DNA from: Paludibacter sp.
GTDB taxonomy: Bacteria > Bacteroidota > Bacteroidia > Bacteroidales > Paludibacteraceae
NCBI GenBank assembly: GCA_029973975.1
Contig: JARKQF010000125.1
Location: 1-63,660, forward strand
Reading direction: 5' to 3'
Length of the DNA: 63,660 nucleotides
Under the pieces are notes generated by a model. The model saw nothing but the letters and a program-made list of their open reading frames with translations. It searched no databases and had not been told where the DNA came from. The position numbers were made by a program, and so were the translations under genes. The stretch's first letter is position 1; each line of letters starts with the position of its first letter. This document shows positions 1 to 63,660 of the stretch, one piece after another.

Positions 1-474
1 TATTCGGGATTGGTGCAGGGAAAAGAAGTCAGCTGGATGCCCTCTTATGGTCCTGAACAACGCGGAGGTACAGCCAATGTCACCGTGATCCTCAGTGATG
101 AAAGAATCAGTTCGCCGGTGTTAAACACTTACGACACAGCCATTGTGCTGAATCAACCCTCTCTCGATAGATTTGAAAAGCTAGTGAAACCGGGAGGTAC
201 ATTAATTTTTGATGGAAACGGAATGAAAACATTTCCGGTCAGGAAGGACATTAACATTTACAGAATCGATGCTACAGAATATGCTTATGCCAATAATGCA
301 ACCAAAACCATCAATATGATTATTCTGGGAGGATTGTTGAAAGTAAGACCGATTGTCGAAATTCAAAACGTATTATCCGGACTGAAAAAAACATTGCCAT
401 CGCGGCACCACCATTTATTACCTATGAATGAAAAAGCCATTCATGTCGGTATGGATTTGATTACCGCGTTTTAG
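1..474 (+). CDS. korC: 2-oxoacid:ferredoxin oxidoreductase gamma subunit, 3' part (2-oxoglutarate type likely)
   Basis: The reading frame is open to the left edge, so the gene starts upstream and only about the last 157 residues are present. The TTG at position 10 is internal. The visible part carries the family signature around GKEVSWMPSYGPEQRGG, which follows the N-terminal GxGGQG nucleotide-like loop in complete gamma subunits, and then the long conserved segment with NTYDTAIVLNQPSLDRF. The family passes electrons from oxidative decarboxylation of 2-oxoacids to ferredoxin, making acyl-CoA, in the cytoplasm as part of a KorABC/VorABC complex. The alpha and beta subunits should lie just upstream, outside the window. 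2-oxoglutarate is the likeliest substrate from similarity, but branched-chain 2-oxoacids cannot be excluded. Its 3' end overlaps convergent prmA by 14 bp. Confidence 0.8.
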   Translation, partial: YSGLVQGKEVSWMPSYGPEQRGGTANVTVILSDERISSPVLNTYDTAIVLNQPSLDRFEKLVKPGGTLIFDGNGMKTFPVRKDINIYRIDATEYAYANNATKTINMIILGGLLKVRPIVEIQNVLSGLKKTLPSRHHHLLPMNEKAIHVGMDLITAF

Positions 475-1303
475 TCATTTTTACAACCGCCCAGTTGTTT
501 TTCTCTTTATAGGATTCCAAGGTAAAATGATATTTGGCAGCTTCCTGCTCAATTACCGGAATGTCTTCGACATAGAAACCACTCATGTACAACGCGTCGC
601 CTGCATTCAAACAGGCGGCGTATTTTTTTATATCATTTAGTAAAATATTGCGATTAATATTGGCTATAATGATATTAAAGTATTTGCCGGATAACAAATT
701 TGCATCACCAAGCATTACTTCAATTTCAGGTACATTGTTTTTGTGTATGTTTTCGATGGAATTTTCAACACACCAGGTATCAATATCGATTGCAGTTACA
801 TGCTTTGCTCCTTTCAGAGCAGCCAGGATTGCTAAAACAGCTGTACCACATCCCATGTCGAGAACTGTTTTTCCATGTAGGTTCATCTGCAGGATTTCGC
901 CAATCATCAGACTCGTGGTTTCATGATGTCCTGTTCCGAATGACATTTTAGGGTCTATTACAATGTCGTACTTCGCAACAGGTAGATTTTTGTGAAATGA
1001 ACTGTGAATCAAACATTCATCGCCAATAATAATCGGTTCAAAAAAATGTTTCTCCCATTCTTCATTCCAATTGATTTGTTCTATTTCACGGGATTCAAAT
1101 CGAATACTTTCAGCATATTCAAAGCCATCCAGCATGTTTGAAAAATCAGTTTCATTGAAAGAACCACTATCAATAAAGGCAATGATTCCCTCATCTGTTC
1201 TTTCAAAACTTTCAAATCCGATATTTCCAAGTTCAGCTGCCAATAAATCGGCAACATAGTCTTCATTAGGCAAAAAAATCAGTTTAAATTCGAGATAATT
1301 CAT
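461..1303 (-). CDS. prmA: Ribosomal protein L11 methyltransferase PrmA
   Basis: A 280-residue class I SAM-dependent methyltransferase that trimethylates lysines and the N-terminus of ribosomal protein L11. The N-terminal substrate-recognition domain (about 1-95) is followed by the PrmA hallmark FGTGHHETT (122-130) and the SAM loop LDMGCGTA (about 148-155). The acidic residue binding SAM lies in TAIDID shortly after. NINRNIL near 215-221 is the region corresponding to the NPPY-like motif IV of PrmA. The length is normal for the Bacteroidetes form, which is slightly shorter than the enterobacterial one. The start codon fits a TACTTTTG promoter about 30 bases upstream. The gene is transcribed alone and converges on the korC-like gene. 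Confidence 0.95.
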   Translation of the reverse strand: MNYLEFKLIFLPNEDYVADLLAAELGNIGFESFERTDEGIIAFIDSGSFNETDFSNMLDGFEYAESIRFESREIEQINWNEEWEKHFFEPIIIGDECLIHSSFHKNLPVAKYDIVIDPKMSFGTGHHETTSLMIGEILQMNLHGKTVLDMGCGTAVLAILAALKGAKHVTAIDIDTWCVENSIENIHKNNVPEIEVMLGDANLLSGKYFNIIIANINRNILLNDIKKYAACLNAGDALYMSGFYVEDIPVIEQEAAKYHFTLESYKEKNNWAVVKMTKTR

Positions 1304-1334
1304 GGTTATTCCATTTAATTATTAGTTTTGCATA

Positions 1335-1342
1335 CAAAAGTA
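1335..1342 (-). promoter_or_regulatory. Putative Bacteroidetes -7 element for prmA
   Basis: On the minus strand this reads TACTTTTG, matching the TAnnTTTG -7 consensus of the Bacteroidetes major sigma factor, 31 bases from the prmA start. I found no TTTG at the -33 spacing, so only the -7 box is claimed. Confidence 0.55.
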
Positions 1343-1470
1343 CGCTAATTTGTTCAAAAAAGAAATCTGATCAAATCAATATTTAACGCTTATTGGTATA
1401 ATTATTGATATGTTCTTTATGCTGAATAGTCAATTTACAAACAGTTAAAAAAATAAGACATTCAAATATA

Positions 1471-1477
1471 AGGGAGG
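1471..1477 (+). promoter_or_regulatory. Unusually strong Shine-Dalgarno sequence
   Basis: AGGGAGG lies 7 bases before the ATG at 1485. Almost no other gene in this window has a purine-rich site of this strength, in keeping with the known sequestration of the anti-SD in Bacteroidetes ribosomes. It supports the ATG at 1485 as the start. Confidence 0.5.
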
Positions 1478-1484
1478 AAAAATT

Positions 1485-2987
1485 ATGAAAACAACTATTT
1501 CAATCTTCGTATTATTGATCAGCGTGGTTACGTGCCTGCCGGCTCAGGATATAGTTGACGATATTTATTTTAAGCCCAGCGATGCCAATAAGGCTTTGAC
1601 AACTGAAAAAATCAAATCAGCAAAGCCAAATTATAAGAATGGGGCTAAGGAAATTATTTACATCGATACAAAAAAAAATAAATCACTGATTATCGACAAA
1701 GACACAGTTTATCTGTTATCTCAAATGAATGACAGCATTGCTTTGGCTGAAGAAGCAGATTCAGCTGCTGAAGATGATGGATATTATTTGAACGATTTCA
1801 AGGGGAGCAAAACAGAATACGAATATGCAGAGCGTATCCGCAGGTTCCATAATCCTAAATTCACCATTCATATTTCAGACCCTCAATATACTGATATTTA
1901 TTTTTTGGATGACAATTACTGGAATGTATACGTTGACGGTTCCTATGCCTGGGTAACACCAACCTGGACAAATCCGTTCTGGGATAATTATTTCTGGAGA
2001 CCTTACAGCTACAATAGCTGGTATTGGAGAAACAGTTGGTATGGTAGTCCCTATGCTTATTACAACAGTTGGAGTTATGGATATCCCTGGAATTATGGAT
2101 ATTATGGCGGTTACTATGGCGGGTATTACGGAGGTTGGGGAAGTTACTATTATCCGGGTTATTACGGAGGTTGGGGGTATCCCTATTACCATGGTTACAA
2201 TCACTGGAATCACTATCCCTACTGGAGTAATACCATTATAACTTCACGTAATCAGAATTACAATGAAGCTAACCGCAGGAAAGAATACTACAGTGGTACC
2301 AGAGGAGGATCAGGCGGTAGTATGAATACCCGGATTGCAGGTGGAAATTACAGTCCTGCTGTAAACAGAGGCTCAGTTGTGACCAATGAAAGAAAAAGAG
2401 TAGCAAGTGAGTCTGGTAGTATTGTAAACAGATCAATGGATTCAAGAAGTGCAATCAGAAATTCATCTGACGTGACGCTTACGAGGACAACCAATACAAT
2501 TCGTAATAGCGGTATTGATACGCGTACCAGAACAGTAAATAATGTTGATTTGTATAGCAGAGACAATAGAACGCCTGCAACCATCATCAGAGATAACAAT
2601 TCTGTTTCGAGAGGCGCTACAGAGGCTGTTGTAAACAGAAATACGCAAGTAACGCGGTCAGCACCTGCGACAACAATAAACAGAAGTACCCAAACGCGAT
2701 CTACGCCTGCTACTACAGTTAACCGAAATAGTTCCACAGTAAGAACGGGCACAGGTACATCGACAAGAGACAGAAATACCTATATACCATCATCAAGAAG
2801 CGAAAATCATTCGTCTCCTTCTGTACGTTCATCCAGTCCTTCGAGGACACAAACATACAGTACGCCTTCTTATACCAGTCCATCTTCATCTTCAACTTCC
2901 CGCTCCAGTTCCGGATCTTCTTATTCCGGTTCCAGCTCGTCAGGCAGTTCAAGAAGTTCAGGTGGCAGCAGTGGAGGAAGAAGATAA
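1485..2987 (+). CDS. Exported Tyr/Trp/Gly-rich and Ser/Arg/Thr-rich protein of unknown function
   Basis: I do not recognise a named family. The 500-residue product has a Sec signal peptide (MKTTISIFVLLISVVTCLPAQ, cleavage near residue 21), then an acidic segment (about 22-140). A strongly aromatic, glycine-rich block follows (about 145-255) with repeated YYGG/YYGGW units, then an Arg/Asn/Thr/Ser-rich region with imperfect repeats such as RSTQTRSTPATTVNRN (about 375-415), and a Ser/Gly tail ending in GGRR. Such composition suggests a low-complexity, probably disordered or adhesive surface or periplasmic protein; that is inference. It precedes a FadL/OmpP1-like porin gene by about 60 bp on the same strand, so co-transcription is plausible. 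The ATG is supported by a strong SD. Similar Bacteroidetes proteins have been loosely annotated as vitellogenin-like, which has no functional meaning. Confidence 0.8.
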   Translation: MKTTISIFVLLISVVTCLPAQDIVDDIYFKPSDANKALTTEKIKSAKPNYKNGAKEIIYIDTKKNKSLIIDKDTVYLLSQMNDSIALAEEADSAAEDDGYYLNDFKGSKTEYEYAERIRRFHNPKFTIHISDPQYTDIYFLDDNYWNVYVDGSYAWVTPTWTNPFWDNYFWRPYSYNSWYWRNSWYGSPYAYYNSWSYGYPWNYGYYGGYYGGYYGGWGSYYYPGYYGGWGYPYYHGYNHWNHYPYWSNTIITSRNQNYNEANRRKEYYSGTRGGSGGSMNTRIAGGNYSPAVNRGSVVTNERKRVASESGSIVNRSMDSRSAIRNSSDVTLTRTTNTIRNSGIDTRTRTVNNVDLYSRDNRTPATIIRDNNSVSRGATEAVVNRNTQVTRSAPATTINRSTQTRSTPATTVNRNSSTVRTGTGTSTRDRNTYIPSSRSENHSSPSVRSSSPSRTQTYSTPSYTSPSSSSTSRSSSGSSYSGSSSSGSSRSSGGSSGGRR

Positions 2988-3045
2988 AGGTGCGATATAT
3001 ATTCAAGGTATAAAATAAATTAGTAACTTACTCATATTGAACATT

Positions 3046-4611
3046 ATGAAAAGGATATTATCAATCATTGCCGTAACATTAACAGCTACCGGTATCGCAA
3101 TAGGACAGTCAGAGTTTGATGCACTGAAATTCATACAACCGGATATAAATGGTACGGCACGTTATACTTCCATGGCAGGAGCATTCGGTGCATTGGGTGG
3201 AGATCCGTCTGCAATAAAAGATAATCCGGCAGGTTTGGGCATTTATAGAAAATCAGAGTTAACGGCTACATTAGGTATTAACACACAGGAAATTACTTCA
3301 AATTGGAGAAACGGAAGTACCACGATAGAAGGTTTATACAACCCCGTCTTTAATAATTTGTCTTATGTATTAGCTATTCCTGTTTCAACCTATTCAAGTA
3401 CAAACCTGGTACACTCCAATTTTTCATTTTCATTTAACAGGTTAAAGAATTTTGACAGAAGTACCAGAATCAACGGAGGAAGTGGAGCTTCATCATCTCT
3501 TATTGATTACCTGGCCTATTTTTCGGAAGGAATTTCAGGGTATAATTTATATGAAGCAAGCGGATATAATCCTTATGGTAATACATCAATTCCCTGGATG
3601 TCAGTATTGGCAGCAAATGCCGGATTAATAACCGAGGTTGACACTGTAAATAATATTTGGGAATCAGTTCTGTTGCCTAATGAAACCGTTTCACCTTATT
3701 ATACATTGCGGGAACAGGGTTACCTGAATGAGTTTTCAATAGGATGGTCGGGAAATTTTAATAACAGATTGTTTTTGGGTGCAACACTGAATTTTTATGA
3801 TCTCAATTACTATTCTGAAACAGAATACAATGAAACTTTCTCAATGGATGGTTATTTGTCCTTGTTAAACACTTTCAGATCTGATGCAACAGGTCTTGGG
3901 TTAAAACTAGGTACCATATATGCACCACTTGACTATTTGAGATTGGGCATATCCATTCAAACTCCGATCGTGTTTTCAGTAAAGGATTATCACTACGCTG
4001 ATTTAAAGTATGGTTATCAAACACAAAGTGGAGCCATCAATGACAAAGAGATGACTCCGGAGGGTGATAATAATTATAAGTTACAAGGACCTTTTACCTA
4101 TAATCTCAGTGGTTCATTTATTCTTGGCAAAAAGGCAGTTATCGGAATTGAATATGTAACCAGTCTGAATTCGGGTTCAAAGTTTATGGATATGAACAAC
4201 AGTACTTTCAACCATAGTTATGAAAATGACAGCATCAAAGTTTTGTTTAACAAACAGACAATGGTCAAAATTGGAGGTGAATATAAGTTAACTGATCATT
4301 TTTCAATTCGTGCAGGGTATGCTTTTGCAAGTCCGGCAACTTCAGGTAAGTTAGGGAAAGAGTTTAATCCCAATACCATCAGAACTGATGTTGAATACTT
4401 TGTCCCTAGTGGAAACACACAATTTTTAACAGCCGGTTTGGGATATCGTGAATCAAACTGGTATGTTGATCTGGCTGTAATGAATAAAGTCTACGACGAA
4501 AAATTTTATGCTTACAATTCCAGCAAATTAGCAGCAAATCGTGCAAATGTACCCGGAAATGTAACTACGAGCAACATAAACATAATTGGAACCATCGGTC
4601 TTAGGTTCTGA
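3046..4611 (+). CDS. OmpP1/FadL/TodX-family outer membrane transport protein
   Basis: The protein has 521 residues when started at the ATG at 3046 (MKRILSIIAVTLTATGIAIGQSE). The in-frame TTG at 3037 is a poorer choice because the signal peptide begins cleanly at MKR. After the signal, the N-terminus carries the OmpP1/FadL hallmark GTARYTSMAGAFGALGGDPSAI..NPAGLGIYRKSEL (about residues 35-75), the plug and first-strand region. The rest is alternating amphipathic strands with aromatic ends, finishing in GTIGLRF, a C-terminal phenylalanine typical of beta-barrels. The family moves hydrophobic compounds across the outer membrane. Bacteroidetes members are often labelled hemin receptor, but no haem-binding evidence is visible. 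It is followed by a hairpin terminator. Confidence 0.82.
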   Translation: MKRILSIIAVTLTATGIAIGQSEFDALKFIQPDINGTARYTSMAGAFGALGGDPSAIKDNPAGLGIYRKSELTATLGINTQEITSNWRNGSTTIEGLYNPVFNNLSYVLAIPVSTYSSTNLVHSNFSFSFNRLKNFDRSTRINGGSGASSSLIDYLAYFSEGISGYNLYEASGYNPYGNTSIPWMSVLAANAGLITEVDTVNNIWESVLLPNETVSPYYTLREQGYLNEFSIGWSGNFNNRLFLGATLNFYDLNYYSETEYNETFSMDGYLSLLNTFRSDATGLGLKLGTIYAPLDYLRLGISIQTPIVFSVKDYHYADLKYGYQTQSGAINDKEMTPEGDNNYKLQGPFTYNLSGSFILGKKAVIGIEYVTSLNSGSKFMDMNNSTFNHSYENDSIKVLFNKQTMVKIGGEYKLTDHFSIRAGYAFASPATSGKLGKEFNPNTIRTDVEYFVPSGNTQFLTAGLGYRESNWYVDLAVMNKVYDEKFYAYNSSKLAANRANVPGNVTTSNINIIGTIGLRF

Positions 4612-4621
4612 TAATTCAGAT

Positions 4622-4665
4622 AATGTGGCAGAAAATAGTTGATATCAGCTGTTTTTTGCCACATT
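4622..4665. terminator. Hairpin between convergent genes
   Basis: AATGTGGCA (4622-4630) pairs with TGCCACATT (4657-4665), and inside it GAAAA pairs with the T run before the right arm. The near-palindrome AGTTGATATCAGCT extends the stem. It lies between the porin gene and the convergent nitroreductase gene and could stop transcription from both sides. The T tail is short. Confidence 0.55.
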
Positions 4666-4689
4666 TGTATATTATAAAAAAAGTTATAA

Positions 4690-5235
4690 TCAGTATTTCT
4701 CCCAACTGACAACTTCTTTTATTTTTTTTCTTTTCTTCTCTCTGGTTTCCTGGGCTGAATAGCCTAGTAGTATTACCAACATCACTTTTTTATTTCCCGG
4801 AATATCCAGTATTGTTCTGATTTTTTTTTCATTCAGCCAACCTAACATGCAGGTGCCAAGTCCTTCATCAGCGGCAGCAAGACAAATATGAGCTGCCACG
4901 ATACCCAAATCGAGGTGTGGATAATGGATTTGTTTAACCATACTACCAAACTTCGAGGTAAAATTGGCGTTTTCCTCAACAAGCACGATTTGTACCGGGG
5001 CCTGCTTGCTGAAATGATTCATACTTAACGTTTTACTTGTACATGCATCCGCTATTTGCAATCTTTTTTCCGGGTCAGTCACTATGATCATTTTCCACGG
5101 CTGTGCATTACAGGCTGAAGGCGCCATTCGCGCTGCTTCTAATACACGTTCTATTTTCTCCGGCTCAACCGGCTTATCGGTGTAAGCCCGGTCGCTTTGG
5201 CGTTTTCTCACTAATTCCTGAAAAAATTGACTCAT
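4690..5235 (-). CDS. Nitroreductase-family FMN oxidoreductase
   Basis: A 181-residue single-domain nitroreductase fold protein. The N-terminal FMN-phosphate binding segment is RKRQSDRAYTDKPV (about 10-23), followed by EAARMAPSACNAQPWKMIIV (about 33-52), the canonical flavin-binding loop. DLGIVAAHICLAAADEGLGTCMLGW (about 110-134) is the second family signature. Such enzymes use NAD(P)H to reduce nitro-aromatics, quinones or flavins in the cytoplasm, and the physiological substrate cannot be told from sequence. It is divergent from tilS, with separate TATCTTTG promoters for the two genes between them. The C-terminus is very basic (REKKRKKIKE), which is mildly unusual. Confidence 0.88.
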   Translation of the reverse strand: MSQFFQELVRKRQSDRAYTDKPVEPEKIERVLEAARMAPSACNAQPWKMIIVTDPEKRLQIADACTSKTLSMNHFSKQAPVQIVLVEENANFTSKFGSMVKQIHYPHLDLGIVAAHICLAAADEGLGTCMLGWLNEKKIRTILDIPGNKKVMLVILLGYSAQETREKKRKKIKEVVSWEKY

Positions 5236-5262
5236 AAGTAAGCATGCTTTTTATTTCAGATC

Positions 5263-5270
5263 CAAAGATA
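5263..5270 (-). promoter_or_regulatory. Putative -7 element for the nitroreductase gene
   Basis: Minus-strand TATCTTTG, a perfect TAnnTTTG match, 28 bases before the start codon. Confidence 0.55.
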
Positions 5271-5292
5271 ATACAAATTGCTGAAAATTGGC

Positions 5293-5324
5293 TTTGTGAA
5301 TGCGCGGATGAATCATTATCTTTG
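5293..5324 (+). promoter_or_regulatory. Bacteroidetes promoter for tilS (-33 TTTG, -7 TATCTTTG)
   Basis: TTTG at 5293-5296 and TATCTTTG at 5317-5324 are separated by 20 bases, the usual spacing for the Bacteroidetes sigma factor. The start codon of tilS is 45 bases downstream. Confidence 0.7.
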
Positions 5325-5369
5325 CCGGATGCTAGTTCATGGTTGTTTCATGTTAAAGCTAAATGATTC

Positions 5370-6692
5370 ATGCTGCAAAAAGTACAAAATTTCATACGGG
5401 AAAACCAATTATTATCGCCTGAAAAAGGACCGGTAATCGTAGGTTTGAGCGGGGGAAGCGATTCCGTTGTTTTGCTTGATATCCTGTTGAAATCAGGTTA
5501 TCAGTGTCTGGCTGCACATTGTAATTTTCACCTGCGAACGTTAGAATCAATGCGTGATCAGGAGTTTGTTCGCATGCTATCAAATAAGCTAAATATTCCG
5601 TTTCTGTGTGTTGATTTTCAGACAAATAATTATGCTAAGGAAAAGGGTATCTCTGTTGAAATGGCGGCAAGGGAATTACGGTATGATTGGTTTGAAAAAA
5701 TCAGTGTGGAATACAAAGCACAAGCCATTGCGACAGGCCACCACCTCGATGATAATATAGAGACCGTATTGCTCAATTTAACCCGTGGAACAGGACTGAA
5801 GGGTTTGACCGGCATGCCGGTGCGAAACAGGAAGATAGTTCGTCCTTTGCTATCCTCTTCGCGTTTGGAGATAAAGCAATATATCGGAAAAAACCAGCTG
5901 GAATATGTTGAAGACTCATCGAACGCTTCCACCGACATTCTACGGAATAAGTTCAGGCATGTCATCATTCCTTTGTTGGAAGAAATCAATCCGGCTTTCC
6001 GGAATAGCTGTAAAGAAACGATTGAAAACCTGCAAGGAGCCTATAAAGTTTATCAACAGGAAATAGCTGCCATTCGCGGTGATGTTGTTCAGTTTTCTGA
6101 CGCAAGCCTGTCGGTTGATTATTTTAAATTGATTCAATACGAGGAGTATTCTACTATTTTATTCGAATTACTTAAAGAATATGGTTTTAACCGGGATCAG
6201 ATAGGTCAGATTACGAGGAGTTTACAAGCAGAACCCGGCAGGCAGTTCTACTCCGGAACACATTCTCTGCTGAAAGATAGGAACAGACTCATTGTTCGCC
6301 CTCATGTCATTCATTCGGATAATCATCAATCAAACTCAACTGTTGAAAACAAGTTTAATATCCGCATTTTTGAGAAAGACATCACTTTCAAGTTATCAAC
6401 CGACAATCAAACAGTCCACCTTGATGCCGATAAGGTCACCCTACCCTTGCGAATCCGTAAATGGCAGGAAGCTGATTACTTTTATCCCCTTGGTATGAAA
6501 GGCAAAAAAAAATTAAGCGATTTCCTTATTGATTTAAAAATCAATCGCTTCGACAAAGAAAATATCTATGTTGTACTCTCTGATAATCAAATCGTGTGGG
6601 TGGTAGGATTGAGAATTGACGAGCGGGTTAAAGTAACGAATGAAACGAAGCGGATTTTGGAAATGAATCTTAAGTTGGTGATTAGTGATTAG
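5370..6692 (+). CDS. tilS: tRNA(Ile)-lysidine synthetase TilS
   Basis: 440 residues. The enzyme attaches lysine to C34 of the CAU-anticodon tRNA-Ile, so that AUA is read as isoleucine; it is essential in most bacteria. The PP-loop ATPase motif SGGSDS is at 27-32. The second nucleotide-binding region GHHLDDNIETVLLNLTRGTGLKGLTGMP (about 127-154) is characteristic of TilS. The C-terminal part (about 350-440) with RKWQEADYFYPLGMKGKKKLSDFLID is the TilS C-terminal domain that binds the acceptor stem. The length matches the long, two-domain form. The ATG is 45 bases from a well-formed promoter. Confidence 0.95.
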   Translation: MLQKVQNFIRENQLLSPEKGPVIVGLSGGSDSVVLLDILLKSGYQCLAAHCNFHLRTLESMRDQEFVRMLSNKLNIPFLCVDFQTNNYAKEKGISVEMAARELRYDWFEKISVEYKAQAIATGHHLDDNIETVLLNLTRGTGLKGLTGMPVRNRKIVRPLLSSSRLEIKQYIGKNQLEYVEDSSNASTDILRNKFRHVIIPLLEEINPAFRNSCKETIENLQGAYKVYQQEIAAIRGDVVQFSDASLSVDYFKLIQYEEYSTILFELLKEYGFNRDQIGQITRSLQAEPGRQFYSGTHSLLKDRNRLIVRPHVIHSDNHQSNSTVENKFNIRIFEKDITFKLSTDNQTVHLDADKVTLPLRIRKWQEADYFYPLGMKGKKKLSDFLIDLKINRFDKENIYVVLSDNQIVWVVGLRIDERVKVTNETKRILEMNLKLVISD

Positions 6693-6761
6693 TAATTAGT
6701 AATATTAGTTTAAGGGTTTAAAATTCATTATTAGCTATTCGCTTTTCGTTCTCCGTTTATT

Positions 6762-8423
6762 TTATCCATTACTCAACAGTTCCCTTGCATTCTGAATTGC
6801 TGCTTCACCACGCACTTTACCGCTAAGCATGGTGGCTATTTCATCGACTCTTTCGGTAGCCGATAGTCGTTGAATATAGGTTTCTGTTTGTTGACCGGAA
6901 TCATCTTTATAGACCCTGAAATGATGTTCGCCTTTCGCTGCAATCTGAGGTAAGTGTGTAATGGTAATCACTTGCATGGTGCGGCTCATTTGAAGCATGA
7001 TTTCACCCATACGGTGGGCTATCTCACCGGAAACTCCGGTATCAATTTCATCAAATATAATGGTTGGCAAGTCGGATCTACCGGCTATCAGAGATTTAAT
7101 TGCCAGCATCAAACGTGAAATCTCACCACCTGAGGCGATTTCTTCGACTCGCTGCATTTCCCGGTTTTTGTTGGCTGAGAAAAGAAATTCAACCTGATCG
7201 ATACCGTTCTCGGTATACTGTTGAATTGGTATCAGCCTGATTTTAAACTGAATATTGGGCATACCCAATTGAGATAGTTGTTGAATCATGTATTGTTCAA
7301 CAGTGGCTATTTGTGAAGTTCTGCTTTCCGTCAGTAATAAAGCGTACTTTTGTAAGTGAGTAAAGGACGCTGCCAGTTTTTTCTCAAGTCGATCAATTTC
7401 TTCTTCAAAAGAGTCAATGTGTTGTAATTGAGTACCAAAACTATCTCTTTTCTCAATCAATGCTTCAACTGAATTGACTTTGAATTTCTGCATCAGCGAA
7501 TACAATTCACTTAACCGATTTTCTGTTTCTTCCAGTCGGGCAGGATTATAATCCAGGCTCTCCTGCAACAGAATAAGTTCTTGTGTCAAATCTTTTAAAT
7601 CGATATAAGCAGCCTGTATTCTTTCTAATTTTGTATCGCCTTCGGTGACAAACTTAGCTATCTTCGACATAGCAGCCACTGATTCTTTGAGTTGTAGCAA
7701 ACTCCCTTGCTCTCCATCCAGTAGACCTGTTATCTTGTTTAGCTCGGTTTTTATTTCCTCTATATGACTCAGTGTTTCTTGTTCAGCTTCAAGTTCTTGT
7801 TGTTCATCAGGAATAAGTTTAGCTTCCTGCAACTGGTTAAACTGAAAGCGAATGAAATCAGTCTCAGAAGCTGCTTTTGCACTGTCCGCTTTCAGTTTCT
7901 CCAGGGTTTTCTCATCGGCTTTCCATACAAGATAGGATTCGCGGTATTCCTGCAGCAATTCATTGTTCCGGGCAACCGTATCCAATACTTCCAACTGATA
8001 GCTTGCATTCGACAACAAAAGATTTTCATGTTGGGAATGAATATCTATCAAACGGGAAGTTAAATCGCGTAATACAGTCAAAGCAACTGGCGTATCATTG
8101 ATAAACGCCCTTGATTTTCCATTTGCTGTAAGTTCCCTGCGAATGATGCAATGGTATACATCATGGTCAAGCTCATTTGTTTCAAAAAAATCATCCAGGT
8201 GTTTATAGGCCGAAATATCGAATACCGCTTCCACCACACATTTATCTTCTTCTTTCTTGATGGATTTATTATCAGCCCGTTGTCCCAATATAAGCGACAG
8301 AGCCCCCAGTATGATGGATTTACCCGCTCCGGTTTCTCCTGTCAGCACCGATAACCCCGGCTGAAAATTAATTTCCAGCGTTGAAATTAAAGCGTAATTA
8401 GAGATAAATATAGATTTCAACAT
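6762..8423 (-). CDS. recN: DNA repair protein RecN
   Basis: A 553-residue SMC-like ATPase acting in recombinational repair of double-strand breaks. Walker A GETGAGKS is at 29-36. Long coiled-coil arms occupy roughly 150-370, and the C-terminal half-ATPase holds the ABC signature ASGGEISRL (around 430) and Walker B TIIFDEIDTG (around 455). The length matches RecN. It starts 6 bp after the porD stop, so the two are probably co-transcribed. The recN-porD-coaBC order is conserved in Bacteroidetes. Confidence 0.95.
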   Translation of the reverse strand: MLKSIFISNYALISTLEINFQPGLSVLTGETGAGKSIILGALSLILGQRADNKSIKKEEDKCVVEAVFDISAYKHLDDFFETNELDHDVYHCIIRRELTANGKSRAFINDTPVALTVLRDLTSRLIDIHSQHENLLLSNASYQLEVLDTVARNNELLQEYRESYLVWKADEKTLEKLKADSAKAASETDFIRFQFNQLQEAKLIPDEQQELEAEQETLSHIEEIKTELNKITGLLDGEQGSLLQLKESVAAMSKIAKFVTEGDTKLERIQAAYIDLKDLTQELILLQESLDYNPARLEETENRLSELYSLMQKFKVNSVEALIEKRDSFGTQLQHIDSFEEEIDRLEKKLAASFTHLQKYALLLTESRTSQIATVEQYMIQQLSQLGMPNIQFKIRLIPIQQYTENGIDQVEFLFSANKNREMQRVEEIASGGEISRLMLAIKSLIAGRSDLPTIIFDEIDTGVSGEIAHRMGEIMLQMSRTMQVITITHLPQIAAKGEHHFRVYKDDSGQQTETYIQRLSATERVDEIATMLSGKVRGEAAIQNARELLSNG

Positions 8424-8429
8424 AAGATG

Positions 8430-9317
8430 CTATTTCAGAATAGATTCATATCTTTCCGACTGAGTTGGATTGATATCTGACAAAACTTCAATCATATTCT
8501 TTTTCTCCTGATCGGTTGCCCTTTTGAAGATATTAATCAACTCTTCAGTTTTGGCATCGAGGAAAGATGTGATGGCTACTGCCGAAGGTCTTGCACGATT
8601 CGTTTCTCTCAGAACGGATAGTCCGGCATTAATACGGGCACGGGCATTTACCATGTTGATACTCATTTCATCCAGTCCCAGCCGGTGATATTCATAAAAA
8701 AAATTTCTGTATTTTTTAAATGCTTCATCTGTGAGATTGTTGATCAGAGCATATCGGTTACGGGTGCTTTCAAAGGCACGCCAACCCGGCATATCCAGCG
8801 ATTGTGCATTGTTTACGATGCGTTCTGCAGCCTGAAAATAAGGAGTACCGCCCAGTCGGGAATAAGAATCCATGTCATAACCGATGATGAGGTAGACATA
8901 GTAAGTCAGCACTGCCGTCAGATTCGACGTAATCGAATTTTCATTGAATTCAAGCACTTCGAATTCTTTGTAATTAAATACAAAGGCATTATCCCTGAAA
9001 TTGAATAAAGTAGTATTATAAGATGAATTAAACACCGGCCGTCTCGATTGTATCTGAATTTCTGCTGTAAAAACATCATCTTCTACCTTGGATACAATAA
9101 TATTCATATTACATTCAATCCGCTCATCAGGCGCATAAGACAGTTCAGTCCACTTCCTGTTGTTAATAAAGTCGGATACCGATTTCTCAAGTGTGGCGAA
9201 TACGGATTTATTAGAGCCCTGAATCATATCTGAGTTTATTTTCAGATTACAGTTCAGTTCCTGTGCCGGAATGAAAATTGAGAAAAATATGAAAACTACG
9301 AGCAACAAAAATCTCAT
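8430..9317 (-). CDS. porD: DUF4835 family protein, type IX secretion-associated PorD
   Basis: 295 residues with a Sec signal (MRFLLLVVFIFFSIFIPAQ). The mature protein opens with ELNCNLKINSDMIQGSN, the beginning typical of DUF4835 proteins, and contains the family's ITSNLTAVLTYYVYLIIGYDMDSYSRLGG segment (about 128-156). PorD is associated with assembly of the Bacteroidetes type IX secretion system in Porphyromonas; its molecular role is unclear. The gene also occurs widely in species lacking full type IX systems. Its position between coaBC and recN is the conserved one. Whether this organism runs type IX secretion cannot be judged, since no other por/gld genes are in the window. Confidence 0.85.
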   Translation of the reverse strand: MRFLLLVVFIFFSIFIPAQELNCNLKINSDMIQGSNKSVFATLEKSVSDFINNRKWTELSYAPDERIECNMNIIVSKVEDDVFTAEIQIQSRRPVFNSSYNTTLFNFRDNAFVFNYKEFEVLEFNENSITSNLTAVLTYYVYLIIGYDMDSYSRLGGTPYFQAAERIVNNAQSLDMPGWRAFESTRNRYALINNLTDEAFKKYRNFFYEYHRLGLDEMSINMVNARARINAGLSVLRETNRARPSAVAITSFLDAKTEELINIFKRATDQEKKNMIEVLSDINPTQSERYESILK

Positions 9318-9375
9318 ACTAAATCGTTCTACACAAACACATTATATCAATTTAATCTTCAGATCAATAATAATT

Positions 9376-9433
9376 AACCACATTAGTCACATTAGTAAAA
9401 ATCAAATCTATAATTATGTGACCAATAATGTTG
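9376..9433. repeat. Decayed copy of the CACATTAG hairpin repeat
   Basis: AACCACATTAGTCACATTAG at 9376-9395 is identical to the first 20 bases of the 31-bp arm at 24739. A degenerate inverted arm (AATTATGTGACCAATAATGTTG, 9412-9433) follows after 16 bases. It lies between the porD start and the coaBC stop. Confidence 0.6.
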
Positions 9434-9452
9434 AAAATAAACATTTTGTATG

Positions 9453-10649
9453 TCAAAATATCAGTGTATTAATCTCTTTTACGATATCATCCGCCACGTC
9501 CAGTTTACTTTTCAGCTCAAACTCTTTTTTCAACCCCGACCGATGTAAAATTGTCACTTTATTCGTATCGAAACCAAAACCAGAATTGGGATCGCGCAAT
9601 GAATTCAGCACGATAAAATCAAAATTCTTACGTTCCATTTTGCTGATGGCATTGGTTTCTTCATCGTTTGTTTCCAACGCGAAACCTACAACAAACTGTT
9701 CGTGTCGTTTAATTTTTCCTATTTCTGCCGCAATATCAACCGATGGTTTCAATTCAATAACGAGGTTTTCTTTTCCACGTTTCATTTTAGTTTCCAATGG
9801 CGAAACCGGCGTGAAGTCTGCTACTGCAGCACAAAGTATTGCTCCATCAACCTGTTCAAACCGGCTCATCACCACTTTATGCATTTCTTGCGCCGATTCG
9901 ACATTGATTCTCTCGATATTTTTATAGGGTGTACTCAGACTAACAGGTCCACAAACCAGCGTGACTTCCGCACCGCGTCTGGCACAATTCTCAGCCAGTG
10001 CAAACCCCATTTTTCCAGAAGAATAATTTCCAATAAAACGTACCGGATCTATCTTTTCGTATGTGGGTCCGGCTGTAATCAGAACTTTTTTGCCCTGCAT
10101 ATCTTTCGGATAGAAAAAATCATTCAGTTGACGTATAATATTTTCGGGTTCCTCCATTCTCCCCTTCCCTTCCAATCCACTCGCCAGCTCTCCGACTGTA
10201 GGTTCAATCACATAGTTGCCAAACGATTTCAGCGTGCTGAGGTTTTGTTTGGTAGTCGGGTGTGCAAACATATCCAGATCCATGGCAGGTGCGATAAACA
10301 CCGGGCACCTTGCCGACAGGTAGGTTGTTAAAAGCAGATTGTCGGCTATTCCTGTAGCCATTTTAGCCAGGGTATTTGCAGTTGCCGGCGCAATCAACAG
10401 AGCATCCGCCCAGGTACCCAGATCAACATGACTATTCCAGCTTCCATTTTCAGGGTCGAAAAAATCAACCAATATCGGATTTTTTGATAGTGTTGCCATA
10501 GTAAGCGGCGAAATAAACTCTTTTGCGAGTGGTGTCATGACTACCTTTACTTCTGCTCCTCTTTGTACTAATAAACGAATAATCTGTGCTGATTTATAGG
10601 CAGCAATGCCTCCTGTAACACCTAATATGATTTTTTTTCCGCTTAGCAT
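9453..10649 (-). CDS. coaBC: Bifunctional phosphopantothenoylcysteine decarboxylase / phosphopantothenate-cysteine ligase
   Basis: 398 residues from the ATG at 10649. The longer open frame upstream (to 10748) has no family similarity and crosses a terminator, so it is rejected. The protein makes 4'-phosphopantetheine from phosphopantothenate and cysteine in coenzyme A synthesis. The N-terminal FMN-binding CoaC domain (1 to about 180) shows GVTGGIAAYKS, the active-site histidine context SWNSHVDLG, PATANTLAKMATGIADNLL and APAMDLDMF. The CoaB domain begins with KVLITAGPTYEKIDPVRFIGN and NYSSGKMG (about 190-220). The gene is in the usual Bacteroidetes place between rpoZ and porD. Another CoA gene, coaE, lies at 49 kb. 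Confidence 0.95.
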   Translation of the reverse strand: MLSGKKIILGVTGGIAAYKSAQIIRLLVQRGAEVKVVMTPLAKEFISPLTMATLSKNPILVDFFDPENGSWNSHVDLGTWADALLIAPATANTLAKMATGIADNLLLTTYLSARCPVFIAPAMDLDMFAHPTTKQNLSTLKSFGNYVIEPTVGELASGLEGKGRMEEPENIIRQLNDFFYPKDMQGKKVLITAGPTYEKIDPVRFIGNYSSGKMGFALAENCARRGAEVTLVCGPVSLSTPYKNIERINVESAQEMHKVVMSRFEQVDGAILCAAVADFTPVSPLETKMKRGKENLVIELKPSVDIAAEIGKIKRHEQFVVGFALETNDEETNAISKMERKNFDFIVLNSLRDPNSGFGFDTNKVTILHRSGLKKEFELKSKLDVADDIVKEINTLIF

Positions 10650-10684
10650 AATTGTTTTATTTGTGTTAATCTTTTCACGCTCCA

Positions 10685-10692
10685 CAAAAATA
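10685..10692 (-). promoter_or_regulatory. Putative -7 element for coaBC
   Basis: Minus-strand TATTTTTG, 36 bases before the coaBC start and just downstream of the rpoZ terminator. It suggests that coaBC has its own promoter. Confidence 0.5.
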
Positions 10693-10727
10693 CAAAAAGA
10701 AATCAGATTAAAATCTGAAAAAAAACA

Positions 10728-10771
10728 AAAGTCACAAAGAATGTTCAAAACAGAACATGCCTTGTGACTTT
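10728..10771 (-). terminator. Rho-independent terminator after rpoZ
   Basis: AAAGTCACAA (10728-10737) and TTGTGACTTT (10762-10771) form a perfect 10-bp stem. An inner ATGTTC/GAACAT stem caps it. Reading the minus strand, the stem is followed by a T-rich run (complement of 10720-10727). It separates bamD-rpoZ from coaBC. Confidence 0.75.
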
Positions 10772-10790
10772 CAAATCGTTCGAAGATAAA

Positions 10791-11120
10791 TTATTTCAGC
10801 TTATCCTTCAATGGATTTCTGTAATATACTTTTCCTTCAATAAACTCTTGAGTTGCCAACAATACCGGTTTCGGTAGTTTTTCAAAATAGCGTGAAATCT
10901 CAATTTGTTCACGGTTTTCAAACACTTCTTCTATGTTTTCTGAGGAGTTGCCGAAGTCCTGTAATTTTTTATCAATCTCAGATTTAATTTCTGCACTGAT
11001 TTGATTTGCTCTTTTGGCTATAACCATCACAGTTTCATACACATTACCTATTTCCTCGCTCAGAGCATTCATATCGCGGGAAACCGTTGTTGTAGGAGCA
11101 TTTACTTTTTTGAAATCCAT
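10791..11120 (-). CDS. rpoZ: RNA polymerase omega subunit (Bacteroidetes RpoZ/Rpb6-like)
   Basis: 109 residues, cytoplasmic, no signal peptide. The central region YETVMVIAKRANQISAEIK (about 29-47) is the Rpb6/omega motif in which the conserved small helix contacts the beta-prime C-terminal tail. The C-terminus KPVLLATQEFIEGKVYYRNP is typical of Bacteroidetes omega. The gene begins 11 bp after bamD and ends before a clear terminator, so bamD-rpoZ is one operon. Database labels vary (DUF/RpoZ family), but the synteny with bamD and coaBC supports the call. Confidence 0.88.
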   Translation of the reverse strand: MDFKKVNAPTTTVSRDMNALSEEIGNVYETVMVIAKRANQISAEIKSEIDKKLQDFGNSSENIEEVFENREQIEISRYFEKLPKPVLLATQEFIEGKVYYRNPLKDKLK

Positions 11121-11131
11121 ATAGTTGTTTT

Positions 11132-11932
11132 TTAATCTTTTACTATTTTTTTTGCATCAGCATAAATTCGTTCTGCTTCTCTTTTGTATTTACCGGTAGG
11201 AAATTCATTGATATAATTGTAATATTCATCAATGGTGTCCCTGTAACGCTCAATTTTCTTTTCTTCCACACTTTGAACAGCCTGTTCGTACTTCGACTGA
11301 AGAATAATGTATGACAATTCTTCTCTGTTCGAATTGGCAGGATAATTTTTCAGGGCGTTCTGTGCCACAATAATAGCCGAAATATAATTATTACCCAGGT
11401 AATTACCCAAATTATAATACAGTCTGGCGCTTAATAGCTCTTTATAAGCCAACTTACTTTTCAGTTCATCCAGCAACTTATTTACTTCGGGAACCCTTTC
11501 ACTGTCCGGATGGATATCGAGGAATTCCTGAAAAGCATTGATTGCATCACGGGTAGCCGTTTGATCGAGTCTGGCATCCGGAGAATCCAGATAATAACAA
11601 TATCCAATCATAAAACGGGCTTCGGTAATATAGGTGCCCTTCGGATAAGTTTTCACGTAAGTTTTGTAATATTCACTTGCGGTGAAATAATCCTTCTGCC
11701 CCATATATGATTTGGCCAGATAGTTTAACACCTGTTCTGAACGTTCGGTTCCCCTAAAGTACCTGGAAACCTCATCAAACAAAGTAGAAGCACGCATGAA
11801 ATCATTTTTTTCAAAATATTCCACAGCTTTGCTATACTTCAATTCAGGATCGGTACTTTTCAGTATGTTCTGATATTCACTGCATGAAATTGCGGCAAAT
11901 ACAACAACTATGATGGCTAAGTATTTCTTCAT
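11132..11932 (-). CDS. bamD: Outer membrane assembly lipoprotein BamD
   Basis: 266 residues from ATG 11932 (MKKYLAIIVVVFAAISCSEYQ), with lipobox AISC and lipidated Cys17. An upstream TTG would only add six residues before the signal peptide. The mature part consists of TPR-like helices: a repeat around AVEYFEKNDFMRASTLFDEVSRYFRGT (about 38-65), FTASEYYKTYVKTYP (about 85-100) and the last near YRDTIDEYYNYINEFPTGKYKREAERIY. BamD is the essential periplasmic partner of BamA in beta-barrel insertion. The promoter-like TACTTTTG lies 16 bases upstream of the ATG. Confidence 0.93.
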   Translation of the reverse strand: MKKYLAIIVVVFAAISCSEYQNILKSTDPELKYSKAVEYFEKNDFMRASTLFDEVSRYFRGTERSEQVLNYLAKSYMGQKDYFTASEYYKTYVKTYPKGTYITEARFMIGYCYYLDSPDARLDQTATRDAINAFQEFLDIHPDSERVPEVNKLLDELKSKLAYKELLSARLYYNLGNYLGNNYISAIIVAQNALKNYPANSNREELSYIILQSKYEQAVQSVEEKKIERYRDTIDEYYNYINEFPTGKYKREAERIYADAKKIVKD

Positions 11933-11947
11933 AAGAAAATTGGACTG

Positions 11948-11955
11948 CAAAAGTA
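11948..11955 (-). promoter_or_regulatory. Putative -7 element for bamD-rpoZ
   Basis: Minus-strand TACTTTTG, 16 bases before the bamD ATG, implying a very short leader. Confidence 0.5.
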
Positions 11956-11989
11956 AGTAATTTAAATGTAATAATAAAATTTTTTCACA

Positions 11990-13006
11990 TTATTCATTGA
12001 AGTATTTCTCAAAGCCTTCAGAATAGCTAACCTGATAGTTTCCTGCTTCATCCGCATAAATCAGATAACATTCGATATCGGGAATACGGCGACACACGGC
12101 CAGGCTACTATCGACACCCAGCACCATGAAAGCTGTTGCAAAAGCATCTGCACGCATGGATGAGGCAGCTATAACGGTGGCACTTAATAAATTGTGGTTA
12201 ACAGGATAACCAGTTACCGGATTGATGGTATGGGCATATTTTTTCCCATCTTTATAATAAAACTGGCGATAATTGCCTGAAGTAGCCATTCCACAATCGG
12301 TTATACCCAGCACGATTTGTAATTCTCTTTGTTCTTCGAAAATCTCTTCGGTCGGCTTATCAATTCCGATTTGCCATTTTTTACCCTTGGGATTTAATCC
12401 TTTACAGGCAATTTCTCCTCCAATCTCGACCATGTAATTCTCACAACCATAAGACTCCAGGAGTTTTCCGATTACATCTGATGATTGTCCCTTGGCAATG
12501 GCGCTTGCGTCCAACATGATACGCTTGTCTGATTTAATAAGCCGGTTGTTTTCAAGGCTGATTTTCTGGTAACCGATATAGGGTAAAATAGATTTTACAT
12601 CCGGCAGTTCTTTTCTTTCCTGATCTCCGAAGCCAAAGCCCCAGGCATTTACCAGCGGAGCTACTGTGATGTCAAATGCACCACCTGTATGTTCGGAAAT
12701 CTGACGGGCTTCCCGGTACATGGTTATAAAATAATCATCTACAGTTACGCTGTCATCATTATTGTTGATTCTGGAGATAATTGAATTAGGATTGAAAGTT
12801 GACAGTGAAAGTTCGAATTCACGCATTTTCGCTTCAATTTCAGGTTGTAAGTCTTTTCCTTCGGGATGTAAATAGGTAGCATGGTAAAATGTCCCGTGGA
12901 TTTTCCCGCTGTTTTTCGTATAATCCTTGTTTTTGGAGGCAGGCTGCTGACAAGACAGTAGTACAATAGTCAACAAAACCGGAAAGAAGAATCTGTTTTT
13001 CATCAT
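11990..13006 (-). CDS. apbE: FAD:protein FMN transferase ApbE (lipoprotein)
   Basis: 338 residues. The signal peptide ends in VLLSC (Cys19), predicting a lipoprotein on the periplasmic side. The enzyme links FMN covalently to threonine in target flavoproteins such as NqrB/NqrC and RnfG. Visible motifs are DASAIAKGQSSD (FAD contact), MVEIGGEI, and HTINPVTGYPVNHNLLSATVIA followed by ADAFATAFMVLG with the Mg-binding Asp. ATG 13006 shares one base with the pyrC stop (TGATG), indicating translational coupling. A second ATG lies directly after it. Its targets are not in the window. Confidence 0.93.
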   Translation of the reverse strand: MMKNRFFFPVLLTIVLLSCQQPASKNKDYTKNSGKIHGTFYHATYLHPEGKDLQPEIEAKMREFELSLSTFNPNSIISRINNNDDSVTVDDYFITMYREARQISEHTGGAFDITVAPLVNAWGFGFGDQERKELPDVKSILPYIGYQKISLENNRLIKSDKRIMLDASAIAKGQSSDVIGKLLESYGCENYMVEIGGEIACKGLNPKGKKWQIGIDKPTEEIFEEQRELQIVLGITDCGMATSGNYRQFYYKDGKKYAHTINPVTGYPVNHNLLSATVIAASSMRADAFATAFMVLGVDSSLAVCRRIPDIECYLIYADEAGNYQVSYSEGFEKYFNE

Positions 13007-14349
13007 CAGTATTTATTAAACATAAGTCTTTTACCCCGAACAGTTGTATTCACCTTACCTTCATTATAAGCTAACAAGCCATTCACCCAGGTTTTTTCCA
13101 CGACATGATTAAGAGTCGTGCCTTCAAATGGCGACCAACCACATTTCGACAAAACAATATCAGCGGTAACCTGCATTGATTTAGCGGGGTTTATCAAGAC
13201 CAAGTCTGCATAAAAACCCGGCTGAATATATCCTCGTTTTTGTATTCTGAATAAATCGGCAGGCGCATGACACATTTTGGTAACTACCTGTTCAACTGTA
13301 AAATGCCCTTTAGCCGCCAGTTCCAGCATGGCGGGCAGTGAGAACTGAACCAATGGTCCTCCGGAAGCTGCTTTCAGACAATTACCCTCCTTTTCTCTCA
13401 ACAAATGAGGTGCGTGGTCGGTAGCCACCACGTCAATCAAATCCTGATTCAGCGCTTCGATAAGCTTAAATCTGTCGTTTTCACTTTTGACAGCAGGATT
13501 CCATTTGATTCGGTTTCCATACTGCTCATAATCCTGATCTGAGAACCACAGGTGATGCACACACACTTCAGCCGTAATTTTCTTCTCTTTCAGCGGCAAT
13601 TTATTACTGAACAAAGCCATTTCGCGTGCAGTAGATAAATGTAGCACATGCAATCGGGCATTATATTTAGTGGCCAGTTCTACTGCAAATGACGAAGATT
13701 TATAACAAGCTTCTGCATCCCGTATCAGCGGATGAAAACGAATCGGCAAATCATCACCGTACTGCGCTTTAAATCTGGCTTTATTTGCTTGTATAGTCGC
13801 TTCGTCTTCACAATGGGTAGCTATCAACATCGGGATTTCAGCAAAAATACGACTCAGAGTCTCTCGGTTATCCACCAACATATTGCCTGTAGATGAACCC
13901 ATAAACACCTTTACCCCACATACCTCAGCAGGGTTGACCTTCCTGAGTTCCTCAATATTGTCATTAGTGGCACCCATGTAAAAGGAATAATTAGCCACCG
14001 ATTTCTCAGCACCAATCCGGTATTTATCTTCTAGTGTATCAATGGTGGTTGTCAGCGGCATGGTATTGGGCATATCCATGAAAGAAGTCACCCCACCGGC
14101 AACTGCTGCCATCGATTCTGTTGCAATATCGGCTTTATGAGTCAATCCCGGTTCCCGGAAATGAACCTGGTCATCTATAACACCCGGAATTAGCCACAGT
14201 CCGGTTGCATCTATCACCTCATTAATATATATATTCTCAGGGACAGCGCCTTCCTGAAAAACAGCGCTTATTATTTCTCCGTCAAGCAAGACAGAACCTG
14301 TGAAACATTTCCCATCATTGAAGATGGTTGCATTTTTGATTAATAACAC
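13006..14349 (-). CDS. pyrC: Dihydroorotase, class I type
   Basis: 447 residues of the amidohydrolase superfamily, catalysing cyclisation of carbamoyl-aspartate to dihydroorotate in pyrimidine synthesis. The N-terminal metal motif reads [10 protein letters not shown] (about 59-68), where the first histidine of the usual HxH is glutamine. Further motifs are FMDMPNT (about 92-98), [27 protein letters not shown] and the catalytic ATDHAPH. The QxH form is, as I recall, common in Bacteroidetes dihydroorotases, so I treat it as a lineage feature rather than a defect. The gene is coupled to apbE downstream. Confidence 0.92.
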
Positions 14350-14387
14350 GGTTTGTTATTTACAATTTTGACATTTATAATTTACAA

Positions 14388-14450
14388 TTTTGACTGGTTG
14401 TTTTAGGGCGCATTTAATTCGCCCTCCGTTCTCCGTTTTCCGCTATTCAT
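14388..14450. repeat. Intergenic repeat, copy 1 (flanks the glycosyltransferase gene)
   Basis: The 22 bases at 14388-14409 match 15258-15279 in 20 positions, and TTTTCCGCTATT (14436-14447) recurs at 15307. Between them AGGGCG and CGCCCT can form a hairpin. It is preceded by TTTACAATTTTGAC words found also at other intergenic sites. Confidence 0.6.
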
Positions 14451-14478
14451 TATTGGGTGCAAGTGTTACGCCCCTACA

Positions 14479-15219
14479 TTACACATTACGTTTGGGGTAT
14501 TTCCTCATCCAGCTTTCCAATTTTAACTGAACCACACCCAGAAATGCTTCGCCGAAAATGCCACCACTCATTTTAGAGGTACCCAGTTCTCTGTTTATAA
14601 AAATGATGGGCACTTCCACCAGTTTAAATCCACATTTATACGCTGTGAATTTCATTTCGATCTGAAAAGCATATCCTTTAAAACGAATCTTATCCAGTTC
14701 GATGGTTTCCAGCACTTCTCTTTTATAACATTTGAATCCGGCAGTTGTATCCGCTATTTTCATACCCAGGATAAAACGCACGTACTTGGAGGCGAAGTAC
14801 GACATGAGCACCCTGCCAATCGGCCAGTTAACAACGTTGACACCACTCACGTAGCGCGAACCGATAGCCACATCAGCGCCATCCTGGCTACAGGCTTTAT
14901 ACAATTTTACCAAGTCATTCGGATTGTGTGAAAAATCGGCATCCATCTCGAAAACGTAGTCATATTTTCGTTCCAGTGCCCATTTGAACCCGGCAATATA
15001 AGCTGTTCCAAGTCCGAGCTTTCCTTTCCTTTCGAGGATATGCAGTGTGTCCGGGAATTCTTTTTGTAACTGTTTTACAATGTTGGCAGTACCATCCGGA
15101 GAACCGTCATCGATAATCAGCAGTTCAAATACAACTTCCTGAGCAAACACAGCCCGGATAATATTTTCAATATTCTCCTTCTCGTTGTAAGTAGGGATAA
15201 TGACAAGATTTGGGGACAT
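14479..15219 (-). CDS. Polyprenol-phosphate mannosyl/glycosyltransferase, Dpm1-like GT2
   Basis: 246 residues. A GT-A fold family 2 enzyme with the opening NLVIIPTYNEKENIENIIRAV, nucleotide-binding LLIIDDGSPDGT (about 33-44) and the metal-binding FEMDADFSHNP (about 91-101). GSRYVSG and GFKCYKREVLE are typical of dolichol-phosphate mannose synthases. It transfers a sugar from an NDP-sugar to polyprenyl phosphate at the cytoplasmic membrane face, supplying lipid-linked sugar for envelope glycans. There is no C-terminal GtrA-like membrane domain, so it is the short soluble form. It stands alone between two copies of an intergenic repeat, and both neighbours are on the same strand but separated by more than 110 bp. 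Confidence 0.88.
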   Translation of the reverse strand: MSPNLVIIPTYNEKENIENIIRAVFAQEVVFELLIIDDGSPDGTANIVKQLQKEFPDTLHILERKGKLGLGTAYIAGFKWALERKYDYVFEMDADFSHNPNDLVKLYKACSQDGADVAIGSRYVSGVNVVNWPIGRVLMSYFASKYVRFILGMKIADTTAGFKCYKREVLETIELDKIRFKGYAFQIEMKFTAYKCGFKLVEVPIIFINRELGTSKMSGGIFGEAFLGVVQLKLESWMRKYPKRNV

Positions 15220-15257
15220 AAGTGTATATTTACGATTTACTTATTTACGATTTACTA

Positions 15258-15328
15258 TTTTGTCTGGTAGTTTTAGGGCATAAGCATTGCGCCCCTATGT
15301 TTCCCATTTTCCGCTATACGCTATTCAC
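15258..15328. repeat. Intergenic repeat, copy 2 (flanks the glycosyltransferase gene)
   Basis: Second copy of the element at 14388. It holds TAGGGC and GCCCCTA as hairpin arms around AAGCATTGC, then TTTTCCGCTAT. It lies between the start of the glycosyltransferase gene and the stop of the walJ-like gene. Confidence 0.6.
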
Positions 15329-15338
15329 TAAAAAACTA

Positions 15339-16145
15339 TCAATCAAACACAAACAACTCTGTCGGAGCAAATCTTTCCAGGGTAATCAATTTCAAATCTT
15401 TTCCAACCCGGATGTTTTTCTTCTCCAAATAGCTTTTCACTGTAGTAAACGCAACATCCGGATGATTATTTTCCTTACTCAAATGACAAAGAAAAACAGC
15501 TTCCAAATGCTCCTGATAGTTTTCCGCCAGAAATTCTCCTGTTTGATTATTGCTCAGGTGACCGGTATTGGATCTGATTCTTCGTTTTAAATCGGCAGGA
15601 TAAGGTCCTGTAGAAAGCATACTTTCATCGTAATTAGCTTCAAAAACCATGTAATTTGCCTTTCTCAGGTGATGAGACGCTTCTTCGCAAACATAGCCCT
15701 GATCGGTAGCAAATGTAAACCTTTTACCATGGTACTCAACCGTGTAACCTACACTGTCCGTGGCATCATGAGATACCTGAAAAGCCGTAATATTAAAACC
15801 AGCTATTTCGATGGTTTTATTTTTTTCGATAAACCTTCTACTCCCGTTCAATTTCTCAGTTACACAATAACTATTATTGATGCCTTCGTGAATTTCTCGG
15901 GTGGCATAAACCGGTACATGATGGATTTCGCCCAGCGAGCCTACCGCACGGATATGGTCGGCATGATCATGTGTTACAAACACACCCCAAATATGTTGAA
16001 AGTCGAGTCCCAGTGCTCTGAGATTTTTCCTGATTGTCCTCACCCCTATTCCTGCATCAATCAAAATTCCGCAAGAAGCATTTCCGATAAAATAGCAATT
16101 TCCACTGCTGCCGCTTGCAAAACTCTGAAAACGCAATCTATCCAT
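15339..16145 (-). CDS. MBL-fold hydrolase, WalJ/YycJ-like
   Basis: 268 residues from ATG 16145 (MDRLRFQSFASGSSGNCYFI); the longer frame adds 11 residues outside the family. The fold begins with the SFASGSSGNCY signature of the YycJ/WalJ branch, and the metal-binding motif is VTHDHADHIRAVG (about 61-73). Later ligands are in QVSHDATDSVGY and in FLCHLSKENNHPD. YycJ relatives are predicted Zn/Mn hydrolases, some with nuclease activity, linked to cell-wall coordination in Firmicutes. In Bacteroidetes the substrate is unknown. It is divergent from tsaB, and each gene has its own promoter. Confidence 0.88.
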   Translation of the reverse strand: MDRLRFQSFASGSSGNCYFIGNASCGILIDAGIGVRTIRKNLRALGLDFQHIWGVFVTHDHADHIRAVGSLGEIHHVPVYATREIHEGINNSYCVTEKLNGSRRFIEKNKTIEIAGFNITAFQVSHDATDSVGYTVEYHGKRFTFATDQGYVCEEASHHLRKANYMVFEANYDESMLSTGPYPADLKRRIRSNTGHLSNNQTGEFLAENYQEHLEAVFLCHLSKENNHPDVAFTTVKSYLEKKNIRVGKDLKLITLERFAPTELFVFD

Positions 16146-16175
16146 AAAATTCTGTTTAAACTTTATTAATTCTTG

Positions 16176-16183
16176 CAAAGGTA
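16176..16183 (-). promoter_or_regulatory. Putative -7 element for the walJ-like gene
   Basis: Minus-strand TACCTTTG, 31 bases before the chosen ATG at 16145. It lies at the upstream edge of the longer open frame, which supports the shorter start. Confidence 0.55.
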
Positions 16184-16205
16184 GAATTAATAAACTAAAT
16201 TATTG

Positions 16206-16213
16206 TAATTTTG
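16206..16213 (+). promoter_or_regulatory. Putative -7 element for tsaB
   Basis: TAATTTTG, 35 bases before the tsaB ATG. Confidence 0.55.
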
Positions 16214-16248
16214 CGTGACTTAATTACAAAAAATATCTTAATATACTG

Positions 16249-16962
16249 ATGGTAATCCTGCATATTGAAACTTCTACCCATGTTTGTTCAGTCGTTTTGA
16301 GCGAACAGGAAAAATTTATCTTTCAACAGTCGAATTACGATGGCATGAATCACGCTGCATTGCTGAGTTTGTTTATTCAGGATGCACTGGATTTATTAAA
16401 GGAATCCGGCAAGAAATTAGATGCAGTTGCAGTGAGTAGCGGTCCGGGCTCATACACTGGCTTACGTATCGGTGTTTCTACAGCAAAAGGTTTGTGCTAC
16501 GGACTCAACATTCCGCTCATCAGTGTCAGTACATTGGAAATCATGACCATCGCAGCTCAAAAAACACTCGCAGCAGATAAGCATGGTTTATTTGTCCCGA
16601 TGATTGATGCCCGCAGAATGGAAGTATATGATGCCCTCTTTGATAATAACCGGAGAATTGTCAGAGACACAGCGGCCAGCATTATCAATGAGCAATCATA
16701 TACCACATGGTTAGAAAACAGTCAACTTTATTTCTTCGGTAGCGGAGCAGCTAAATGCAAGTATGTTATCAATTCACCCCATGCAATTTTCATTGACGAC
16801 ATACATCCATTGGCTGAAAATATGATAGAACCAGCCCTGAAAAAGTTTCAGCAACAGCAATTCGAAGATGTGGCGTATTTTGAGCCGTTTTACTTAAAGG
16901 AGTTTCAGTCTAGTTATAAACCACAAAAGGAAGATCAAGGAAACACAAAAGCAATCATTTAA
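16249..16962 (+). CDS. tsaB: tRNA t6A threonylcarbamoyladenosine biosynthesis protein TsaB
   Basis: 237 residues, an ASKHA-fold protein paralogous to TsaD. It forms the TsaB-TsaD-TsaE complex that makes t6A at position 37 of ANN-decoding tRNAs. Visible family motifs are the N-terminal LHIETSTHVCSVVL, the strongly conserved SSGPGSYTGLRIGVSTAKGLCYG (about 64-86), and FVPMIDARRMEVY (about 120-132). The length is typical. It is monocistronic between divergent and convergent neighbours. tsaD and tsaE are not in the window. Confidence 0.95.
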   Translation: MVILHIETSTHVCSVVLSEQEKFIFQQSNYDGMNHAALLSLFIQDALDLLKESGKKLDAVAVSSGPGSYTGLRIGVSTAKGLCYGLNIPLISVSTLEIMTIAAQKTLAADKHGLFVPMIDARRMEVYDALFDNNRRIVRDTAASIINEQSYTTWLENSQLYFFGSGAAKCKYVINSPHAIFIDDIHPLAENMIEPALKKFQQQQFEDVAYFEPFYLKEFQSSYKPQKEDQGNTKAII

Positions 16963-16997
16963 GAGTTTAAGAGTCTAAGGTCATAACTAACCACTAA

Positions 16998-18401
16998 CTA
17001 AATATCAAACTCCTCTCCCGCTTTTGGAATCTCGATTCCTCTGAATCCTTCTATTTCAAGTTGTTCTTGATAAAATTGTTGGGCTTCGTACTCTCCGTGA
17101 ACTAAAAATATTTGCCGGATTTCTTCCTGATCCTGGCAACTCAGAAACTCAATCATTTCACTGTAATCACCGTGTCCGGAAAAGGCTTCAATTCTTTCTA
17201 CAGTTGCATTAACCGGATGAATTTCACCAAAAATGGAAATTTCCTTCAAACCAGGTTGCTGAATCCGGGCGCCTAAGGATGTTGGGGAACAATATCCGAT
17301 AATCAGTATCGTATTGGCCGGATTTGCTATATTGTTGGCAATGTGATGTTTGATACGACCTGCTTCGGCCATTCCAGATGCAGAAATAATAATGCAGGGC
17401 TTATCGTAACTATTCAAGGCTTTCGATTCCTCGACATTCTTGATGTAACGAAGTGAATTAAATCCAAAAGGATCTTCATCATATTTCAATACTGCTTTGA
17501 CCTCATCATTCATTGTTTCAGTATGCATTCTGAAAATTTCTGTTGCATTGACCGAAAGCGGACTATCCACAAACACCTCAATTTTAGGTAATTTTCCTGC
17601 ATTGTAGAAATTATTCAGTTGAAAAACGACTTCTTGTGTTCTTCCAACTGAAAAGGACGGAATAATCAATTTTCCTTTTTTATCCACACAGGTTTCATGT
17701 ACAATACGGAGCAGATTCTCTTCCATTTCCTGCTCTGCTGCGTGCAAACGATTTCCGTAAGTTGATTCGGTAATCAGATAATCACATTGAGGAAAAACAG
17801 CCGGTGATTTTAACAGCTTGTTGTGCAGCCGGCCGATATCACCAGTATAGGCAATTCGTTTTTTCTGACCATTTTCTGTGATTTCCAGGTTCACAACAGC
17901 ACTTCCTAACATGTGTCCTGAATTGGTAAACTTCACATTGATTTTATCATTGATATAAAAGCGACGGTTGTATTCCACGCTGATGAACAAGCCAAGTGAT
18001 TTTTCCGCATCTTCAACGCTGTATATAGGAGAAACTACCGGTAATCCCTGACGGGCACGTTTTTTATTAAACCATTTCACGTCTAATTCCTGGATATGGC
18101 CGCTGTCGGGCAACATTACCGAGCATAAATCCCTGGTGGCACTTGTACAGATTACAGAACCCCGAAAGCCCTGCTTGTACATATACGGAATTAAGCCTGA
18201 ATGGTCGATATGAGCATGTGATAAAATCAGGTAGTTAATACTTTCAGGGTCGAACCCCAGATTGCGGTTCATGGCATCTGTTTCGAGACCTTTACCCTGA
18301 AACATGCCGCAATCCAACAAAATGCGTTTGCCATCATCTGTAGTTATCAGGTGTTTGCTGCCTGTAACCTCTCGTGCGGCACCTAAGAATTGAATTTTCA
18401 T
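16998..18401 (-). CDS. Beta-CASP metallo-beta-lactamase-fold RNA exonuclease
   Basis: 467 residues. Metallo-beta-lactamase motif LSHAHIDHSGLIP (about 59-71) is followed by LGSAVVNLEI and YTGDIG. The ESTYGNRLH segment opens the inserted beta-CASP domain, and IIISASGMAEAGRIKHH and IFLVHGE complete it. Members of this CPSF73-like family act as ribonucleases in RNA processing and decay. A C-terminal RNA-specificity domain, as in YsgI-like proteins, is short here. The next gene upstream on the same strand is a DEAD-box helicase, and a perfect 36-bp palindrome lies between them. A functional pairing of helicase and nuclease is possible but only inferred. Confidence 0.9.
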   Translation of the reverse strand: MKIQFLGAAREVTGSKHLITTDDGKRILLDCGMFQGKGLETDAMNRNLGFDPESINYLILSHAHIDHSGLIPYMYKQGFRGSVICTSATRDLCSVMLPDSGHIQELDVKWFNKKRARQGLPVVSPIYSVEDAEKSLGLFISVEYNRRFYINDKINVKFTNSGHMLGSAVVNLEITENGQKKRIAYTGDIGRLHNKLLKSPAVFPQCDYLITESTYGNRLHAAEQEMEENLLRIVHETCVDKKGKLIIPSFSVGRTQEVVFQLNNFYNAGKLPKIEVFVDSPLSVNATEIFRMHTETMNDEVKAVLKYDEDPFGFNSLRYIKNVEESKALNSYDKPCIIISASGMAEAGRIKHHIANNIANPANTILIIGYCSPTSLGARIQQPGLKEISIFGEIHPVNATVERIEAFSGHGDYSEMIEFLSCQDQEEIRQIFLVHGEYEAQQFYQEQLEIEGFRGIEIPKAGEEFDI

Positions 18402-18429
18402 GGTTTTATAGATTTTTATTGATTCATTT

Positions 18430-18465
18430 TTATGTAGAGACAGAGCATGCTCTGTCTCTACATAA
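18430..18465. repeat. Perfect 36-bp palindrome, copy 1
   Basis: The core GTAGAGACAGAGCA and its exact reverse complement meet without a loop, and four more matching bases on each side extend it to 36 bp. The same 28-bp core occurs at 40832-40859. It sits between the beta-CASP nuclease and DEAD-box genes. Confidence 0.85.
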
Positions 18466-18495
18466 TTTGCAACGTTTCTACAACATACAACGTGT

Positions 18496-19818
18496 TTACG
18501 ATCTTTTTTTCTTCGGTTTCCCGTATTTTAACCGCATGGCTTCCGCCCGGCGTATTTTCATATTTACTTTTTTGTTTTTCCCGATTTTTTCATGGAATGC
18601 GCCTCCTCCCTGCTGGATATCCGGATTGTTTACCAGCACGTTTTTCATCTTCACCTCAGGCATTTCGTACATGGTCAGTTCGTCAGACAGCTCCACTTCT
18701 TCCGGCATGGCCATCAGCGGAATTTTCTGTCCCATCAGGGCTTCAATATTCGTTCTGTATTCCGCATCTGCTTTTGTCAGAAAAGTAATCGAAACTCCTT
18801 TTTTATCGATACGACCGGTGCGGCCGATGCGATGGATATAATTTTCCGCTTCTTCCGGTACGTCAAAGTTCACGACATGCGTCACATCATCAAAATCAAG
18901 TCCACGTGCCACTATATCGGTAGCAATCAGTATCCTGTAGTTTCCATTGTTGAATTGTCTCAGATTCTCAAAACGACTATTCTGAGATTTATTGGAGTGA
19001 ATAATCCCGATTTTTTCCGGATAAGCACTGGTTATTTTCTCATAAACATCATCGGCCATTTGTTTGGTGGAAACAAAGAGTAAGACCTTGGAAAACTCCG
19101 GGTGCGTATTCAGTAAAAATTTGAGCAGATTGATCTTAGTGTTGAAGTTAGGCACGCGTATAGCGGCCTGTTTGATATTTTTCAAAGGTGTTCCGGTACG
19201 TGCCGCTTCTACTTCCAACGGATCAATAAAAAAATCGGCAATGAAATCTTTAATTTCTGGTGTAATAGTAGCCGAAAACATCAAATTTTGACGTTTTGCA
19301 GGTAAAAAATCCATCAATCGAATCAGTTGAGGTCTGAACCCCAGGTTTAGCATTTCATCTACTTCATCAATGATAAATTTCTTCACTGATCTGAATTTCA
19401 ATGTTCCATTCAGCAGAAAATCCAGCATTCGTCCGGGAGTACCTACGATTACGTCCAATCCATCCATCAGTAAAGGAGTTTGCTGCACCATATTCACCCC
19501 GCCATACACACCTGCAACCCGGATATTCATGTATTTAGTCAGCTTCGTTACTTCCTCGGTTATCTGTAATACTAATTCACGCGTGGGTACTACCACTACT
19601 ATCGATGGATTTTTATCTTTTGTGAATTTCCATTGACGCAGGCAGGGCAGTAAAAAGGCAATGGTCTTACCCGTACCGGTTTGTGCTATACCCACCATAT
19701 CCCGGCCGGAAAGTATAACAGGATATGCTTTTTCCTGGATTGTAGTAGGAGTTGTCATGCCCAGTTCATTGAGCGCGTTCAGTAAGGGAGAGGAAATATT
19801 TAGTTCAGCAAAAGTCAT
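18496..19818 (-). CDS. DEAD-box family RNA helicase (DEVD variant)
   Basis: 440 residues from ATG 19818 (MTFAELNISSPLLNALNELG); the TTG six bases upstream is less likely. Ordered helicase motifs: Q-motif MTTPTTIQEKAYP (about 24-36), Walker A AQTGTGKT (about 50-57), PTRELVLQ, TPGRMLD, motif II IIDEVDEML where the usual DEAD reads DEVD, SAT, ATDIVARGLDFDDV and HRIGRTGR. The C-terminal tail after about 400 is very basic and ends in YGKPKKKRS, likely for RNA binding. It is probably a ribosome-assembly or cold-adaptation helicase of the RhlE/CsdA group; the exact role is unknown. Confidence 0.92.
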   Translation of the reverse strand: MTFAELNISSPLLNALNELGMTTPTTIQEKAYPVILSGRDMVGIAQTGTGKTIAFLLPCLRQWKFTKDKNPSIVVVVPTRELVLQITEEVTKLTKYMNIRVAGVYGGVNMVQQTPLLMDGLDVIVGTPGRMLDFLLNGTLKFRSVKKFIIDEVDEMLNLGFRPQLIRLMDFLPAKRQNLMFSATITPEIKDFIADFFIDPLEVEAARTGTPLKNIKQAAIRVPNFNTKINLLKFLLNTHPEFSKVLLFVSTKQMADDVYEKITSAYPEKIGIIHSNKSQNSRFENLRQFNNGNYRILIATDIVARGLDFDDVTHVVNFDVPEEAENYIHRIGRTGRIDKKGVSITFLTKADAEYRTNIEALMGQKIPLMAMPEEVELSDELTMYEMPEVKMKNVLVNNPDIQQGGGAFHEKIGKNKKVNMKIRRAEAMRLKYGKPKKKRS

Positions 19819-19834
19819 ATTCAAAAAATTTCTA

Positions 19835-19842
19835 CAAAGTTA
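19835..19842 (-). promoter_or_regulatory. Putative -7 element for the DEAD-box gene
   Basis: Minus-strand TAACTTTG, 17 bases before the ATG. Confidence 0.5.
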
Positions 19843-19934
19843 AAAGAATTTCCGGTAAAATGAATTCAATGTCCCGTTTTCTGTTTTGTTGATATTTTTT
19901 TAGATTTTGACCAATCAGTTTAAAAAGTTTAAAG

Positions 19935-19942
19935 TAACTTTG
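19935..19942 (+). promoter_or_regulatory. Putative -7 element for gcvP
   Basis: TAACTTTG, 26 bases before the gcvP ATG. The nearest upstream TTTG is 25 bases away, too far to be convincing. Confidence 0.5.
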
Positions 19943-19967
19943 CACATTCAAAAAAATCTTTCAGGTG

Positions 19968-22820
19968 ATGAATGAACTGTTTCAAGACCGGCACACCGGC
20001 ATTTCTCAAAAAGACCTGACAATCATGCTTCAGGCAATAGGTATAAAAACCTTAGACGAGTTAATTTCACAGACCATTCCGGGAGACATTCTCTTAAAAG
20101 AGACGCTCGATCTGCCGGAACCCATGACAGAAAAACAATATCTCAAACACATCCGGGAATTGGGTTCTCAGAACGAACTTTTTATGTCTTTCATAGGGCA
20201 AGGTTGGTATGATACTGTGATGCCCGCGGTTATTCAGCGTAATATTTTTGAAAATCCTTCCTGGTATACCTCCTACACCCCTTACCAGGCAGAAATATCA
20301 CAAGGAAGATTAGAAGCTTTGTTAAACTTTCAAACGGCTGTGTGTGAACTTACAGGTATGCCGCTGGCAAATGCTTCTCTGCTTGATGAAGCAACTGCTG
20401 CCGCTGAAGCAGCCACAATGATGTATAATTTACGCAGTCGTGACCAGGTAAAAAATAACGTAAACAAACTATTTGTTGATTTGCAGGTTTTCCCACAAAC
20501 ATTGGCTGTATTGAAAACCCGTACAAAAGCACAGGGAATTGAATTGATCACAGGGCATTATGATGATGTTAAATTAACAGATGCATTTTTCGGAGTGATT
20601 GTGCAATTTCCTAATGCTGATGGTAATATTTGTGATTACAGGGAATTTATAAATACGGTAAAGGCACAAAACATCAAAATAGCAGTATCAGCAGATATAC
20701 TGAGTTTGGCTCTGTTAACACCTCCGGGAGAATGGGGTACCGACATTGTTTTTGGTTCCACACAACGCTGGGGAATCCCAATGAATTTCGGCGGACCATC
20801 TGCCGCTTATTTTGCCTGTAAGGAAGAATACAAAAGAGATATGCCCGGCAGAATCATCGGCATCAGTAAGGATGCAAATGGTAAAACGGCTCTGCGTATG
20901 GCATTGCAAACACGGGAACAACATATTAAGAGAGAAAAAGCAACGTCTAATATATGTACAGCTCAGGCTTTATTAGCTTCCATGGCCGGTATGTACACAG
21001 TATATCATGGTGAAGAAGGAATCAAACAAATTGCCTTGCGAATCCACAGTATTGCTAACTATCTTAACGAAATGTTGCCGGTTTACGGCTATACGCAAAT
21101 TAATGAACAGTTTTTCGATACGCTTAAAATAGCGTTACCGGAAGAAATTAGTATTGCTGCTTTCCGTGCCGTTGCGCTTGACTATGGTGTGAACTTTCGT
21201 TACTTTGAAAGTGGTGAAGTTGGGTTGAGCATCGACGAAACAACCGACATTGAGTCACTCAACACCCTGATACAAATCTTTGCAGAAGCAGCCGGCAACG
21301 TACCTGTTTACGCAACTGAAGATCAAATCAACCTGTATATTTCTTTTGATGAAAGTTTGGAACGAAAATCTGATTTTCTCACTCAGGAGATTTTCAACCT
21401 GTACAGGACAGAAACGGAGATGATGCGCTACATCAAAAGATTGGAGCGTAAAGATATTTCACTTACCCACTCCATGATTTCACTTGGTTCCTGCACGATG
21501 AAACTGAATGCTGCTTCCGAAATGCTTGCACTCAGCATGCCTGAATTCAACAGTATTCATCCACTGGCACCTAAAGATCAAACTCTTGGTTACAATCAAT
21601 TGATCAGTGAACTCGAGTCTTATCTTTCCATTATTACCGGTCTGTCGGCTTGTAGTCTGCAACCCAACTCAGGCGCGGCAGGCGAGTTTGCCGGACTCAT
21701 GACCATCCGTGAATACTTTCTGTCAAAAGGGGAAAATCAGCGCAAAACAGTATTGATTCCGGCTTCTGCGCATGGAACCAACCCAGCGAGTGCCAGTCAG
21801 GCCGGCTTAGATATTGTGGTGGTAAAATGCGATGAGCATGGTAATGTAGACTTGAACGATTGGAAAGAAAAAGCCATACAACATAAAGATGTGTTGCTGG
21901 GATGTATGATTACTTATCCGTCCACTCACGGTATTTTCGAGGCGAATATCAGAGAAATGTGCTGTGTCATACACGAAAACGGAGGCCAGGTTTACATGGA
22001 TGGTGCCAATATGAATGCGCAGGTCGGGTTAACGAATCCCGGAACCATCGGTGCCGATGTATGTCATTTGAATTTACACAAGACTTTTGCCATACCCCAT
22101 GGTGGTGGTGGTCCAGGAGTAGGACCGATTTGCGTGGCCGACCATCTGAAAGCTTTTTTACCGGACAAGCAATTCGGCAAGAACACGGTTGCAGCAGCTC
22201 CTTATGGTAGTGCAGGCATGTTGCCGATTACGTATGGATATATTCGCATGTTAGGAGAAGCGGGATTAAAACTGTCGACCCAAATAGCTATTCTGAATGC
22301 CAATTATTTAGCATCCAAACTGGATGAAAGTTATGGCGTGTTATACAGGGGTGACAAGGGACGTGTCGGACATGAACTGATTTTAGATTGTCGTAATTTT
22401 AAAAACACCTCTGGTGTTACCGAAACCGATATTGCCAAAAGGTTGATTGATTATGGCTTTCATGCCCCTACTCTTTCGTTCCCGGTGCATGGTACCCTGA
22501 TGATAGAGCCTACCGAAAGTGAGTCTTTAGCTGAATTAGACAGATTCAGCGAAGCCATGCTTCAGATATACAAAGAAATCAAGGAAATCGAGAATGGAGA
22601 AGCTGATAAAACCGACCATGTCTTGATGCATGCACCTCATCCGGAATATGTTATTGCCGCAGACGAATGGAATCATGCCTATCCTCGATCGAAAGCTGCT
22701 TTCCCTTTATCATGGATATCGTCCAATAAGTTTTGGGTGAATGTAGCAAGAGTAGATAATGCCTACGGAGATCGGAATTTGGTTTGCAGTTGCCCCCCTA
22801 CTGTGGATTGGTCGGAATAA
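19968..22820 (+). CDS. gcvP: Glycine dehydrogenase (decarboxylating), single-chain P protein
   Basis: 950 residues from ATG 19968; an in-frame GTG precedes it directly. It is the PLP-dependent P protein of the glycine cleavage system, which decarboxylates glycine and passes aminomethyl to GcvH. The N-terminal half (about 1-440) corresponds to GcvPA and the C-terminal half to GcvPB, fused as in E. coli. Visible motifs include RHTGISQKDLTIML at the start, SYTPYQAEISQGRLEALLNFQT, SLGSCTMKLNAASEM at the second-half start, AHGTNPASA, and the PLP-lysine region HLNLHKTFAIPHGGGGPG. There are no gcvT, gcvH or lpd genes nearby. I looked for a glycine riboswitch in the 140 bases upstream and saw none. 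Confidence 0.97.
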   Translation: MNELFQDRHTGISQKDLTIMLQAIGIKTLDELISQTIPGDILLKETLDLPEPMTEKQYLKHIRELGSQNELFMSFIGQGWYDTVMPAVIQRNIFENPSWYTSYTPYQAEISQGRLEALLNFQTAVCELTGMPLANASLLDEATAAAEAATMMYNLRSRDQVKNNVNKLFVDLQVFPQTLAVLKTRTKAQGIELITGHYDDVKLTDAFFGVIVQFPNADGNICDYREFINTVKAQNIKIAVSADILSLALLTPPGEWGTDIVFGSTQRWGIPMNFGGPSAAYFACKEEYKRDMPGRIIGISKDANGKTALRMALQTREQHIKREKATSNICTAQALLASMAGMYTVYHGEEGIKQIALRIHSIANYLNEMLPVYGYTQINEQFFDTLKIALPEEISIAAFRAVALDYGVNFRYFESGEVGLSIDETTDIESLNTLIQIFAEAAGNVPVYATEDQINLYISFDESLERKSDFLTQEIFNLYRTETEMMRYIKRLERKDISLTHSMISLGSCTMKLNAASEMLALSMPEFNSIHPLAPKDQTLGYNQLISELESYLSIITGLSACSLQPNSGAAGEFAGLMTIREYFLSKGENQRKTVLIPASAHGTNPASASQAGLDIVVVKCDEHGNVDLNDWKEKAIQHKDVLLGCMITYPSTHGIFEANIREMCCVIHENGGQVYMDGANMNAQVGLTNPGTIGADVCHLNLHKTFAIPHGGGGPGVGPICVADHLKAFLPDKQFGKNTVAAAPYGSAGMLPITYGYIRMLGEAGLKLSTQIAILNANYLASKLDESYGVLYRGDKGRVGHELILDCRNFKNTSGVTETDIAKRLIDYGFHAPTLSFPVHGTLMIEPTESESLAELDRFSEAMLQIYKEIKEIENGEADKTDHVLMHAPHPEYVIAADEWNHAYPRSKAAFPLSWISSNKFWVNVARVDNAYGDRNLVCSCPPTVDWSE

Positions 22821-22897
22821 ACTGTTAAAAGATGTAACAAATCATTCAAAGATATAAAATTGAAATGCTGTTTTATTTATAGTGAATGAATAAAAAT

Positions 22898-22905
22898 TAT
22901 CTTTG
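22898..22905 (+). promoter_or_regulatory. Putative -7 element for the small membrane protein / ompH pair
   Basis: TATCTTTG, 18 bases before the ATG at 22924. Confidence 0.55.
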
Positions 22906-22923
22906 TGTGCTAAATTAAAACAA

Positions 22924-23154
22924 ATGGTTGAAGCTTTTATTATATCTGCAATTTTACTTTTCATAGGAATCCTGCTATTGGGAGTGCGTATATTCTTTGT
23001 TAAAGGCGGCGTGTTTCCTAACATACACATTGGTGGAAATAAAGCGCTGAAAGATAAAGGTATTGCATGTGCGACCTCACAGGACCGTGATGCACAACTT
23101 TCGAAAAAACAATCTGCCAACAGGATGGTAGATGATATGATTAAAAATTTATAA
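22924..23154 (+). CDS. Small conserved Bacteroidetes membrane protein
   Basis: 76 residues from ATG 22924; upstream in-frame codons precede the promoter-proximal start and are rejected. One membrane helix (about 4-27) is followed by a conserved-looking segment VFPNIHIGGNKALKDKGIACATSQDRDAQ (about 31-59), a pattern I associate with short membrane or secreted proteins of unknown function in Bacteroidetes. It holds one cysteine, and the C-terminus is charged. It lies 15 bp before the OmpH-like gene and probably shares its transcript, which hints at an envelope role. No function is claimed. Confidence 0.75.
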   Translation: MVEAFIISAILLFIGILLLGVRIFFVKGGVFPNIHIGGNKALKDKGIACATSQDRDAQLSKKQSANRMVDDMIKNL

Positions 23155-23169
23155 TTATAAAATTTCTTT

Positions 23170-23775
23170 ATGAAAAACATTTTACTCATTTTAAATGCAG
23201 TGTTGGTGATAGCTGTAATTATTCTTTTTGTTTTGGTACTTGGAAACAAAAACAATAATTCATTCAGTGGAGAATTTACCGGTAGTGACTCAACAGCATC
23301 CGTTCGCTTGCCAATTGCTTATGTAAACATCGATTCATTGTTACTTAATTATCAGTTTGCGAAAGAATCCAATGAATCACTGATGAAAAAACAGGAAGAT
23401 TCACGATTAGATTTGAATGTAAAAGCACGTCAACTTCAGGGGGAAATGGCCGAATTTCAGCGCAAACTGGAGAATAATGCTTTTTTGAGCCGTGAAAGAG
23501 CAGAGCAGGAACAAAACCGTCTGATGAGAAAAGAACAAGATTTGCAACAACTCAATGCCAAGTTATCTCAGGAACTGATGGATGTTCAACAAAAGGTAAG
23601 CGAAGAATTAAGGGATTCTATCAATGCTTTTCTGAAACAATACAATAAGGATAAGAAATACGAGCTCATCCTCAGCAATACTTCAAGTGATAATATCCTG
23701 CTTTCAAATGATATTTATGATATTACAAAAGAAGTGACTGAAGCGTTAAACAGCAGGTACAGCAAGAAAAAATAA
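23170..23775 (+). CDS. OmpH/Skp-family periplasmic chaperone-like protein
   Basis: 201 residues. The N-terminal hydrophobic segment (about 4-24, ILLILNAVLVIAVIILFVLVLG) acts as signal or membrane anchor; there is no clear cleavage site, so it may remain anchored. The domain then shows the OmpH start LPIAYVNIDSLLLNYQFAKE (about 50-69) and a long coiled coil (about 70-150), ending with KKYELILSNTSSDNILLSNDIYDIT, the strand-forming C-terminal part typical of Skp-like proteins. Skp holds unfolded outer membrane proteins in the periplasm. It is followed by a strong terminator. Confidence 0.88.
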   Translation: MKNILLILNAVLVIAVIILFVLVLGNKNNNSFSGEFTGSDSTASVRLPIAYVNIDSLLLNYQFAKESNESLMKKQEDSRLDLNVKARQLQGEMAEFQRKLENNAFLSRERAEQEQNRLMRKEQDLQQLNAKLSQELMDVQQKVSEELRDSINAFLKQYNKDKKYELILSNTSSDNILLSNDIYDITKEVTEALNSRYSKKK

Positions 23776-23792
23776 AATTCTTCATTTTTAAT

Positions 23793-23826
23793 AAAAAAGT
23801 CCACTATGTTTTTAGTGGACTTTTTT
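23793..23826. terminator. Bidirectional intrinsic terminator
   Basis: AAAAAAGTCCACT (23793-23805) and AGTGGACTTTTTT (23814-23826) form a 13-bp stem around an 8-base loop, with T runs in both orientations. It ends the ompH transcript and can also end the sugar-oxidation operon arriving on the minus strand. Confidence 0.9.
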
Positions 23827-23850
23827 ATTTGAATCAAAACCGGTTAAATT

Positions 23851-24717
23851 TTATTTCGAATAACTCTTTTTTACTAACGGGTGTTTCTGTAAATAATCAA
23901 GACTCATTTTCACACTCTCAAGTGGTTTATAGTTGTATTTTTCAACTTCTACAACCAAGTTTTTAACTCCTGCTTTTTCAGTATTATTGAAAATGGCATC
24001 AAAACCAACCATACCGCTTTGTCCGAGTTCCTTGTTGTCTTTAATGTGCAATACTTCAAAGCGGCCGGGATAGCTATGAAAATAATCTACCGGGCTGTAA
24101 CCGCCTCTTACCACCCAATACACATCCATTTGAAAAAATACTTTTTCCGGATCTGTATTTTTCAGCATGAAATCATACATCAGCTCATTTTCTATTTTTA
24201 CAAACTCAAAGTCGTGGTTGTGATAACCAAAACGCATGCCGGCCTGGTTACATTTTTCACCAATCCTGTTATAATAATCGCAATATACCTTCAAATCGGC
24301 TAACGTTTTTAAGCGTGGCATAGAAGGCACTATTACATATTTCATGCCGGCTCTTTTATGTGCATCAATAGCGACGTCCCACCATTCCCATATTTCATTC
24401 CAATCTGTTGCTGAGATATTATCATTCAGTCTTTTGTTGAGGTGCGACGACAATACTTTCATACCAGTTGATTCTATTTCCTTTTTAAATTCTTCAGGAC
24501 TTAATCCGTAAAATTTTCCATCCGCATATCCAGCAGCTTCTACGCCTGTATAGCCTGTTTTTGCCACGCTGGAAATAGTCCCTTTGAAATCCTTCTTGAT
24601 ATCATCTCTTACAGAATAAAGCTGTAAATAGATTTCTTTGTTTTTTGTTTTGCCTCCGGCCATTACCAGAATACTCAAAAACAAAGCAAATACAAGGAAT
24701 ATATTTCTTTTTTGCAT
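23851..24717 (-). CDS. Exported sugar phosphate isomerase/epimerase-like TIM barrel
   Basis: 288 residues with a signal peptide (MQKRNIFLVFALFLSILVMAGG). The mature part is an AP-endonuclease-2/xylose isomerase-like TIM barrel: IYLQLYSVRDDIKKDF (about 29-44), GVEAAGYADGKFYGLSP, LSSHLN, GMRFGYHNHDFEF (about 158-170), a typical metal-ligand region, FFQMDVYWVVRGG and HIKDN. These residues fit a divalent-metal centre. It is the last gene of a cluster with DUF1080 and two Gfo/Idh/MocA genes. In a comparable Bacteroides cluster such a protein hydrates or eliminates 3-keto-sugar intermediates (from memory), so I infer that role in the periplasm rather than a sugar-phosphate reaction. Confidence 0.85.
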   Translation of the reverse strand: MQKRNIFLVFALFLSILVMAGGKTKNKEIYLQLYSVRDDIKKDFKGTISSVAKTGYTGVEAAGYADGKFYGLSPEEFKKEIESTGMKVLSSHLNKRLNDNISATDWNEIWEWWDVAIDAHKRAGMKYVIVPSMPRLKTLADLKVYCDYYNRIGEKCNQAGMRFGYHNHDFEFVKIENELMYDFMLKNTDPEKVFFQMDVYWVVRGGYSPVDYFHSYPGRFEVLHIKDNKELGQSGMVGFDAIFNNTEKAGVKNLVVEVEKYNYKPLESVKMSLDYLQKHPLVKKSYSK

Positions 24718-24738
24718 CTTGTTAGGTATTTAATAATA

Positions 24739-24860
24739 AACCACATTAGTCACATTAGAAAACTTAAGTTTAATTTGAAAGCTTGTTGCTCAAGGTTTAA
24801 TCCAAATTATTTGTTTAAATGCTACTAACACTTAAGTTTTCTAATGTGACTAATGTGGTT
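24739..24860. repeat. Perfect 31-bp inverted repeat within the sugar operon
   Basis: Arms at 24739-24769 and 24830-24860 are exact reverse complements and are built from a doubled CACATTAG(T) word plus AAAACTTAAG. The 60-base spacer adds weaker pairing (TAATTTG/CAAATTA). It fills the gap between the DUF1080 and isomerase genes. A related, decayed element lies at 9376-9433. No target-site duplication is visible. Confidence 0.85.
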
Positions 24861-24869
24861 AAAAAAATG

Positions 24870-25631
24870 TTATTCTAAGATTTTTACTTTGATATTACGG
24901 AACCACACATCATCACCATGATCCTGGAATCCAATATATCCCTCCTGATTCTCGCCACCGGCATTGATGAAGTTATCCCAACCTTTGAACTTACTGCCTT
25001 CTACCATTTTCTTCCAGTCATCTGTCCACAAATGATACTCTACAACAGGTTCTCCGTTTTGCATGTGAATAACGGTTCCTTTGTAAACGATTACGCTACC
25101 GGTATTCCATTCGCCAAAAGGTTTTGAATTTTGTGGTTTAGCTGGAATCAGATCATATAAAGAAGCTGATTGACGGTTTCCGTCTTTTCCCAGTCTGGCA
25201 TCTAAATGGTTTACATTGTCGAGAATTTGGTATTCGGGTGATGATTTATATATTGGATTTCCTTCGATTTCCTGAGCCAAATAGAACACACCACTATTAC
25301 CTCCTTTAGAAACTTTCCACTCAAATGTAAGTTCGAAGTTTTTAAACTTACGATCGAAAATAATATCGCCGCCATCTTTGTTACCGGCTTCCCCTTGTCC
25401 GGAGCCATTTATTTTAAGTGCTCCATCCTCAATTGTCCATGCAGCAGGAACATCTGTTCGACCATAACCTCTCCAGCCATCAAAGCCGGTTCCATCAAAC
25501 ATTACAATCCATTCGTCATCAGCCTTTGCGGGCTCCTGACCTGCATCTGTTTGATTCTTAGGTGCATTTCCACAAGCGATTAAACTCATACCTACAAATA
25601 ATACGGTTAGAAAATAAAATGACTTTTTCAT
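24870..25631 (-). CDS. DUF1080 (3-keto-disaccharide hydrolase/lyase family) lipoprotein
   Basis: 253 residues. The lipobox LIAC (Cys20) predicts a lipoprotein. The mature domain is the concanavalin-like DUF1080 fold with EWIVMFDGTGFDGWRGYG (about 42-59), FELTFEWKVSKGGNSGVFYL (about 99-118), SPEYQILDN, YDLIPA, GEWNTGSVIVYKGTVIHMQNGEPVVEY and a C-terminal GYIGFQDHGDDVWFRNIKVK. Family members act on 3-keto-glycosides after C3 oxidation. The two Gfo/Idh/MocA genes directly upstream fit that pathway. Substrate specificity is unknown. The start at 25631 is the only good one. Confidence 0.9.
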   Translation of the reverse strand: MKKSFYFLTVLFVGMSLIACGNAPKNQTDAGQEPAKADDEWIVMFDGTGFDGWRGYGRTDVPAAWTIEDGALKINGSGQGEAGNKDGGDIIFDRKFKNFELTFEWKVSKGGNSGVFYLAQEIEGNPIYKSSPEYQILDNVNHLDARLGKDGNRQSASLYDLIPAKPQNSKPFGEWNTGSVIVYKGTVIHMQNGEPVVEYHLWTDDWKKMVEGSKFKGWDNFINAGGENQEGYIGFQDHGDDVWFRNIKVKILE

Positions 25632-25669
25632 TTTTAATTTATTTTTAGTTTGACAATTAAATATTTCAA

Positions 25670-27139
25670 TTACGGCATAGCCGGGAGTTTCCAGCCTTCA
25701 CGATAATTATGTTTGATTAGTTCATTTGCAAAAGCAATAGCATTCACCGGATCAGTCATGGTTTTATTGAAAGTCGGGTGTCCGTCTTTGATGCTGAAAC
25801 CGTCCTTAATCATAGTACGAATAGTAGCATCTTCGGCAATATTGGTAAAACGCATATTGGGACCATCCCAGTGTAGTTCCTGATTCAGACCCTGCAAACG
25901 AACAGCAAGTACGCCCATTACAACCATTTCGTTAAACGGACCGGCTTCACTGAATGGAGAAGTTGTTTCTACTCTATTGTCACTGCTCTCTTTACATGCA
26001 CGTACCCAATCCATTTCGTGTGATTCGGTTACTACCCTCAGTTTTTTAGGGGCTTCGGGCTTCCGGCCTGAAACCAACCATGGATTTTTACCATAACATC
26101 CACAAATCAACGTATCTTTCGTTCCGTGGAAAATCACACCGCCACCACTGTCGTTTAGACTTTTTCCGGCAGGGACACCTTCAGGACGAATAGGTTGTAA
26201 ACCACCATCATACCAGTAAACCTCTACTTCTGGCATACCCACTTTAGGCAAATTGTCGCGTGCCGGGAAAGTATATTTTACCATTTGAGCATTAGGAGCA
26301 CATTCAGTCAGCAACGAAGTTGAACTTCCCTGTACCTTGGTTGGATACCCCAAGTTTAAGCCTTTGAAAACCGGATGGAGGATGTGACAGGCCATATCGC
26401 CCAACGCACCCGTTCCGAAATCCCACCAGCCACGGAAGTTCCACGGAGTATAAATATGATTAAAAGGACGCATGGGAGCCGGACCGATAAACAAATCCCA
26501 ATCCATTGTATTCGGAATTTTATCGACCTTTTCAGGACGTTCCAATCCCTGTGGCCAGATCGGACGATCGGTAAATGCTTCTACCTTTGTTACTTCACCT
26601 ATTTCACCATTCCATATCCATTCGCAGACCTGACGCACACCTTCACCCGATGCACCCTGGTTACCCATTTGGGTTGCCATTTTATATTTCTTTGCCAGAT
26701 TTGTCAATAAACGTGATTCATAAACGGTATGAGTTAATGGTTTCTCTACATACACATGTTTACCCATGGTCATGGCGTCGGCAGCAACAATGGCGTGTGT
26801 ATGGTCGGCTGTAGCAACCACAACGGCATCAATACTTTTACCCAACTCTTCATACATTTTACGATAATCGTAGTACTTTTTCGCATTGGGGAAATACTTG
26901 AACACCCGGTCGCTGTATTTCCAATCCACATCGCAAAGACCAACGATATTCTGACTCTGCATGTTTTTCAATACCTGAAAACCACGACCACCCACTCCTA
27001 CTCCAGCGATATTCAGTTTATCGCTCGGGGCAACATGGCCAAAATTTTTACCCAATACCGAAGAGGGTACTACCGTCAAACCAATGGCAGAAACAGCACC
27101 GGCTTTCAGGAATTTTCTTCTTGACATTTTTGATGACAT
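25670..27139 (-). CDS. Tat-exported Gfo/Idh/MocA oxidoreductase (shorter paralogue)
   Basis: 489 residues. The N-terminus has a twin-arginine signal SRRKFLKAGAVSAIGL (about 6-21). The Rossmann segment LNIAGVGVGGRGFQVLKNM (about 43-61) and the catalytic-type HVYVEKPLTH (about 128-137) identify the family. The C-terminal substrate domain begins near 160 with QVCEWIWNGEIGEV and WPQGLERP. Exported relatives keep a tightly bound nicotinamide cofactor and oxidise sugars. With the longer paralogue upstream and DUF1080 downstream, I infer C3 oxidation of glycosides, possibly as a heteromer of the two oxidoreductases. Confidence 0.9.
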   Translation of the reverse strand: MSSKMSRRKFLKAGAVSAIGLTVVPSSVLGKNFGHVAPSDKLNIAGVGVGGRGFQVLKNMQSQNIVGLCDVDWKYSDRVFKYFPNAKKYYDYRKMYEELGKSIDAVVVATADHTHAIVAADAMTMGKHVYVEKPLTHTVYESRLLTNLAKKYKMATQMGNQGASGEGVRQVCEWIWNGEIGEVTKVEAFTDRPIWPQGLERPEKVDKIPNTMDWDLFIGPAPMRPFNHIYTPWNFRGWWDFGTGALGDMACHILHPVFKGLNLGYPTKVQGSSTSLLTECAPNAQMVKYTFPARDNLPKVGMPEVEVYWYDGGLQPIRPEGVPAGKSLNDSGGGVIFHGTKDTLICGCYGKNPWLVSGRKPEAPKKLRVVTESHEMDWVRACKESSDNRVETTSPFSEAGPFNEMVVMGVLAVRLQGLNQELHWDGPNMRFTNIAEDATIRTMIKDGFSIKDGHPTFNKTMTDPVNAIAFANELIKHNYREGWKLPAMP

Positions 27140-27219
27140 ATGACTTTATTTAAAGGTTAATACTATTTACTATTTATAATTTACAATTTACTTATGGACT
27201 TTTAGACGTCAGACACTTA

Positions 27220-28878
27220 TCATCCCCTTGTTATTTCCTGCTTATCTGCATCCCAATACATGGTTCGGCCTTCGAGATAAGCACGGGTACCCATGTGAGC
27301 AGCCATTGCTTCTTCAAATGCTTCTTCAATTCCACAGGATGGCTTTTTACTCTGACGTATGCATTCCAGCCACTCTCTGATATGCAGGAATGTTGTATTA
27401 TATCGTTTACCCTCCACATAAGAGAATAACAATCCTCTTTCAGCAAAATACATTTCCGTAGCAGAAGAAAGTGCATCAATGCTTTTCCCGGATGCATATC
27501 GATAAAATGGTTCGCCTGGTTTGATTACACCTTTTTCAATTTTATCTTTATATCGTTCAGATCTGCTGTCGATAGTAACATCTAAAGTACTTCCTAATTC
27601 TATAGTGGCATCAGTTCCCATGATTTTTCTCGGACGTTTGTATTGACTGGCCAGGGTCGCCGTATAGAGCATACTCATATCCCGGTCTGGAAATTCAAAT
27701 GTTGTTTGCAATACATCAGGAACAGTGCGACCATCCTTAAAATAATACACCCCTCCCGATGAAGTGGCTGAAGCCGGGATACCCAGACCGAGCATGTGAT
27801 TCATCACATCATATTCATGTGTAAGCAAATCTCCACTTAAACCTGTGCTGTAATCCCACCAGCAACGCCAGCGGAAAAAACGTTCCAGACTGAATTTATC
27901 GCGTGCATCCGGACCGATATACTTAGCTGCTCCCACTGAAGTCATGTAGTCCATATACTCTTTGATCCGTTCAGGGTTCCCTTCAAATTGTTTCCAGTCA
28001 ATTGTAGAAGGATTGGCCTCCGGATGAATCGGATAAACCCAGGCGCCATTAGGATCATTGCGATTGGTACTAACTTCCACAAGCGTTACTTTACCTATTA
28101 ATCCTTTCTGAATAATTTCTTTCGCCCGGTGGTTAATCTCAATTTGTCTGCCCTGATGTCCCAACTGAAAAACCATACCGCTTTTTCTGACTGCATCAGC
28201 AACCAGATAAGTCTCCGGAACTGTCCATGTCATAGGTTTTTCTGCATACACATGTTTACCTGCATTCACCGCATCAATAATCATGGTTCCGTGCCAATGA
28301 TCAGGTGTGGCAATGATTACAGCATCGATATCCTTTGCAGCCAGTAAGTCTTTATAATGTTTGTATATAACAGGCAATTTATCAAATTTACCATTTGCAC
28401 CCTCTTTATTGACATTTGCACCTGCCAGTGCAGCTTCTTTGGCGTACACATCAAATATATCACACACCCCTTTGACTTCAACATTCAGGTTTTCCTGCTC
28501 CAGAAAATCTTTATAACGGGTATTCTGAGCGTCTTTTTTTGCCTGATCTTTCAAACTGTCAATATAAGCTGGCGTAGCAAAGCCAAGTGCTTGCATCAGT
28601 TGTGCTCCTCTGATACCAAATCCAATGATACCCAGGCGAATGGTTTTTCCGTCTGGTTGACGATCCATAACCGTAGGAGCATCTTCAAAATTAAAGATGT
28701 TTCCGGCCAGTTTGTTATTATGTTCTTTTTTCTTTTTTTGATAAACACCATAAGCCATTGCACCCAATACAGGAATGGTAGCTAGCGTTTTCAAAGCTTC
28801 ACGTCTACCATTTGAGGATGGAGCCTCCGTTTGGTTTTCTTCAGTATTAGGTTGATTCAATTCTTCTTTTCCAGACAT
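27220..28878 (-). CDS. Tat-type Gfo/Idh/MocA oxidoreductase (longer paralogue)
   Basis: 552 residues. A 24-residue polar lead precedes twin arginines (R25-R26) and a hydrophobic stretch ALKTLATIPVLGAMAYGV, a Tat-like signal that may stay as an anchor because no clear cleavage site follows. The Rossmann motif IRLGIIGFGIRGAQL is at about 80-94, IIATPDHWHG at about 188-197, and the family motif HVYAEKPMTW near 208-217. HQGRQIEINHRA precedes the substrate domain. It is 80 bp upstream of the shorter paralogue. A tandem pair of different-length Gfo/Idh/MocA genes before DUF1080 is a recurrent Bacteroidetes arrangement. Confidence 0.9.
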   Translation of the reverse strand: MSGKEELNQPNTEENQTEAPSSNGRREALKTLATIPVLGAMAYGVYQKKKKEHNNKLAGNIFNFEDAPTVMDRQPDGKTIRLGIIGFGIRGAQLMQALGFATPAYIDSLKDQAKKDAQNTRYKDFLEQENLNVEVKGVCDIFDVYAKEAALAGANVNKEGANGKFDKLPVIYKHYKDLLAAKDIDAVIIATPDHWHGTMIIDAVNAGKHVYAEKPMTWTVPETYLVADAVRKSGMVFQLGHQGRQIEINHRAKEIIQKGLIGKVTLVEVSTNRNDPNGAWVYPIHPEANPSTIDWKQFEGNPERIKEYMDYMTSVGAAKYIGPDARDKFSLERFFRWRCWWDYSTGLSGDLLTHEYDVMNHMLGLGIPASATSSGGVYYFKDGRTVPDVLQTTFEFPDRDMSMLYTATLASQYKRPRKIMGTDATIELGSTLDVTIDSRSERYKDKIEKGVIKPGEPFYRYASGKSIDALSSATEMYFAERGLLFSYVEGKRYNTTFLHIREWLECIRQSKKPSCGIEEAFEEAMAAHMGTRAYLEGRTMYWDADKQEITRG

Positions 28879-28914
28879 AACAATTAATATTCTGATAATT
28901 TTTTACTTCTGTTT

Positions 28915-29406
28915 TTAATTATTGGATAGTTTCTTTCTGCATAAAAATCGATCGATCCCAATCTCTTTTGAGGTTGGAAACAGCATCAACACCACAATTG
29001 CGCAAAGCATAATCAGATTTTTATCTACCCACATGTAAGATCCTTCTGGTCGTATGAGGTAATGCACATCGATAAGAGGCGGATGTGACAAATAATATAA
29101 AGTTAGTAATGCAATCGCTCCTATGTTTGCATACTTAACAAAACAACCTAGAATCAGGCATAGACCGATGGCAGTTAGTCCGTACATATTGATAGCGTTT
29201 ACTACATCCATGACAAGAGGATAATCGGTTAACATCGTGAAAAATGGGGCAAAAATACCTTTGGAATCACGAAGGTAAGCGTATGAAGACCAGTTTGTCG
29301 CCATGATTTTAGTCAAACCTTCATACAGAAAATACCAGCCGATCAGCACCCGCAATATTACAAGCCAGGTAAGTTGAGAGCGACTGTACGCAAGATTTTT
29401 ACTCAT
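28915..29406 (-). CDS. DoxX-family membrane protein
   Basis: 163 residues with four predicted membrane helices. The first contains WLVILRVLIGWYFLYEGLTKI (about 14-34), the DoxX hallmark with the conserved Arg and Glu-Gly. Helices 2-4 lie at about 71-90, 92-107 and 127-143. DoxX/DoxD proteins include the quinone-reducing subunits of archaeal thiosulfate:quinone oxidoreductase; most bacterial members are uncharacterised. It is the first gene of the presumed sugar-oxidation operon, 36 bp before the long Gfo/Idh/MocA gene. A role in reoxidising those enzymes through the quinone pool is a hypothesis only. Confidence 0.85.
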   Translation of the reverse strand: MSKNLAYSRSQLTWLVILRVLIGWYFLYEGLTKIMATNWSSYAYLRDSKGIFAPFFTMLTDYPLVMDVVNAINMYGLTAIGLCLILGCFVKYANIGAIALLTLYYLSHPPLIDVHYLIRPEGSYMWVDKNLIMLCAIVVLMLFPTSKEIGIDRFLCRKKLSNN

Positions 29407-29577
29407 TTCTTCTTTTAATTGTAGTTTATATTATTTTTATTTTTGGAACTCAAAATATATTTACCAAACCATTAAGTCAACACTGTACATTCATAATACC
29501 CAAAATCAGCTAATAACACGACTATACAACCATCTTATACTTATGATATAATGTTTTTTAGGTTTATTATAGTTTTT

Positions 29578-29922
29578 TTAGGTCCTGAAACTTATAAATA
29601 AAGTAGTCAATGCATATATCAATATCACGGCAATCCAGAGTGTGGAGCCATCAAACATGGAATAGGTTGCCAGCGCAAGCATGAACGTAAGCATCATATT
29701 CATCCTCAATAACCTTTTTTGCCTGAAATCAGGATTAACTGTATTAAACATTTCGAGAAGTTGTTTGATAATCAGCAATAAAGTACCGGCGCCAAATACA
29801 AATTTGAATAGTGGAAGGTCAAAGAAGTGACCAAAAGAACCGGTGATAATCAATAGAATACCGGTAACATAAAGGTATTGAATAAACTTATTTTTACGAT
29901 TGTCAGTTGTCGATTGATTCAT
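29578..29922 (-). CDS. Four-helix membrane protein of unknown function
   Basis: 114 residues, no family recognised. Hydrophobic segments at about 17-33 (YVTGILLIITGSFGHFF), 36-54, 73-87 and 91-111 suggest four membrane helices. The N-terminal 15 residues are polar and basic, consistent with a cytoplasmic N-terminus. It lies 171 bp from the DoxX gene and 68 bp from ftsB/divIC, with a terminator between it and the latter. Its product resembles other small unannotated Bacteroidetes membrane proteins. Coding is supported by an uninterrupted, compositionally sensible frame only. Confidence 0.65.
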   Translation of the reverse strand: MNQSTTDNRKNKFIQYLYVTGILLIITGSFGHFFDLPLFKFVFGAGTLLLIIKQLLEMFNTVNPDFRQKRLLRMNMMLTFMLALATYSMFDGSTLWIAVILIYALTTLFISFRT

Positions 29923-29948
29923 GTTGTGTTTTTAATAATTATAAGGTT

Positions 29949-29972
29949 AAATAAAACCTGTATTGATACAGG
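29949..29972 (-). terminator. Intrinsic terminator after ftsB/divIC
   Basis: On the minus strand CCTGTA-TCAA-TACAGG forms a 6-bp stem with a tetraloop, followed by TTTTATTT. It lies 19 bases after the ftsB/divIC stop. Confidence 0.65.
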
Positions 29973-29990
29973 GAAAGAGTAATTAATCCC

Positions 29991-30296
29991 TTATTTTATG
30001 ATAAATACATCCTCATTGTCCTTTTTCATGTAATATTTTTCTCTGGCATATTTTTCCAGAAAAACAGAATCGTTCTTGAGTTTATGTATATTTTCCTTAT
30101 TTTTTTTTATTTCATCCTGATAAAACTGATACTCAGACTCCAGTTTCTTGATTTCCTGTGAAGTCTTATATCTGTTTATCAGGTTATGGTCGTCAAAGAA
30201 TGTCAGATACACAAAAAAAATCAGGAGAACAAAAGTATATTTGTTCAATAAGTAATGACGAATATTTTTTAAAAATGTCCTATTTTTTAATTGCAT
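29991..30296 (-). CDS. Septum formation initiator, FtsB/DivIC-like
   Basis: 101 residues. One membrane helix (about 18-34, YTFVLLIFFVYLTFF) is followed by a coiled coil (about 43-75) containing the family's leucine/charged heptads and then FLEKYAREKYYMKKDNEDVFII (about 79-100), the typical end of FtsB/DivIC proteins. These small bitopic proteins bridge FtsL and FtsQ/DivIB in the divisome. Bacteroidetes usually have one gene of this type, and it is placed here divergently from dnaX. Position and length agree with the family. Confidence 0.85.
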   Translation of the reverse strand: MQLKNRTFLKNIRHYLLNKYTFVLLIFFVYLTFFDDHNLINRYKTSQEIKKLESEYQFYQDEIKKNKENIHKLKNDSVFLEKYAREKYYMKKDNEDVFIIK

Positions 30297-30321
30297 TTAA
30301 CATTTTGTTTTCAAAACCACA

Positions 30322-30329
30322 CAAAGGTA
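30322..30329 (-). promoter_or_regulatory. Putative -7 element for ftsB/divIC
   Basis: Minus-strand TACCTTTG, 26 bases before the start codon. Confidence 0.55.
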
Positions 30330-30398
30330 GAAAAAAATTGCCGTTTAAAAACTTTTCAACAATTAAAATTTAGTCTGAAAAAGCTAAATTAAAATCAT

Positions 30399-30406
30399 TA
30401 TATTTG
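30399..30406 (+). promoter_or_regulatory. Putative -7 element for dnaX
   Basis: TATATTTG, 27 bases before the dnaX ATG. Confidence 0.55.
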
Positions 30407-30432
30407 CAAAGCAAAGAAGCAGCGTATTATTC

Positions 30433-32169
30433 ATGGAGAATTTCATTGTATCAGCCCGAAAGTATCGTCCGGCTACCTTCAACTCGGTAGTTGGTCAAAC
30501 TGCATTGACAACCACACTGAAAAATGCCATTCAGAGCAATCACCTGGCACATGCTTATCTGTTCTGTGGTCCGCGTGGCGTTGGAAAAACCACCTGCGCC
30601 CGTATCTTTGCCAAGACCATTAATTGCCAACACCTTTCTGTTGAAGGTGAAGCCTGCAATCAATGCGAATCCTGTGTTTCTTTCAACGAACAGCGTTCAT
30701 ATAATATTCATGAACTGGATGCCGCATCTAATAACGGTGTGGATGATATCCGTTCTTTGATCGATCAGGTACGAATTCCACCTCAAATCGGTAAATACAG
30801 CGTATACATCATTGATGAGGTGCACATGCTCTCTCAGGGAGCTTTCAATGCTTTTTTAAAAACACTGGAAGAACCGCCTGCACATGCGATTTTTATTCTG
30901 GCGACCACCGAAAAACATAAGATAATTCCCACCATTCTTTCCCGTTGTCAAATTTACGACTTCAACAGGATTACAGTGGCTGATACGGTGGCGCATCTGA
31001 AATATGTAGCCGAAAAAGAAGGTGTGAATATTGATGAAAATGCACTCAATATCGTCGCACAAAAAAGTGATGGCGGAATGCGCGATGCGCTTTCCATCTT
31101 TGACCAATTAGTCAGCTTTTGCGGCGATAACATCACCTATCAGGACGTAATCAGTAACCTGAATGTGTTGGATTATGATTATTATTTCCGATTGGTAGAA
31201 GCCTTCCTGAAAGGAGATGTTACAAATTCGCTGCTGATTTTCAATGAGGTGTTGAATAAAGGTTTTGATGCACATCACTTTGTGTCGGGACTCAGTACAC
31301 ATCTGCGTGACTTACTGGTGTGCAAAGACCCTCAAACCATTGCCCTGATGGAAGTGGGCGCTGATATCGGTAAGCATTACCAGCAACAGGCACAACTTTG
31401 TCCGGTCGATTTCCTTTTCCAGGCACTGAAACTGAATAATGACTGTGATCTCAGTTACCGAATCAGCAACAACAAACGATTGTTAGTGGAATTAACCCTT
31501 ATTCGCATCTGTCAATTGACAGATGAAAAAAAAAAATCCATAACTGAGGAAGAAAAACAACCTCTGAAATCAATTGCTGTTGAAGTATCTCCAGTTGCGA
31601 CAGAAACAAGAACAAATCCGGCTCCCACGACTCCGGCAGTACACAAGGCACCGGAACCAAAACCTGTAATTCAGGCTCAGTCAATCGCAAAACCGGAATT
31701 TAACCGGAATACCCGTCCTGTTTCTATTTCTATTTCCCCGATGCTGAATAAACAGCAAAATGCGACACAGGAAACAAAGCAGACTTCTGAAGAAGTAACA
31801 ACGCAGCAGGAACACTATTCCAACGCAGCATTTGAAAGAGCCTGGAAAGCATATATTCAGCTGATTCCTAAAATAGTCAGCGTTGTAAGTTATATCAACA
31901 ACAACATGCCGGCCAAAATTGCCGAACATACCTATGAGCTCACTTTCACTAACATTTTTCAGGAGGCAGATTTCAAAAAAGAGTTGGGTAATATTTGTAA
32001 CTACCTGAGAAAGGAATTGAAAAACTCCAGTATACATTTTGTCACCAGGGTTGTGGAAGTTGCAGAAAAAGACAAAAGAAATGATCCGGAGGATATTTAC
32101 AAAAAGATGGCGGAGCAAAACCCAGCTCTAAATACTCTCAAGAAAAACCTGAATCTGGAGATTGATTAA
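30433..32169 (+). CDS. dnaX: DNA polymerase III subunits tau/gamma
   Basis: 578 residues; clamp-loader ATPase. Walker A GPRGVGKT is at 46-53, the zinc-module cysteines at 65, 75, 78 and 81, Walker B VYIIDEVHML near 120-130, and the SRC arginine-finger motif (LSRCQIYDFNRI) near 170. Domain III ends around residue 363 with RLLVELTLIRICQL. Immediately after, codons 365-368 lie in an A11 run (31526-31536). Adding or removing one base there brings a stop within four codons, so a shortened gamma product of about 370 residues is predicted beside full-length tau. The remaining 210 residues are the tau-specific region, with a Pro/Thr/Gln-rich linker (about 380-465). It converges on a trkH gene 5 bp away. 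Confidence 0.95.
   Translation: MENFIVSARKYRPATFNSVVGQTALTTTLKNAIQSNHLAHAYLFCGPRGVGKTTCARIFAKTINCQHLSVEGEACNQCESCVSFNEQRSYNIHELDAASNNGVDDIRSLIDQVRIPPQIGKYSVYIIDEVHMLSQGAFNAFLKTLEEPPAHAIFILATTEKHKIIPTILSRCQIYDFNRITVADTVAHLKYVAEKEGVNIDENALNIVAQKSDGGMRDALSIFDQLVSFCGDNITYQDVISNLNVLDYDYYFRLVEAFLKGDVTNSLLIFNEVLNKGFDAHHFVSGLSTHLRDLLVCKDPQTIALMEVGADIGKHYQQQAQLCPVDFLFQALKLNNDCDLSYRISNNKRLLVELTLIRICQLTDEKKKSITEEEKQPLKSIAVEVSPVATETRTNPAPTTPAVHKAPEPKPVIQAQSIAKPEFNRNTRPVSISISPMLNKQQNATQETKQTSEEVTTQQEHYSNAAFERAWKAYIQLIPKIVSVVSYINNNMPAKIAEHTYELTFTNIFQEADFKKELGNICNYLRKELKNSSIHFVTRVVEVAEKDKRNDPEDIYKKMAEQNPALNTLKKNLNLEID
31526..31536 (+). promoter_or_regulatory. A11 slippery run in dnaX (possible programmed slippage site)
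   Basis: Eleven consecutive A residues span codons GAA AAA AAA AAA of the zero frame. With 12 A the next codons are ATC CAT AAC TGA; with 10 A they are AAT CCA TAA. Both shifted frames therefore stop almost at once, at the end of domain III. Confidence 0.6.
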
Positions 32170-32174
32170 CTTTA

Positions 32175-33650
32175 TTACCTGCGCCAAAAAGCCGGAGTGA
32201 AAAGCACCAGCACTGTAAATAGTTCAAGACGGCCGATCAGCATCATAAAAGAAAGAAACCATTTGCTGAAATCCGGAATTGCCGAAAAATTACCGGCAGG
32301 TCCCACCGTTCCCAAGCCGGGTCCTACCCCACCCAAACAGGTAATCAGTCCGCCAATTGACTCCTGAAAAGGCATACCGGAAAGTGCCAGTATGAATATC
32401 CCAAAAGCAATTGTAATTAAATATAACATGACGAATGCTAATATCTTTGTTATAACATCCTCATTAACAAGATGCCCATTATATCTAACCGGAACAACAG
32501 CACTGGGGTGAATCAGTTTTTTAAACTCATAATAGCAGTATTTGAATACAATTACAATCCTGATCATTTTTACTGCGCCACTTGTCGATCCGGCTGATGC
32601 TCCTGTGATCATGGCAACCAGCAACAATATCCAGGTAAACGTTTTCCAGTACATATAATCGGCCGTGGCAAATCCGGTGGTTGTCATCAAAGCTGTCACA
32701 TTAAAAAATGCATCTCTCCAAGCTCTTTCTAATTTCACGAACGAAAACGCATCATTAAAATCAATCAGAGAAATCATCACAATTACGGTAAATGAAAATA
32801 AAGTAATTAAATAATACTTCAACTCTTCGTCCTGAAATATCTTTCTGAACTTATTTTTAAATCCGAAATAATACAAGCTGAAATTAACCCCCGAAAGCAA
32901 CATAAACACAGCAATAACATACTGAATATAGGGAGAATCCCAGTACCCCACACTTGCCTGTTTAGTCGAAAAACCTCCGGTAGCAACCGTACCAAATGCA
33001 TGACAAACAGCATCGAACCAACCCATTCCTCCAAATCTGAGTAGAATTGTTTCTGAAATTGTCAAAATGATATAAATTAAAAACAAACGTTTGGCTGTTT
33101 CATTAATTTTCGGGTGGATTTTATCTTTGGTCGGACCTGCAGATTCTGCGGCGAATAATTGTGCGCCGCTAACTCCGAAAACAGGTAATAACGCCAACGA
33201 CATAACAATGATACCCAATCCTCCAATCCAGTGCGTCAGGCTCCTCCAATACAGAATACTGTGCGATAAATCTTCAATATTGTTCAGGATTGAAGCTCCC
33301 GTTGTTGTGAATCCTGATATTGTTTCAAAAAAAGCATCTGTAAATGAAGGAATACTCCCGGAAATCCAATAAGGTAATAAACCAAAAAGAGAGAAGACAA
33401 TCCAAATGAATGTCACAATCAGTGACCCTTCTCTCCTGTCGATTACCGGAACGGCATGACGACCAGCAAGAATACCGGCAATACCTATTACCAGTGAGAT
33501 TCCGGCAGTAATAAGAAAATAATATCCGTCATGCTCTTTATAAAACAAGGCAACTAAGGCCGCTGATAACAAGGCAACCGTTTCTACCAGCAAAAGAACT
33601 CCGAAAAATCTGAAAATCAGCCGAAAATTAAAGTCTTTGTTTATTGACAT
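32175..33650 (-). CDS. trkH: TrkH/KtrB-family potassium uptake membrane subunit, second paralogue
   Basis: 491 residues, about ten hydrophobic helices arranged as four M1-P-M2 repeats. Pore loops carry the selectivity glycines: FTTTGASIL, VATGGFSTK, LMTTTGFATAD and LGGVGPGLG. RREGS near 74 and the amphipathic intracellular loops are typical. It imports K+ with a TrkA regulator binding on the cytoplasmic side. It follows the other trkH by 21 bp and is roughly 60 percent alike by eye. The last gene of the trkA-trkH-trkH run. Confidence 0.93.
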   Translation of the reverse strand: MSINKDFNFRLIFRFFGVLLLVETVALLSAALVALFYKEHDGYYFLITAGISLVIGIAGILAGRHAVPVIDRREGSLIVTFIWIVFSLFGLLPYWISGSIPSFTDAFFETISGFTTTGASILNNIEDLSHSILYWRSLTHWIGGLGIIVMSLALLPVFGVSGAQLFAAESAGPTKDKIHPKINETAKRLFLIYIILTISETILLRFGGMGWFDAVCHAFGTVATGGFSTKQASVGYWDSPYIQYVIAVFMLLSGVNFSLYYFGFKNKFRKIFQDEELKYYLITLFSFTVIVMISLIDFNDAFSFVKLERAWRDAFFNVTALMTTTGFATADYMYWKTFTWILLLVAMITGASAGSTSGAVKMIRIVIVFKYCYYEFKKLIHPSAVVPVRYNGHLVNEDVITKILAFVMLYLITIAFGIFILALSGMPFQESIGGLITCLGGVGPGLGTVGPAGNFSAIPDFSKWFLSFMMLIGRLELFTVLVLFTPAFWRR

Positions 33651-33671
33651 GTGTATTTGGCAGATTAATGT

Positions 33672-35144
33672 TTATTTTTTCCAGAAAATAGGCGTAAAAA
33701 TAATCAGAACTGTGAATACTTCTAACCTCCCGATGAGCATAACGAAGGAAAGAAACCATTTAGAAAAATCAGGTATTGAAGCGAAATTTGTTACAGGTCC
33801 GATGCTTCCGAGTCCAGGACCAACATCACTGATGCAGGTTATCATACCACTTATTGACTCCATAAAACCCATTCCTGAGAAAGCAAGCACAATTGTACCG
33901 ATAATAATCAGTACTATATATAACATAATGAACGCAAGAACTCGGGTAATAATCTCATCTCTCACTATTAATCCATTATACTTCACAGGAAAAACAGCAT
34001 TAGGATGGATTATTCGTTTAAACTCGTAATAGGCATATTTAACAGCCAGGAGTACCCTGACTAATTTCATACCCCCTGCAGTAGAACCGGCTGAGGCTCC
34101 AATCAACATAACAATTAACAGTATAATCCACACAACCGGTTTAAACAACATGTAATCTATCGTAACAAAACCGGTTGTAGTCATAAGTGATACAACATTG
34201 AACAAACTTTCCCTGAATATAACTTCCAATGATTGAAGAGATTGAATATTCGATAAATCAACGATAGAAATTCCAACAAGAAAAGTAGATACAAGCGTTA
34301 TTATAAAGAAAAAACGTAATTCTTCGTTTTCTTTAATCTTATTAACTTTTCCTTTGATCATGAAATAAAACAAAGAAAAATTAACTCCGGCAATAAACAT
34401 AAAAAAGATGATGATATATTGAATTGCTGGTGATGTCCAGTATCCTATGTTTGCTTGTTTTGTGGAAAATCCACCGGTAGCCATCGTGGTAAAAGAATGA
34501 TTTACAGCATCAAACCAACCCATACCGGCAATGACCAGCAATAGCGTCTCAATCACTGTCAGCACTATATAAATAGCCAGTAAGCGTTTGGCTGTTTCAC
34601 TCATTTTAGGATGAATTTTGTCTTTGGTAGGACCCGTAGCTTCAGCTGAAAACAATTGAACAGTTGAAAAACCAAAAATAGGCAATAAAGCGATGGAAAT
34701 AACAATGATACCAAGTCCGCCTATCCATTGAGTCAGACTTCTCCAATACAACAGGCTGTTAGGCAAAGATTCAATGTTGTTTAATATTGAAGCGCCGGTC
34801 GTTGTAAAACCCGACATGGTTTCAAAGAAAGCATCTGTAAATAAAGGAATACTACCACTTAACCAATAAGGGAGTAGCCCGATAAAACTGAATACTAACC
34901 AGATGGAGGTGACAATAATAGACCCCTCACGCTTTCCAATCATAGGAGAGGCATGTCTTCCTATAAAGTAAAACAACAATCCCAACGATACAGCGATAGC
35001 AGATGTAATCCAGAAATACGATATTATTTCTTCTTTGTAAATTTTGGCTACTAATACTGCACTCAAGAGGAAAACCCCCTCGAACAATAATAAACCTCCA
35101 ACGATTCTAAAAATCAGTTTATGATTGAAATCGCGAAACATCAA
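33672..35144 (-). CDS. trkH: TrkH/KtrB-family potassium uptake membrane subunit, first paralogue
   Basis: 490 residues, same architecture as its neighbour. Pore-loop glycines are in FTTTGASIL, MATGGFSTK, LMTTTGFVTID and ISDVGPGLG; the fourth loop differs from the paralogue (SDVG against GGVG). GREGS-type loop KREGSII is near 72-78. Its start overlaps the trkA stop by 4 bp, so the regulator and this channel are translationally coupled. Both trkH copies keep every filter glycine, so both appear functional. They may differ in affinity or Na+ dependence, which sequence alone cannot settle. Confidence 0.93.
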   Translation of the reverse strand: MMFRDFNHKLIFRIVGGLLLFEGVFLLSAVLVAKIYKEEIISYFWITSAIAVSLGLLFYFIGRHASPMIGKREGSIIVTSIWLVFSFIGLLPYWLSGSIPLFTDAFFETMSGFTTTGASILNNIESLPNSLLYWRSLTQWIGGLGIIVISIALLPIFGFSTVQLFSAEATGPTKDKIHPKMSETAKRLLAIYIVLTVIETLLLVIAGMGWFDAVNHSFTTMATGGFSTKQANIGYWTSPAIQYIIIFFMFIAGVNFSLFYFMIKGKVNKIKENEELRFFFIITLVSTFLVGISIVDLSNIQSLQSLEVIFRESLFNVVSLMTTTGFVTIDYMLFKPVVWIILLIVMLIGASAGSTAGGMKLVRVLLAVKYAYYEFKRIIHPNAVFPVKYNGLIVRDEIITRVLAFIMLYIVLIIIGTIVLAFSGMGFMESISGMITCISDVGPGLGSIGPVTNFASIPDFSKWFLSFVMLIGRLEVFTVLIIFTPIFWKK

Positions 35145-36475
35145 TTAAAATAATTTTCAATTTTTCGGATAGCTGAAGACACACAAAAACAGATCACATG
35201 ATCGCCTGGTTCAATGATTGAATCTCCGGCAACAATAAATCCTTCTCCATTTCGGACATAACCACCGATGTTGACATTGGCCGGCAGTTTTAAATCCTTT
35301 ATTTTCGATTTGGTTATCTTCGAACTTTTTTTAGCAACAAACTCCACTACCTCTGCATCGGCTGATGTTAAAGTCCTTACATCAAGCACATCGGCATCCA
35401 GAGTAAGCTGATATATATATCCGGCAGCAATCATTTTCTTATTGATTACCGTTCCGATATCCATACTTTCTGCTAACATGATGTAATCGATGTTCTCAAC
35501 TTCAGCAACTGTTTTCTTTACTCCGAGTCGTTTGGCGGCCAGACAAGCCAGGATATTGGCTTCAGAATTTGATGTTACCGCAATAAATGCATCAATATCC
35601 TGAATACCTTCTTCTTTTAACAAGTCTAAATCCCGGGCATCTCCATTTATAATCAGAGCACGTTGACATTTTTCGGCAAGCAGATAACTTTTCTCCCGGT
35701 CTTTTTCTAATATTTTTACGCTGATATGAGGTGGCAGAGCTTGTGCGGTTTTCTGCGCGATACGGCTTCCACCCATAATCATAGCGCTGTTAATTTTATA
35801 GTCGACTTTGCCGGCCTGCTCCTTTACAAAAGGCACATTTTCAGGGCGGGTAATGAAATATACGATATCATTGGCCTGTATCTCATCAGCGCCACCGGGA
35901 ATGATGGTAACATTATTGCGTTTGATGGCGACAATCCGGTATTTACGGTGATCGAAGAAACCGCTCATGAATTTTTTATTGATGATCACGGCATTATCAC
36001 GTACCTTGATACCCAGCAGAATAAGTTCACCGTTGCAGAAACTCAGATTCTGTCTTAACCAGGTAGTTTCCAGTGCTGCCACAATTTCTTTCGATGCCAG
36101 TCTTTCCGGATAAATCAGATAATCTACACCCAGTTTTTGGAAGAACTCCTTGTTTTTAGGCATCAGATATTCATAATTATCAATTCTGGCCAGGGTTTTT
36201 ATAGCACCTAAGTTCGTTGCAATCATACAGGAAGTGATATTCACGCTTTCATACGGGGTTACGGCAATGAAAAGATCAACATCTTTCACGCCGATATCCT
36301 GTAAATCCTGAATGGAAGTCGGACTTCCTTCCCTCGTCATCATGTCGTAATTGGCATCTAGATCTTTTAGTTTGGAAGGATCTTGATCCATCAGGGTGAT
36401 GTTGATATGCTCTTTTGCGAGCAGTTTTGCCAAGTGAGTGCCGACTTCACCGGCTCCGGCAATAATAATTCTCAT
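35141..36475 (-). CDS. trkA: Trk system potassium uptake regulator TrkA
   Basis: 444 residues, cytoplasmic. Two tandem RCK units: RCK-N 1 begins MRIIIAGAGEVGTHLAKLL (GxGxxG, 7-12) with the acidic ribose ligand in LMDQD; RCK-C 1 is near 140-225. RCK-N 2 begins NSAMIMGGSRIAQKTAQAL (about 229-247), followed by GDARDLDLL, and RCK-C 2 is near 365-444. The second Rossmann loop (GGSRIA) is less canonical than the first. It binds NAD(H)/ATP and gates TrkH. The gene lies between dxs and trkH, an order I associate with Bacteroidales genomes. Confidence 0.95.
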   Translation of the reverse strand: MRIIIAGAGEVGTHLAKLLAKEHINITLMDQDPSKLKDLDANYDMMTREGSPTSIQDLQDIGVKDVDLFIAVTPYESVNITSCMIATNLGAIKTLARIDNYEYLMPKNKEFFQKLGVDYLIYPERLASKEIVAALETTWLRQNLSFCNGELILLGIKVRDNAVIINKKFMSGFFDHRKYRIVAIKRNNVTIIPGGADEIQANDIVYFITRPENVPFVKEQAGKVDYKINSAMIMGGSRIAQKTAQALPPHISVKILEKDREKSYLLAEKCQRALIINGDARDLDLLKEEGIQDIDAFIAVTSNSEANILACLAAKRLGVKKTVAEVENIDYIMLAESMDIGTVINKKMIAAGYIYQLTLDADVLDVRTLTSADAEVVEFVAKKSSKITKSKIKDLKLPANVNIGGYVRNGEGFIVAGDSIIEPGDHVICFCVSSAIRKIENYFN

Positions 36476-36581
36476 TGTCTTGTTTTTATAATTGTAATAG
36501 AAAACAATTAATTTACAATTTAGCGATTTACAATTTACAATTTGTTTGAGCCTGAGCCTTAAAATCGTAAATCGTAAATGG

Positions 36582-38513
36582 TTAAATGGTAAATCTCTCG
36601 GCTTTTTTTAGTTCAAAAATCTGTTCCATTGTCCGCACGATACCTGTGGCATCCAGCCCCAGCATTGCATACAATTCCTCCGGTGAACCATGTTCAACAA
36701 AAGTATCGGGAATTCCCAGTCTTTTTATCTGAACAGCATATCCATGATCTGCCATAAATTCAAGTACGGCCGAACCAAACCCGCCATTGATAACACCATC
36801 TTCAATGGTTATAATTTGTTTATACTTTCTGCCGATTTCATGCAACAACGCTTCGTCAAGCGGTTTCAGAAAACGCATATCATAGTGCGCAATTGATAAA
36901 TTGCTTCCATTTTCGACTTGTTGAATGGCTTGGGCCGCCGGAATTGCCATTGTTCCAATAGTCAGTACCGCCGTATCATTTCCTGGTTTTAAACAAGCAC
37001 CTTTACCAATTTCAACTTCTTTCATTTCATTGCGCCAGTCAATCAACGAACCCTTTCCTCTCGGATAGCGAATTACAAAGGGACTTTCATTTTTCAGCTG
37101 AGCCGTGTACATTATATTCCTGAGTTCATGCTCGTTCCGGGGAGCAGCGATAACAATATTCGGAATGCAACGCATATAAGCCAAGTCAAATGCACCATGA
37201 TGTGTTGCCCCGTCTGCACCCACGATACCCGCCCGGTCGAGACATAAAACTACCGGTAACTTTTGCAGCGCAACATCATGTATAACATTATCATAAGCCC
37301 TTTGCATAAATGAAGAATATACATTACAGAACGGGATCATGCCTTCCTTTGCCAGTCCGGCAGAAAACGTAACCGAATGTCCCTCGGCAATGCCCACATC
37401 ATAAACCCGCTCAGGAATAACTTTCTGCATGATTATCATGGAACATCCCGAAGGCATGGCCGGTGTAATTGCCACTATCTTTTCATTCTGCTTTGCCAGT
37501 TCCAGTAAAGTTTCACCGAAAACATCCTGAAACAACGGAGGTGCAGGAGTTAAACTTCCGGCTTTCTTCTCACCGGTTGAAGCATCAAAGTATCCCGGAG
37601 CATGCCACTTTACCGCATCATTTTCAGCCGGTTCGTAGCCTTTCCCTTTTTTTGTTATACAATGGAGGACTTTGGGGCCTTTAAAATCCTTAATTTCGTT
37701 AAGGACTTTTACCATGTTTTTCACATCATGACCGTCGATCGGACCAAAATAACGGATATTCAGCCCTTCGAAAATATTTCCTCCCTGGCGGGTCAACGTA
37801 GCTTTCAGGCTATTACCGATCGTCAGCAGTCGTTTTTTCCCATCTTCACTGATTAAACCGAGTTTTCTGAAGGCACGGTAAATGAAAAAACGCAACTTAT
37901 TATAGGTAGCTGAGGTGGTCATATCCACCAGATACTGGGTAATTCCTCCGTGTACCGGATCAATGGCCATCTGATTGTCATTCAACACAATCAGCAGGTC
38001 ATTTTTGTCCATAGAAGTATTATTCAGTCCTTCAAAAGCCAGTCCCCCGGTCATGGAACCATCGCCAATCACGGCAACCACCCGCCGGTTTTGCTCTTTT
38101 TTCAATAAAGAAGCTACCGACATGCCCAAAGCAGCTGATATAGAAGTAGAGGCGTGACCGACACCAAAGGCATCGTATTCGCTTTCGAATATACTCGGGA
38201 AACCACAAATGCCACCTAACTTACGATTTGTATGAAACCTGTCGCGGCGACCGGTAATGATTTTATGACCGTAAGCCTGATGCCCCACATCCCACACGAT
38301 GCGATCGTAAGGGGTATTAAACACATAATGCAGGGCAACTGTTAGTTCGACACTACCTAAATTTGAGCCGAGATGACCCGGATTTTTTGAAACCTCATCA
38401 ATAATAAATTGCCTCAATTCGTCACAAACTTCCGGTAGTTCTTCTTTCGGAATAGTTTTCAGATCATCTGGCGAATCGATTTTCTGAAGATATTTGTATG
38501 TTTTTTTTGTCAT
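36582..38513 (-). CDS. dxs: 1-Deoxy-D-xylulose-5-phosphate synthase
   Basis: 643 residues from ATG 38513 ([18 protein letters not shown]). The longer open frame adds 46 residues that run through the promoter region and is rejected. It condenses pyruvate with glyceraldehyde 3-phosphate, the first step of the MEP isoprenoid pathway. TPP-binding motif [19 protein letters not shown] (about 148-166) continues to [17 protein letters not shown]-like [20 protein letters not shown] is near 44-63. The central transketolase domain carries [23 protein letters not shown]. The C-terminal domain ends ...KKAERFTI, close to the intergenic AATCGTAAAT words. It precedes trkA by 106 bp. Confidence 0.95.
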
Positions 38514-38535
38514 TATTTCTAAAGAATACAGCAGG

Positions 38536-38543
38536 CAAAAATA
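38536..38543 (-). promoter_or_regulatory. Putative -7 element for dxs
   Basis: Minus-strand TATTTTTG, 23 bases before the ATG at 38513, supporting the shorter start. Confidence 0.5.
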
Positions 38544-38708
38544 ATATTTTTTTGGTGATATTATCCATGAAAGCTTCTTTTTATTGTTAAAGCTGATAAA
38601 TTGGGTTAAATACATTCCGGACAATCGTACTTCAGCCTTATTTTTTAACAACTAAACATACGAAAAACTTACAAATTACCACTAAAATGTACTTTTTTCA
38701 AAAAAATA

Positions 38709-38739
38709 TTTGATTTTTAAAATTATCTGTTTATCTTTG
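38709..38739 (+). promoter_or_regulatory. Promoter of the ilv leader/operon (TTTG-N19-TATCTTTG)
   Basis: TTTG at 38709-38712 and TATCTTTG at 38732-38739, with 19 bases between. This is a near-ideal Bacteroidetes promoter, placing transcription start near 38746 and the leader-peptide ATG about 17 bases later. Confidence 0.75.
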
Positions 38740-38762
38740 CAACCGATATTTAATCATAAAAC

Positions 38763-38831
38763 ATGTCAGTTCGTCTATTTAATATTGTCGCTTTAATCGT
38801 CGTGGTACTTTTGGTCAATCATCAAGGGTGA
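38763..38831 (+). CDS. Leader peptide of the ilv attenuator (IlvL-type)
   Basis: A 22-codon ORF starting at ATG 38763 and ending at TGA 38829-38831: MSVRLFNIVALIVVVLLV followed by NHQG. Twelve codons are Val, Leu or Ile, and codons 11-18 (38793-38816) are an unbroken run of eight of them. The codons used for Val include GTC, GTG, GTA and GTT; for Leu CTA, TTA, CTT and TTG. It begins just downstream of a strong promoter and is followed by alternative hairpins before ilvD, so it fits a classical ribosome-stalling leader sensing charged branched-chain tRNAs. The peptide itself probably has no other job. I recognised it by composition and place, not by homology. Confidence 0.85.
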   Translation: MSVRLFNIVALIVVVLLVNHQG

Positions 38832-38886
38832 GGACGGTTATGTGATAAATATTACAGATATAAATGCACAAGAAGCCTTTCTCACC
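38827..38886 (+). promoter_or_regulatory. Antiterminator pairing of the ilv attenuator
   Basis: GGTGAGGA (38827-38834, overlapping the leader stop codon) pairs with TTCTCACC (38879-38886): eight pairs, one of them G-U. The right half overlaps the 5' arm of the terminator (38876-38884), so the two structures exclude each other. A ribosome finishing the leader covers the left half; one stalled at codons 11-16 leaves it free. Confidence 0.7.
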
Positions 38887-38911
38887 AACAATGAGAGAGG
38901 TTTTTTCTTTT
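38876..38911 (+). terminator. Attenuator terminator before ilvD
   Basis: CCTTTCTCA (38876-38884), loop CCAACAA, TGAGAGAGG (38892-38900) form a 9-bp stem with one G-U pair, followed by TTTTTTCTTTT. A-U pairs can lengthen the base. It lies 50 bases before ilvD and inside the leader transcript. Confidence 0.85.
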
Positions 38912-38961
38912 ATATCTCAGGCAATTTGATTGATTTATAACAAAAAATTAAAAAACAGGAT

Positions 38962-40791
38962 ATGAAGAATATTTTGCGCAGTCAGACCAGTACCGGCGGA
39001 AGAAAAATGGCCGGAGCCAGAGCTTTGTGGAGAGCTAATGGTGTTACTGAACAACAATTTGGTAAACCTATCATCGCCGTTGTAAATTCATTTACCCAGT
39101 TTGTTCCGGGGCACGCTCACTTGCATGATATCGGTCAGAAAGTAAAAACCGAAATAGAAAAACTCGGCTGTTTCGCGGCTGAATTCAACACTATTGCCAT
39201 CGATGACGGAATCGCCATGGGTCACGACGGTATGTTGTATTCGCTTCCTTCCCGTGACCTGATTGCCGACAGCGTTGAATATATGGTGAATGCCCATAAA
39301 GCTGATGCGATGATCTGCATTTCCAACTGTGACAAAATCACGCCGGGTATGCTGATGGCTGCCATGCGACTGAATATCCCGACTGTATTTGTTTCGGGCG
39401 GACCGATGGAAGCCGGTGAACTGGACGGTAAACACCTCGATTTAATAGATGCGATGGTAATGGCTGCCGACGATGAAGTTACGGACGAACAGGTTACCAG
39501 GGTGGAAAGCGCTGCCTGCCCTACCTGCGGTTCCTGTTCCGGTATGTTTACTGCGAACTCAATGAACTGTCTGAACGAAGTTCTTGGTTTGGCACTGCCC
39601 GGCAACGGAACCATTGTTGCTACTCATGCCAATCGTGCCCGTTTGTTCGAGGATGCAGCCAAACTCATTGTAGAAAATGCTTATAAATATTACAGAGACG
39701 GTGATGACACTGTACTTCCGCGTACTATTGCTACTCGTGATGCGTTCATGAATGCCATGGTACTCGACATTGCGATGGGCGGTTCCACCAATACGATCCT
39801 GCATACGCTGGCTATTGCACATGAAGCCGAAGTTGATTTTACCATGGATGATATCGACGCACTTTCAAAAAACACGCCTTGTTTGTGTAAAGTAGCTCCC
39901 AATACAGAAAAATATCACATTCAGGATGTAAACCGCGCCGGTGGTATCCTGGGTATTCTGGGAGAGTTATCCAAAGGTGGCTTATTAAAAACGAATGTTT
40001 ACCGTGCCGATGGTTTGACTTTGCAGCAGGCTATTGAACAGTACAGCATTACCGGTGCAAATCCTAATCCCGAAGCTGTACGCATTTACAAAAGCGCCCC
40101 TGCCAACCGTTTCAATCTGGTTATGGGTTCGCAAAACTCACAATATAAAGAATTAGACATTGATCGTTCCAATGGTTGCATTCGCGATATGGCACATGCT
40201 TATACCGTCGATGGCGGTTTGGGTATTCTGAAAGGAAATATTGCAATCGACGGATGTGTAATCAAAACTGCCGGTGTAGATGAAAGCATCTGGAAATTCA
40301 GCGGACCGGCCAAGGTATTTACTTCACAGGATACTGCTTGTTACGGTATCTTGAGCGGAAAGGTAGTTGCAGGTGATGTGGTGGTTATAACACACGAAGG
40401 ACCTAAAGGTGGACCGGGTATGCAGGAAATGCTTTACCCTACTTCGTATATTAAATCAAAAAAATTAGGGAAAGAATGCGCATTGATTACTGACGGGCGT
40501 TTTTCCGGCGGGACATCAGGATTATCGATCGGACATATTTCTCCGGAAGCTGCATCAGGTGGAAATATCGGATTAATTGAAGATGGAGATATTATTGACA
40601 TTGACATTCCGAACAGAACCATCAATGTACGATTGAGCGATGAAGAACTGGCTGCCCGTCGCGAGAAAGAATTGGCGCGCGGAGCTGATGCCTTCACACC
40701 AAAAGACCGTAACCGAGTCGTCAGTAAGGCCCTGAAAGCCTATGCTTCGATGGTAAGCTCGGCAGACAAAGGGGCCGTGAGGATGATTTAA
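38962..40791 (+). CDS. ilvD: Dihydroxy-acid dehydratase
   Basis: 609 residues. An iron-sulfur enzyme forming 2-oxoisovalerate and 2-oxo-3-methylvalerate in valine and isoleucine synthesis. Cluster and active-site features: [13 protein letters not shown] (Cys123), the [19 protein letters not shown] block (Cys186, 189, 192), and near the C-terminus the [20 protein letters not shown] segment with the catalytic serine. [11 protein letters not shown] is near 81-91. The length fits the E. coli type. It is the first structural gene behind the attenuator and is separated from ilvB by 117 bp that contain a 28-bp palindrome. Confidence 0.97.
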
Positions 40792-40831
40792 ATATCATTG
40801 TAAATTGTAGGAATTGTTATTTATTATTATC

Positions 40832-40859
40832 GTAGAGACAGAGCATGCTCTGTCTCTAC
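40832..40859. repeat. Perfect 28-bp palindrome, copy 2, inside the ilv operon
   Basis: GTAGAGACAGAGCA followed directly by its reverse complement; identical to the core at 18434-18461. It lies between ilvD and ilvB. No T run follows on the plus strand, so it is not an obvious terminator. Confidence 0.85.
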
Positions 40860-40908
40860 AAACACAAAAAATATAAACACAAAAAATACAAACATATAAA
40901 ATCAAGAT

Positions 40909-42606
40909 ATGGAACACAAAAAAATGTCAGGGTCTCAAATCCTGATTGAATCAATGATAAAAGAAGGCGTAGATACCATCTTCGGATATCCGGGTGGCGC
41001 CATAATGCCGGCATTCGATGCTTTGTATGATTACCGTACCCGGCTGAATCACATATTAACCCGTCACGAGCAGGGAGCTGCGCATGCAGCTCAGGGTTAT
41101 GCGCGTGTATCCGGGAAAACGGGTGTATGCCTGGTAACTTCAGGTCCGGCTGCTACCAACACAGTTACCGGTATAAGCGATGCTATGCTCGACAGTACTC
41201 CGCTCGTTGTTATTACCGGTCAGGTTGTAGCTCCTTTGTTGGGGACTGATGCTTTTCAGGAAATTGATGTAGTTGGAATCACACAACCGGTTACCAAATG
41301 GGCATATCAGGTTCGTAGGGCGGAAGACATTGCCTGGGCTGTAGCCCGTGCTTTTTACATTGCCAAAAGCGGTCGCCCAGGCCCTGTTGTACTCGACATT
41401 ACTAAAAATGCACAGGTTCAGGAAGCCGAATTTGATTATAAACCATGCACGTATATCCGCAGTTACATTCCTATTCCTGAAGTCAATAGAGATCAGGTGG
41501 CATTGGCTGCTGAAATAATCAATGGCGCTAAAAAGCCTTATGCACTCGTTGGGCAGGGTGTTGTATTATCCGGAGCAGAAGCCGAACTGAAAGTTTTTCT
41601 GGAGAAAGCTGATATTCCGGCTGCATGGACGCTGCTTGGAGCATCGGCTATGCCTACTGATTTTCGCCTGAATAAAGGTTTTCTGGGGATGCACGGAAAT
41701 GTAGCTCCTAACATGAAAACAAATGAGTGTGATGTGTTGATTGCCATTGGAATGCGTTTTGATGACCGTGTAACCGGCGATTTGAACACATACGCCAAAC
41801 AGGCGAAAATAGTTCATTTAGATATTGATTTAGCTGAAATAAACAAGAATGTAAAAGCAGACGCACCGGTTTTAGGGAGTGCTAAAGATACCCTGCCTGC
41901 CATCACTGAATTGCTGAAACCGGCCAAGCATACCGAATGGATTGATTCATTCAAGGTGTATGATGATCAGGAGTTCGATAAAGTAATCCGGAAAGAACTT
42001 TATCCCGAATCCGGCGAACTGACGATGGGGGAAGTTATACGTAAAATATCAGAAGCTACACAACACAAAGCGGTAATAGTAACCGACGTAGGTCAGAATC
42101 AAATGATGGCAGCCCGTTACTCGAAGTACTCGCAGACTCGCAGTTTGGTTACCTCCGGTGGTCTCGGAACCATGGGATTCGGTATTCCGGCAGCGATGGG
42201 AGCTAAAATCGGCGCTCCAGAACGTACGGTTTGCATGTTCAGCGGCGACGGTGGTTTCCAGATGACCATTCAAGAACTCGGAACCATCATGCAGGAACAA
42301 ATCGGTGTGAAAATGATCATTCTGAACAATCATTTTTTAGGGATGGTTCGTCAGTGGCAAGAAATGTTCTTTGATGAAAGATATTCATTCACTGAAATGC
42401 AAAACCCTGATTTTGTTTCTATTGCCAGAGCCTATCGTATTGATGGCACCGAGGTGCTGAAAAGAGAAGATCTGGATGCAGCCATTGCAGATATGCTGAA
42501 AGACGATAAACCCTATCTGCTAGTAGTTAATGTAGAGAAAAAAGGAATGGTTTACCCCATGATGCCCGCAGGCGCGAGTGTTACTAACATCCTGCTGGGA
42601 GAATAA
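40909..42606 (+). CDS. ilvB: Acetolactate synthase, large (catalytic) subunit
   Basis: 565 residues. A TPP- and FAD-dependent enzyme making acetolactate or acetohydroxybutyrate. The N-terminal PYR domain has DTIFGYPGGAIMPAFDALYD (about 20-39) with the catalytic glutamate in HEQGAAHAAQGYAR. The central FAD/DHS-like domain includes GMHGNVAPNMKTNECDVLIAIGMRFDDRVTG. The C-terminal TPP motif is MFSGDGGFQMTIQELGT...LNNHFLGMVRQWQ. It is followed by ilvN after 31 bp. Confidence 0.97.
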   Translation: MEHKKMSGSQILIESMIKEGVDTIFGYPGGAIMPAFDALYDYRTRLNHILTRHEQGAAHAAQGYARVSGKTGVCLVTSGPAATNTVTGISDAMLDSTPLVVITGQVVAPLLGTDAFQEIDVVGITQPVTKWAYQVRRAEDIAWAVARAFYIAKSGRPGPVVLDITKNAQVQEAEFDYKPCTYIRSYIPIPEVNRDQVALAAEIINGAKKPYALVGQGVVLSGAEAELKVFLEKADIPAAWTLLGASAMPTDFRLNKGFLGMHGNVAPNMKTNECDVLIAIGMRFDDRVTGDLNTYAKQAKIVHLDIDLAEINKNVKADAPVLGSAKDTLPAITELLKPAKHTEWIDSFKVYDDQEFDKVIRKELYPESGELTMGEVIRKISEATQHKAVIVTDVGQNQMMAARYSKYSQTRSLVTSGGLGTMGFGIPAAMGAKIGAPERTVCMFSGDGGFQMTIQELGTIMQEQIGVKMIILNNHFLGMVRQWQEMFFDERYSFTEMQNPDFVSIARAYRIDGTEVLKREDLDAAIADMLKDDKPYLLVVNVEKKGMVYPMMPAGASVTNILLGE

Positions 42607-42637
42607 TTCAATGTAAATGCATTAAAAGCTTATCAAC

Positions 42638-43177
42638 ATGGAAAATAAATTATATACAATCACCATCTTTTCCGAAAATACCGTTGGTTTACTGAACCAG
42701 ATTACGATTATTTTCACCCGCAGGGCAATTAACATAGAAACCCTGTCGGTCTCTCCTTCGGCATTGAAAGGTATCCATAAGTTTACCATCACAGTTTTCA
42801 CCAATGAAAGTACGGTAGAAAAAGTGGTCAAACAAATCGACAAGAGAGTTGATATCCTGAAGTCTTATTATAATACGGATGAAGACCTTGTGCACCAGGA
42901 AATTGCACTTTACAAAGTTGCTACAGATAAGTTACTGGGATTAGGGTCTATCGAAAAACTGGTTCGTCATTACAACATCAGCATCCTCGAAATGAATGAA
43001 ACCTTCGTTGTTTTCCAGAAATCTGGTCATTATGCTGAAACTCAGCAATTATTTGACGAGTTAAGCGCAACGGTAGGCGTATTGCAATTCATCCGTTCCG
43101 GTCGTGTCGCCATTACAAAACATAAGGTAGAGCGATTGAGTGACATGCTTGAAACGCTGAAAAAGTTTGAACAGTAA
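42638..43177 (+). CDS. ilvN: Acetolactate synthase, small (regulatory) subunit
   Basis: 179 residues. The N-terminal ACT domain YTITIFSENTVGLLNQITIIFTRRAINIETLSVSPSA (about 4-40) binds valine for feedback control; the aspartate/asparagine and glycine positions in SENTVGLL fit the ligand loop. The C-terminal half carries the ALS small-subunit C domain, with HYNISILEMNETFVVFQKSGH (about 109-129). Length and gene order with ilvB are typical. It ends 81 bp before ilvC. Confidence 0.94.
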   Translation: MENKLYTITIFSENTVGLLNQITIIFTRRAINIETLSVSPSALKGIHKFTITVFTNESTVEKVVKQIDKRVDILKSYYNTDEDLVHQEIALYKVATDKLLGLGSIEKLVRHYNISILEMNETFVVFQKSGHYAETQQLFDELSATVGVLQFIRSGRVAITKHKVERLSDMLETLKKFEQ

Positions 43178-43258
43178 ACGCGTAAAAACAAAAGCGATTG
43201 ATTATCAATCGAGAAAAATACAATAATTTTACACAAAATTTATTTTAACAAAACAAAA

Positions 43259-44734
43259 ATGGCAAATTATTTCAATTCACTACCGCATCGCCTGAAAGTT
43301 CAGGAACTGGGAAAATGTGATTTTATGGAAAGCAGCGAGTTCGCTGATGGTGTAAATAAACTACTGGGTAAACGAATCGTTATTATTGGTTGCGGTGCAC
43401 AAGGTTTAGCACAAGGCCAGAATATGCGCGACAGCGGTTTAAATGTTGCATACGCTTTACGTAAGGAAGCTATTGAACAAAAACGTGATTCATGGAAAAG
43501 AGCTACAGAAAACGGATTTGAAGTAGGTACCTTCGAGGAAATGATTCCTGCTGCTGATTTGGTATCAAACCTGGCTCCTGATAAACAACATACCGGTGTA
43601 ATTGAAAAAATTATCCCCCTGATGAAGAAAGGAGCTTGCTTGTCTTACTCACATGGTTTTAATATCGTGGAAGAAGGTATGCAAATCAGAAAAGACATTA
43701 CTGTTGTCATGATTGCACCCAAATCGCCTGCTACCGAAGTCCGCGCTGAATACCTGCGTGGATTTGGCGTTCCGACTTTGATCGCGGTTCACCGTGACAA
43801 CGATCCGAACGGCGACGGACTGGAAATTGCTAAAGCATACTGTGTTGGTACGGGAGGACATCGTGCAGGTGTATTACTGTCTTCATTTGTTGCAGAAGTT
43901 AAATCCGACCTGATGGGAGAACAAACCATCCTTTGCGGATTGTTACAAACCGGTTCTATTCTTTCTTTCAATAAGATGATTGAAAAGGGAATCGATAAGG
44001 GCTATGCCTCTAAGCTGGTTCAATATGGTTGGGAAGTTATAACGGAAGCTCTCAAGATCGGAGGTATTACCAATATGATGGACAGGTTGTCCAACCCTGC
44101 CAAAATTGAAGCGTATAAACTGGCAGATGAGTTGAAAACTATTATGACTCCATTGTTTGCCAAACACATGGATGACATTCTTTCCGGAGAGTTTTCGCGT
44201 ATCATGATGGAAGACTGGGCAAATGGCGACAAGAATCTGTTGGCCTGGCGTGCAGCTACCGGCGAAACAGATTTCGAAAAAACACCTGCCGGCAATATTG
44301 AAATCAGTGAACAGGAATACTTCGACAATGCTACGCTGATGGTCGCTTTTGTAAAGGCAGGTGTTGAGTTGGCTTACGAAACAATGACCAGCGCCGGAAT
44401 CAAACCGGAATCGGCTTATTATGAGTCATTGCACGAAACGCCGCTGATTGCTAATACAATTGCCCGCAAAAAATTATTCGAAATGAATCGTGTTATCTCT
44501 GACACGGCTGAATATGGTTGTTATTTGTTTGATCATGCCTGTAAACCTTTGTTGGCCGATTTTATGAAAAAAGTGGACACCAACCTTATTGGTAAAAACT
44601 TTAACGAAGGCAAAAGCAATCATGTTGATAACTTCGAACTGGTAGAGGTTAATGCGGCCATCCGCAACCACTCCATCGAAGTATGTGGTGCCGAATTACG
44701 TGCAGCCATGACTGCTATGAAGAAAATTGTATAA
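43259..44734 (+). CDS. ilvC: Ketol-acid reductoisomerase, class II
   Basis: 491 residues, the long class II form with two C-terminal knotted domains (the short class I has about 330). NADPH-binding Rossmann motif [30 protein letters not shown] (about 40-69), the HGFNIV loop (about 136-141), [11 protein letters not shown] with metal-binding Asp and Glu (about 216-226), and [13 protein letters not shown]. It isomerises and reduces acetolactate to dihydroxy-isovalerate, feeding IlvD. The last gene of the ilvD-B-N-C unit, closed by a strong terminator. A short CGATTGA/TCAATCG palindrome (43195-43211) lies in the gap before it. Confidence 0.96.
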
Positions 44735-44776
44735 CAATACCTTTCTGTCGAAAACTTATAGACATAATAAATTGGG

Positions 44777-44810
44777 AAAGCAGGTGTACAGCAATGTGCA
44801 CCTGCTTTTT
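44777..44810 (+). terminator. Terminator of the ilv operon
   Basis: AAAGCAGGTGTAC (44777-44789) pairs with GTGCACCTGCTTT (44796-44808) with one G-U, loop AGCAAT, followed by T residues. It lies 42 bases after ilvC. Confidence 0.88.
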
Positions 44811-44907
44811 GTAAATAAATATGCATTCGATGCGCATTTATAACAAAAAAAGCAGGAGTATTATCAACTCCTGCCCTTCTTCATATTATGATTCTGGAGT
44901 TAACAGA

Positions 44908-46269
44908 TCACACGATTTGCTCCAGTTTACCTACATTGGCAGCAATATCCTCATCTGATAATGAGTAATTTACCAAATCACCTGCTAAATATTGATCATA
45001 AGCCGACATATCCACCAAGCCATGACCGGATAGGTTAAACAAGATAACCTTCGGAGTTCCTGCCTCTTTAGCAGCCAGGGCTTCGTTTACGGCAGCAGCA
45101 ATGGCATGTGCCGATTCAGGAGCTGGTACGATACCTTCGGTTTGTGCGAACAATACTCCCGCTTTAAACGAATCAAGTTGTTTAATATCACAAGCCTCAA
45201 TCAAATTATCTTTGTGCAACTGACTTACAATTGATCCCGCACCATGATAACGTAAACCTCCGGCATGTATGTGTGCAGGTGCAAAGTCATGTCCCAGCGT
45301 GTACATCGGAATCAGCGGAGTATAGCCGGCTTCGTCGCCAAAATCGTACTGGAAAATACCCCGGGTCAGTTTGGGACAAGAGGAAGGTTCTGCAGAAATA
45401 AATCTGGTTTTCTTGTTCCCTTTGATATTATGGCGTAAAAATGGAAATGAAATACCAGAGAAATTAGATCCTCCTCCAAAACAACCAATCACTACATCAG
45501 GATATTCACCAGCCATTTCCATTTGTTTTTCAGCTTCCAGACCGATAATGGTTTGATGCAATGAGACATGATTTAATACACTTCCGAGCGTGTACTTGCA
45601 GTTTGGTGTGTTCATTGCAAGTTCAATTGCTTCTGAAATAGCTGTGCCCAAACTACCCTGATAATTAGGATGTTCTGTGATGATTTTACGACCTGCTTTG
45701 GTCGACATAGAAGGTGAAGCTACTACTTGTGCCCCCCATGTTTGCATCAACGAACGACGATAAGGCTTTTGTTCGTAACTGATTTTCACCATGTAAACAG
45801 CTAGTTCAAGTCCGAACATTTTGCAGGCAAGCGACATGGCTGTTCCCCACTGACCGGCACCTGTTTCGGTAGTGATATTGGTTACACCTTCTATTTTATT
45901 GTAATAGGCCTGTGCCAGCGCTGAGTTCAATTTATGAGAGCCAACCGGACTCACACTTTCGTTTTTGAAATAGATGTGGGCAGGTGTATCCAGTGCTTTT
46001 TCGAGATTGGTGGCACGAACCAATGGTGTAGGTCTGTATATTTTATACTTTTCCTGCACTTCCTCCGGAATGTCAATCCAGGCATCTTTCATATTGGTTT
46101 CCTGATCAACCAGACCTTTGGCGAACAACGGATATAACTCTTCGGGTTTCATAGGTTGTTTAGTACCCGGGTGCAGAATAGGCATCGGTTTATTGGGCAT
46201 TTCTGCCAGGATGTTATACCATTGTGTTGGCATCTCTTTTTCAGAGAGCAAAAACTTTTTACTTCCCAT
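44908..46269 (-). CDS. TrpB2-type PLP-dependent tryptophan synthase beta-like enzyme
   Basis: 453 residues, longer than TrpB1 (about 395) and with an N-terminal extension (about 1-60) including PKPMPILHPGTKQPMKPEELYPLF, the TrpB2 mark. The PLP-lysine sits in SPVGSHKLNSALAQAYY (about 107-123), the glycine-rich phosphate loop in GCFGGGSNFSG, and GHGLVDMSAYDQYLAG is near the C-terminus. TrpB2 enzymes can make tryptophan from indole and serine without TrpA. No trp genes are near, which favours indole salvage or another beta-replacement. It is monocistronic with its own promoter. Confidence 0.9.
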   Translation of the reverse strand: MGSKKFLLSEKEMPTQWYNILAEMPNKPMPILHPGTKQPMKPEELYPLFAKGLVDQETNMKDAWIDIPEEVQEKYKIYRPTPLVRATNLEKALDTPAHIYFKNESVSPVGSHKLNSALAQAYYNKIEGVTNITTETGAGQWGTAMSLACKMFGLELAVYMVKISYEQKPYRRSLMQTWGAQVVASPSMSTKAGRKIITEHPNYQGSLGTAISEAIELAMNTPNCKYTLGSVLNHVSLHQTIIGLEAEKQMEMAGEYPDVVIGCFGGGSNFSGISFPFLRHNIKGNKKTRFISAEPSSCPKLTRGIFQYDFGDEAGYTPLIPMYTLGHDFAPAHIHAGGLRYHGAGSIVSQLHKDNLIEACDIKQLDSFKAGVLFAQTEGIVPAPESAHAIAAAVNEALAAKEAGTPKVILFNLSGHGLVDMSAYDQYLAGDLVNYSLSDEDIAANVGKLEQIV

Positions 46270-46307
46270 TTTTAATGTATTTTTATGTGGTTTTTTTATT
46301 TTAACCG

Positions 46308-46315
46308 CAAAGTTA
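46308..46315 (-). promoter_or_regulatory. Putative -7 element for the trpB2-like gene
   Basis: Minus-strand TAACTTTG, 39 bases before the start codon. Confidence 0.5.
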
Positions 46316-46457
46316 ACAAATAGAAATGAAAAATTAAAATTATTAGTAGCTTTTTTCTGTTATTTTGAAATATTTCTTTGTTGTTTGGTGTCAATTATTT
46401 AGGATTTAATGTGATATTCATGTTGATTGTTTTTATTGCATTCAATTTCCGAATCAT

Positions 46458-46627
46458 AACCTTATTTTCAACCTTATTTCTCTTACAAACCAACTTTATT
46501 ACCTTATTTATCAAAATTTTTATAATCAATCACAAATAAGGTAATAAGGTAAATTAATCATGCAACTTGATTCTACTAAGGTTGTTTTGTAAGAGAAATA
46601 AGGTAGAAATAAGGTAGAAATAAGGTT
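46458..46627. repeat. Nested inverted and tandem ATAAGGT repeat array
   Basis: Nine occurrences of AAGGT/ACCTT words lie in 170 bases. The outer arms 46471-46494 and 46581-46604 are inverted with one mismatch in 24. An inner perfect 14-bp pair (46496-46509 and 46534-46547) nests inside. After the right outer arm, AGAAATAAGGT repeats in tandem. It fills most of the 429-bp gap between the trpB2-like gene and yicC; outside it I see only the two promoters. Confidence 0.75.
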
Positions 46628-46665
46628 TTCTTAACCGTATATGTTGTTATGTTTTAAAAAAATCC

Positions 46666-46673
46666 TAATTTTG
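46666..46673 (+). promoter_or_regulatory. Putative -7 element for yicC
   Basis: TAATTTTG, 26 bases before the yicC ATG and just after the repeat array. Confidence 0.5.
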
Positions 46674-46698
46674 TGTGAATTAAAAAACCAGCATTATT

Positions 46699-47574
46699 AT
46701 GATACAATCTATGACCGGCTTTGGTAAGGCAACGGGTGAATACAATGGAAAAAAGATCGTTGTTGAAGTAAAATCATTGAACAGCAAACAATTGGATATC
46801 TCCACACGCCTTGCGGGACTGTACCGGGATAAAGATATCGAAATTCGAAATGACCTGTCGCAAGGTCTCGAAAGGGGTAAAATTGATTTATCCCTGTATA
46901 TCGAAAATTCCGGAAAAGAAACCAATACACAGATCAATCAATCGGTTGTAGAAGCTTATTACAATCAGATACAGGCCATTGCAACCAATACTGGTATTAA
47001 AATGCCAGTTAATTGGTTCGAAATTTTATTGCGCCTGCCTGAGGTTATGAAGACAGAAACCACAGAGCTGGATGAAAACGAGTGGATTGAAGTCAAGAAA
47101 ATCATGGCGGAAGCAATTGAACAATTAAAAAACTTCAGAATACAGGAAGGAAAATCATTGGAACAGGTTTTTAGAAGTAAAATAGCACATATCGGTCATT
47201 TATTGGCCGAAATAGCACCTTATGAAGCCGAAAGGGTTGAAAAAATCAAGGCCAAATTAGAAGAAAATCTTCAAAATATCTCCGAGAAGTTTGATTACGA
47301 CAAGAACAGGTTGGAGCAGGAATTGATTTTCTACATTGAAAAGTTAGATGTAAATGAAGAAAAAATAAGACTGAAAACACATCTGGATTATTTTATAGAA
47401 ACCATGGAGAAAGAGCATGCTCCTGGAAAGAAACTCGGTTTTATTACTCAAGAGATTGGTCGCGAGATTAATACACTTGGCTCCAAATCCAATCACAGTG
47501 AGATGCAGAAAATTGTCGTTTTGATGAAAGATGACCTGGAGCAAATCAAGGAACAAGTGTTGAATGTATTGTAA
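46699..47574 (+). CDS. YicC-family endoribonuclease-like protein
   Basis: 291 residues. The N-terminal YicC_N domain opens with the family signature MIQSMTGFGKATGEYNGKKIVVEVKSLNSKQLDIS (1-35). The C-terminal DUF1732 has EEKIRLKTHLDYFIETMEKEHAPGKKLGFITQEIGREINTLGSKSNHSEMQKIVVLMKDDLEQIKEQVLNVL, the strongly conserved end of the family. E. coli YicC was found to be an endoribonuclease and adaptor of RNA turnover; the role in Bacteroidetes is untested. The gene yihY follows after 54 bp. In many relatives yicC is followed by gmk, which is absent here. Confidence 0.93.
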   Translation: MIQSMTGFGKATGEYNGKKIVVEVKSLNSKQLDISTRLAGLYRDKDIEIRNDLSQGLERGKIDLSLYIENSGKETNTQINQSVVEAYYNQIQAIATNTGIKMPVNWFEILLRLPEVMKTETTELDENEWIEVKKIMAEAIEQLKNFRIQEGKSLEQVFRSKIAHIGHLLAEIAPYEAERVEKIKAKLEENLQNISEKFDYDKNRLEQELIFYIEKLDVNEEKIRLKTHLDYFIETMEKEHAPGKKLGFITQEIGREINTLGSKSNHSEMQKIVVLMKDDLEQIKEQVLNVL

Positions 47575-47628
47575 TAAAGAAGATTTTCTTCACCTAATTT
47601 ATATCGGACCGATTAAAACTATAAAGCC

Positions 47629-48957
47629 ATGACAAAATTAGCTGATTTTTTCAAACAGGTCTATCATTTCATCGCGCATGATGTTTGGCGTATTACCGAA
47701 AACGAATTATCGCGAGGTAAACGGATTCCATACAAGCTGGTGAAAGTGGTTGTAATCGCTTTCCGTGGACTTTCACGCGATAAGCTGGTGGTCAGGGCTT
47801 CGGCACTCACCTACTCGATCATGTTTGCCATCGTGCCGCTGATTGCCCTGTTTATTGCTGTTGGCAAAGGTTTTGGAGTTGATTATGTGATCCGTCAATG
47901 GCTGGAAGAAGCCCTGATAGCACAAAAAGAACTTATTCCTTTCATCATGGATTTTGTCGAACGTTATCTGGAAACGGCTCAGGGAGGTGTGTTCATTGGT
48001 ATAGGTATTGTTATTTTACTGACTTCGGTTATGAATTTTTTCAAACAAGCCGAAGAAGCATTTAACAGCATCTGGGAGGTAAAGAAATCCCGTTCTTTTC
48101 TGCGACAGTTTACTTCCTATTTCTCGTCTCTTTTTTTGATCCCTATTTTGGTGGTACTCACCAGCGGATTGAGTATCTATTTCAATAATCTGATTGCCCA
48201 GCTACAATTTCTCAATATCTTATCTCCCCTGCTGAAATTCGGAATGAAGTTCGCTCCTTATCTGATGAGCTGGATTTTATTTACGGTCATCTATATTGTC
48301 ATTCCGAATACGCGTGTTAAATTCAGCAATGGTATGGTCGCCGGTGTCATCGCCGGTACGGCATATCAGTTTTTTCAGGCGCTGTATATTTCGGGACAGG
48401 TTTATCTGGCTCGTTATGATGTGGTGTATGGTAGTTTTGCTGCCATTCCCTTGTTATTATTGTGGTTACAGATATCTTGCCTGATTGTTTTGCTGGGTGC
48501 AGAAATATCCTATGCTGCTCAGAACTTACAAAATTATGAATATGAGGGCGATAGTAATAACATTAGCATGCGATACAAAAAATTTCTTTCTTTATTTTTG
48601 AGTTATGTTATTGTAAAGCGGTTTGAGAATAATAAGCCGCCATTGAAGAATGATGAAATTGCATCTGTGTATAAATTACCCATACGTTTGGTTAATCAAC
48701 TTTTAACCGAATTGTCGGAAACCGGTATTATTATAGAGATATTGGATGATGATTTGAGAACCAAGTCCTATCAACCTGCACTGGACATTAATCAGCTAAC
48801 TGTAAGTATGTTGACGGATAAACTTGAAACCAAAGGTTCAGAGTTGTTTCTGTCAAATAAAAATCCCGAGCTGGATGAGTTCTGGCAAAGACATCTGGAA
48901 TTAACAAAGTCTTCTTCAAATGAAAATCTGGAACAATTACTTGTTAAAGATATCTGA
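47629..48957 (+). CDS. YihY/BrkB-family membrane protein
   Basis: 442 residues. Six hydrophobic helices between about 55 and 300 carry the YihY signature ASALTYSIMFAIVPLIALFIAVGKGFG (about 57-83) and the pair EEAFNSIWEVKKSRSFLRQFTSYFSSLFLIPI, ending with YGSFAAIPLLLLWLQISCLIVLLGAEISYAAQN (about 264-296). The C-terminal 140 residues look like a winged-helix-type cytoplasmic domain (EIASVYKLPIRLVNQLLTELSETGIIIEI). The earlier name ribonuclease BN is a misassignment for this family. Function unknown; possibly a transporter. Confidence 0.9.
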   Translation: MTKLADFFKQVYHFIAHDVWRITENELSRGKRIPYKLVKVVVIAFRGLSRDKLVVRASALTYSIMFAIVPLIALFIAVGKGFGVDYVIRQWLEEALIAQKELIPFIMDFVERYLETAQGGVFIGIGIVILLTSVMNFFKQAEEAFNSIWEVKKSRSFLRQFTSYFSSLFLIPILVVLTSGLSIYFNNLIAQLQFLNILSPLLKFGMKFAPYLMSWILFTVIYIVIPNTRVKFSNGMVAGVIAGTAYQFFQALYISGQVYLARYDVVYGSFAAIPLLLLWLQISCLIVLLGAEISYAAQNLQNYEYEGDSNNISMRYKKFLSLFLSYVIVKRFENNKPPLKNDEIASVYKLPIRLVNQLLTELSETGIIIEILDDDLRTKSYQPALDINQLTVSMLTDKLETKGSELFLSNKNPELDEFWQRHLELTKSSSNENLEQLLVKDI

Positions 48958-49016
48958 CGAAAGGATCCAAATACTTATGATTTCTAATGTTATTAATTTG
49001 GTAATAAACAATTGAA

Positions 49017-49589
49017 ATGGTAATCGGTATAACAGGCGGCATAGGTAGTGGTAAGTCAACACTTTCGAAGCTTTTACGGCAACAAGGCTATCCGGTGTAT
49101 GACACTGATAAGGAAGCACGAAGGTTGCAGGATGAAGATGTCGTACTCGTGCAGCAAATTAAATCATTATTCGGTGAAAACATTTATGTTGATGGGAAAC
49201 TAAACCGTCCAGCAGTGGCTGCCCTTGTTTTTAGCAACCCGGAATTACTGCAAAAACTAACAACCATAGTTCATCCCGCTGTCAAACAGGACTTTATTGA
49301 CTGGAAGCGTAATTACAATAGCGAAGGTCTTATTTTTATGGAAAGCGCCGTGCTCTTCGAAGGTGGATTTAATTTGCTTACAGACAAAATTATACTTGTT
49401 ACAGCTTCAGAAGACATTCGAATTCAACGTGTTACAAAAAGAGATAACATCAGTCGCGAACAAGTATTATTGCGCATAAAAAATCAGATTCCGGATAGCG
49501 AAAAAGCACCGAAATCTGATTTAATAATCAACACCAATCAGGGTTTACCTGATGATGTTATGCAATTAATTGTAGTTTGGCAGCACTGA
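49017..49589 (+). CDS. coaE: Dephospho-CoA kinase
   Basis: 190 residues. The P-loop GITGGIGSGKSTLSKLL is at 4-20, followed by YDTDKEARRL (about 32-41), the dephospho-CoA binding aspartate region, FMESAVLFEGG (about 103-113) near the lid, and TKRDNISREQVLLRIKNQIPDSEK (about 141-164). It phosphorylates the ribose 3'-hydroxyl of dephospho-CoA, the last CoA step. coaBC of the same pathway is at 9-10 kb. Its 3' end overlaps the convergent M49 peptidase by 24 bp. Confidence 0.95.
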   Translation: MVIGITGGIGSGKSTLSKLLRQQGYPVYDTDKEARRLQDEDVVLVQQIKSLFGENIYVDGKLNRPAVAALVFSNPELLQKLTTIVHPAVKQDFIDWKRNYNSEGLIFMESAVLFEGGFNLLTDKIILVTASEDIRIQRVTKRDNISREQVLLRIKNQIPDSEKAPKSDLIINTNQGLPDDVMQLIVVWQH

Positions 49590-51593
49590 GTATTCTTTAG
49601 AATATCTCAAATGTTGCTGTACATAATTTTCATCGTAGCTGATTTTTACATCACTGATATTTCCGGCATTATCTTTCACCAGCGAATAAACCGGATTGAC
49701 AAAACCACGATAAGGAGCAATATTTAAGGCCTTGTATCTGGCCAGCACTTCCGTATGAATTTCCTGATTTACATTCACAGCATAAGTTTCAATGAGTTGT
49801 TTTGCGGCTTCAAAGTCTCCGGTTGATTTGATGCGTTGTATTTCAGCAAGCAATTCAGCAAATAAATCACGTAATTTAGCGTAATCATTTACAACAACAA
49901 AAGTTTTTCCATCCCGCTTCTTCAATTCAATTACCTTGTCTGCTTTCCCTTTTTCGTATGCCCAGGCGGCGATCAGTTGACGATTACGCATGTGTGCCTG
50001 CTCAATATTTTTGCCCGGCTGAATGCGGGTAAGCTGTGTCATCAATCCATTCATAATATATTGATAATACGCTGCTTTATATGCATCTTCATCCGGTAAT
50101 AACCCCAGCTCTACCATTTTATCATCAGCCATGTAATACAATCCGAATAAATCGGCACGTGCTTCTTCAATGGGCGAACCGTATGCTTTCAAGGCATCAG
50201 GACTTACACCCGGTAGTAATTTTCCGGAGCCATGACCCAGACATTCGTGTAAATCAGTATGCAGGTTATTGGTCAGCGAACCATATTCTTTCGCACGTTC
50301 AATCTCTTCATCACTCCATATAAATTCCTCCATAAAACCACTACCCTGCGATGCTTTGTCGTAGGCGTCGGTAATATTTTCGATGGTCACAGATTTAGAT
50401 CCGTAATCCCTGCGAATCCAGTTTGAGTTTGGCAGGTTAATGCCAATCGGCGTTGCCGGATAGCAATCGCCACCCAATATGGCAGCTGTAATTACCTTGG
50501 CGCTTACTCCTTTCACTTTTTCTTTCTTGAACTGTTTGTCAACCGGTGAATGATCTTCAAACCACTGGGCGTTGTTACTGATGATTTCGGTACGTTTGGT
50601 TGCTTCCATATCCTTGAAATTCACTAAAGCTTCCCAGGTGGCTTTCATTCCCAGCGGGTCGGTGTATGATTCTGTGAAACCATTTACAAAATCAACCTGA
50701 GAATTTACATCTTGCAACCATAAAATAGAATATTCATCGTATTTCTCCAGATTTCCGGTCTGATAATATTCAATTAAAGATTTGATTACAGCTCCCTGTT
50801 GCTCATTTTCAACCACTTCAGCAGCTTTTTCAAGCCATCCTACAATGCGGCGGATAGCAGCGTCATACATACCATCTATTTTGTAGGTCTTTTCAACCAC
50901 TTTACCATTTTCTTTTACAATTTTACTGTTCAGTCCGTATGGAACAGGTGTGTTATCGGCAGGATCAACCATTCCGGCATAAAAATCTTCCACTTCCTTT
51001 TGGCTTACTCCTTCATAAAAATTATTAGCAGATGTTGCTATCAAATCTACCCCGGCTTCCTGGTTGGTTCTTTTCTTATACAAGTCAGGGTTGAAAATGA
51101 CCGGGAAAATGCGGGCTTTAAAAGTTTCTACCGATTCACCGGCCATCAGTGGCAGTAAAGTAGAATCGATGCTGTTTACAGCTGCTGATAAGAATGTCTC
51201 TGGAAATCCGGGTGTGAACTTGTCTTCGGAATAGTGATGATGAATTCCATTTCCCATCCACACCTGTTTCAGGTAAATCTCCAGATTCTTAAAATCTGCA
51301 GTTTCTTTATCTCCGGCATAATTTTCATAAACAGCTTCCAGCAGTCGTCTGATTGTCAGGTTGTGCTTGTGATTCTGATCATATAAAATATCGCGACCTT
51401 CCAACGCAGCTTCCGACAGATAATAAACGAGCAACTTCTGATTTAACGTAAGTTCATCGAAGTTATTTACTTTATAGCGCAGAATCTCAACATCAGCAAA
51501 TTTATCGACTGAATAGACGAATTCCTGCTTTTTGTTTTGGCCACACGATGCCAAAAGGATGATACTCATCATAAATGGGATTAGTTGTTTCAT
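49566..51593 (-). CDS. M49-family dipeptidyl peptidase III-like lipoprotein
   Basis: 675 residues from ATG 51593 (MKQLIPFMMSIILLASCGQ); lipobox LASC with Cys17. The longer frame begins upstream of the promoter and is rejected. The zinc site is HECLGH (in LHTDLHECLGHGSGKLL), the M49 HExxGH form with the pentapeptide extra residue, and the third ligand lies in EEARADLFGLYYM. The family removes dipeptides from the N-terminus of oligopeptides. Bacteroidetes members are often lipoproteins, placing peptide digestion in the periplasm or at the outer membrane. Length is normal for the bacterial form. Confidence 0.93.
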   Translation of the reverse strand: MKQLIPFMMSIILLASCGQNKKQEFVYSVDKFADVEILRYKVNNFDELTLNQKLLVYYLSEAALEGRDILYDQNHKHNLTIRRLLEAVYENYAGDKETADFKNLEIYLKQVWMGNGIHHHYSEDKFTPGFPETFLSAAVNSIDSTLLPLMAGESVETFKARIFPVIFNPDLYKKRTNQEAGVDLIATSANNFYEGVSQKEVEDFYAGMVDPADNTPVPYGLNSKIVKENGKVVEKTYKIDGMYDAAIRRIVGWLEKAAEVVENEQQGAVIKSLIEYYQTGNLEKYDEYSILWLQDVNSQVDFVNGFTESYTDPLGMKATWEALVNFKDMEATKRTEIISNNAQWFEDHSPVDKQFKKEKVKGVSAKVITAAILGGDCYPATPIGINLPNSNWIRRDYGSKSVTIENITDAYDKASQGSGFMEEFIWSDEEIERAKEYGSLTNNLHTDLHECLGHGSGKLLPGVSPDALKAYGSPIEEARADLFGLYYMADDKMVELGLLPDEDAYKAAYYQYIMNGLMTQLTRIQPGKNIEQAHMRNRQLIAAWAYEKGKADKVIELKKRDGKTFVVVNDYAKLRDLFAELLAEIQRIKSTGDFEAAKQLIETYAVNVNQEIHTEVLARYKALNIAPYRGFVNPVYSLVKDNAGNISDVKISYDENYVQQHLRYSKEYSVLPNYN

Positions 51594-51611
51594 ATGTTTT
51601 TTATTTTTTGT

Positions 51612-51619
51612 CAAAGGTA
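51612..51619 (-). promoter_or_regulatory. Putative -7 element for the M49 peptidase gene
   Basis: Minus-strand TACCTTTG, 19 bases before the ATG at 51593; it supports that start. Confidence 0.55.
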
Positions 51620-51620
51620 T

Positions 51621-51678
51621 AAAGTCTAAAGTCAAATGTCACAATTCGTTAAACTTCAGTCATTAGACTTTAGACTTT
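51621..51678. repeat. 13-bp inverted repeat reaching into the end of mazG
   Basis: AAAGTCTAAAGTC (51621-51633) and GACTTTAGACTTT (51666-51678) are exact reverse complements. The right arm encodes the last residues of MazG (KSLKS), so a repeat of AGTCTAA words seems to have shaped the 3' end of the gene. Confidence 0.65.
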
Positions 51679-52450
51679 TCTTCGCTTCCTGCCAAATGGC
51701 TTCCATTTCTTCCAACGACATCTTTTTCAGGTCTTCCCCCATCGATATCGTTTTGGACTCGAGGTAATTGAACCGTTCGATAAATTTACGGTTGGTTCTT
51801 TCAAGTGCATTCTCAGGGTTGATATTATACAAACGGGCGGCATTGATCAGGCTGAAAAATAAATCACCGAATTCAGCTTCCATTTTATCCCGGTTCATGT
51901 CCGAAATTTCAACCTGCAATTCATCAAATTCTTCCTTGATTTTATCCCACACCTGCTCCTTTTCATCCCAATCGAACCCTACACTGCGAGCCTTATCCTG
52001 TATCCGGTGCGCTTTTATCAAAGCAGGTAACGAAACTGGAACACCCGAAAGTACGGTTTTGTTCCCACCTTTTTCTTTCAGCTTCAAATCCTCCCAGTTT
52101 TGCATCACTTTTTCCGGATTGTCGGCCTGTACTTCACCATAAATGTGTGGGTGACGGTATATCAGCTTATCACATAGTTTACTGATAACATCATGGATGT
52201 CAAAATCCAGGGTTTCATTGCCCATTTCAGCATAAAAAACCACATGCAAAAGTAAGTCACCCAGTTCTTTGCTGATCTCCTTCTTGTCATCTTTCAGGAT
52301 AGCATCAGCCAGTTCATAAGTTTCTTCAATGGTGAGCGTGCGTAAGCTTTCGAAAGTTTGTTCTTTGTCCCACGGACATTTGGTACGCAGTTCGGACATG
52401 ATATTGAGTAATCGTCCGAACTGCTCCTTTTTTTCTTCCAGGGTATGCAT
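51656..52450 (-). CDS. mazG: Nucleoside triphosphate pyrophosphohydrolase MazG
   Basis: 264 residues from ATG 52450; a TTG two codons earlier is possible. Two MazG domains: the first has RTKCPWDKEQTFESLRTLTIEETYELADAI and EELGDLLLHVVFYAEM-like KELGDLLLHVVFYAEMG with ExxE and ExxD metal ligands (about 25-80), the second KIKEEFDELQVEISDMNRDKMEAEFGDLFFSLINAARL (about 166-203). It hydrolyses NTPs to NMP and pyrophosphate, cleaning the pool and modulating the stringent response. It follows thrS by 6 bp, a pairing that implies co-transcription. Confidence 0.94.
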   Translation of the reverse strand: MHTLEEKKEQFGRLLNIMSELRTKCPWDKEQTFESLRTLTIEETYELADAILKDDKKEISKELGDLLLHVVFYAEMGNETLDFDIHDVISKLCDKLIYRHPHIYGEVQADNPEKVMQNWEDLKLKEKGGNKTVLSGVPVSLPALIKAHRIQDKARSVGFDWDEKEQVWDKIKEEFDELQVEISDMNRDKMEAEFGDLFFSLINAARLYNINPENALERTNRKFIERFNYLESKTISMGEDLKKMSLEEMEAIWQEAKKSLKSND

Positions 52451-52456
52451 GATCAA

Positions 52457-54400
52457 TTAATTATATTGATTCATCATGTTCTCCACTTCCGTGTTAATCA
52501 TGTTGGCAAAATCAGCAACCGGCATACTACCCTTGTCTCCTTCACCCTGACGGCGAACAGAAACTTCCTTGTTTTCAGCCTCTTTTTCGCCCACAATCAA
52601 CATATAAGGAATGCGTTTCAATTCATTGTCACGGATTTTACGTCCGATCTTCTCATTCCGATCATCCACCTGCACACGAATTTCCTGATTATTCAGTTCT
52701 TTGGCAATCTCGTAGGCATAGTCATTAAACTTCTCACTGATAGGAAGAATAACCACCTGGTCAGGAGTTAGCCATAAGGGGAATTTACCTGCAGTATGCT
52801 CGATCAGCACAGCCACAAAACGTTCCATGGAACCAAATGGCGCCCTGTGAATCATGACCGGACGGTGTTTCTGGTTATCCTCACCGGTATACTCCAGTTC
52901 AAAACGCTCCGGCAAGTTATAGTCAACCTGAATGGTACCTAACTGCCACCTGCGACCGATAGCATCCTTCACCATGAAGTCTAACTTTGGACCATAGAAC
53001 GCGGCTTCACCAAGCTCTACGCGGGCTTTTAAACCTTTTTCCTGGCATGCTTCAATGATAGCCTGTTCCGCTTTTTCCCAATTTTCTTCCGTACCGATGT
53101 ACTTTTCCTTGTTTTCAGGATCGCGTAAGGAAATCTGCACCTCAAAGTTTTTGAAATCAAGCGCGTTGAAGATGATGAAAATGATATCGACCACTTTCAG
53201 GAACTCATTTTTCAGCTGATCGGGGCGACAGAAAATATGTGCATCGTCTTGTGTAAAAGAGCGAACACGGGTAAGACCATGCAACTCACCACTCTGTTCG
53301 TAGCGATACACAGTACCAAATTCCGCCATACGCAATGGGAGATCTTTATAAGAACGCGGCTTAACCTTGTAAATTTCGCAATGGTGCGGACAGTTCATCG
53401 GTTTCAGTAAATACTCTTCCCCTTCTTCGGGTGTATGAATCGGCTGAAATGAATCTTTTCCGTATTTGGCATAGTGGCCGGATGTTACATACAACTGTTT
53501 ATTACCGATGTGCGGTGTCATTACCTGCTGATATTCAAATCTGCGTTGAATTTTCTTCAGAAAATCCTCGAGACGAAGGCGCAAGGCCGTACCACGAGGC
53601 AACCATAAAGGCAATCCCTTACCCACTGTTTCGGAAAAAGCAAACAATTCCAGTTCCTTGCCTATTTTACGGTGATCCCGTTTTTTAGCTTCCTCCAGTA
53701 AAACCAGATATTCATCCAGCATTTTCTTTTTAGGGAAAGTAATACCATATATGCGCGTCAGCATTTTACGCTTTTCATCACCACGCCAGTAAGCACCGGC
53801 AACACTGAGTAATTTGATGGCTTTAATTGCACCTGTATCAGGCAGGTGTGGTCCACGACAAAGATCGGTGAAATTTCCCTGTGAATACAGGGTAATCGTT
53901 CCGTCTTCCAGATCGTTAATCAGTTCCACCTTATATTCATCCCCTTTTTCACGGAATTTTTTGAGCGCATCGGCTTTGGTTATATCCGAACGCAGAATAG
54001 CTTCCTTACGGGCAGCCAGCTCCATCATTTTGGCTTCAATAGCAGGTAAATCACCTTCTTTAATCACAGCAGTACCCGGATCTACATCATAGTAGAAACC
54101 ATTCTCAATCGCCGGACCGATACCGAATTTGATACCCGGATATAGTTCCTGCAAGGCTTCTGCCATGAGGTGGGCAGAAGAATGCCAGAAAGCATGCTTC
54201 CCCTCTTCATCATCCCATTTATGCAGTTTAATGGAAGCGTCGGTGTTAATTGAACGGGACAAATCCCATATCTGGTCGTTTACTGAAATGGCCAGCACCT
54301 CTTGTGCCAGTCTGGGGCTGATGCTTTCAGCCAGCTGTAGTCCGGTAATGCCCGCGTTAAACTCACGAACCGAACTGTCGGGAAAAGTTATTTTTATCAT
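52457..54400 (-). CDS. thrS: Threonyl-tRNA synthetase
   Basis: 647 residues. Domains in order: N-terminal TGS (1 to about 62), the editing domain with [16 protein letters not shown] (about 73-88) and [10 protein letters not shown], the class II catalytic core (about 245-540) with [11 protein letters not shown] zinc-type cysteine, motif 2 [30 protein letters not shown] and motif 3 [20 protein letters not shown], then the anticodon domain (about 540-647). No T-box or leader peptide is seen upstream. It shares a short intergenic region with a divergent tRNA-Leu gene. Confidence 0.97.
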
Positions 54401-54437
54401 ATTATGAACCTTACGAGTGGTTTTAAAAATTGAATCG

Positions 54438-54445
54438 CAAAGTTA
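54438..54445 (-). promoter_or_regulatory. Putative -7 element for thrS-mazG
   Basis: Minus-strand TAACTTTG, 38 bases before the thrS start. Confidence 0.55.
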
Positions 54446-54477
54446 AAGAAAATATGCCAATAATTAAAAATTTTGTT

Positions 54478-54485
54478 TATCTTTG
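54478..54485 (+). promoter_or_regulatory. Putative -7 element for tRNA-Leu(UAG)
   Basis: TATCTTTG, 18 bases before the tRNA 5' end. Confidence 0.6.
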
Positions 54486-54502
54486 CACCCGCTTCACACA
54501 AT

Positions 54503-54584
54503 GCGGCTGTGGCGTAATTGGTAGCCGCGCCAGACTTAGGATCTGGTGCCGAGAGGCGTGGGGGTTCGAGTCCCTTCAGCCGCA
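54503..54584 (+). tRNA. tRNA-Leu (anticodon UAG)
   Basis: Acceptor arms GCGGCTG (54503-54509) and CAGCCGC (54577-54583) pair fully, with discriminator A. Anticodon stem CCAGA/TCTGG holds loop CTTAGGA with TAG at 54537-54539. A long variable arm (TGCCGAGAGGCG region) and the T loop GTTCGAG complete a class II tRNA. CCA is not encoded. A strong terminator follows directly. Confidence 0.95.
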
Positions 54585-54626
54585 CACAAAAAATCCTGAT
54601 TCATATTGAGTCAGGATTTTTTGTGT
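54584..54626. terminator. Terminator after tRNA-Leu(UAG)
   Basis: ACACAAAAAATCCTGA (54584-54599) and TCAGGATTTTTTGTGT (54611-54626) form a perfect 16-bp stem with T runs in both directions. It can also terminate the GlsB-like transcript coming from the other side. Confidence 0.85.
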
Positions 54627-54688
54627 GGTATTGGGGGCTGTCACTAAAGTCCTATGTAGCAATCAAGTTGTGAATAAAGTTGGGCTAA

Positions 54689-55777
54689 TCAGTTTTTTGA
54701 GGCTTTAGTCTCCTTGCTAGCTTCTTTCATTTTAGCTTTTTTAGCCTTCTTGGCAGCTTTTTCTTTCGCCTTTTTTAGTTTCAGTTTCAGTTTTTCTTCT
54801 TTGGCCAGTTTGCGGGCAGCTTTTCTTTCATCCATCAGTTTGCGCAGGTATTCAACATAAGGCTGAATATAGCGCTGTTTTTTTGTTTCCAGCAGATCAT
54901 CCATAATCACCATCAAACCGGTTTCATAAACCGAACCAAAATCATGATCCTGAATAGAACCAAAGAAACGCATGGTGTCGGTCAGTCCGATATAAGCATT
55001 AAACATCGCGGGGACATTTTCGCCCTCATTCCGGACGGCTTTAATCAACAATTTATAATCATCAGCCGGTTTTTCTTCCGTAAAAATGGTTTTAGCCAGT
55101 TTTTTTGTTTTAGCACTAACTGCGATTGAGTTTTTAGGCTTGATTAATCCATCGGTATCCTGAAAATGTTTGGACAGGTATTCATAAATCAACTCACGGC
55201 TTTTTACCGGATAATCTTTGTAAATAGTCACTTTGCCTATAAAATACTTTGCACCTTTAACCGAGTGAATGAGCGCGCCCAGACCATCCCAAAGATTATC
55301 CAGTGCAAATAAGCTTTTCATCCCCATTTTGGTAGTCTGATAGTCCGGTTGAACAAAAGCGCGACCTAATTCGATGGTATGAGGCATGAATTCTTTAATG
55401 AATTTTTCGTTGAAGTTAAACAGGTGAGACATAACGAAAGCCGGCTGTCCGTCTTCTTTCAATTCTACATCGGTACCCGACAAGAAACGATACCCACCGA
55501 TAATCTGCTCTGCATCAGGGTCCCATACAATTAACTGTTTGTATGGTTTCTCCATATAATCAAATTTATCCGTATCAATTTCTTCTCCGGTTCCTCCTCC
55601 ACCGGCACGGAAAGACACCTCCCGCAAACGTCCGATTTCGCGCATCACATTAGGAGAATCATGTGCCGTAATAATATAAATCTGATTACCTGATTTATTG
55701 GTTGGTCTCAAAAATTTATCCGGGGTAAGTTCGCTTTTAAGGATTTCCCTGTCTATGGGTTCAATAATATCTTTCAT
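54689..55777 (-). CDS. GlsB/OlsB-like N-acyltransferase (GNAT fold) with basic tail
   Basis: 362 residues. The fold is the GNAT-like acyl-ACP-dependent N-acyltransferase of the hemolysin/OlsB group: VMREIGRLREVSFRAGGGGTG (about 44-64), YKQLIVWDPDAEQIIGGYRFLSG (about 78-100), HTIELGRAFVQPDYQ (about 132-146) and DNLWDGLGALI. In Bacteroides the GlsB enzyme of this group N-acylates glycine for glycine lipids; by similarity I infer the same or an ornithine-type reaction. The usual GlsA partner is not adjacent. The last 45 residues are an unusual Lys/Ala-rich helix (KLKLKKAKEKAAKKAKK), perhaps for membrane or nucleic-acid contact. Confidence 0.8.
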   Translation of the reverse strand: MKDIIEPIDREILKSELTPDKFLRPTNKSGNQIYIITAHDSPNVMREIGRLREVSFRAGGGGTGEEIDTDKFDYMEKPYKQLIVWDPDAEQIIGGYRFLSGTDVELKEDGQPAFVMSHLFNFNEKFIKEFMPHTIELGRAFVQPDYQTTKMGMKSLFALDNLWDGLGALIHSVKGAKYFIGKVTIYKDYPVKSRELIYEYLSKHFQDTDGLIKPKNSIAVSAKTKKLAKTIFTEEKPADDYKLLIKAVRNEGENVPAMFNAYIGLTDTMRFFGSIQDHDFGSVYETGLMVIMDDLLETKKQRYIQPYVEYLRKLMDERKAARKLAKEEKLKLKLKKAKEKAAKKAKKAKMKEASKETKASKN

Positions 55778-55833
55778 TCTAAAATGTCTTCAAAAATATA
55801 CATATATATACTAAAATACCTCTTTTCAAGCTG

Positions 55834-55841
55834 CAAATGTA
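55834..55841 (-). promoter_or_regulatory. Putative -7 element for the GlsB-like gene
   Basis: Minus-strand TACATTTG, 57 bases before the start. A second match (TATTTTTG, 55791-55798) would leave only a very short leader. Confidence 0.4.
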
Positions 55842-56075
55842 CTGTTTTTTTATTAAAATCGATAAATGAAGTTATATATTTATCCATTTTTTTTATATCA
55901 CTTTCAGATACTTAAATTAATATACAAAGCTGTATTATATATAATTACTCGTACAACCTAACCTGCGGAAAACGAATCACATCCATAATCATAAAAATTC
56001 ATTTTAAAATTGAGATAAAACAGCCTTTTTTTGAAAATATTTGAGTCAAATGTTTTTCAATCAGAATAAAAGCAA

Positions 56076-56083
56076 TATATTTG
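56076..56083 (+). promoter_or_regulatory. Putative -7 element for hup
   Basis: TATATTTG, 68 bases before the hup ATG. Confidence 0.55.
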
Positions 56084-56150
56084 CAGTTCGAAAATCGAAA
56101 AAGAAGAACATATAATAAATATAATATTAACTAATAAAAAACTTATTAAA

Positions 56151-56423
56151 ATGACAAAAGCAGATATCGTAAACGAAATTGCTAAAAACACAGGAATTGA
56201 TAAAGCATCTGTGCTGGCAACCGTAGAAGCTTTTATGGAAACAATCAAGGATTCTCTTTCAAAAAACGAGAATGTATATTTAAGAGGTTTCGGTAGTTTT
56301 GTAATCAAACAAAGAGCACAAAAAACAGCCCGTAACATTTCAAAAAATACGACTATCATCATACCTGCACACAACATTCCATCATTTAAGCCTGCGAAGA
56401 CTTTTGTTAGTGTAGTTAAATAA
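56151..56423 (+). CDS. hup: HU-family DNA-binding protein
   Basis: 90 residues, the normal HU length. MTKADIVNEIAKNTGIDKASVLATVEAFMETIKDSL (1-36) forms the two N-terminal helices. VYLRGFGSFVIKQRAQKTARNISKNTTIIIPAHNIPSFKPAKTF (about 43-85) gives the beta-saddle and DNA-binding arms, with GFGSF and the arm-tip region; the arm-tip proline of classical HU is shifted (TIIIPAHNIPSFKP). It bends and compacts DNA. It is followed by a tiny basic ribosomal-type protein and rng, a conserved Bacteroidetes order. Confidence 0.95.
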   Translation: MTKADIVNEIAKNTGIDKASVLATVEAFMETIKDSLSKNENVYLRGFGSFVIKQRAQKTARNISKNTTIIIPAHNIPSFKPAKTFVSVVK

Positions 56424-56442
56424 TTTTTAAAACAAATAGAAA

Positions 56443-56532
56443 ATGCCAAGCGGAAAAAAAAGAAAAAGACACAAAATGGCTACGCATAAGCGTAAGAAAA
56501 GACTAAGAAAAAACAGGCATAAAAAGAAATAA
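56443..56532 (+). CDS. 29-residue basic protein, AURKAIP1/COX24 (mS38/bS22-like) type
   Basis: ATG 56443 to TAA 56530-56532, 29 residues. The sequence is MPSGKKRKRHKMATHKRKKR and then LRKNRHKKK: over half Lys/Arg with four histidines. It matches the pattern of the AURKAIP1/COX24 C-terminal domain, in which KMxxHKxKKRxRKxR binds the small ribosomal subunit (mitochondrial mS38, actinobacterial bS22). Bacteroidetes genomes carry near-identical ORFs next to hup and rng. It starts 19 bp after hup, so the two share a message. The assignment rests on pattern memory. The ORF is below common length cut-offs and is easily missed. Confidence 0.8.
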   Translation: MPSGKKRKRHKMATHKRKKRLRKNRHKKK

Positions 56533-56567
56533 AATTGTCTAAATTGGTCTTTATTTTAAAGTCCGGG

Positions 56568-56605
56568 AAACAAACTTAAAGACTTTTACTTTAAGTTTGT
56601 TTTTT
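56568..56605 (+). terminator. Hairpin between the small basic protein gene and rng
   Basis: AAACAAACTTAAAG (56568-56581) and CTTTAAGTTTGTTT (56589-56602) form a perfect 14-bp stem with a 7-base loop and more T residues. It should end the hup message or make rng expression depend on read-through. Confidence 0.75.
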
Positions 56606-56642
56606 GTTTGAGCGAAAACAAAAACATTAAATCATAAATAAA

Positions 56643-58229
56643 GTGGATAGCGAATTTGTAGTAGATGTACAACCATCTGAAATTTCAATTGCGCTGCTGG
56701 AAAACAAGAGACTGGTTGAATTCAACCGCGAAAGCCGTGAAGCACGGTTTGCCGTAGGAAATATCTACCTGGGAAGGGTTAAAAAATTAATGCCCGGTTT
56801 AAATGCAGCATTTGTAGATGTTGGTTTCGAAAAAGACGCTTTTCTTCATTATCTTGATTTAGGATCCAATTTCAACACCCTTAACCAATTTACAACGCAG
56901 GTGCTGAGCGACCGTAAAAAGGCGCCTTCGATAAATAAGGTTAAACACCATCCGGAAATTGATAAAAACGGTTCAATCGGTGATGTACTTAAGACAGGAC
57001 AGGACATTTTGGTTCAGGTAGCCAAAGAGCCTATCTCTACAAAAGGGCCCCGACTGACAGCCGAAGTTTCGATTGCCGGAAGATTTTTAGTACTGATTCC
57101 ATTTGCCGACAAAGTTTCCGTTTCTCAGAAGATTACTTCCGAGGAAGAAAGGATAAGGCTTAAACAGCTGATTCAAAGCATTAAACCCAAAGGGTTTGGA
57201 GTAATTGTAAGAACAGTTGCAGAAGATAAGAAAGTAGCGGAATTAGTCAACGAACTCAATATCCTGGTGAAACGTTGGGAAGAAGCAGTTACAAAATTGC
57301 AACAAGCCAAAGGAATTTCACTGATTTTAGAAGAATTAGGTCGCACGGTGGGAATAATTAGAGATTTATTCAACACCAGTTATAACAATATCCACGTAAA
57401 CGATCCGGATATCTTTACCGAAGTAAAAGATTATGTAGAATTAATTGCACCGGACCGGAAAGATATTGTGAAACTTTATAAAGATGACACACCGATTTTT
57501 GATCATTTTGGTATTACCAAGCAAATTAAATCTGGCTTCGGTAAGACAGTTTCTTTCAAAAGCGGTGCTTATCTGATTATCGAACACACAGAAGCGCTGC
57601 ATGTTATCGACGTAAACAGCGGAAACAGGTCCAAGAATTCAGCCGGACAAGAAGGCAATGCATTGGATGTCAATCTGGCTGCTGCAGATGAAATCGCACG
57701 TCAGTTACGCTTACGCGACATGGGTGGAATTATTGTTGTTGATTTTATCGACATGCACGAAAATGAAAACAGGCAAAAACTGTATGACAGAATGCGTGAA
57801 GTTATGTCGAACGACAGAGCAAAGCACAATATTTTACCGCTCAGCAAATTTGGTTTGATGCAAATGACCCGTCAGCGGGTTCGCCCTGTCACCGACATCA
57901 ACATTGAAGAAAAATGCCCGACCTGCTTGGGAACCGGGAAAATGCAACCTTCAATCTTATTTGTCGATCAGATAGAAGAAAAAATTGACCATTTGGTGAA
58001 TGGTCTGAAAATTAAAAAATTTGCATTGCATCTTCATCCGTATGTTGAAGCTTTTATCTCTAAAGGTATCAATTCGTTGAAGTTGAAATGGAAACTAAAA
58101 TATGGTGTAGGCTGTAAAATCATTGCTTCACAACAAATTGGGTTTCTGCAGTACAAATTTTACGATGGTAAGGGGGTTGAAATAAACCTGAAACAGGAAT
58201 TGGAAAAGCATGATGAAATCAAAGCTTGA
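56643..58229 (+). CDS. rng: Ribonuclease E/G family endoribonuclease (RNase G)
   Basis: 528 residues from the GTG at 56643; no ATG gives a complete N-terminus. The S1 domain (about 35-130) has RFAVGNIYLGRVKKLMPGLNAAFVDVGFEKDAFLHYLDL. The 5'-sensor/RNase H-like region follows, and the catalytic aspartates are in LHVIDVNSGNRS and IIVVDFIDM. The zinc-link cysteines appear as EKCPTCLGTGK (about 421-431). There is no long degradosome scaffold, so the G-type. It processes rRNA 5' ends and decays mRNA. The neighbours hup and the small ribosomal protein fit a ribosome-related context. Confidence 0.95.
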   Translation: MDSEFVVDVQPSEISIALLENKRLVEFNRESREARFAVGNIYLGRVKKLMPGLNAAFVDVGFEKDAFLHYLDLGSNFNTLNQFTTQVLSDRKKAPSINKVKHHPEIDKNGSIGDVLKTGQDILVQVAKEPISTKGPRLTAEVSIAGRFLVLIPFADKVSVSQKITSEEERIRLKQLIQSIKPKGFGVIVRTVAEDKKVAELVNELNILVKRWEEAVTKLQQAKGISLILEELGRTVGIIRDLFNTSYNNIHVNDPDIFTEVKDYVELIAPDRKDIVKLYKDDTPIFDHFGITKQIKSGFGKTVSFKSGAYLIIEHTEALHVIDVNSGNRSKNSAGQEGNALDVNLAAADEIARQLRLRDMGGIIVVDFIDMHENENRQKLYDRMREVMSNDRAKHNILPLSKFGLMQMTRQRVRPVTDINIEEKCPTCLGTGKMQPSILFVDQIEEKIDHLVNGLKIKKFALHLHPYVEAFISKGINSLKLKWKLKYGVGCKIIASQQIGFLQYKFYDGKGVEINLKQELEKHDEIKA

Positions 58230-58232
58230 ATT

Positions 58233-58266
58233 AAAGACCGTACTGTGTTGTACGGTCTTTTTTTTT
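58233..58266 (+). terminator. Terminator of rng
   Basis: AAAGACCGTA (58233-58242), an 8-base loop, then TACGGTCTTT (58251-58260) with a T9 tract overlapping the stem end. It lies 3 bases after the stop codon. Confidence 0.88.
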
Positions 58267-58286
58267 GAAAAAAACTTTCGATAGTA

Positions 58287-58317
58287 TTTGCTAATTATAA
58301 AAAAGAACGTATATTTG
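58287..58317 (+). promoter_or_regulatory. Promoter of the tRNA-Gly/Leu/Leu cluster
   Basis: TTTG (58287-58290) and TATATTTG (58310-58317) with a 19-base spacer. A small CCGATT/AATCGG hairpin follows in the leader before the first tRNA at 58373. Confidence 0.72.
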
Positions 58318-58372
58318 CACTCCGATTGCGAATCGGGGTATTTGAGTTTAGATTAGCAAACGGAAGTACAAT

Positions 58373-58445
58373 GCGAAAATAGCTCAGTTGGTAGAGCATA
58401 ACCTTGCCAAGGTTAGGGTCGCGGGTTCGAGTCCCGTTTTTCGCT
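58373..58445 (+). tRNA. tRNA-Gly (anticodon GCC)
   Basis: Acceptor arms GCGAAAA (58373-58379) and TTTTCGC (58438-58444) pair, discriminator T. D arm AGCTCAGTTGGTAGAGC, anticodon stem TAACC/GGTTA with loop TTGCCAA (GCC at 58406-58408), and T arm GCGGGTTCGAGTCCCGT. CCA not encoded. First of a three-tRNA cluster. Confidence 0.96.
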
Positions 58446-58499
58446 CAAAACACAGTGAAACGGCGCGTTTCACTTTTTCATGGAGTATTATTACCATCT

Positions 58500-58583
58500 G
58501 CCCAGATGGTGAAATTGGTAGACACGCTAGTTTCAGGGACTAGTGGCCGCAAGGCTGTGCAGGTTCGAGTCCTGTTCTGGGCA
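58500..58583 (+). tRNA. tRNA-Leu (anticodon CAG)
   Basis: Acceptor arms GCCCAGA (58500-58506) and TCTGGGC (58576-58582) pair, discriminator A. Anticodon stem CTAGT/ACTAG with loop TTCAGGG gives CAG. The long variable arm (GGCCGCAAGGCT region) marks a class II tRNA. CCA not encoded. 54 bases after tRNA-Gly. Confidence 0.95.
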
Positions 58584-58597
58584 CACTTTAACTTCAT

Positions 58598-58684
58598 GCG
58601 CAGGTGGTGAAATTGGTATACACGCTACTTTGAGGGGGTAGTGCCGGTTACGGCGTGTGAGTTCGAGTCTCATCCTGCGCACCA
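58598..58684 (+). tRNA. tRNA-Leu (anticodon GAG), CCA encoded
   Basis: Acceptor arms GCGCAGG (58598-58604) and CCTGCGC (58674-58680), discriminator A, followed by CCA in the DNA (58682-58684), unlike the other three tRNA genes here. Anticodon loop TTGAGGG gives GAG. It lies 14 bases after the CAG gene and closely resembles it in the D-arm region. It almost touches the stop codon of the convergent CDF gene. Confidence 0.95.
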
Positions 58685-58685
58685 G

Positions 58686-59582
58686 TCATTTCTTTACATA
58701 CGGTTCCGTATGAATATTTGTTACCGTTTTTGATCCGAATTTTTCTCTTAAACTGACTTCAATTTCAGTTGCCACGTCGTGCGATTTCACAAAACTGATA
58801 TCCTTATCCAATTTAATGTGTACGTCTATCGCAAAAATATTGCCTATTTTACGTGTTTTCAGATTATGTTGAAATATTACATCCGGATGTGCCTCGATTA
58901 TTTCAATAATTGACTTTTCTGTTTCCTTTGGCAAAGATCTTTCGAGCAGCTCATGTACACTGGGCATTCCAAGCTCAAAAGCAACCTTGAGAATAAAAAC
59001 ACTGACAATAACTCCGGCTATCGGGTCCAGGATTCGCCAGGATTCGCCTAAAAATATAGCACCCGAGATTCCCAGAGCTGTCCCGATAGAGGAAAAGGCA
59101 TCGGAACGGTGATGCCAGGCATTGGCTATAACAGCATTACTATTGATCTTATCTCCCACAATTTTAGTGTACCAGAATAAAGCTTCTTTGGAGACAATGG
59201 AAACCAATGCTGCTACTAAAGCTAGATAAGTAGGCTTTTCAAGTACATTGCCTTCAAAAACTTGTATTATTTTAGATAAACCACTCCAAAAAATACCAAT
59301 TCCCACCAGTATCAATGCTAAACTAATCAATAGCGTGGCAAAAGTTTCAAATTTTCCGTGCCCGTATCTGTGATCATCATCTTTATCCTTATCTGATATC
59401 CCAATAAAAAGAATGACCAGCACGTCTGTAACAAAATCAGATAACGAATGGATACCATCGGCAATCATAGCTGTACTTTTACCTACAAAACCAGCAATAA
59501 TTTTCAATATGGTTAAAACCATATTTACAGCAAATCCAATCCAGGTCACTTTCCTGGCTTCTTTTACTCTATTCATAATCAT
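58686..59582 (-). CDS. Cation diffusion facilitator, FieF-like
   Basis: 298 residues. Six membrane helices (about 12 to 210) with the metal sites of CDF proteins: MIADGIHSLSDFVTDV (about 39-54; HxxxD in helix 2 preceded by Asp) and NAWHHRSDAFSSIG (about 151-164; HxxxD in helix 5). The C-terminal cytoplasmic domain (about 213-298) contains HPDVIFQHNLKTRKIGNIFAIDVHIKLD, a ferredoxin-like dimerisation module. It exports Zn2+, Fe2+ or Mn2+ by proton exchange. It follows the other CDF gene by only 3 bp, so one operon. Confidence 0.93.
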   Translation of the reverse strand: MIMNRVKEARKVTWIGFAVNMVLTILKIIAGFVGKSTAMIADGIHSLSDFVTDVLVILFIGISDKDKDDDHRYGHGKFETFATLLISLALILVGIGIFWSGLSKIIQVFEGNVLEKPTYLALVAALVSIVSKEALFWYTKIVGDKINSNAVIANAWHHRSDAFSSIGTALGISGAIFLGESWRILDPIAGVIVSVFILKVAFELGMPSVHELLERSLPKETEKSIIEIIEAHPDVIFQHNLKTRKIGNIFAIDVHIKLDKDISFVKSHDVATEIEVSLREKFGSKTVTNIHTEPYVKK

Positions 59583-59585
59583 AAT

Positions 59586-60488
59586 TTAATGTGAACAGTT
59601 CTCGAAGCAACAAATCTCATTTTTTGTTTCGAATTCTATTGTTGCATGTTGAATATTCAAGGTTTTCAGCTCATCCCGGATTTTGTTTTTTAATAGAGAT
59701 ATTTCATCCAGTGTCAGCGATTTATTTAAAACAATATGGGTGGTCACCACATTGTACTCACCATCAACAGACCAGCTGTGAAAATCATGAATGGATTCAA
59801 CTTCTTCAAAATCGGTAATCCGTTTTTTTATTTGATCCATATCAAGTTCAGCCGGAGTTCCCTGAAGAATGATGTGCATGCTGGATTTGATATTCTGAAA
59901 CACCTGAATCAGGATGTAAATTGAAATCAGCACCGATAAAACAGGGTCAATTACAGGTACATCAAAAAAATACATAATGACAGAACCAATCAGAATAGCC
60001 CCCCACCCCAACACATCTTCCCAAAGATGCAACGACACCACTTTCTCGTTCAAAGAACTGCCTCTTCTTAATCGCAACACAGCTGCCCCATTGATAACAA
60101 TCCCCAGAATTGCTAACAGAAACATACCTTCTACATTGGTTTCCTGCGGGTTAAATATTCTGGGGACGGTTTCGAACAGTATCAGGATACTACCTACCAG
60201 CAAAACGACCGAATTGATTATTGCGCCTAACAAAGAAAAACGCTTGTAACCATAAGAATACTTTTCATCACTTCCTTTTTTCGACAACTTTTGAAAATAC
60301 CAGGCTAGCCCGAGCGAAATACTATCGCCAAAATCATGTACGGCATCTGAAAGAATCGCGACACTATTTGTCAGTAATCCACCAATAATTTCAATGATGG
60401 TAAAACTGAAATTCAAGAAAAACGCTATCCCGATATTTTTCTCGCTGTTGTGGTGGTGATGATTATCAGAGGACTTAATTTGATGCAT
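59586..60488 (-). CDS. Cation diffusion facilitator, CzcD/ZitB-like
   Basis: 300 residues. A histidine-rich N-terminus (SSDNHHHHNSEKN, 6-18) precedes six helices. Metal sites are AILSDAVHDFGDSISLGLAW (about 43-62) and LHLWEDVLGW (about 153-162). The C-terminal domain carries VESIHDFHSWSVDGEYNVVTTHIVL, and the protein ends with ENEICCFENCSH, a Cys/His tail likely to bind zinc. This is the zinc-type pattern. The two adjacent, different CDFs suggest a metal-detoxification unit. No regulator gene is adjacent. Confidence 0.93.
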   Translation of the reverse strand: MHQIKSSDNHHHHNSEKNIGIAFFLNFSFTIIEIIGGLLTNSVAILSDAVHDFGDSISLGLAWYFQKLSKKGSDEKYSYGYKRFSLLGAIINSVVLLVGSILILFETVPRIFNPQETNVEGMFLLAILGIVINGAAVLRLRRGSSLNEKVVSLHLWEDVLGWGAILIGSVIMYFFDVPVIDPVLSVLISIYILIQVFQNIKSSMHIILQGTPAELDMDQIKKRITDFEEVESIHDFHSWSVDGEYNVVTTHIVLNKSLTLDEISLLKNKIRDELKTLNIQHATIEFETKNEICCFENCSH

Positions 60489-60555
60489 TTTGAGTGATAT
60501 ATATTAAACAAAACAAACTAATTTGACCCTTGTTCACAGGAAAATTAATTTCAGA

Positions 60556-60563
60556 CAAAAATA
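60556..60563 (-). promoter_or_regulatory. Putative -7 element for the CDF pair
   Basis: Minus-strand TATTTTTG, 67 bases before the CzcD-like start. Confidence 0.45.
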
Positions 60564-60793
60564 GAATTAAATATTTAATTATCATTGTTGTCAGGTGAAA
60601 AATATTGAGATTCTTCGCTACGCTCAGAATGACAGTATTGCTGCCAAGCTAACCCCTTGCTATAATACATATAGTTGATTGTCATGACATATCTTATTTA
60701 GAGTTCTTAATGACCTATTCCAAACGGCTTATTTGAATGATTAATATTTCAAAAAAGCCGGCAGAATAAACATGAGATTTGCAATAAAAAACG

Positions 60794-60801
60794 TACTTTT
60801 G
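60794..60801 (+). promoter_or_regulatory. Putative -7 element for the TPR/PD40 gene
   Basis: TACTTTTG, 27 bases before the ATG at 60829. Confidence 0.55.
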
Positions 60802-60828
60802 TGGAAATGAGTTTAAATATTGCTTTCA

Positions 60829-62241
60829 ATGAAAATCCGTTTTTCTTTAATTATACTAATTTTTATTACTACTAATATCTTTGCTCAGTCACCTGCTGAA
60901 GCTGATGCATTATTCAATGATAAAAAATATGAAGAATCGGGACGACTTTACGCAACTTTATTAGAAAAACGACCAACAGACGCATTGTACAATTACCGCT
61001 ATGCACGGTGCCGGTACGAAACGGATGATTACAAATCAGCTATCAAGCATTTTTTAGCTGGTGGAAACCGTTATCCTTTACGTGATTATTACCTTGCCGA
61101 AAGTTATTTTCAGGAGTACCTGTTCTCTGAGGCTATTGAGTATTTTAACAATTACATCAACAGCACGACGGCTAATCAATCATTTCTACCGGATGTATAC
61201 GACAAACTCAGAAGGGCCAGGATTGGCGCAAGATTAATCAACCGGGTTGAAGATATTGAAATTATCGACAGTACGGTGGTCGACAAAAAAGACTTTCTGA
61301 AGTATTACCGGTTAAGCCGGGAAACGGGAAAATTTTCCGTACAAACAGTTAATATCGCCGGAAAAGAGACCATCGATCTGGTTACATTTATCACCCAACG
61401 GGGAGACCGCAAAATCTTCTCAGACCTGTCTGGTGACCGTACCAACCTCTATACAGCAAATAAATTACTGGATGGTTGGTCGAAACCCGAATATCTGTCT
61501 CAAAATGTAAATACTGTTGCCGATGAAAACTATCCCTTTTTAATGCTTGATGGTATAACCTTGTATTTTGCATCAAACAATGAAAATTCGATTGGCGGCT
61601 ATGATATTTTTATTACCCGTTTTAATGCAAACACAAATGATTATCTGAACCCCGATAACATAGGCATGCCTTTTAATTCCATTTTCAATGATTACATGTA
61701 CGTAATTGATGAGACGCTGGGAACGGGATGGTTTGTGACCGATCGTTATCAACCGGATAATAAGGTGATTATTTATCAGTTTAGAAACAGGGAAGAAAAG
61801 CAATACGTTTCTGCAGATGATATTTCACACCTGACCAGGGTAGCCCGACTGAAAACTTACAGAAAAGGGACACATAAGGCAAAGAGTCCGGTTGACGATC
61901 TGATTACTGCTCCTGAGATTGCAACACCCCACGAAATATTGTTTACAGTAAACGATACAATCTCATATACCAGTACCAGTCAGTTTAAAAGTGCGCAAGC
62001 ATTGAAATTATGGAACGAATGGTACAGGCTGTCTGAAGATCTGACACAAAAAGAAGCATTACTCTCTTCATTACGAGAAGCATTCCAGATTTCAGAAGAT
62101 GACACTGACAAAAAAGACCTGACTGCAGAAATTATGGAACTGGAAAAACAAGTACTAAAATACAGGTTGACACTGAATGAAAAAATCAGGGATATTCGAA
62201 ACGAAGAAATAAAATATTTACAAAACCTGCATAGAAAATAA
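60829..62241 (+). CDS. Exported TPR and PD40-like protein
   Basis: 470 residues from ATG 60829 (MKIRFSLIILIFITTNIFAQ, a Sec signal); an in-frame TTG at 60820 is rejected. The N-terminal part (about 20-125) has two to three TPR-like units (ADALFNDKKYEESGRLYATLLEKRP; YAESYFQEYLFSEAIEYFNNYIN). The middle (about 220-310) has PD40/WD40-like blades with NTVADENYPFLMLDGITLYFASNNENSIGGYDIFITRF. A C-terminal coiled coil spans about 400-465. This layout recalls PorE-type and gliding-associated periplasmic proteins of Bacteroidetes but lacks a recognisable OmpA domain. Role unknown, envelope location likely. Confidence 0.8.
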   Translation: MKIRFSLIILIFITTNIFAQSPAEADALFNDKKYEESGRLYATLLEKRPTDALYNYRYARCRYETDDYKSAIKHFLAGGNRYPLRDYYLAESYFQEYLFSEAIEYFNNYINSTTANQSFLPDVYDKLRRARIGARLINRVEDIEIIDSTVVDKKDFLKYYRLSRETGKFSVQTVNIAGKETIDLVTFITQRGDRKIFSDLSGDRTNLYTANKLLDGWSKPEYLSQNVNTVADENYPFLMLDGITLYFASNNENSIGGYDIFITRFNANTNDYLNPDNIGMPFNSIFNDYMYVIDETLGTGWFVTDRYQPDNKVIIYQFRNREEKQYVSADDISHLTRVARLKTYRKGTHKAKSPVDDLITAPEIATPHEILFTVNDTISYTSTSQFKSAQALKLWNEWYRLSEDLTQKEALLSSLREAFQISEDDTDKKDLTAEIMELEKQVLKYRLTLNEKIRDIRNEEIKYLQNLHRK

Positions 62242-62272
62242 ATTTTCGATATATTTACACAATTTTTATCCT

Positions 62273-62749
62273 ATGGAAGTTGCAGTTGTTATAATTCTCC
62301 TGTTGGTAGCAGTCGGACTGTTACTCGTAGAGATGTTTTTAATTCCCGGTATATCAATCGCGGGTATTGGCGGACTTCTGTTTCTGGGAGGGGCTGTATA
62401 TTACGCATACGCATTTATAAGCCCTGAAGCAGGTCATCTTACTCTGGTTGCTGCATTTGTGATGATGGGCATTGCTATATTTCTGTTCATTCGTTCCAAA
62501 ACACTGGAGAAGATGTCACTTAAGACAGAAATAGACGGTAAAAATGATCCTTTGGAAGGCGTTACTGTACAGGTTGGTGATCAGGGTATTACGACCTCAC
62601 GTCTGGCTCCTATGGGTAAAATAAGGGTAAACGGTCACATCGTGGAGGCAAAGGCAATTGATGATTTTATCGATCAGGAAGAAAAAGTGGTAATAATTAA
62701 GGTACAATCAACCAATGTATTAGTTGAAAGAAGTTCAGAAACAAAATAA
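62273..62749 (+). CDS. NfeD-family membrane protein
   Basis: 158 residues. Three hydrophobic helices (about 3-20, 26-47, 57-76) are followed by a C-terminal OB-fold (about 90-150) with GVTVQVGDQGITTSRLAPMGKIRVNGHIVEAKAIDDFIDQEEKVVIIKVQSTNVLVE, the NfeD pattern. This is the short NfeD form without the ClpP-class protease domain. It accompanies flotillin-like proteins in membrane microdomains. It is 24 bp upstream of floA. Confidence 0.9.
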   Translation: MEVAVVIILLLVAVGLLLVEMFLIPGISIAGIGGLLFLGGAVYYAYAFISPEAGHLTLVAAFVMMGIAIFLFIRSKTLEKMSLKTEIDGKNDPLEGVTVQVGDQGITTSRLAPMGKIRVNGHIVEAKAIDDFIDQEEKVVIIKVQSTNVLVERSSETK

Positions 62750-62773
62750 ATGTTTAATTAAAAATAGAAAATT

Positions 62774-63660
62774 ATGGCGATTATTGAAATTATCGGATTT
62801 GGTATATTAGGTATCCTCATCCTGCTTTTCTTTTATTACGTTCCATTCTTGCTCTGGTTATCTGCCAAAGTATCCGGAGTTAGTATTTCACTGATTCAAT
62901 TGTTCCTGATGCGTATCAGGAAAGTTCCTCCACATACCATTGTAGCTTGTATGATTGAAGCTCATAAGGCTGATATACATGAGATTACACGTGATGGTCT
63001 GGAAGCGCATTACCTTGCCGGCGGTCATATCGAACGGGTAACCCACGCACTGGTTTCTGCCTCAAAAGCCAATATTGATTTAACATTTAAAATGGCAACT
63101 GCCATTGACCTCGCCGGACGTGATGTGTTTCAGGCAGTTCAGATGTCGGTAAATCCGAAAGTAATCGACACGCCCCCGGTTGCAGCCGTAGCTAAGGATG
63201 GTATTCAGCTCATTGCCAAGGCACGTGTAACGGTGAGAGCCAACATCAAACAATTGGTAGGGGGAGCTGGAGAAGAAACCATCCTGGCCCGTGTAGGGGA
63301 AGGTATTGTATCTTCTATTGGTTCTTCAGAATCACATAAATCGGTACTGGAAAATCCCGATTCAATTTCGAAATTAGTATTGAAAAAAGGACTGGATGCC
63401 GGAACGGCTTTTGAAATTCTATCCATTGACATCGCAGATATTGACATCGGTAAGAATATCGGCGCCCAACTGCAAATGGATCAGGCAGAAGCCGACAAAA
63501 ACATTGCGCAGGCCAAAGCCGAAGAACGTCGTGCCATGGCTGTTGCACTGGAACAAGAAATGAAAGCCAAAACCCAGGAACAAAGAGCCAAGGTTATCGA
63601 AGCCGAAGCCGAAGTTCCAAAAGCCATGGCAGAAGCTTTCCGCAGCGGCAACCTGGGCAT
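62774..63660 (+). CDS. floA: Flotillin-like protein FloA, 5' part (truncated by window end)
   Basis: ATG 62774, open to the right edge, 295 codons visible of a family near 330. The N-terminal hairpin helix ([22 protein letters not shown], about 3-24) is followed by [27 protein letters not shown], the FloA/YqfA signature, and the SPFH domain with [24 protein letters not shown]. The [29 protein letters not shown] block and the Glu/Ala-rich coiled coil (about 235 to the edge) complete it. It forms membrane microdomains together with NfeD. Confidence 0.95.

Follow-up and report, generated by a model that had tools for sequence, protein, structure and literature searches.

A predicted leader-peptide attenuator before the ilvDBNC genes of Paludibacter and the conservation of its plan in Bacteroidales

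What sets the expression of the branched-chain amino acid (BCAA) genes in Bacteroidales? The question is raised by a stretch of 63,660 nucleotides from Paludibacter sp. (contig JARKQF010000125.1; hereafter the window), in which ilvD-ilvB-ilvN-ilvC, four genes that are probably co-transcribed, are preceded by a Bacteroidota-type promoter sequence, a leader ORF of 22 codons, and an intrinsic terminator, in this order (Table 1). The products of all four genes score above their NCBIfam cut-offs, and the named contigs nearest to it by IlvD carry the labels Paludibacter, Porphyromonas, and Bacteroides. In Escherichia coli, the ilvGMEDA, ilvBN, and leuABCD attenuators have an Ile/Val/Leu-rich leader peptide, three competing helices, and a terminator before the BCAA genes. 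An earlier note on the window, made from the letters alone, had proposed a leader-peptide attenuator of simplified layout for this locus. The present analysis makes it very probable that ilvDBNC expression is governed by a ribosome-mediated transcription attenuator that responds to the availability of charged Val and Leu tRNAs, perhaps of charged Ile tRNAs as well.

Table 1. Features of the ilv locus and related places. Positions are those of the window unless another place in the same genome is named.
Feature	Position	Strand	Details
-33 element TTTG	38709..38712	+	read in the sequence
-7 element TATCTTTG (TAnnTTTG)	38732..38739	+	19-nt spacer from TTTG; consensus as in PMC7366714
Leader ORF, 22 codons, MSVRLFNIVALIVVVLLVNHQG	38763..38831	+	plan conserved in relatives
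Eight Leu/Ile/Val codons in a row (codons 11-18)	38793..38816	+	sensing predicted at codons 14-17
Segment 1	38794..38815	+	outer helix 38794-38801 with 38833-38840; inner helix 38806-38815 with 38821-38830
Segment 2	38821..38840	+	stop codon of the leader at 38829-38831; antiterminator half made up of 38827-38834 and 38836-38839
Segment 3	38874..38886	+	common to antiterminator (2:3) and terminator (3:4)
Segment 4 and terminator T tract	38892..38906	+	terminator core 38876-38900, T tract to 38906
ilvD, dihydroxy-acid dehydratase	38962..40791	+	TIGR00110, 779.5 bits, cut-off 618
ilvB, acetolactate synthase large subunit	40909..42606	+	TIGR00118, 688.5 bits, cut-off 538
ilvN, acetolactate synthase small subunit	42638..43177	+	TIGR00119, 77.4 bits, cut-off 56.9
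ilvC, ketol-acid reductoisomerase	43259..44734	+	TIGR00465, 421 bits, cut-off 226
Three tRNA-Leu genes	54503..54585, 58500..58584, 58598..58684		anticodons TAG, CAG, GAG
Leu-rich leader MNNNFLHILLLGIIILLQKQ	L206 (own genome C201), 1333-1395		terminator AACCTTTCTCAC...GTGAGAAAGGTTTTTT, before leuA-like gene
Phe/Tyr leader MTRFFTYFYFYFYFKR	L275 (own genome C44), 970-1020	reverse	terminator; before pheA-like gene (PF00800)
Trp leader MKQNLVNTAWWWRLQNFGS (Trp-Trp-Trp)	L172 (own genome C176:6121-6251)		before trpB-like gene; Bacteroid-trp 42.1 bits, threshold 49

The leader ORF itself is as the earlier note had read it, with 12 of the 22 codons for Val, Leu, or Ile (six, four, and two, respectively) and eight of them in an uninterrupted run. 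It is a short upstream ORF enriched in codons for the products of the pathway, as is usual in the attenuator class. Its conservation was examined in 135 distinct Bacteroidales-type ilvD upstream regions, drawn from ilvD loci on named contigs and from the loci of relatives after duplicates and loci with less than 150 nt upstream had been removed; for the 80 named-contig loci, those with non-Bacteroidota record titles were excluded, and two (L144, L145) had no usable ilvD start. ORFs of 8-40 codons with an ATG start were considered, and Ile, Leu, and Val were counted per eight codons. With at least six, seven, or eight of these residues in eight codons, an ORF was found in 86, 64, and 23 of the 135 regions, as against 5.5%, 0.63%, and 0.04% of 5,400 shuffled sequences, 8, 2, and 1 of the 135 reverse complements, and 6, 1, and 0 of 166 upstream regions of other long ORFs. 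In the genus, an ilvD match was obtained in 31 genomes including the present one, and leader and terminator occur together in all of the 28 upstream regions examined, once with a GTG start; three genomes were left out because of fragmentary genes (G186, G188) or a contig that ends at ilvD (G192). The conserved BCAA-rich ORF in close relatives, which had been set as a check on the proposal, is thus present.

When leader and terminator were required jointly, 83 of the 135 regions passed and 52 failed, eight of the latter having an ORF but a terminator undetected by the detector used. By this joint filter no Ile/Leu/Val leader was found at several Prevotella-type and rumen ilvD loci (L025, L028, L029, L031, L033, L040, L043-L047, and similar ones). 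Beyond the genus, where 60 of the places with an ilvD match were sampled, the sequence of the leaders varies and the plan is kept, as in Odoribacter laneus (L073; MTNLSLHLINILMLVVLCHDVRKVYLME), Labilibaculum (L053; MLSFKVVIIVIIISIVIIRMTRRESVHIQ), and Bacteroides graminisolvens (L003; MITSTSINLSLLDIISVVVVPSRA), in the last of which a hairpin is visible though the terminator detector missed it. Related bacteria therefore seem to carry varied forms of the putative ilv leader switch. Among the phylum-wide ilvD matches listed, which are 32-58% identical, 9 of 29 loci checked have some short ORF rich in Ile, Leu, and Val.

Seven loci from another family of the phylum (L175, L178, L186, L187, L191, L199, L203) form a separate observation. 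Some of them have, roughly 100 nt ahead of ilvD, a short ORF rich in Ile, Leu, and Val, and several have in common a stretch like CCCAAGTCCAT...GGCTTCGGGA downstream of the short ORF; the two together are perhaps a different BCAA attenuator.

The predicted promoter of the window leader, TTTG and TATCTTTG at a distance of 19 nt, was found where the earlier note had placed it. The -7 box TAnnTTTG lies within 80 nt of the start codon in 77 of 82 leaders, 6.8 being expected from shuffles, and the median distance from its end to the start codon is 22 nt in the 82 leaders examined, 72 of which also have TTG 17-27 nt upstream of the box. An SD-like tetramer is present in the last 20 nt before the start in only 2 of the 82, and A makes up 54% of the final 15 nt. 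According to a study of B. thetaiotaomicron (Ryan et al. 2020, PMC7366714), the promoter consensus in that species is the same as here, the commonest 5' UTR is 23 nt long, a classical SD sequence is absent, adenine is enriched, and some long 5' UTRs hold short ORFs that are reminiscent of leader peptides. A leader start so near the transcription start, which had been regarded as noteworthy in itself, is therefore ordinary for Bacteroides, and the puzzle of starting without an SD sequence is a property of the phylum, not of the window leader. Consensus scans by themselves would not make the case for the element: a sigma-70-like promoter scan gave one site (3.8 expected) and a scan for terminator-like sites also gave one (0.7 expected).

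The RNA of the window leader folds better than 200 out of 200 shuffled versions (z -4.97). The terminator hairpin and its T tract are present, and so is an antiterminator between 38827-38834 and 38879-38886 that overlaps the left arm of the terminator; it is longer than had been described, being extended by 38836-38839 with 38874-38877. The leader stop codon lies inside its left half, in segment 2. Antiterminator and terminator have one segment in common and are mutually exclusive, as in known attenuators. In one respect the earlier reading failed: it had seen a two-stem logic without a 1:2 hairpin, whereas a 1:2 helix with an inner and an outer part is predicted, which overlaps the control codons in the manner of a protector hairpin.

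An alignment of 34 sequences, hand-picked from 38 near relatives, was used to follow the helices. Pairing is kept in 94.9% of cells for the inner and 74.3% for the outer 1:2 helix, in 92.7% for 2:3, and in 93.3% for 3:4, while the best slid versions of the helices reach 62.6% (inner 1:2), 63.4% (2:3), and 65.2% (3:4). Few pairs have changed on both sides (none in 1:2, one in 2:3, and two in 3:4), which is no more than in shuffles. Therefore, the near relatives speak of conservation, not of covariation; in the genus, the segments are too uniform for strict covariation to be more than weak.

For this reason, partners were permuted among divergent leaders. In a set of 52 leaders with less than 20% common 8-mers, each segment was paired with its own partner and with partners from other loci. 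The own partner gave -14.9 kcal/mol for 2:3, as compared to -12.1 kcal/mol for foreign partners (z -8.0), and -17.3 as compared to -13.6 kcal/mol for 1:2 (z -9.0), with 0 of 5,000 permutations doing as well in either case; for 3:4 the z value was -16.5, and five control pairings of neighbouring stretches lay between -1.4 and +1.1. With a 6-mer criterion, 27 leaders from outside the genus gave z values of -6.3 (1:2), -6.0 (2:3), and -12.9 (3:4), and -0.4 for the control. In 64 of 83 leaders, the stop-codon region also paired more strongly with the terminator arm than did shuffled versions of that region (p <= 0.05); the test failed in the other 19, in some of which (L009, L016, L026) the called ORF extends past segment 2. 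The covariation check that the earlier note had suggested was thus answered in two ways, as strict covariation inside the genus did not exceed controls, but pairing of all three helices is partner-specific in divergent leaders. Since the 1:2 hairpin is strong and conserved, the element appears to have the full three-helix design.

The partner-specific pairing also bears on a role of the leader ORF in translation. Leader ORFs can increase downstream translation by re-initiation (PMC4833913), and the ilv leader ORF could in principle act mainly on ilvD translation, or as a peptide, with a terminator that works constitutively. This is hardly credible, because the leader stop codon is 130 nt from ilvD with the terminator between them, and because a constitutive terminator has no need of the 2:3 pairing that is kept.

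The position of a stalled ribosome was simulated with a footprint that extends 13 nt past the first nucleotide of the codon in the A site. Without a ribosome, the window leader has a terminator probability of 1.00 and a 1:2 probability of 0.97. The complete leader antiterminates only when codons 14-17 (GTG GTA CTT TTG; Val-Val-Leu-Leu) are in the A site, the antiterminator probability being 0.91-0.95 at these codons and at most 0.25 elsewhere. By folding, therefore, a ribosome halted at the control codons leaves segment 2 open and one at the stop codon covers it, which agrees with the earlier proposal that a stall in the Val/Leu run frees the antiterminator and finished translation hides it.

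Classical attenuation models assume that the decision is made during transcription. When nascent RNA was folded before segment 4 had appeared, a permissive window of codons was found in 82 of 83 leaders; Ile, Leu, and Val make up 63% of the codons inside these windows and 16% of those outside (rotation control, 0 of 2,000), and 68 of the 82 windows close 0-2 codons past the final Ile, Leu, or Val codon of the densest stretch. When the complete leader was folded instead, only 28 of the 83 leaders showed a permissive window, with 80% of such codons inside and 51% outside. Therefore, a kinetic decision during transcription would be needed in most relatives.

As many as 65 of the 82 nascent windows begin as early as codon 2, so that what 1:2 does in the absence of a ribosome is less evident in the relatives than in the window. 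These early windows speak for a version with two stems, in which antiterminator and terminator alone compete and 1:2 has no function: 2:3 forms with the ribosome at codon 2, and 1:2 may compete only weakly before segment 4 in many relatives. Such a version is nevertheless improbable, given the near-complete formation of 1:2 in the window without a ribosome, the conservation of the inner and outer 1:2 helices in near relatives, and the partner specificity of 1:2 in divergent leaders, inside and outside the genus.

The three-helix attenuator would work as follows. A ribosome would initiate on the leader ORF with no SD sequence. With branched-chain aminoacyl-tRNA in plentiful supply, it would pass the Val/Leu codons to the stop codon and cover segment 2; 3:4 would then pair, and transcription would end near 38906. 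With aminoacyl-tRNA scarce, the ribosome would stall in Val-Val-Leu-Leu, covering segment 1 and leaving segment 2 free, so that 2:3 would pair and the polymerase would read into ilvD. If the leader were untranslated, 1:2 would form and the terminator would be favoured. Overall, conservation, partner-specific pairing, and the stall simulation lend strong support to leader-peptide attenuation of ilvDBNC, the core of the earlier note; its two-stem layout and the special status of the compact start are not supported.

The choice of codons in the leaders differs from that in ilvD. At 54 loci with enough ilvD sequence, the share of GTC among Val codons rises from 10% in ilvD to 49% in the leaders, and that of CTA among Leu codons from 4% to 16%. 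GTC and GTG together have a larger share of Val codons in the leader than in ilvD at 52 of 53 loci, with means of 83% and 37%. One theory holds that attenuators favour the codons whose tRNAs are depleted first. Third-base pairing was considered as a cause of the Val codon preference and was not supported, since GTC and GTG account for 80 of 89 Val codons with an unpaired third base and 121 of 147 with a paired one in 52 leaders.

A covariance model was built from the near ilv leaders, and the own genome and those of the genus were scanned with it. In the own genome, the window element scores 127.6 bits; another strong match, at 64.3 bits, lies before a leuA-like gene. A match at E <= 0.01 was obtained in 40 of 40 genus genomes and at E <= 2e-22 in 35, the best match being weaker in the other five. 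Of twenty further places, chosen by hand and not at random, 16 have a leuA-like gene preceded by a Leu-rich leader and one has a pheA-like gene preceded by a Phe/Tyr leader; one more has an ilv-like leader that lacks a terminator, and two have no acceptable leader. The leuA-like and pheA-like genes of the own genome have leaders resembling the ilv element, each a short leader peptide with a terminator close behind, but the peptide is rich in Leu or in Phe/Tyr, for its own pathway. A Trp leader precedes a trpB-like gene in the same genome (Table 1); the leuA-like and trpB-like genes were named from domain matches or from reading of the sequence. As the leader residue follows the pathway (Leu for leuA, Phe/Tyr for pheA, and Trp for trpB), there is strong support for sensing by a stalled ribosome. 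No His leader passed the filters before the own hisG (ATG starts, one locus), and no Thr leader was seen in a stretch that may stop short of the gene start.

A Phe/Tyr leader similar to that of the own genome is present in a same-genus genome, G130 (L273). In another genome, a second ilv-like leader (L263; G356:C98:2644-2760) shares a contig with the main leader; neither a T-tract terminator nor a long ORF was seen behind it, and it is perhaps a decayed duplicate.

A riboswitch or a T-box, too, is typically found in a long structured leader with a terminator, ahead of a biosynthetic operon. It is, however, highly improbable that a ligand-binding riboswitch or T-box RNA ends in the terminator and that the Ile/Leu/Val-rich ORF is incidental. 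No Rfam family matches the leader at its gathering score (the only matches at that score in the whole window are four tRNAs), and the 17 sub-threshold matches include no T-box or amino-acid riboswitch. Moreover, the conserved parts are the residue class of the ORF and the competing segments, not an aptamer, and the leuA, pheA, and trpB leaders bear the residues of their own pathways.

Among the Rfam results obtained, the only amino-acid leader family of the phylum is Bacteroid-trp (RF01692), the Bacteroidete tryptophan peptide leader RNA, which is listed in Weinberg et al. 2010 (PMC2864571). It resembles the ilv element in being a cis-regulatory leader peptide of Bacteroidetes with a similar length, but it has Trp codons and precedes trp genes. 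Membership of the ilv element in this family was rejected: it scores 24.9 bits (E 1.2), below the gathering threshold of 49, has no Trp codon, and stands before ilvDBNC. The Corynebacterium ilvB uORF motif, an Ile/Leu/Val-enriched uORF with terminator and antiterminator that is reported to act as a uORF on ilv expression (PMC11109978, PMC10272879), is alike by its description, in the codons of the uORF, the terminator, and the antiterminator; all of its 103 representatives are in Corynebacterium (PMC11109978). The likeness to the E. coli ilvGMEDA, ilvBN, and leuABCD attenuators extends to every sequence-level feature that could be tested; this comparison is by features alone, and the window element differs in belonging to another phylum, with a Bacteroidota promoter, no SD sequence, and a different operon order. 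From its sequence, the window element is well supported as a further instance of this known attenuator class.

Vitreschak et al. (2004) reportedly mention candidate attenuators in Bacteroidetes/Chlorobi. In the open-licence literature searched, no paper was recognised that describes a leader attenuator of ilv, leu, or phe genes for Bacteroidota. Naville and Gautheret 2010 (PMC2965389) state that they knew no leader-peptide system outside Proteobacteria and Actinobacteria, the atypical ermC leader excepted, and knowledge of post-transcriptional control in B. thetaiotaomicron has been called sparse (PMC7366714). Covariance models could draw on the 83 ilv leaders together with the leu, phe, and trp leaders that accompany them; no Rfam family reached its threshold on the ilv element.

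It seems somewhat more probable than not that Bacteroidales use a set of attenuators for several amino-acid pathways (ilv, leu, phe/tyr, and trp in one genome) with SD-less starts, so that close coupling of ribosome and polymerase would be needed, and that the ilv leaders are tuned through Val codons that are rarer in ilvD, which would give extra sensitivity to particular valyl-tRNAs. The ilv leader is a concrete, conserved candidate circuit for the control of BCAA synthesis in Bacteroidales. If it works as an attenuator, coupling between polymerase and ribosome must hold at least across the SD-less leader, and therefore the leader could serve as a natural reporter of coupling in the phylum.
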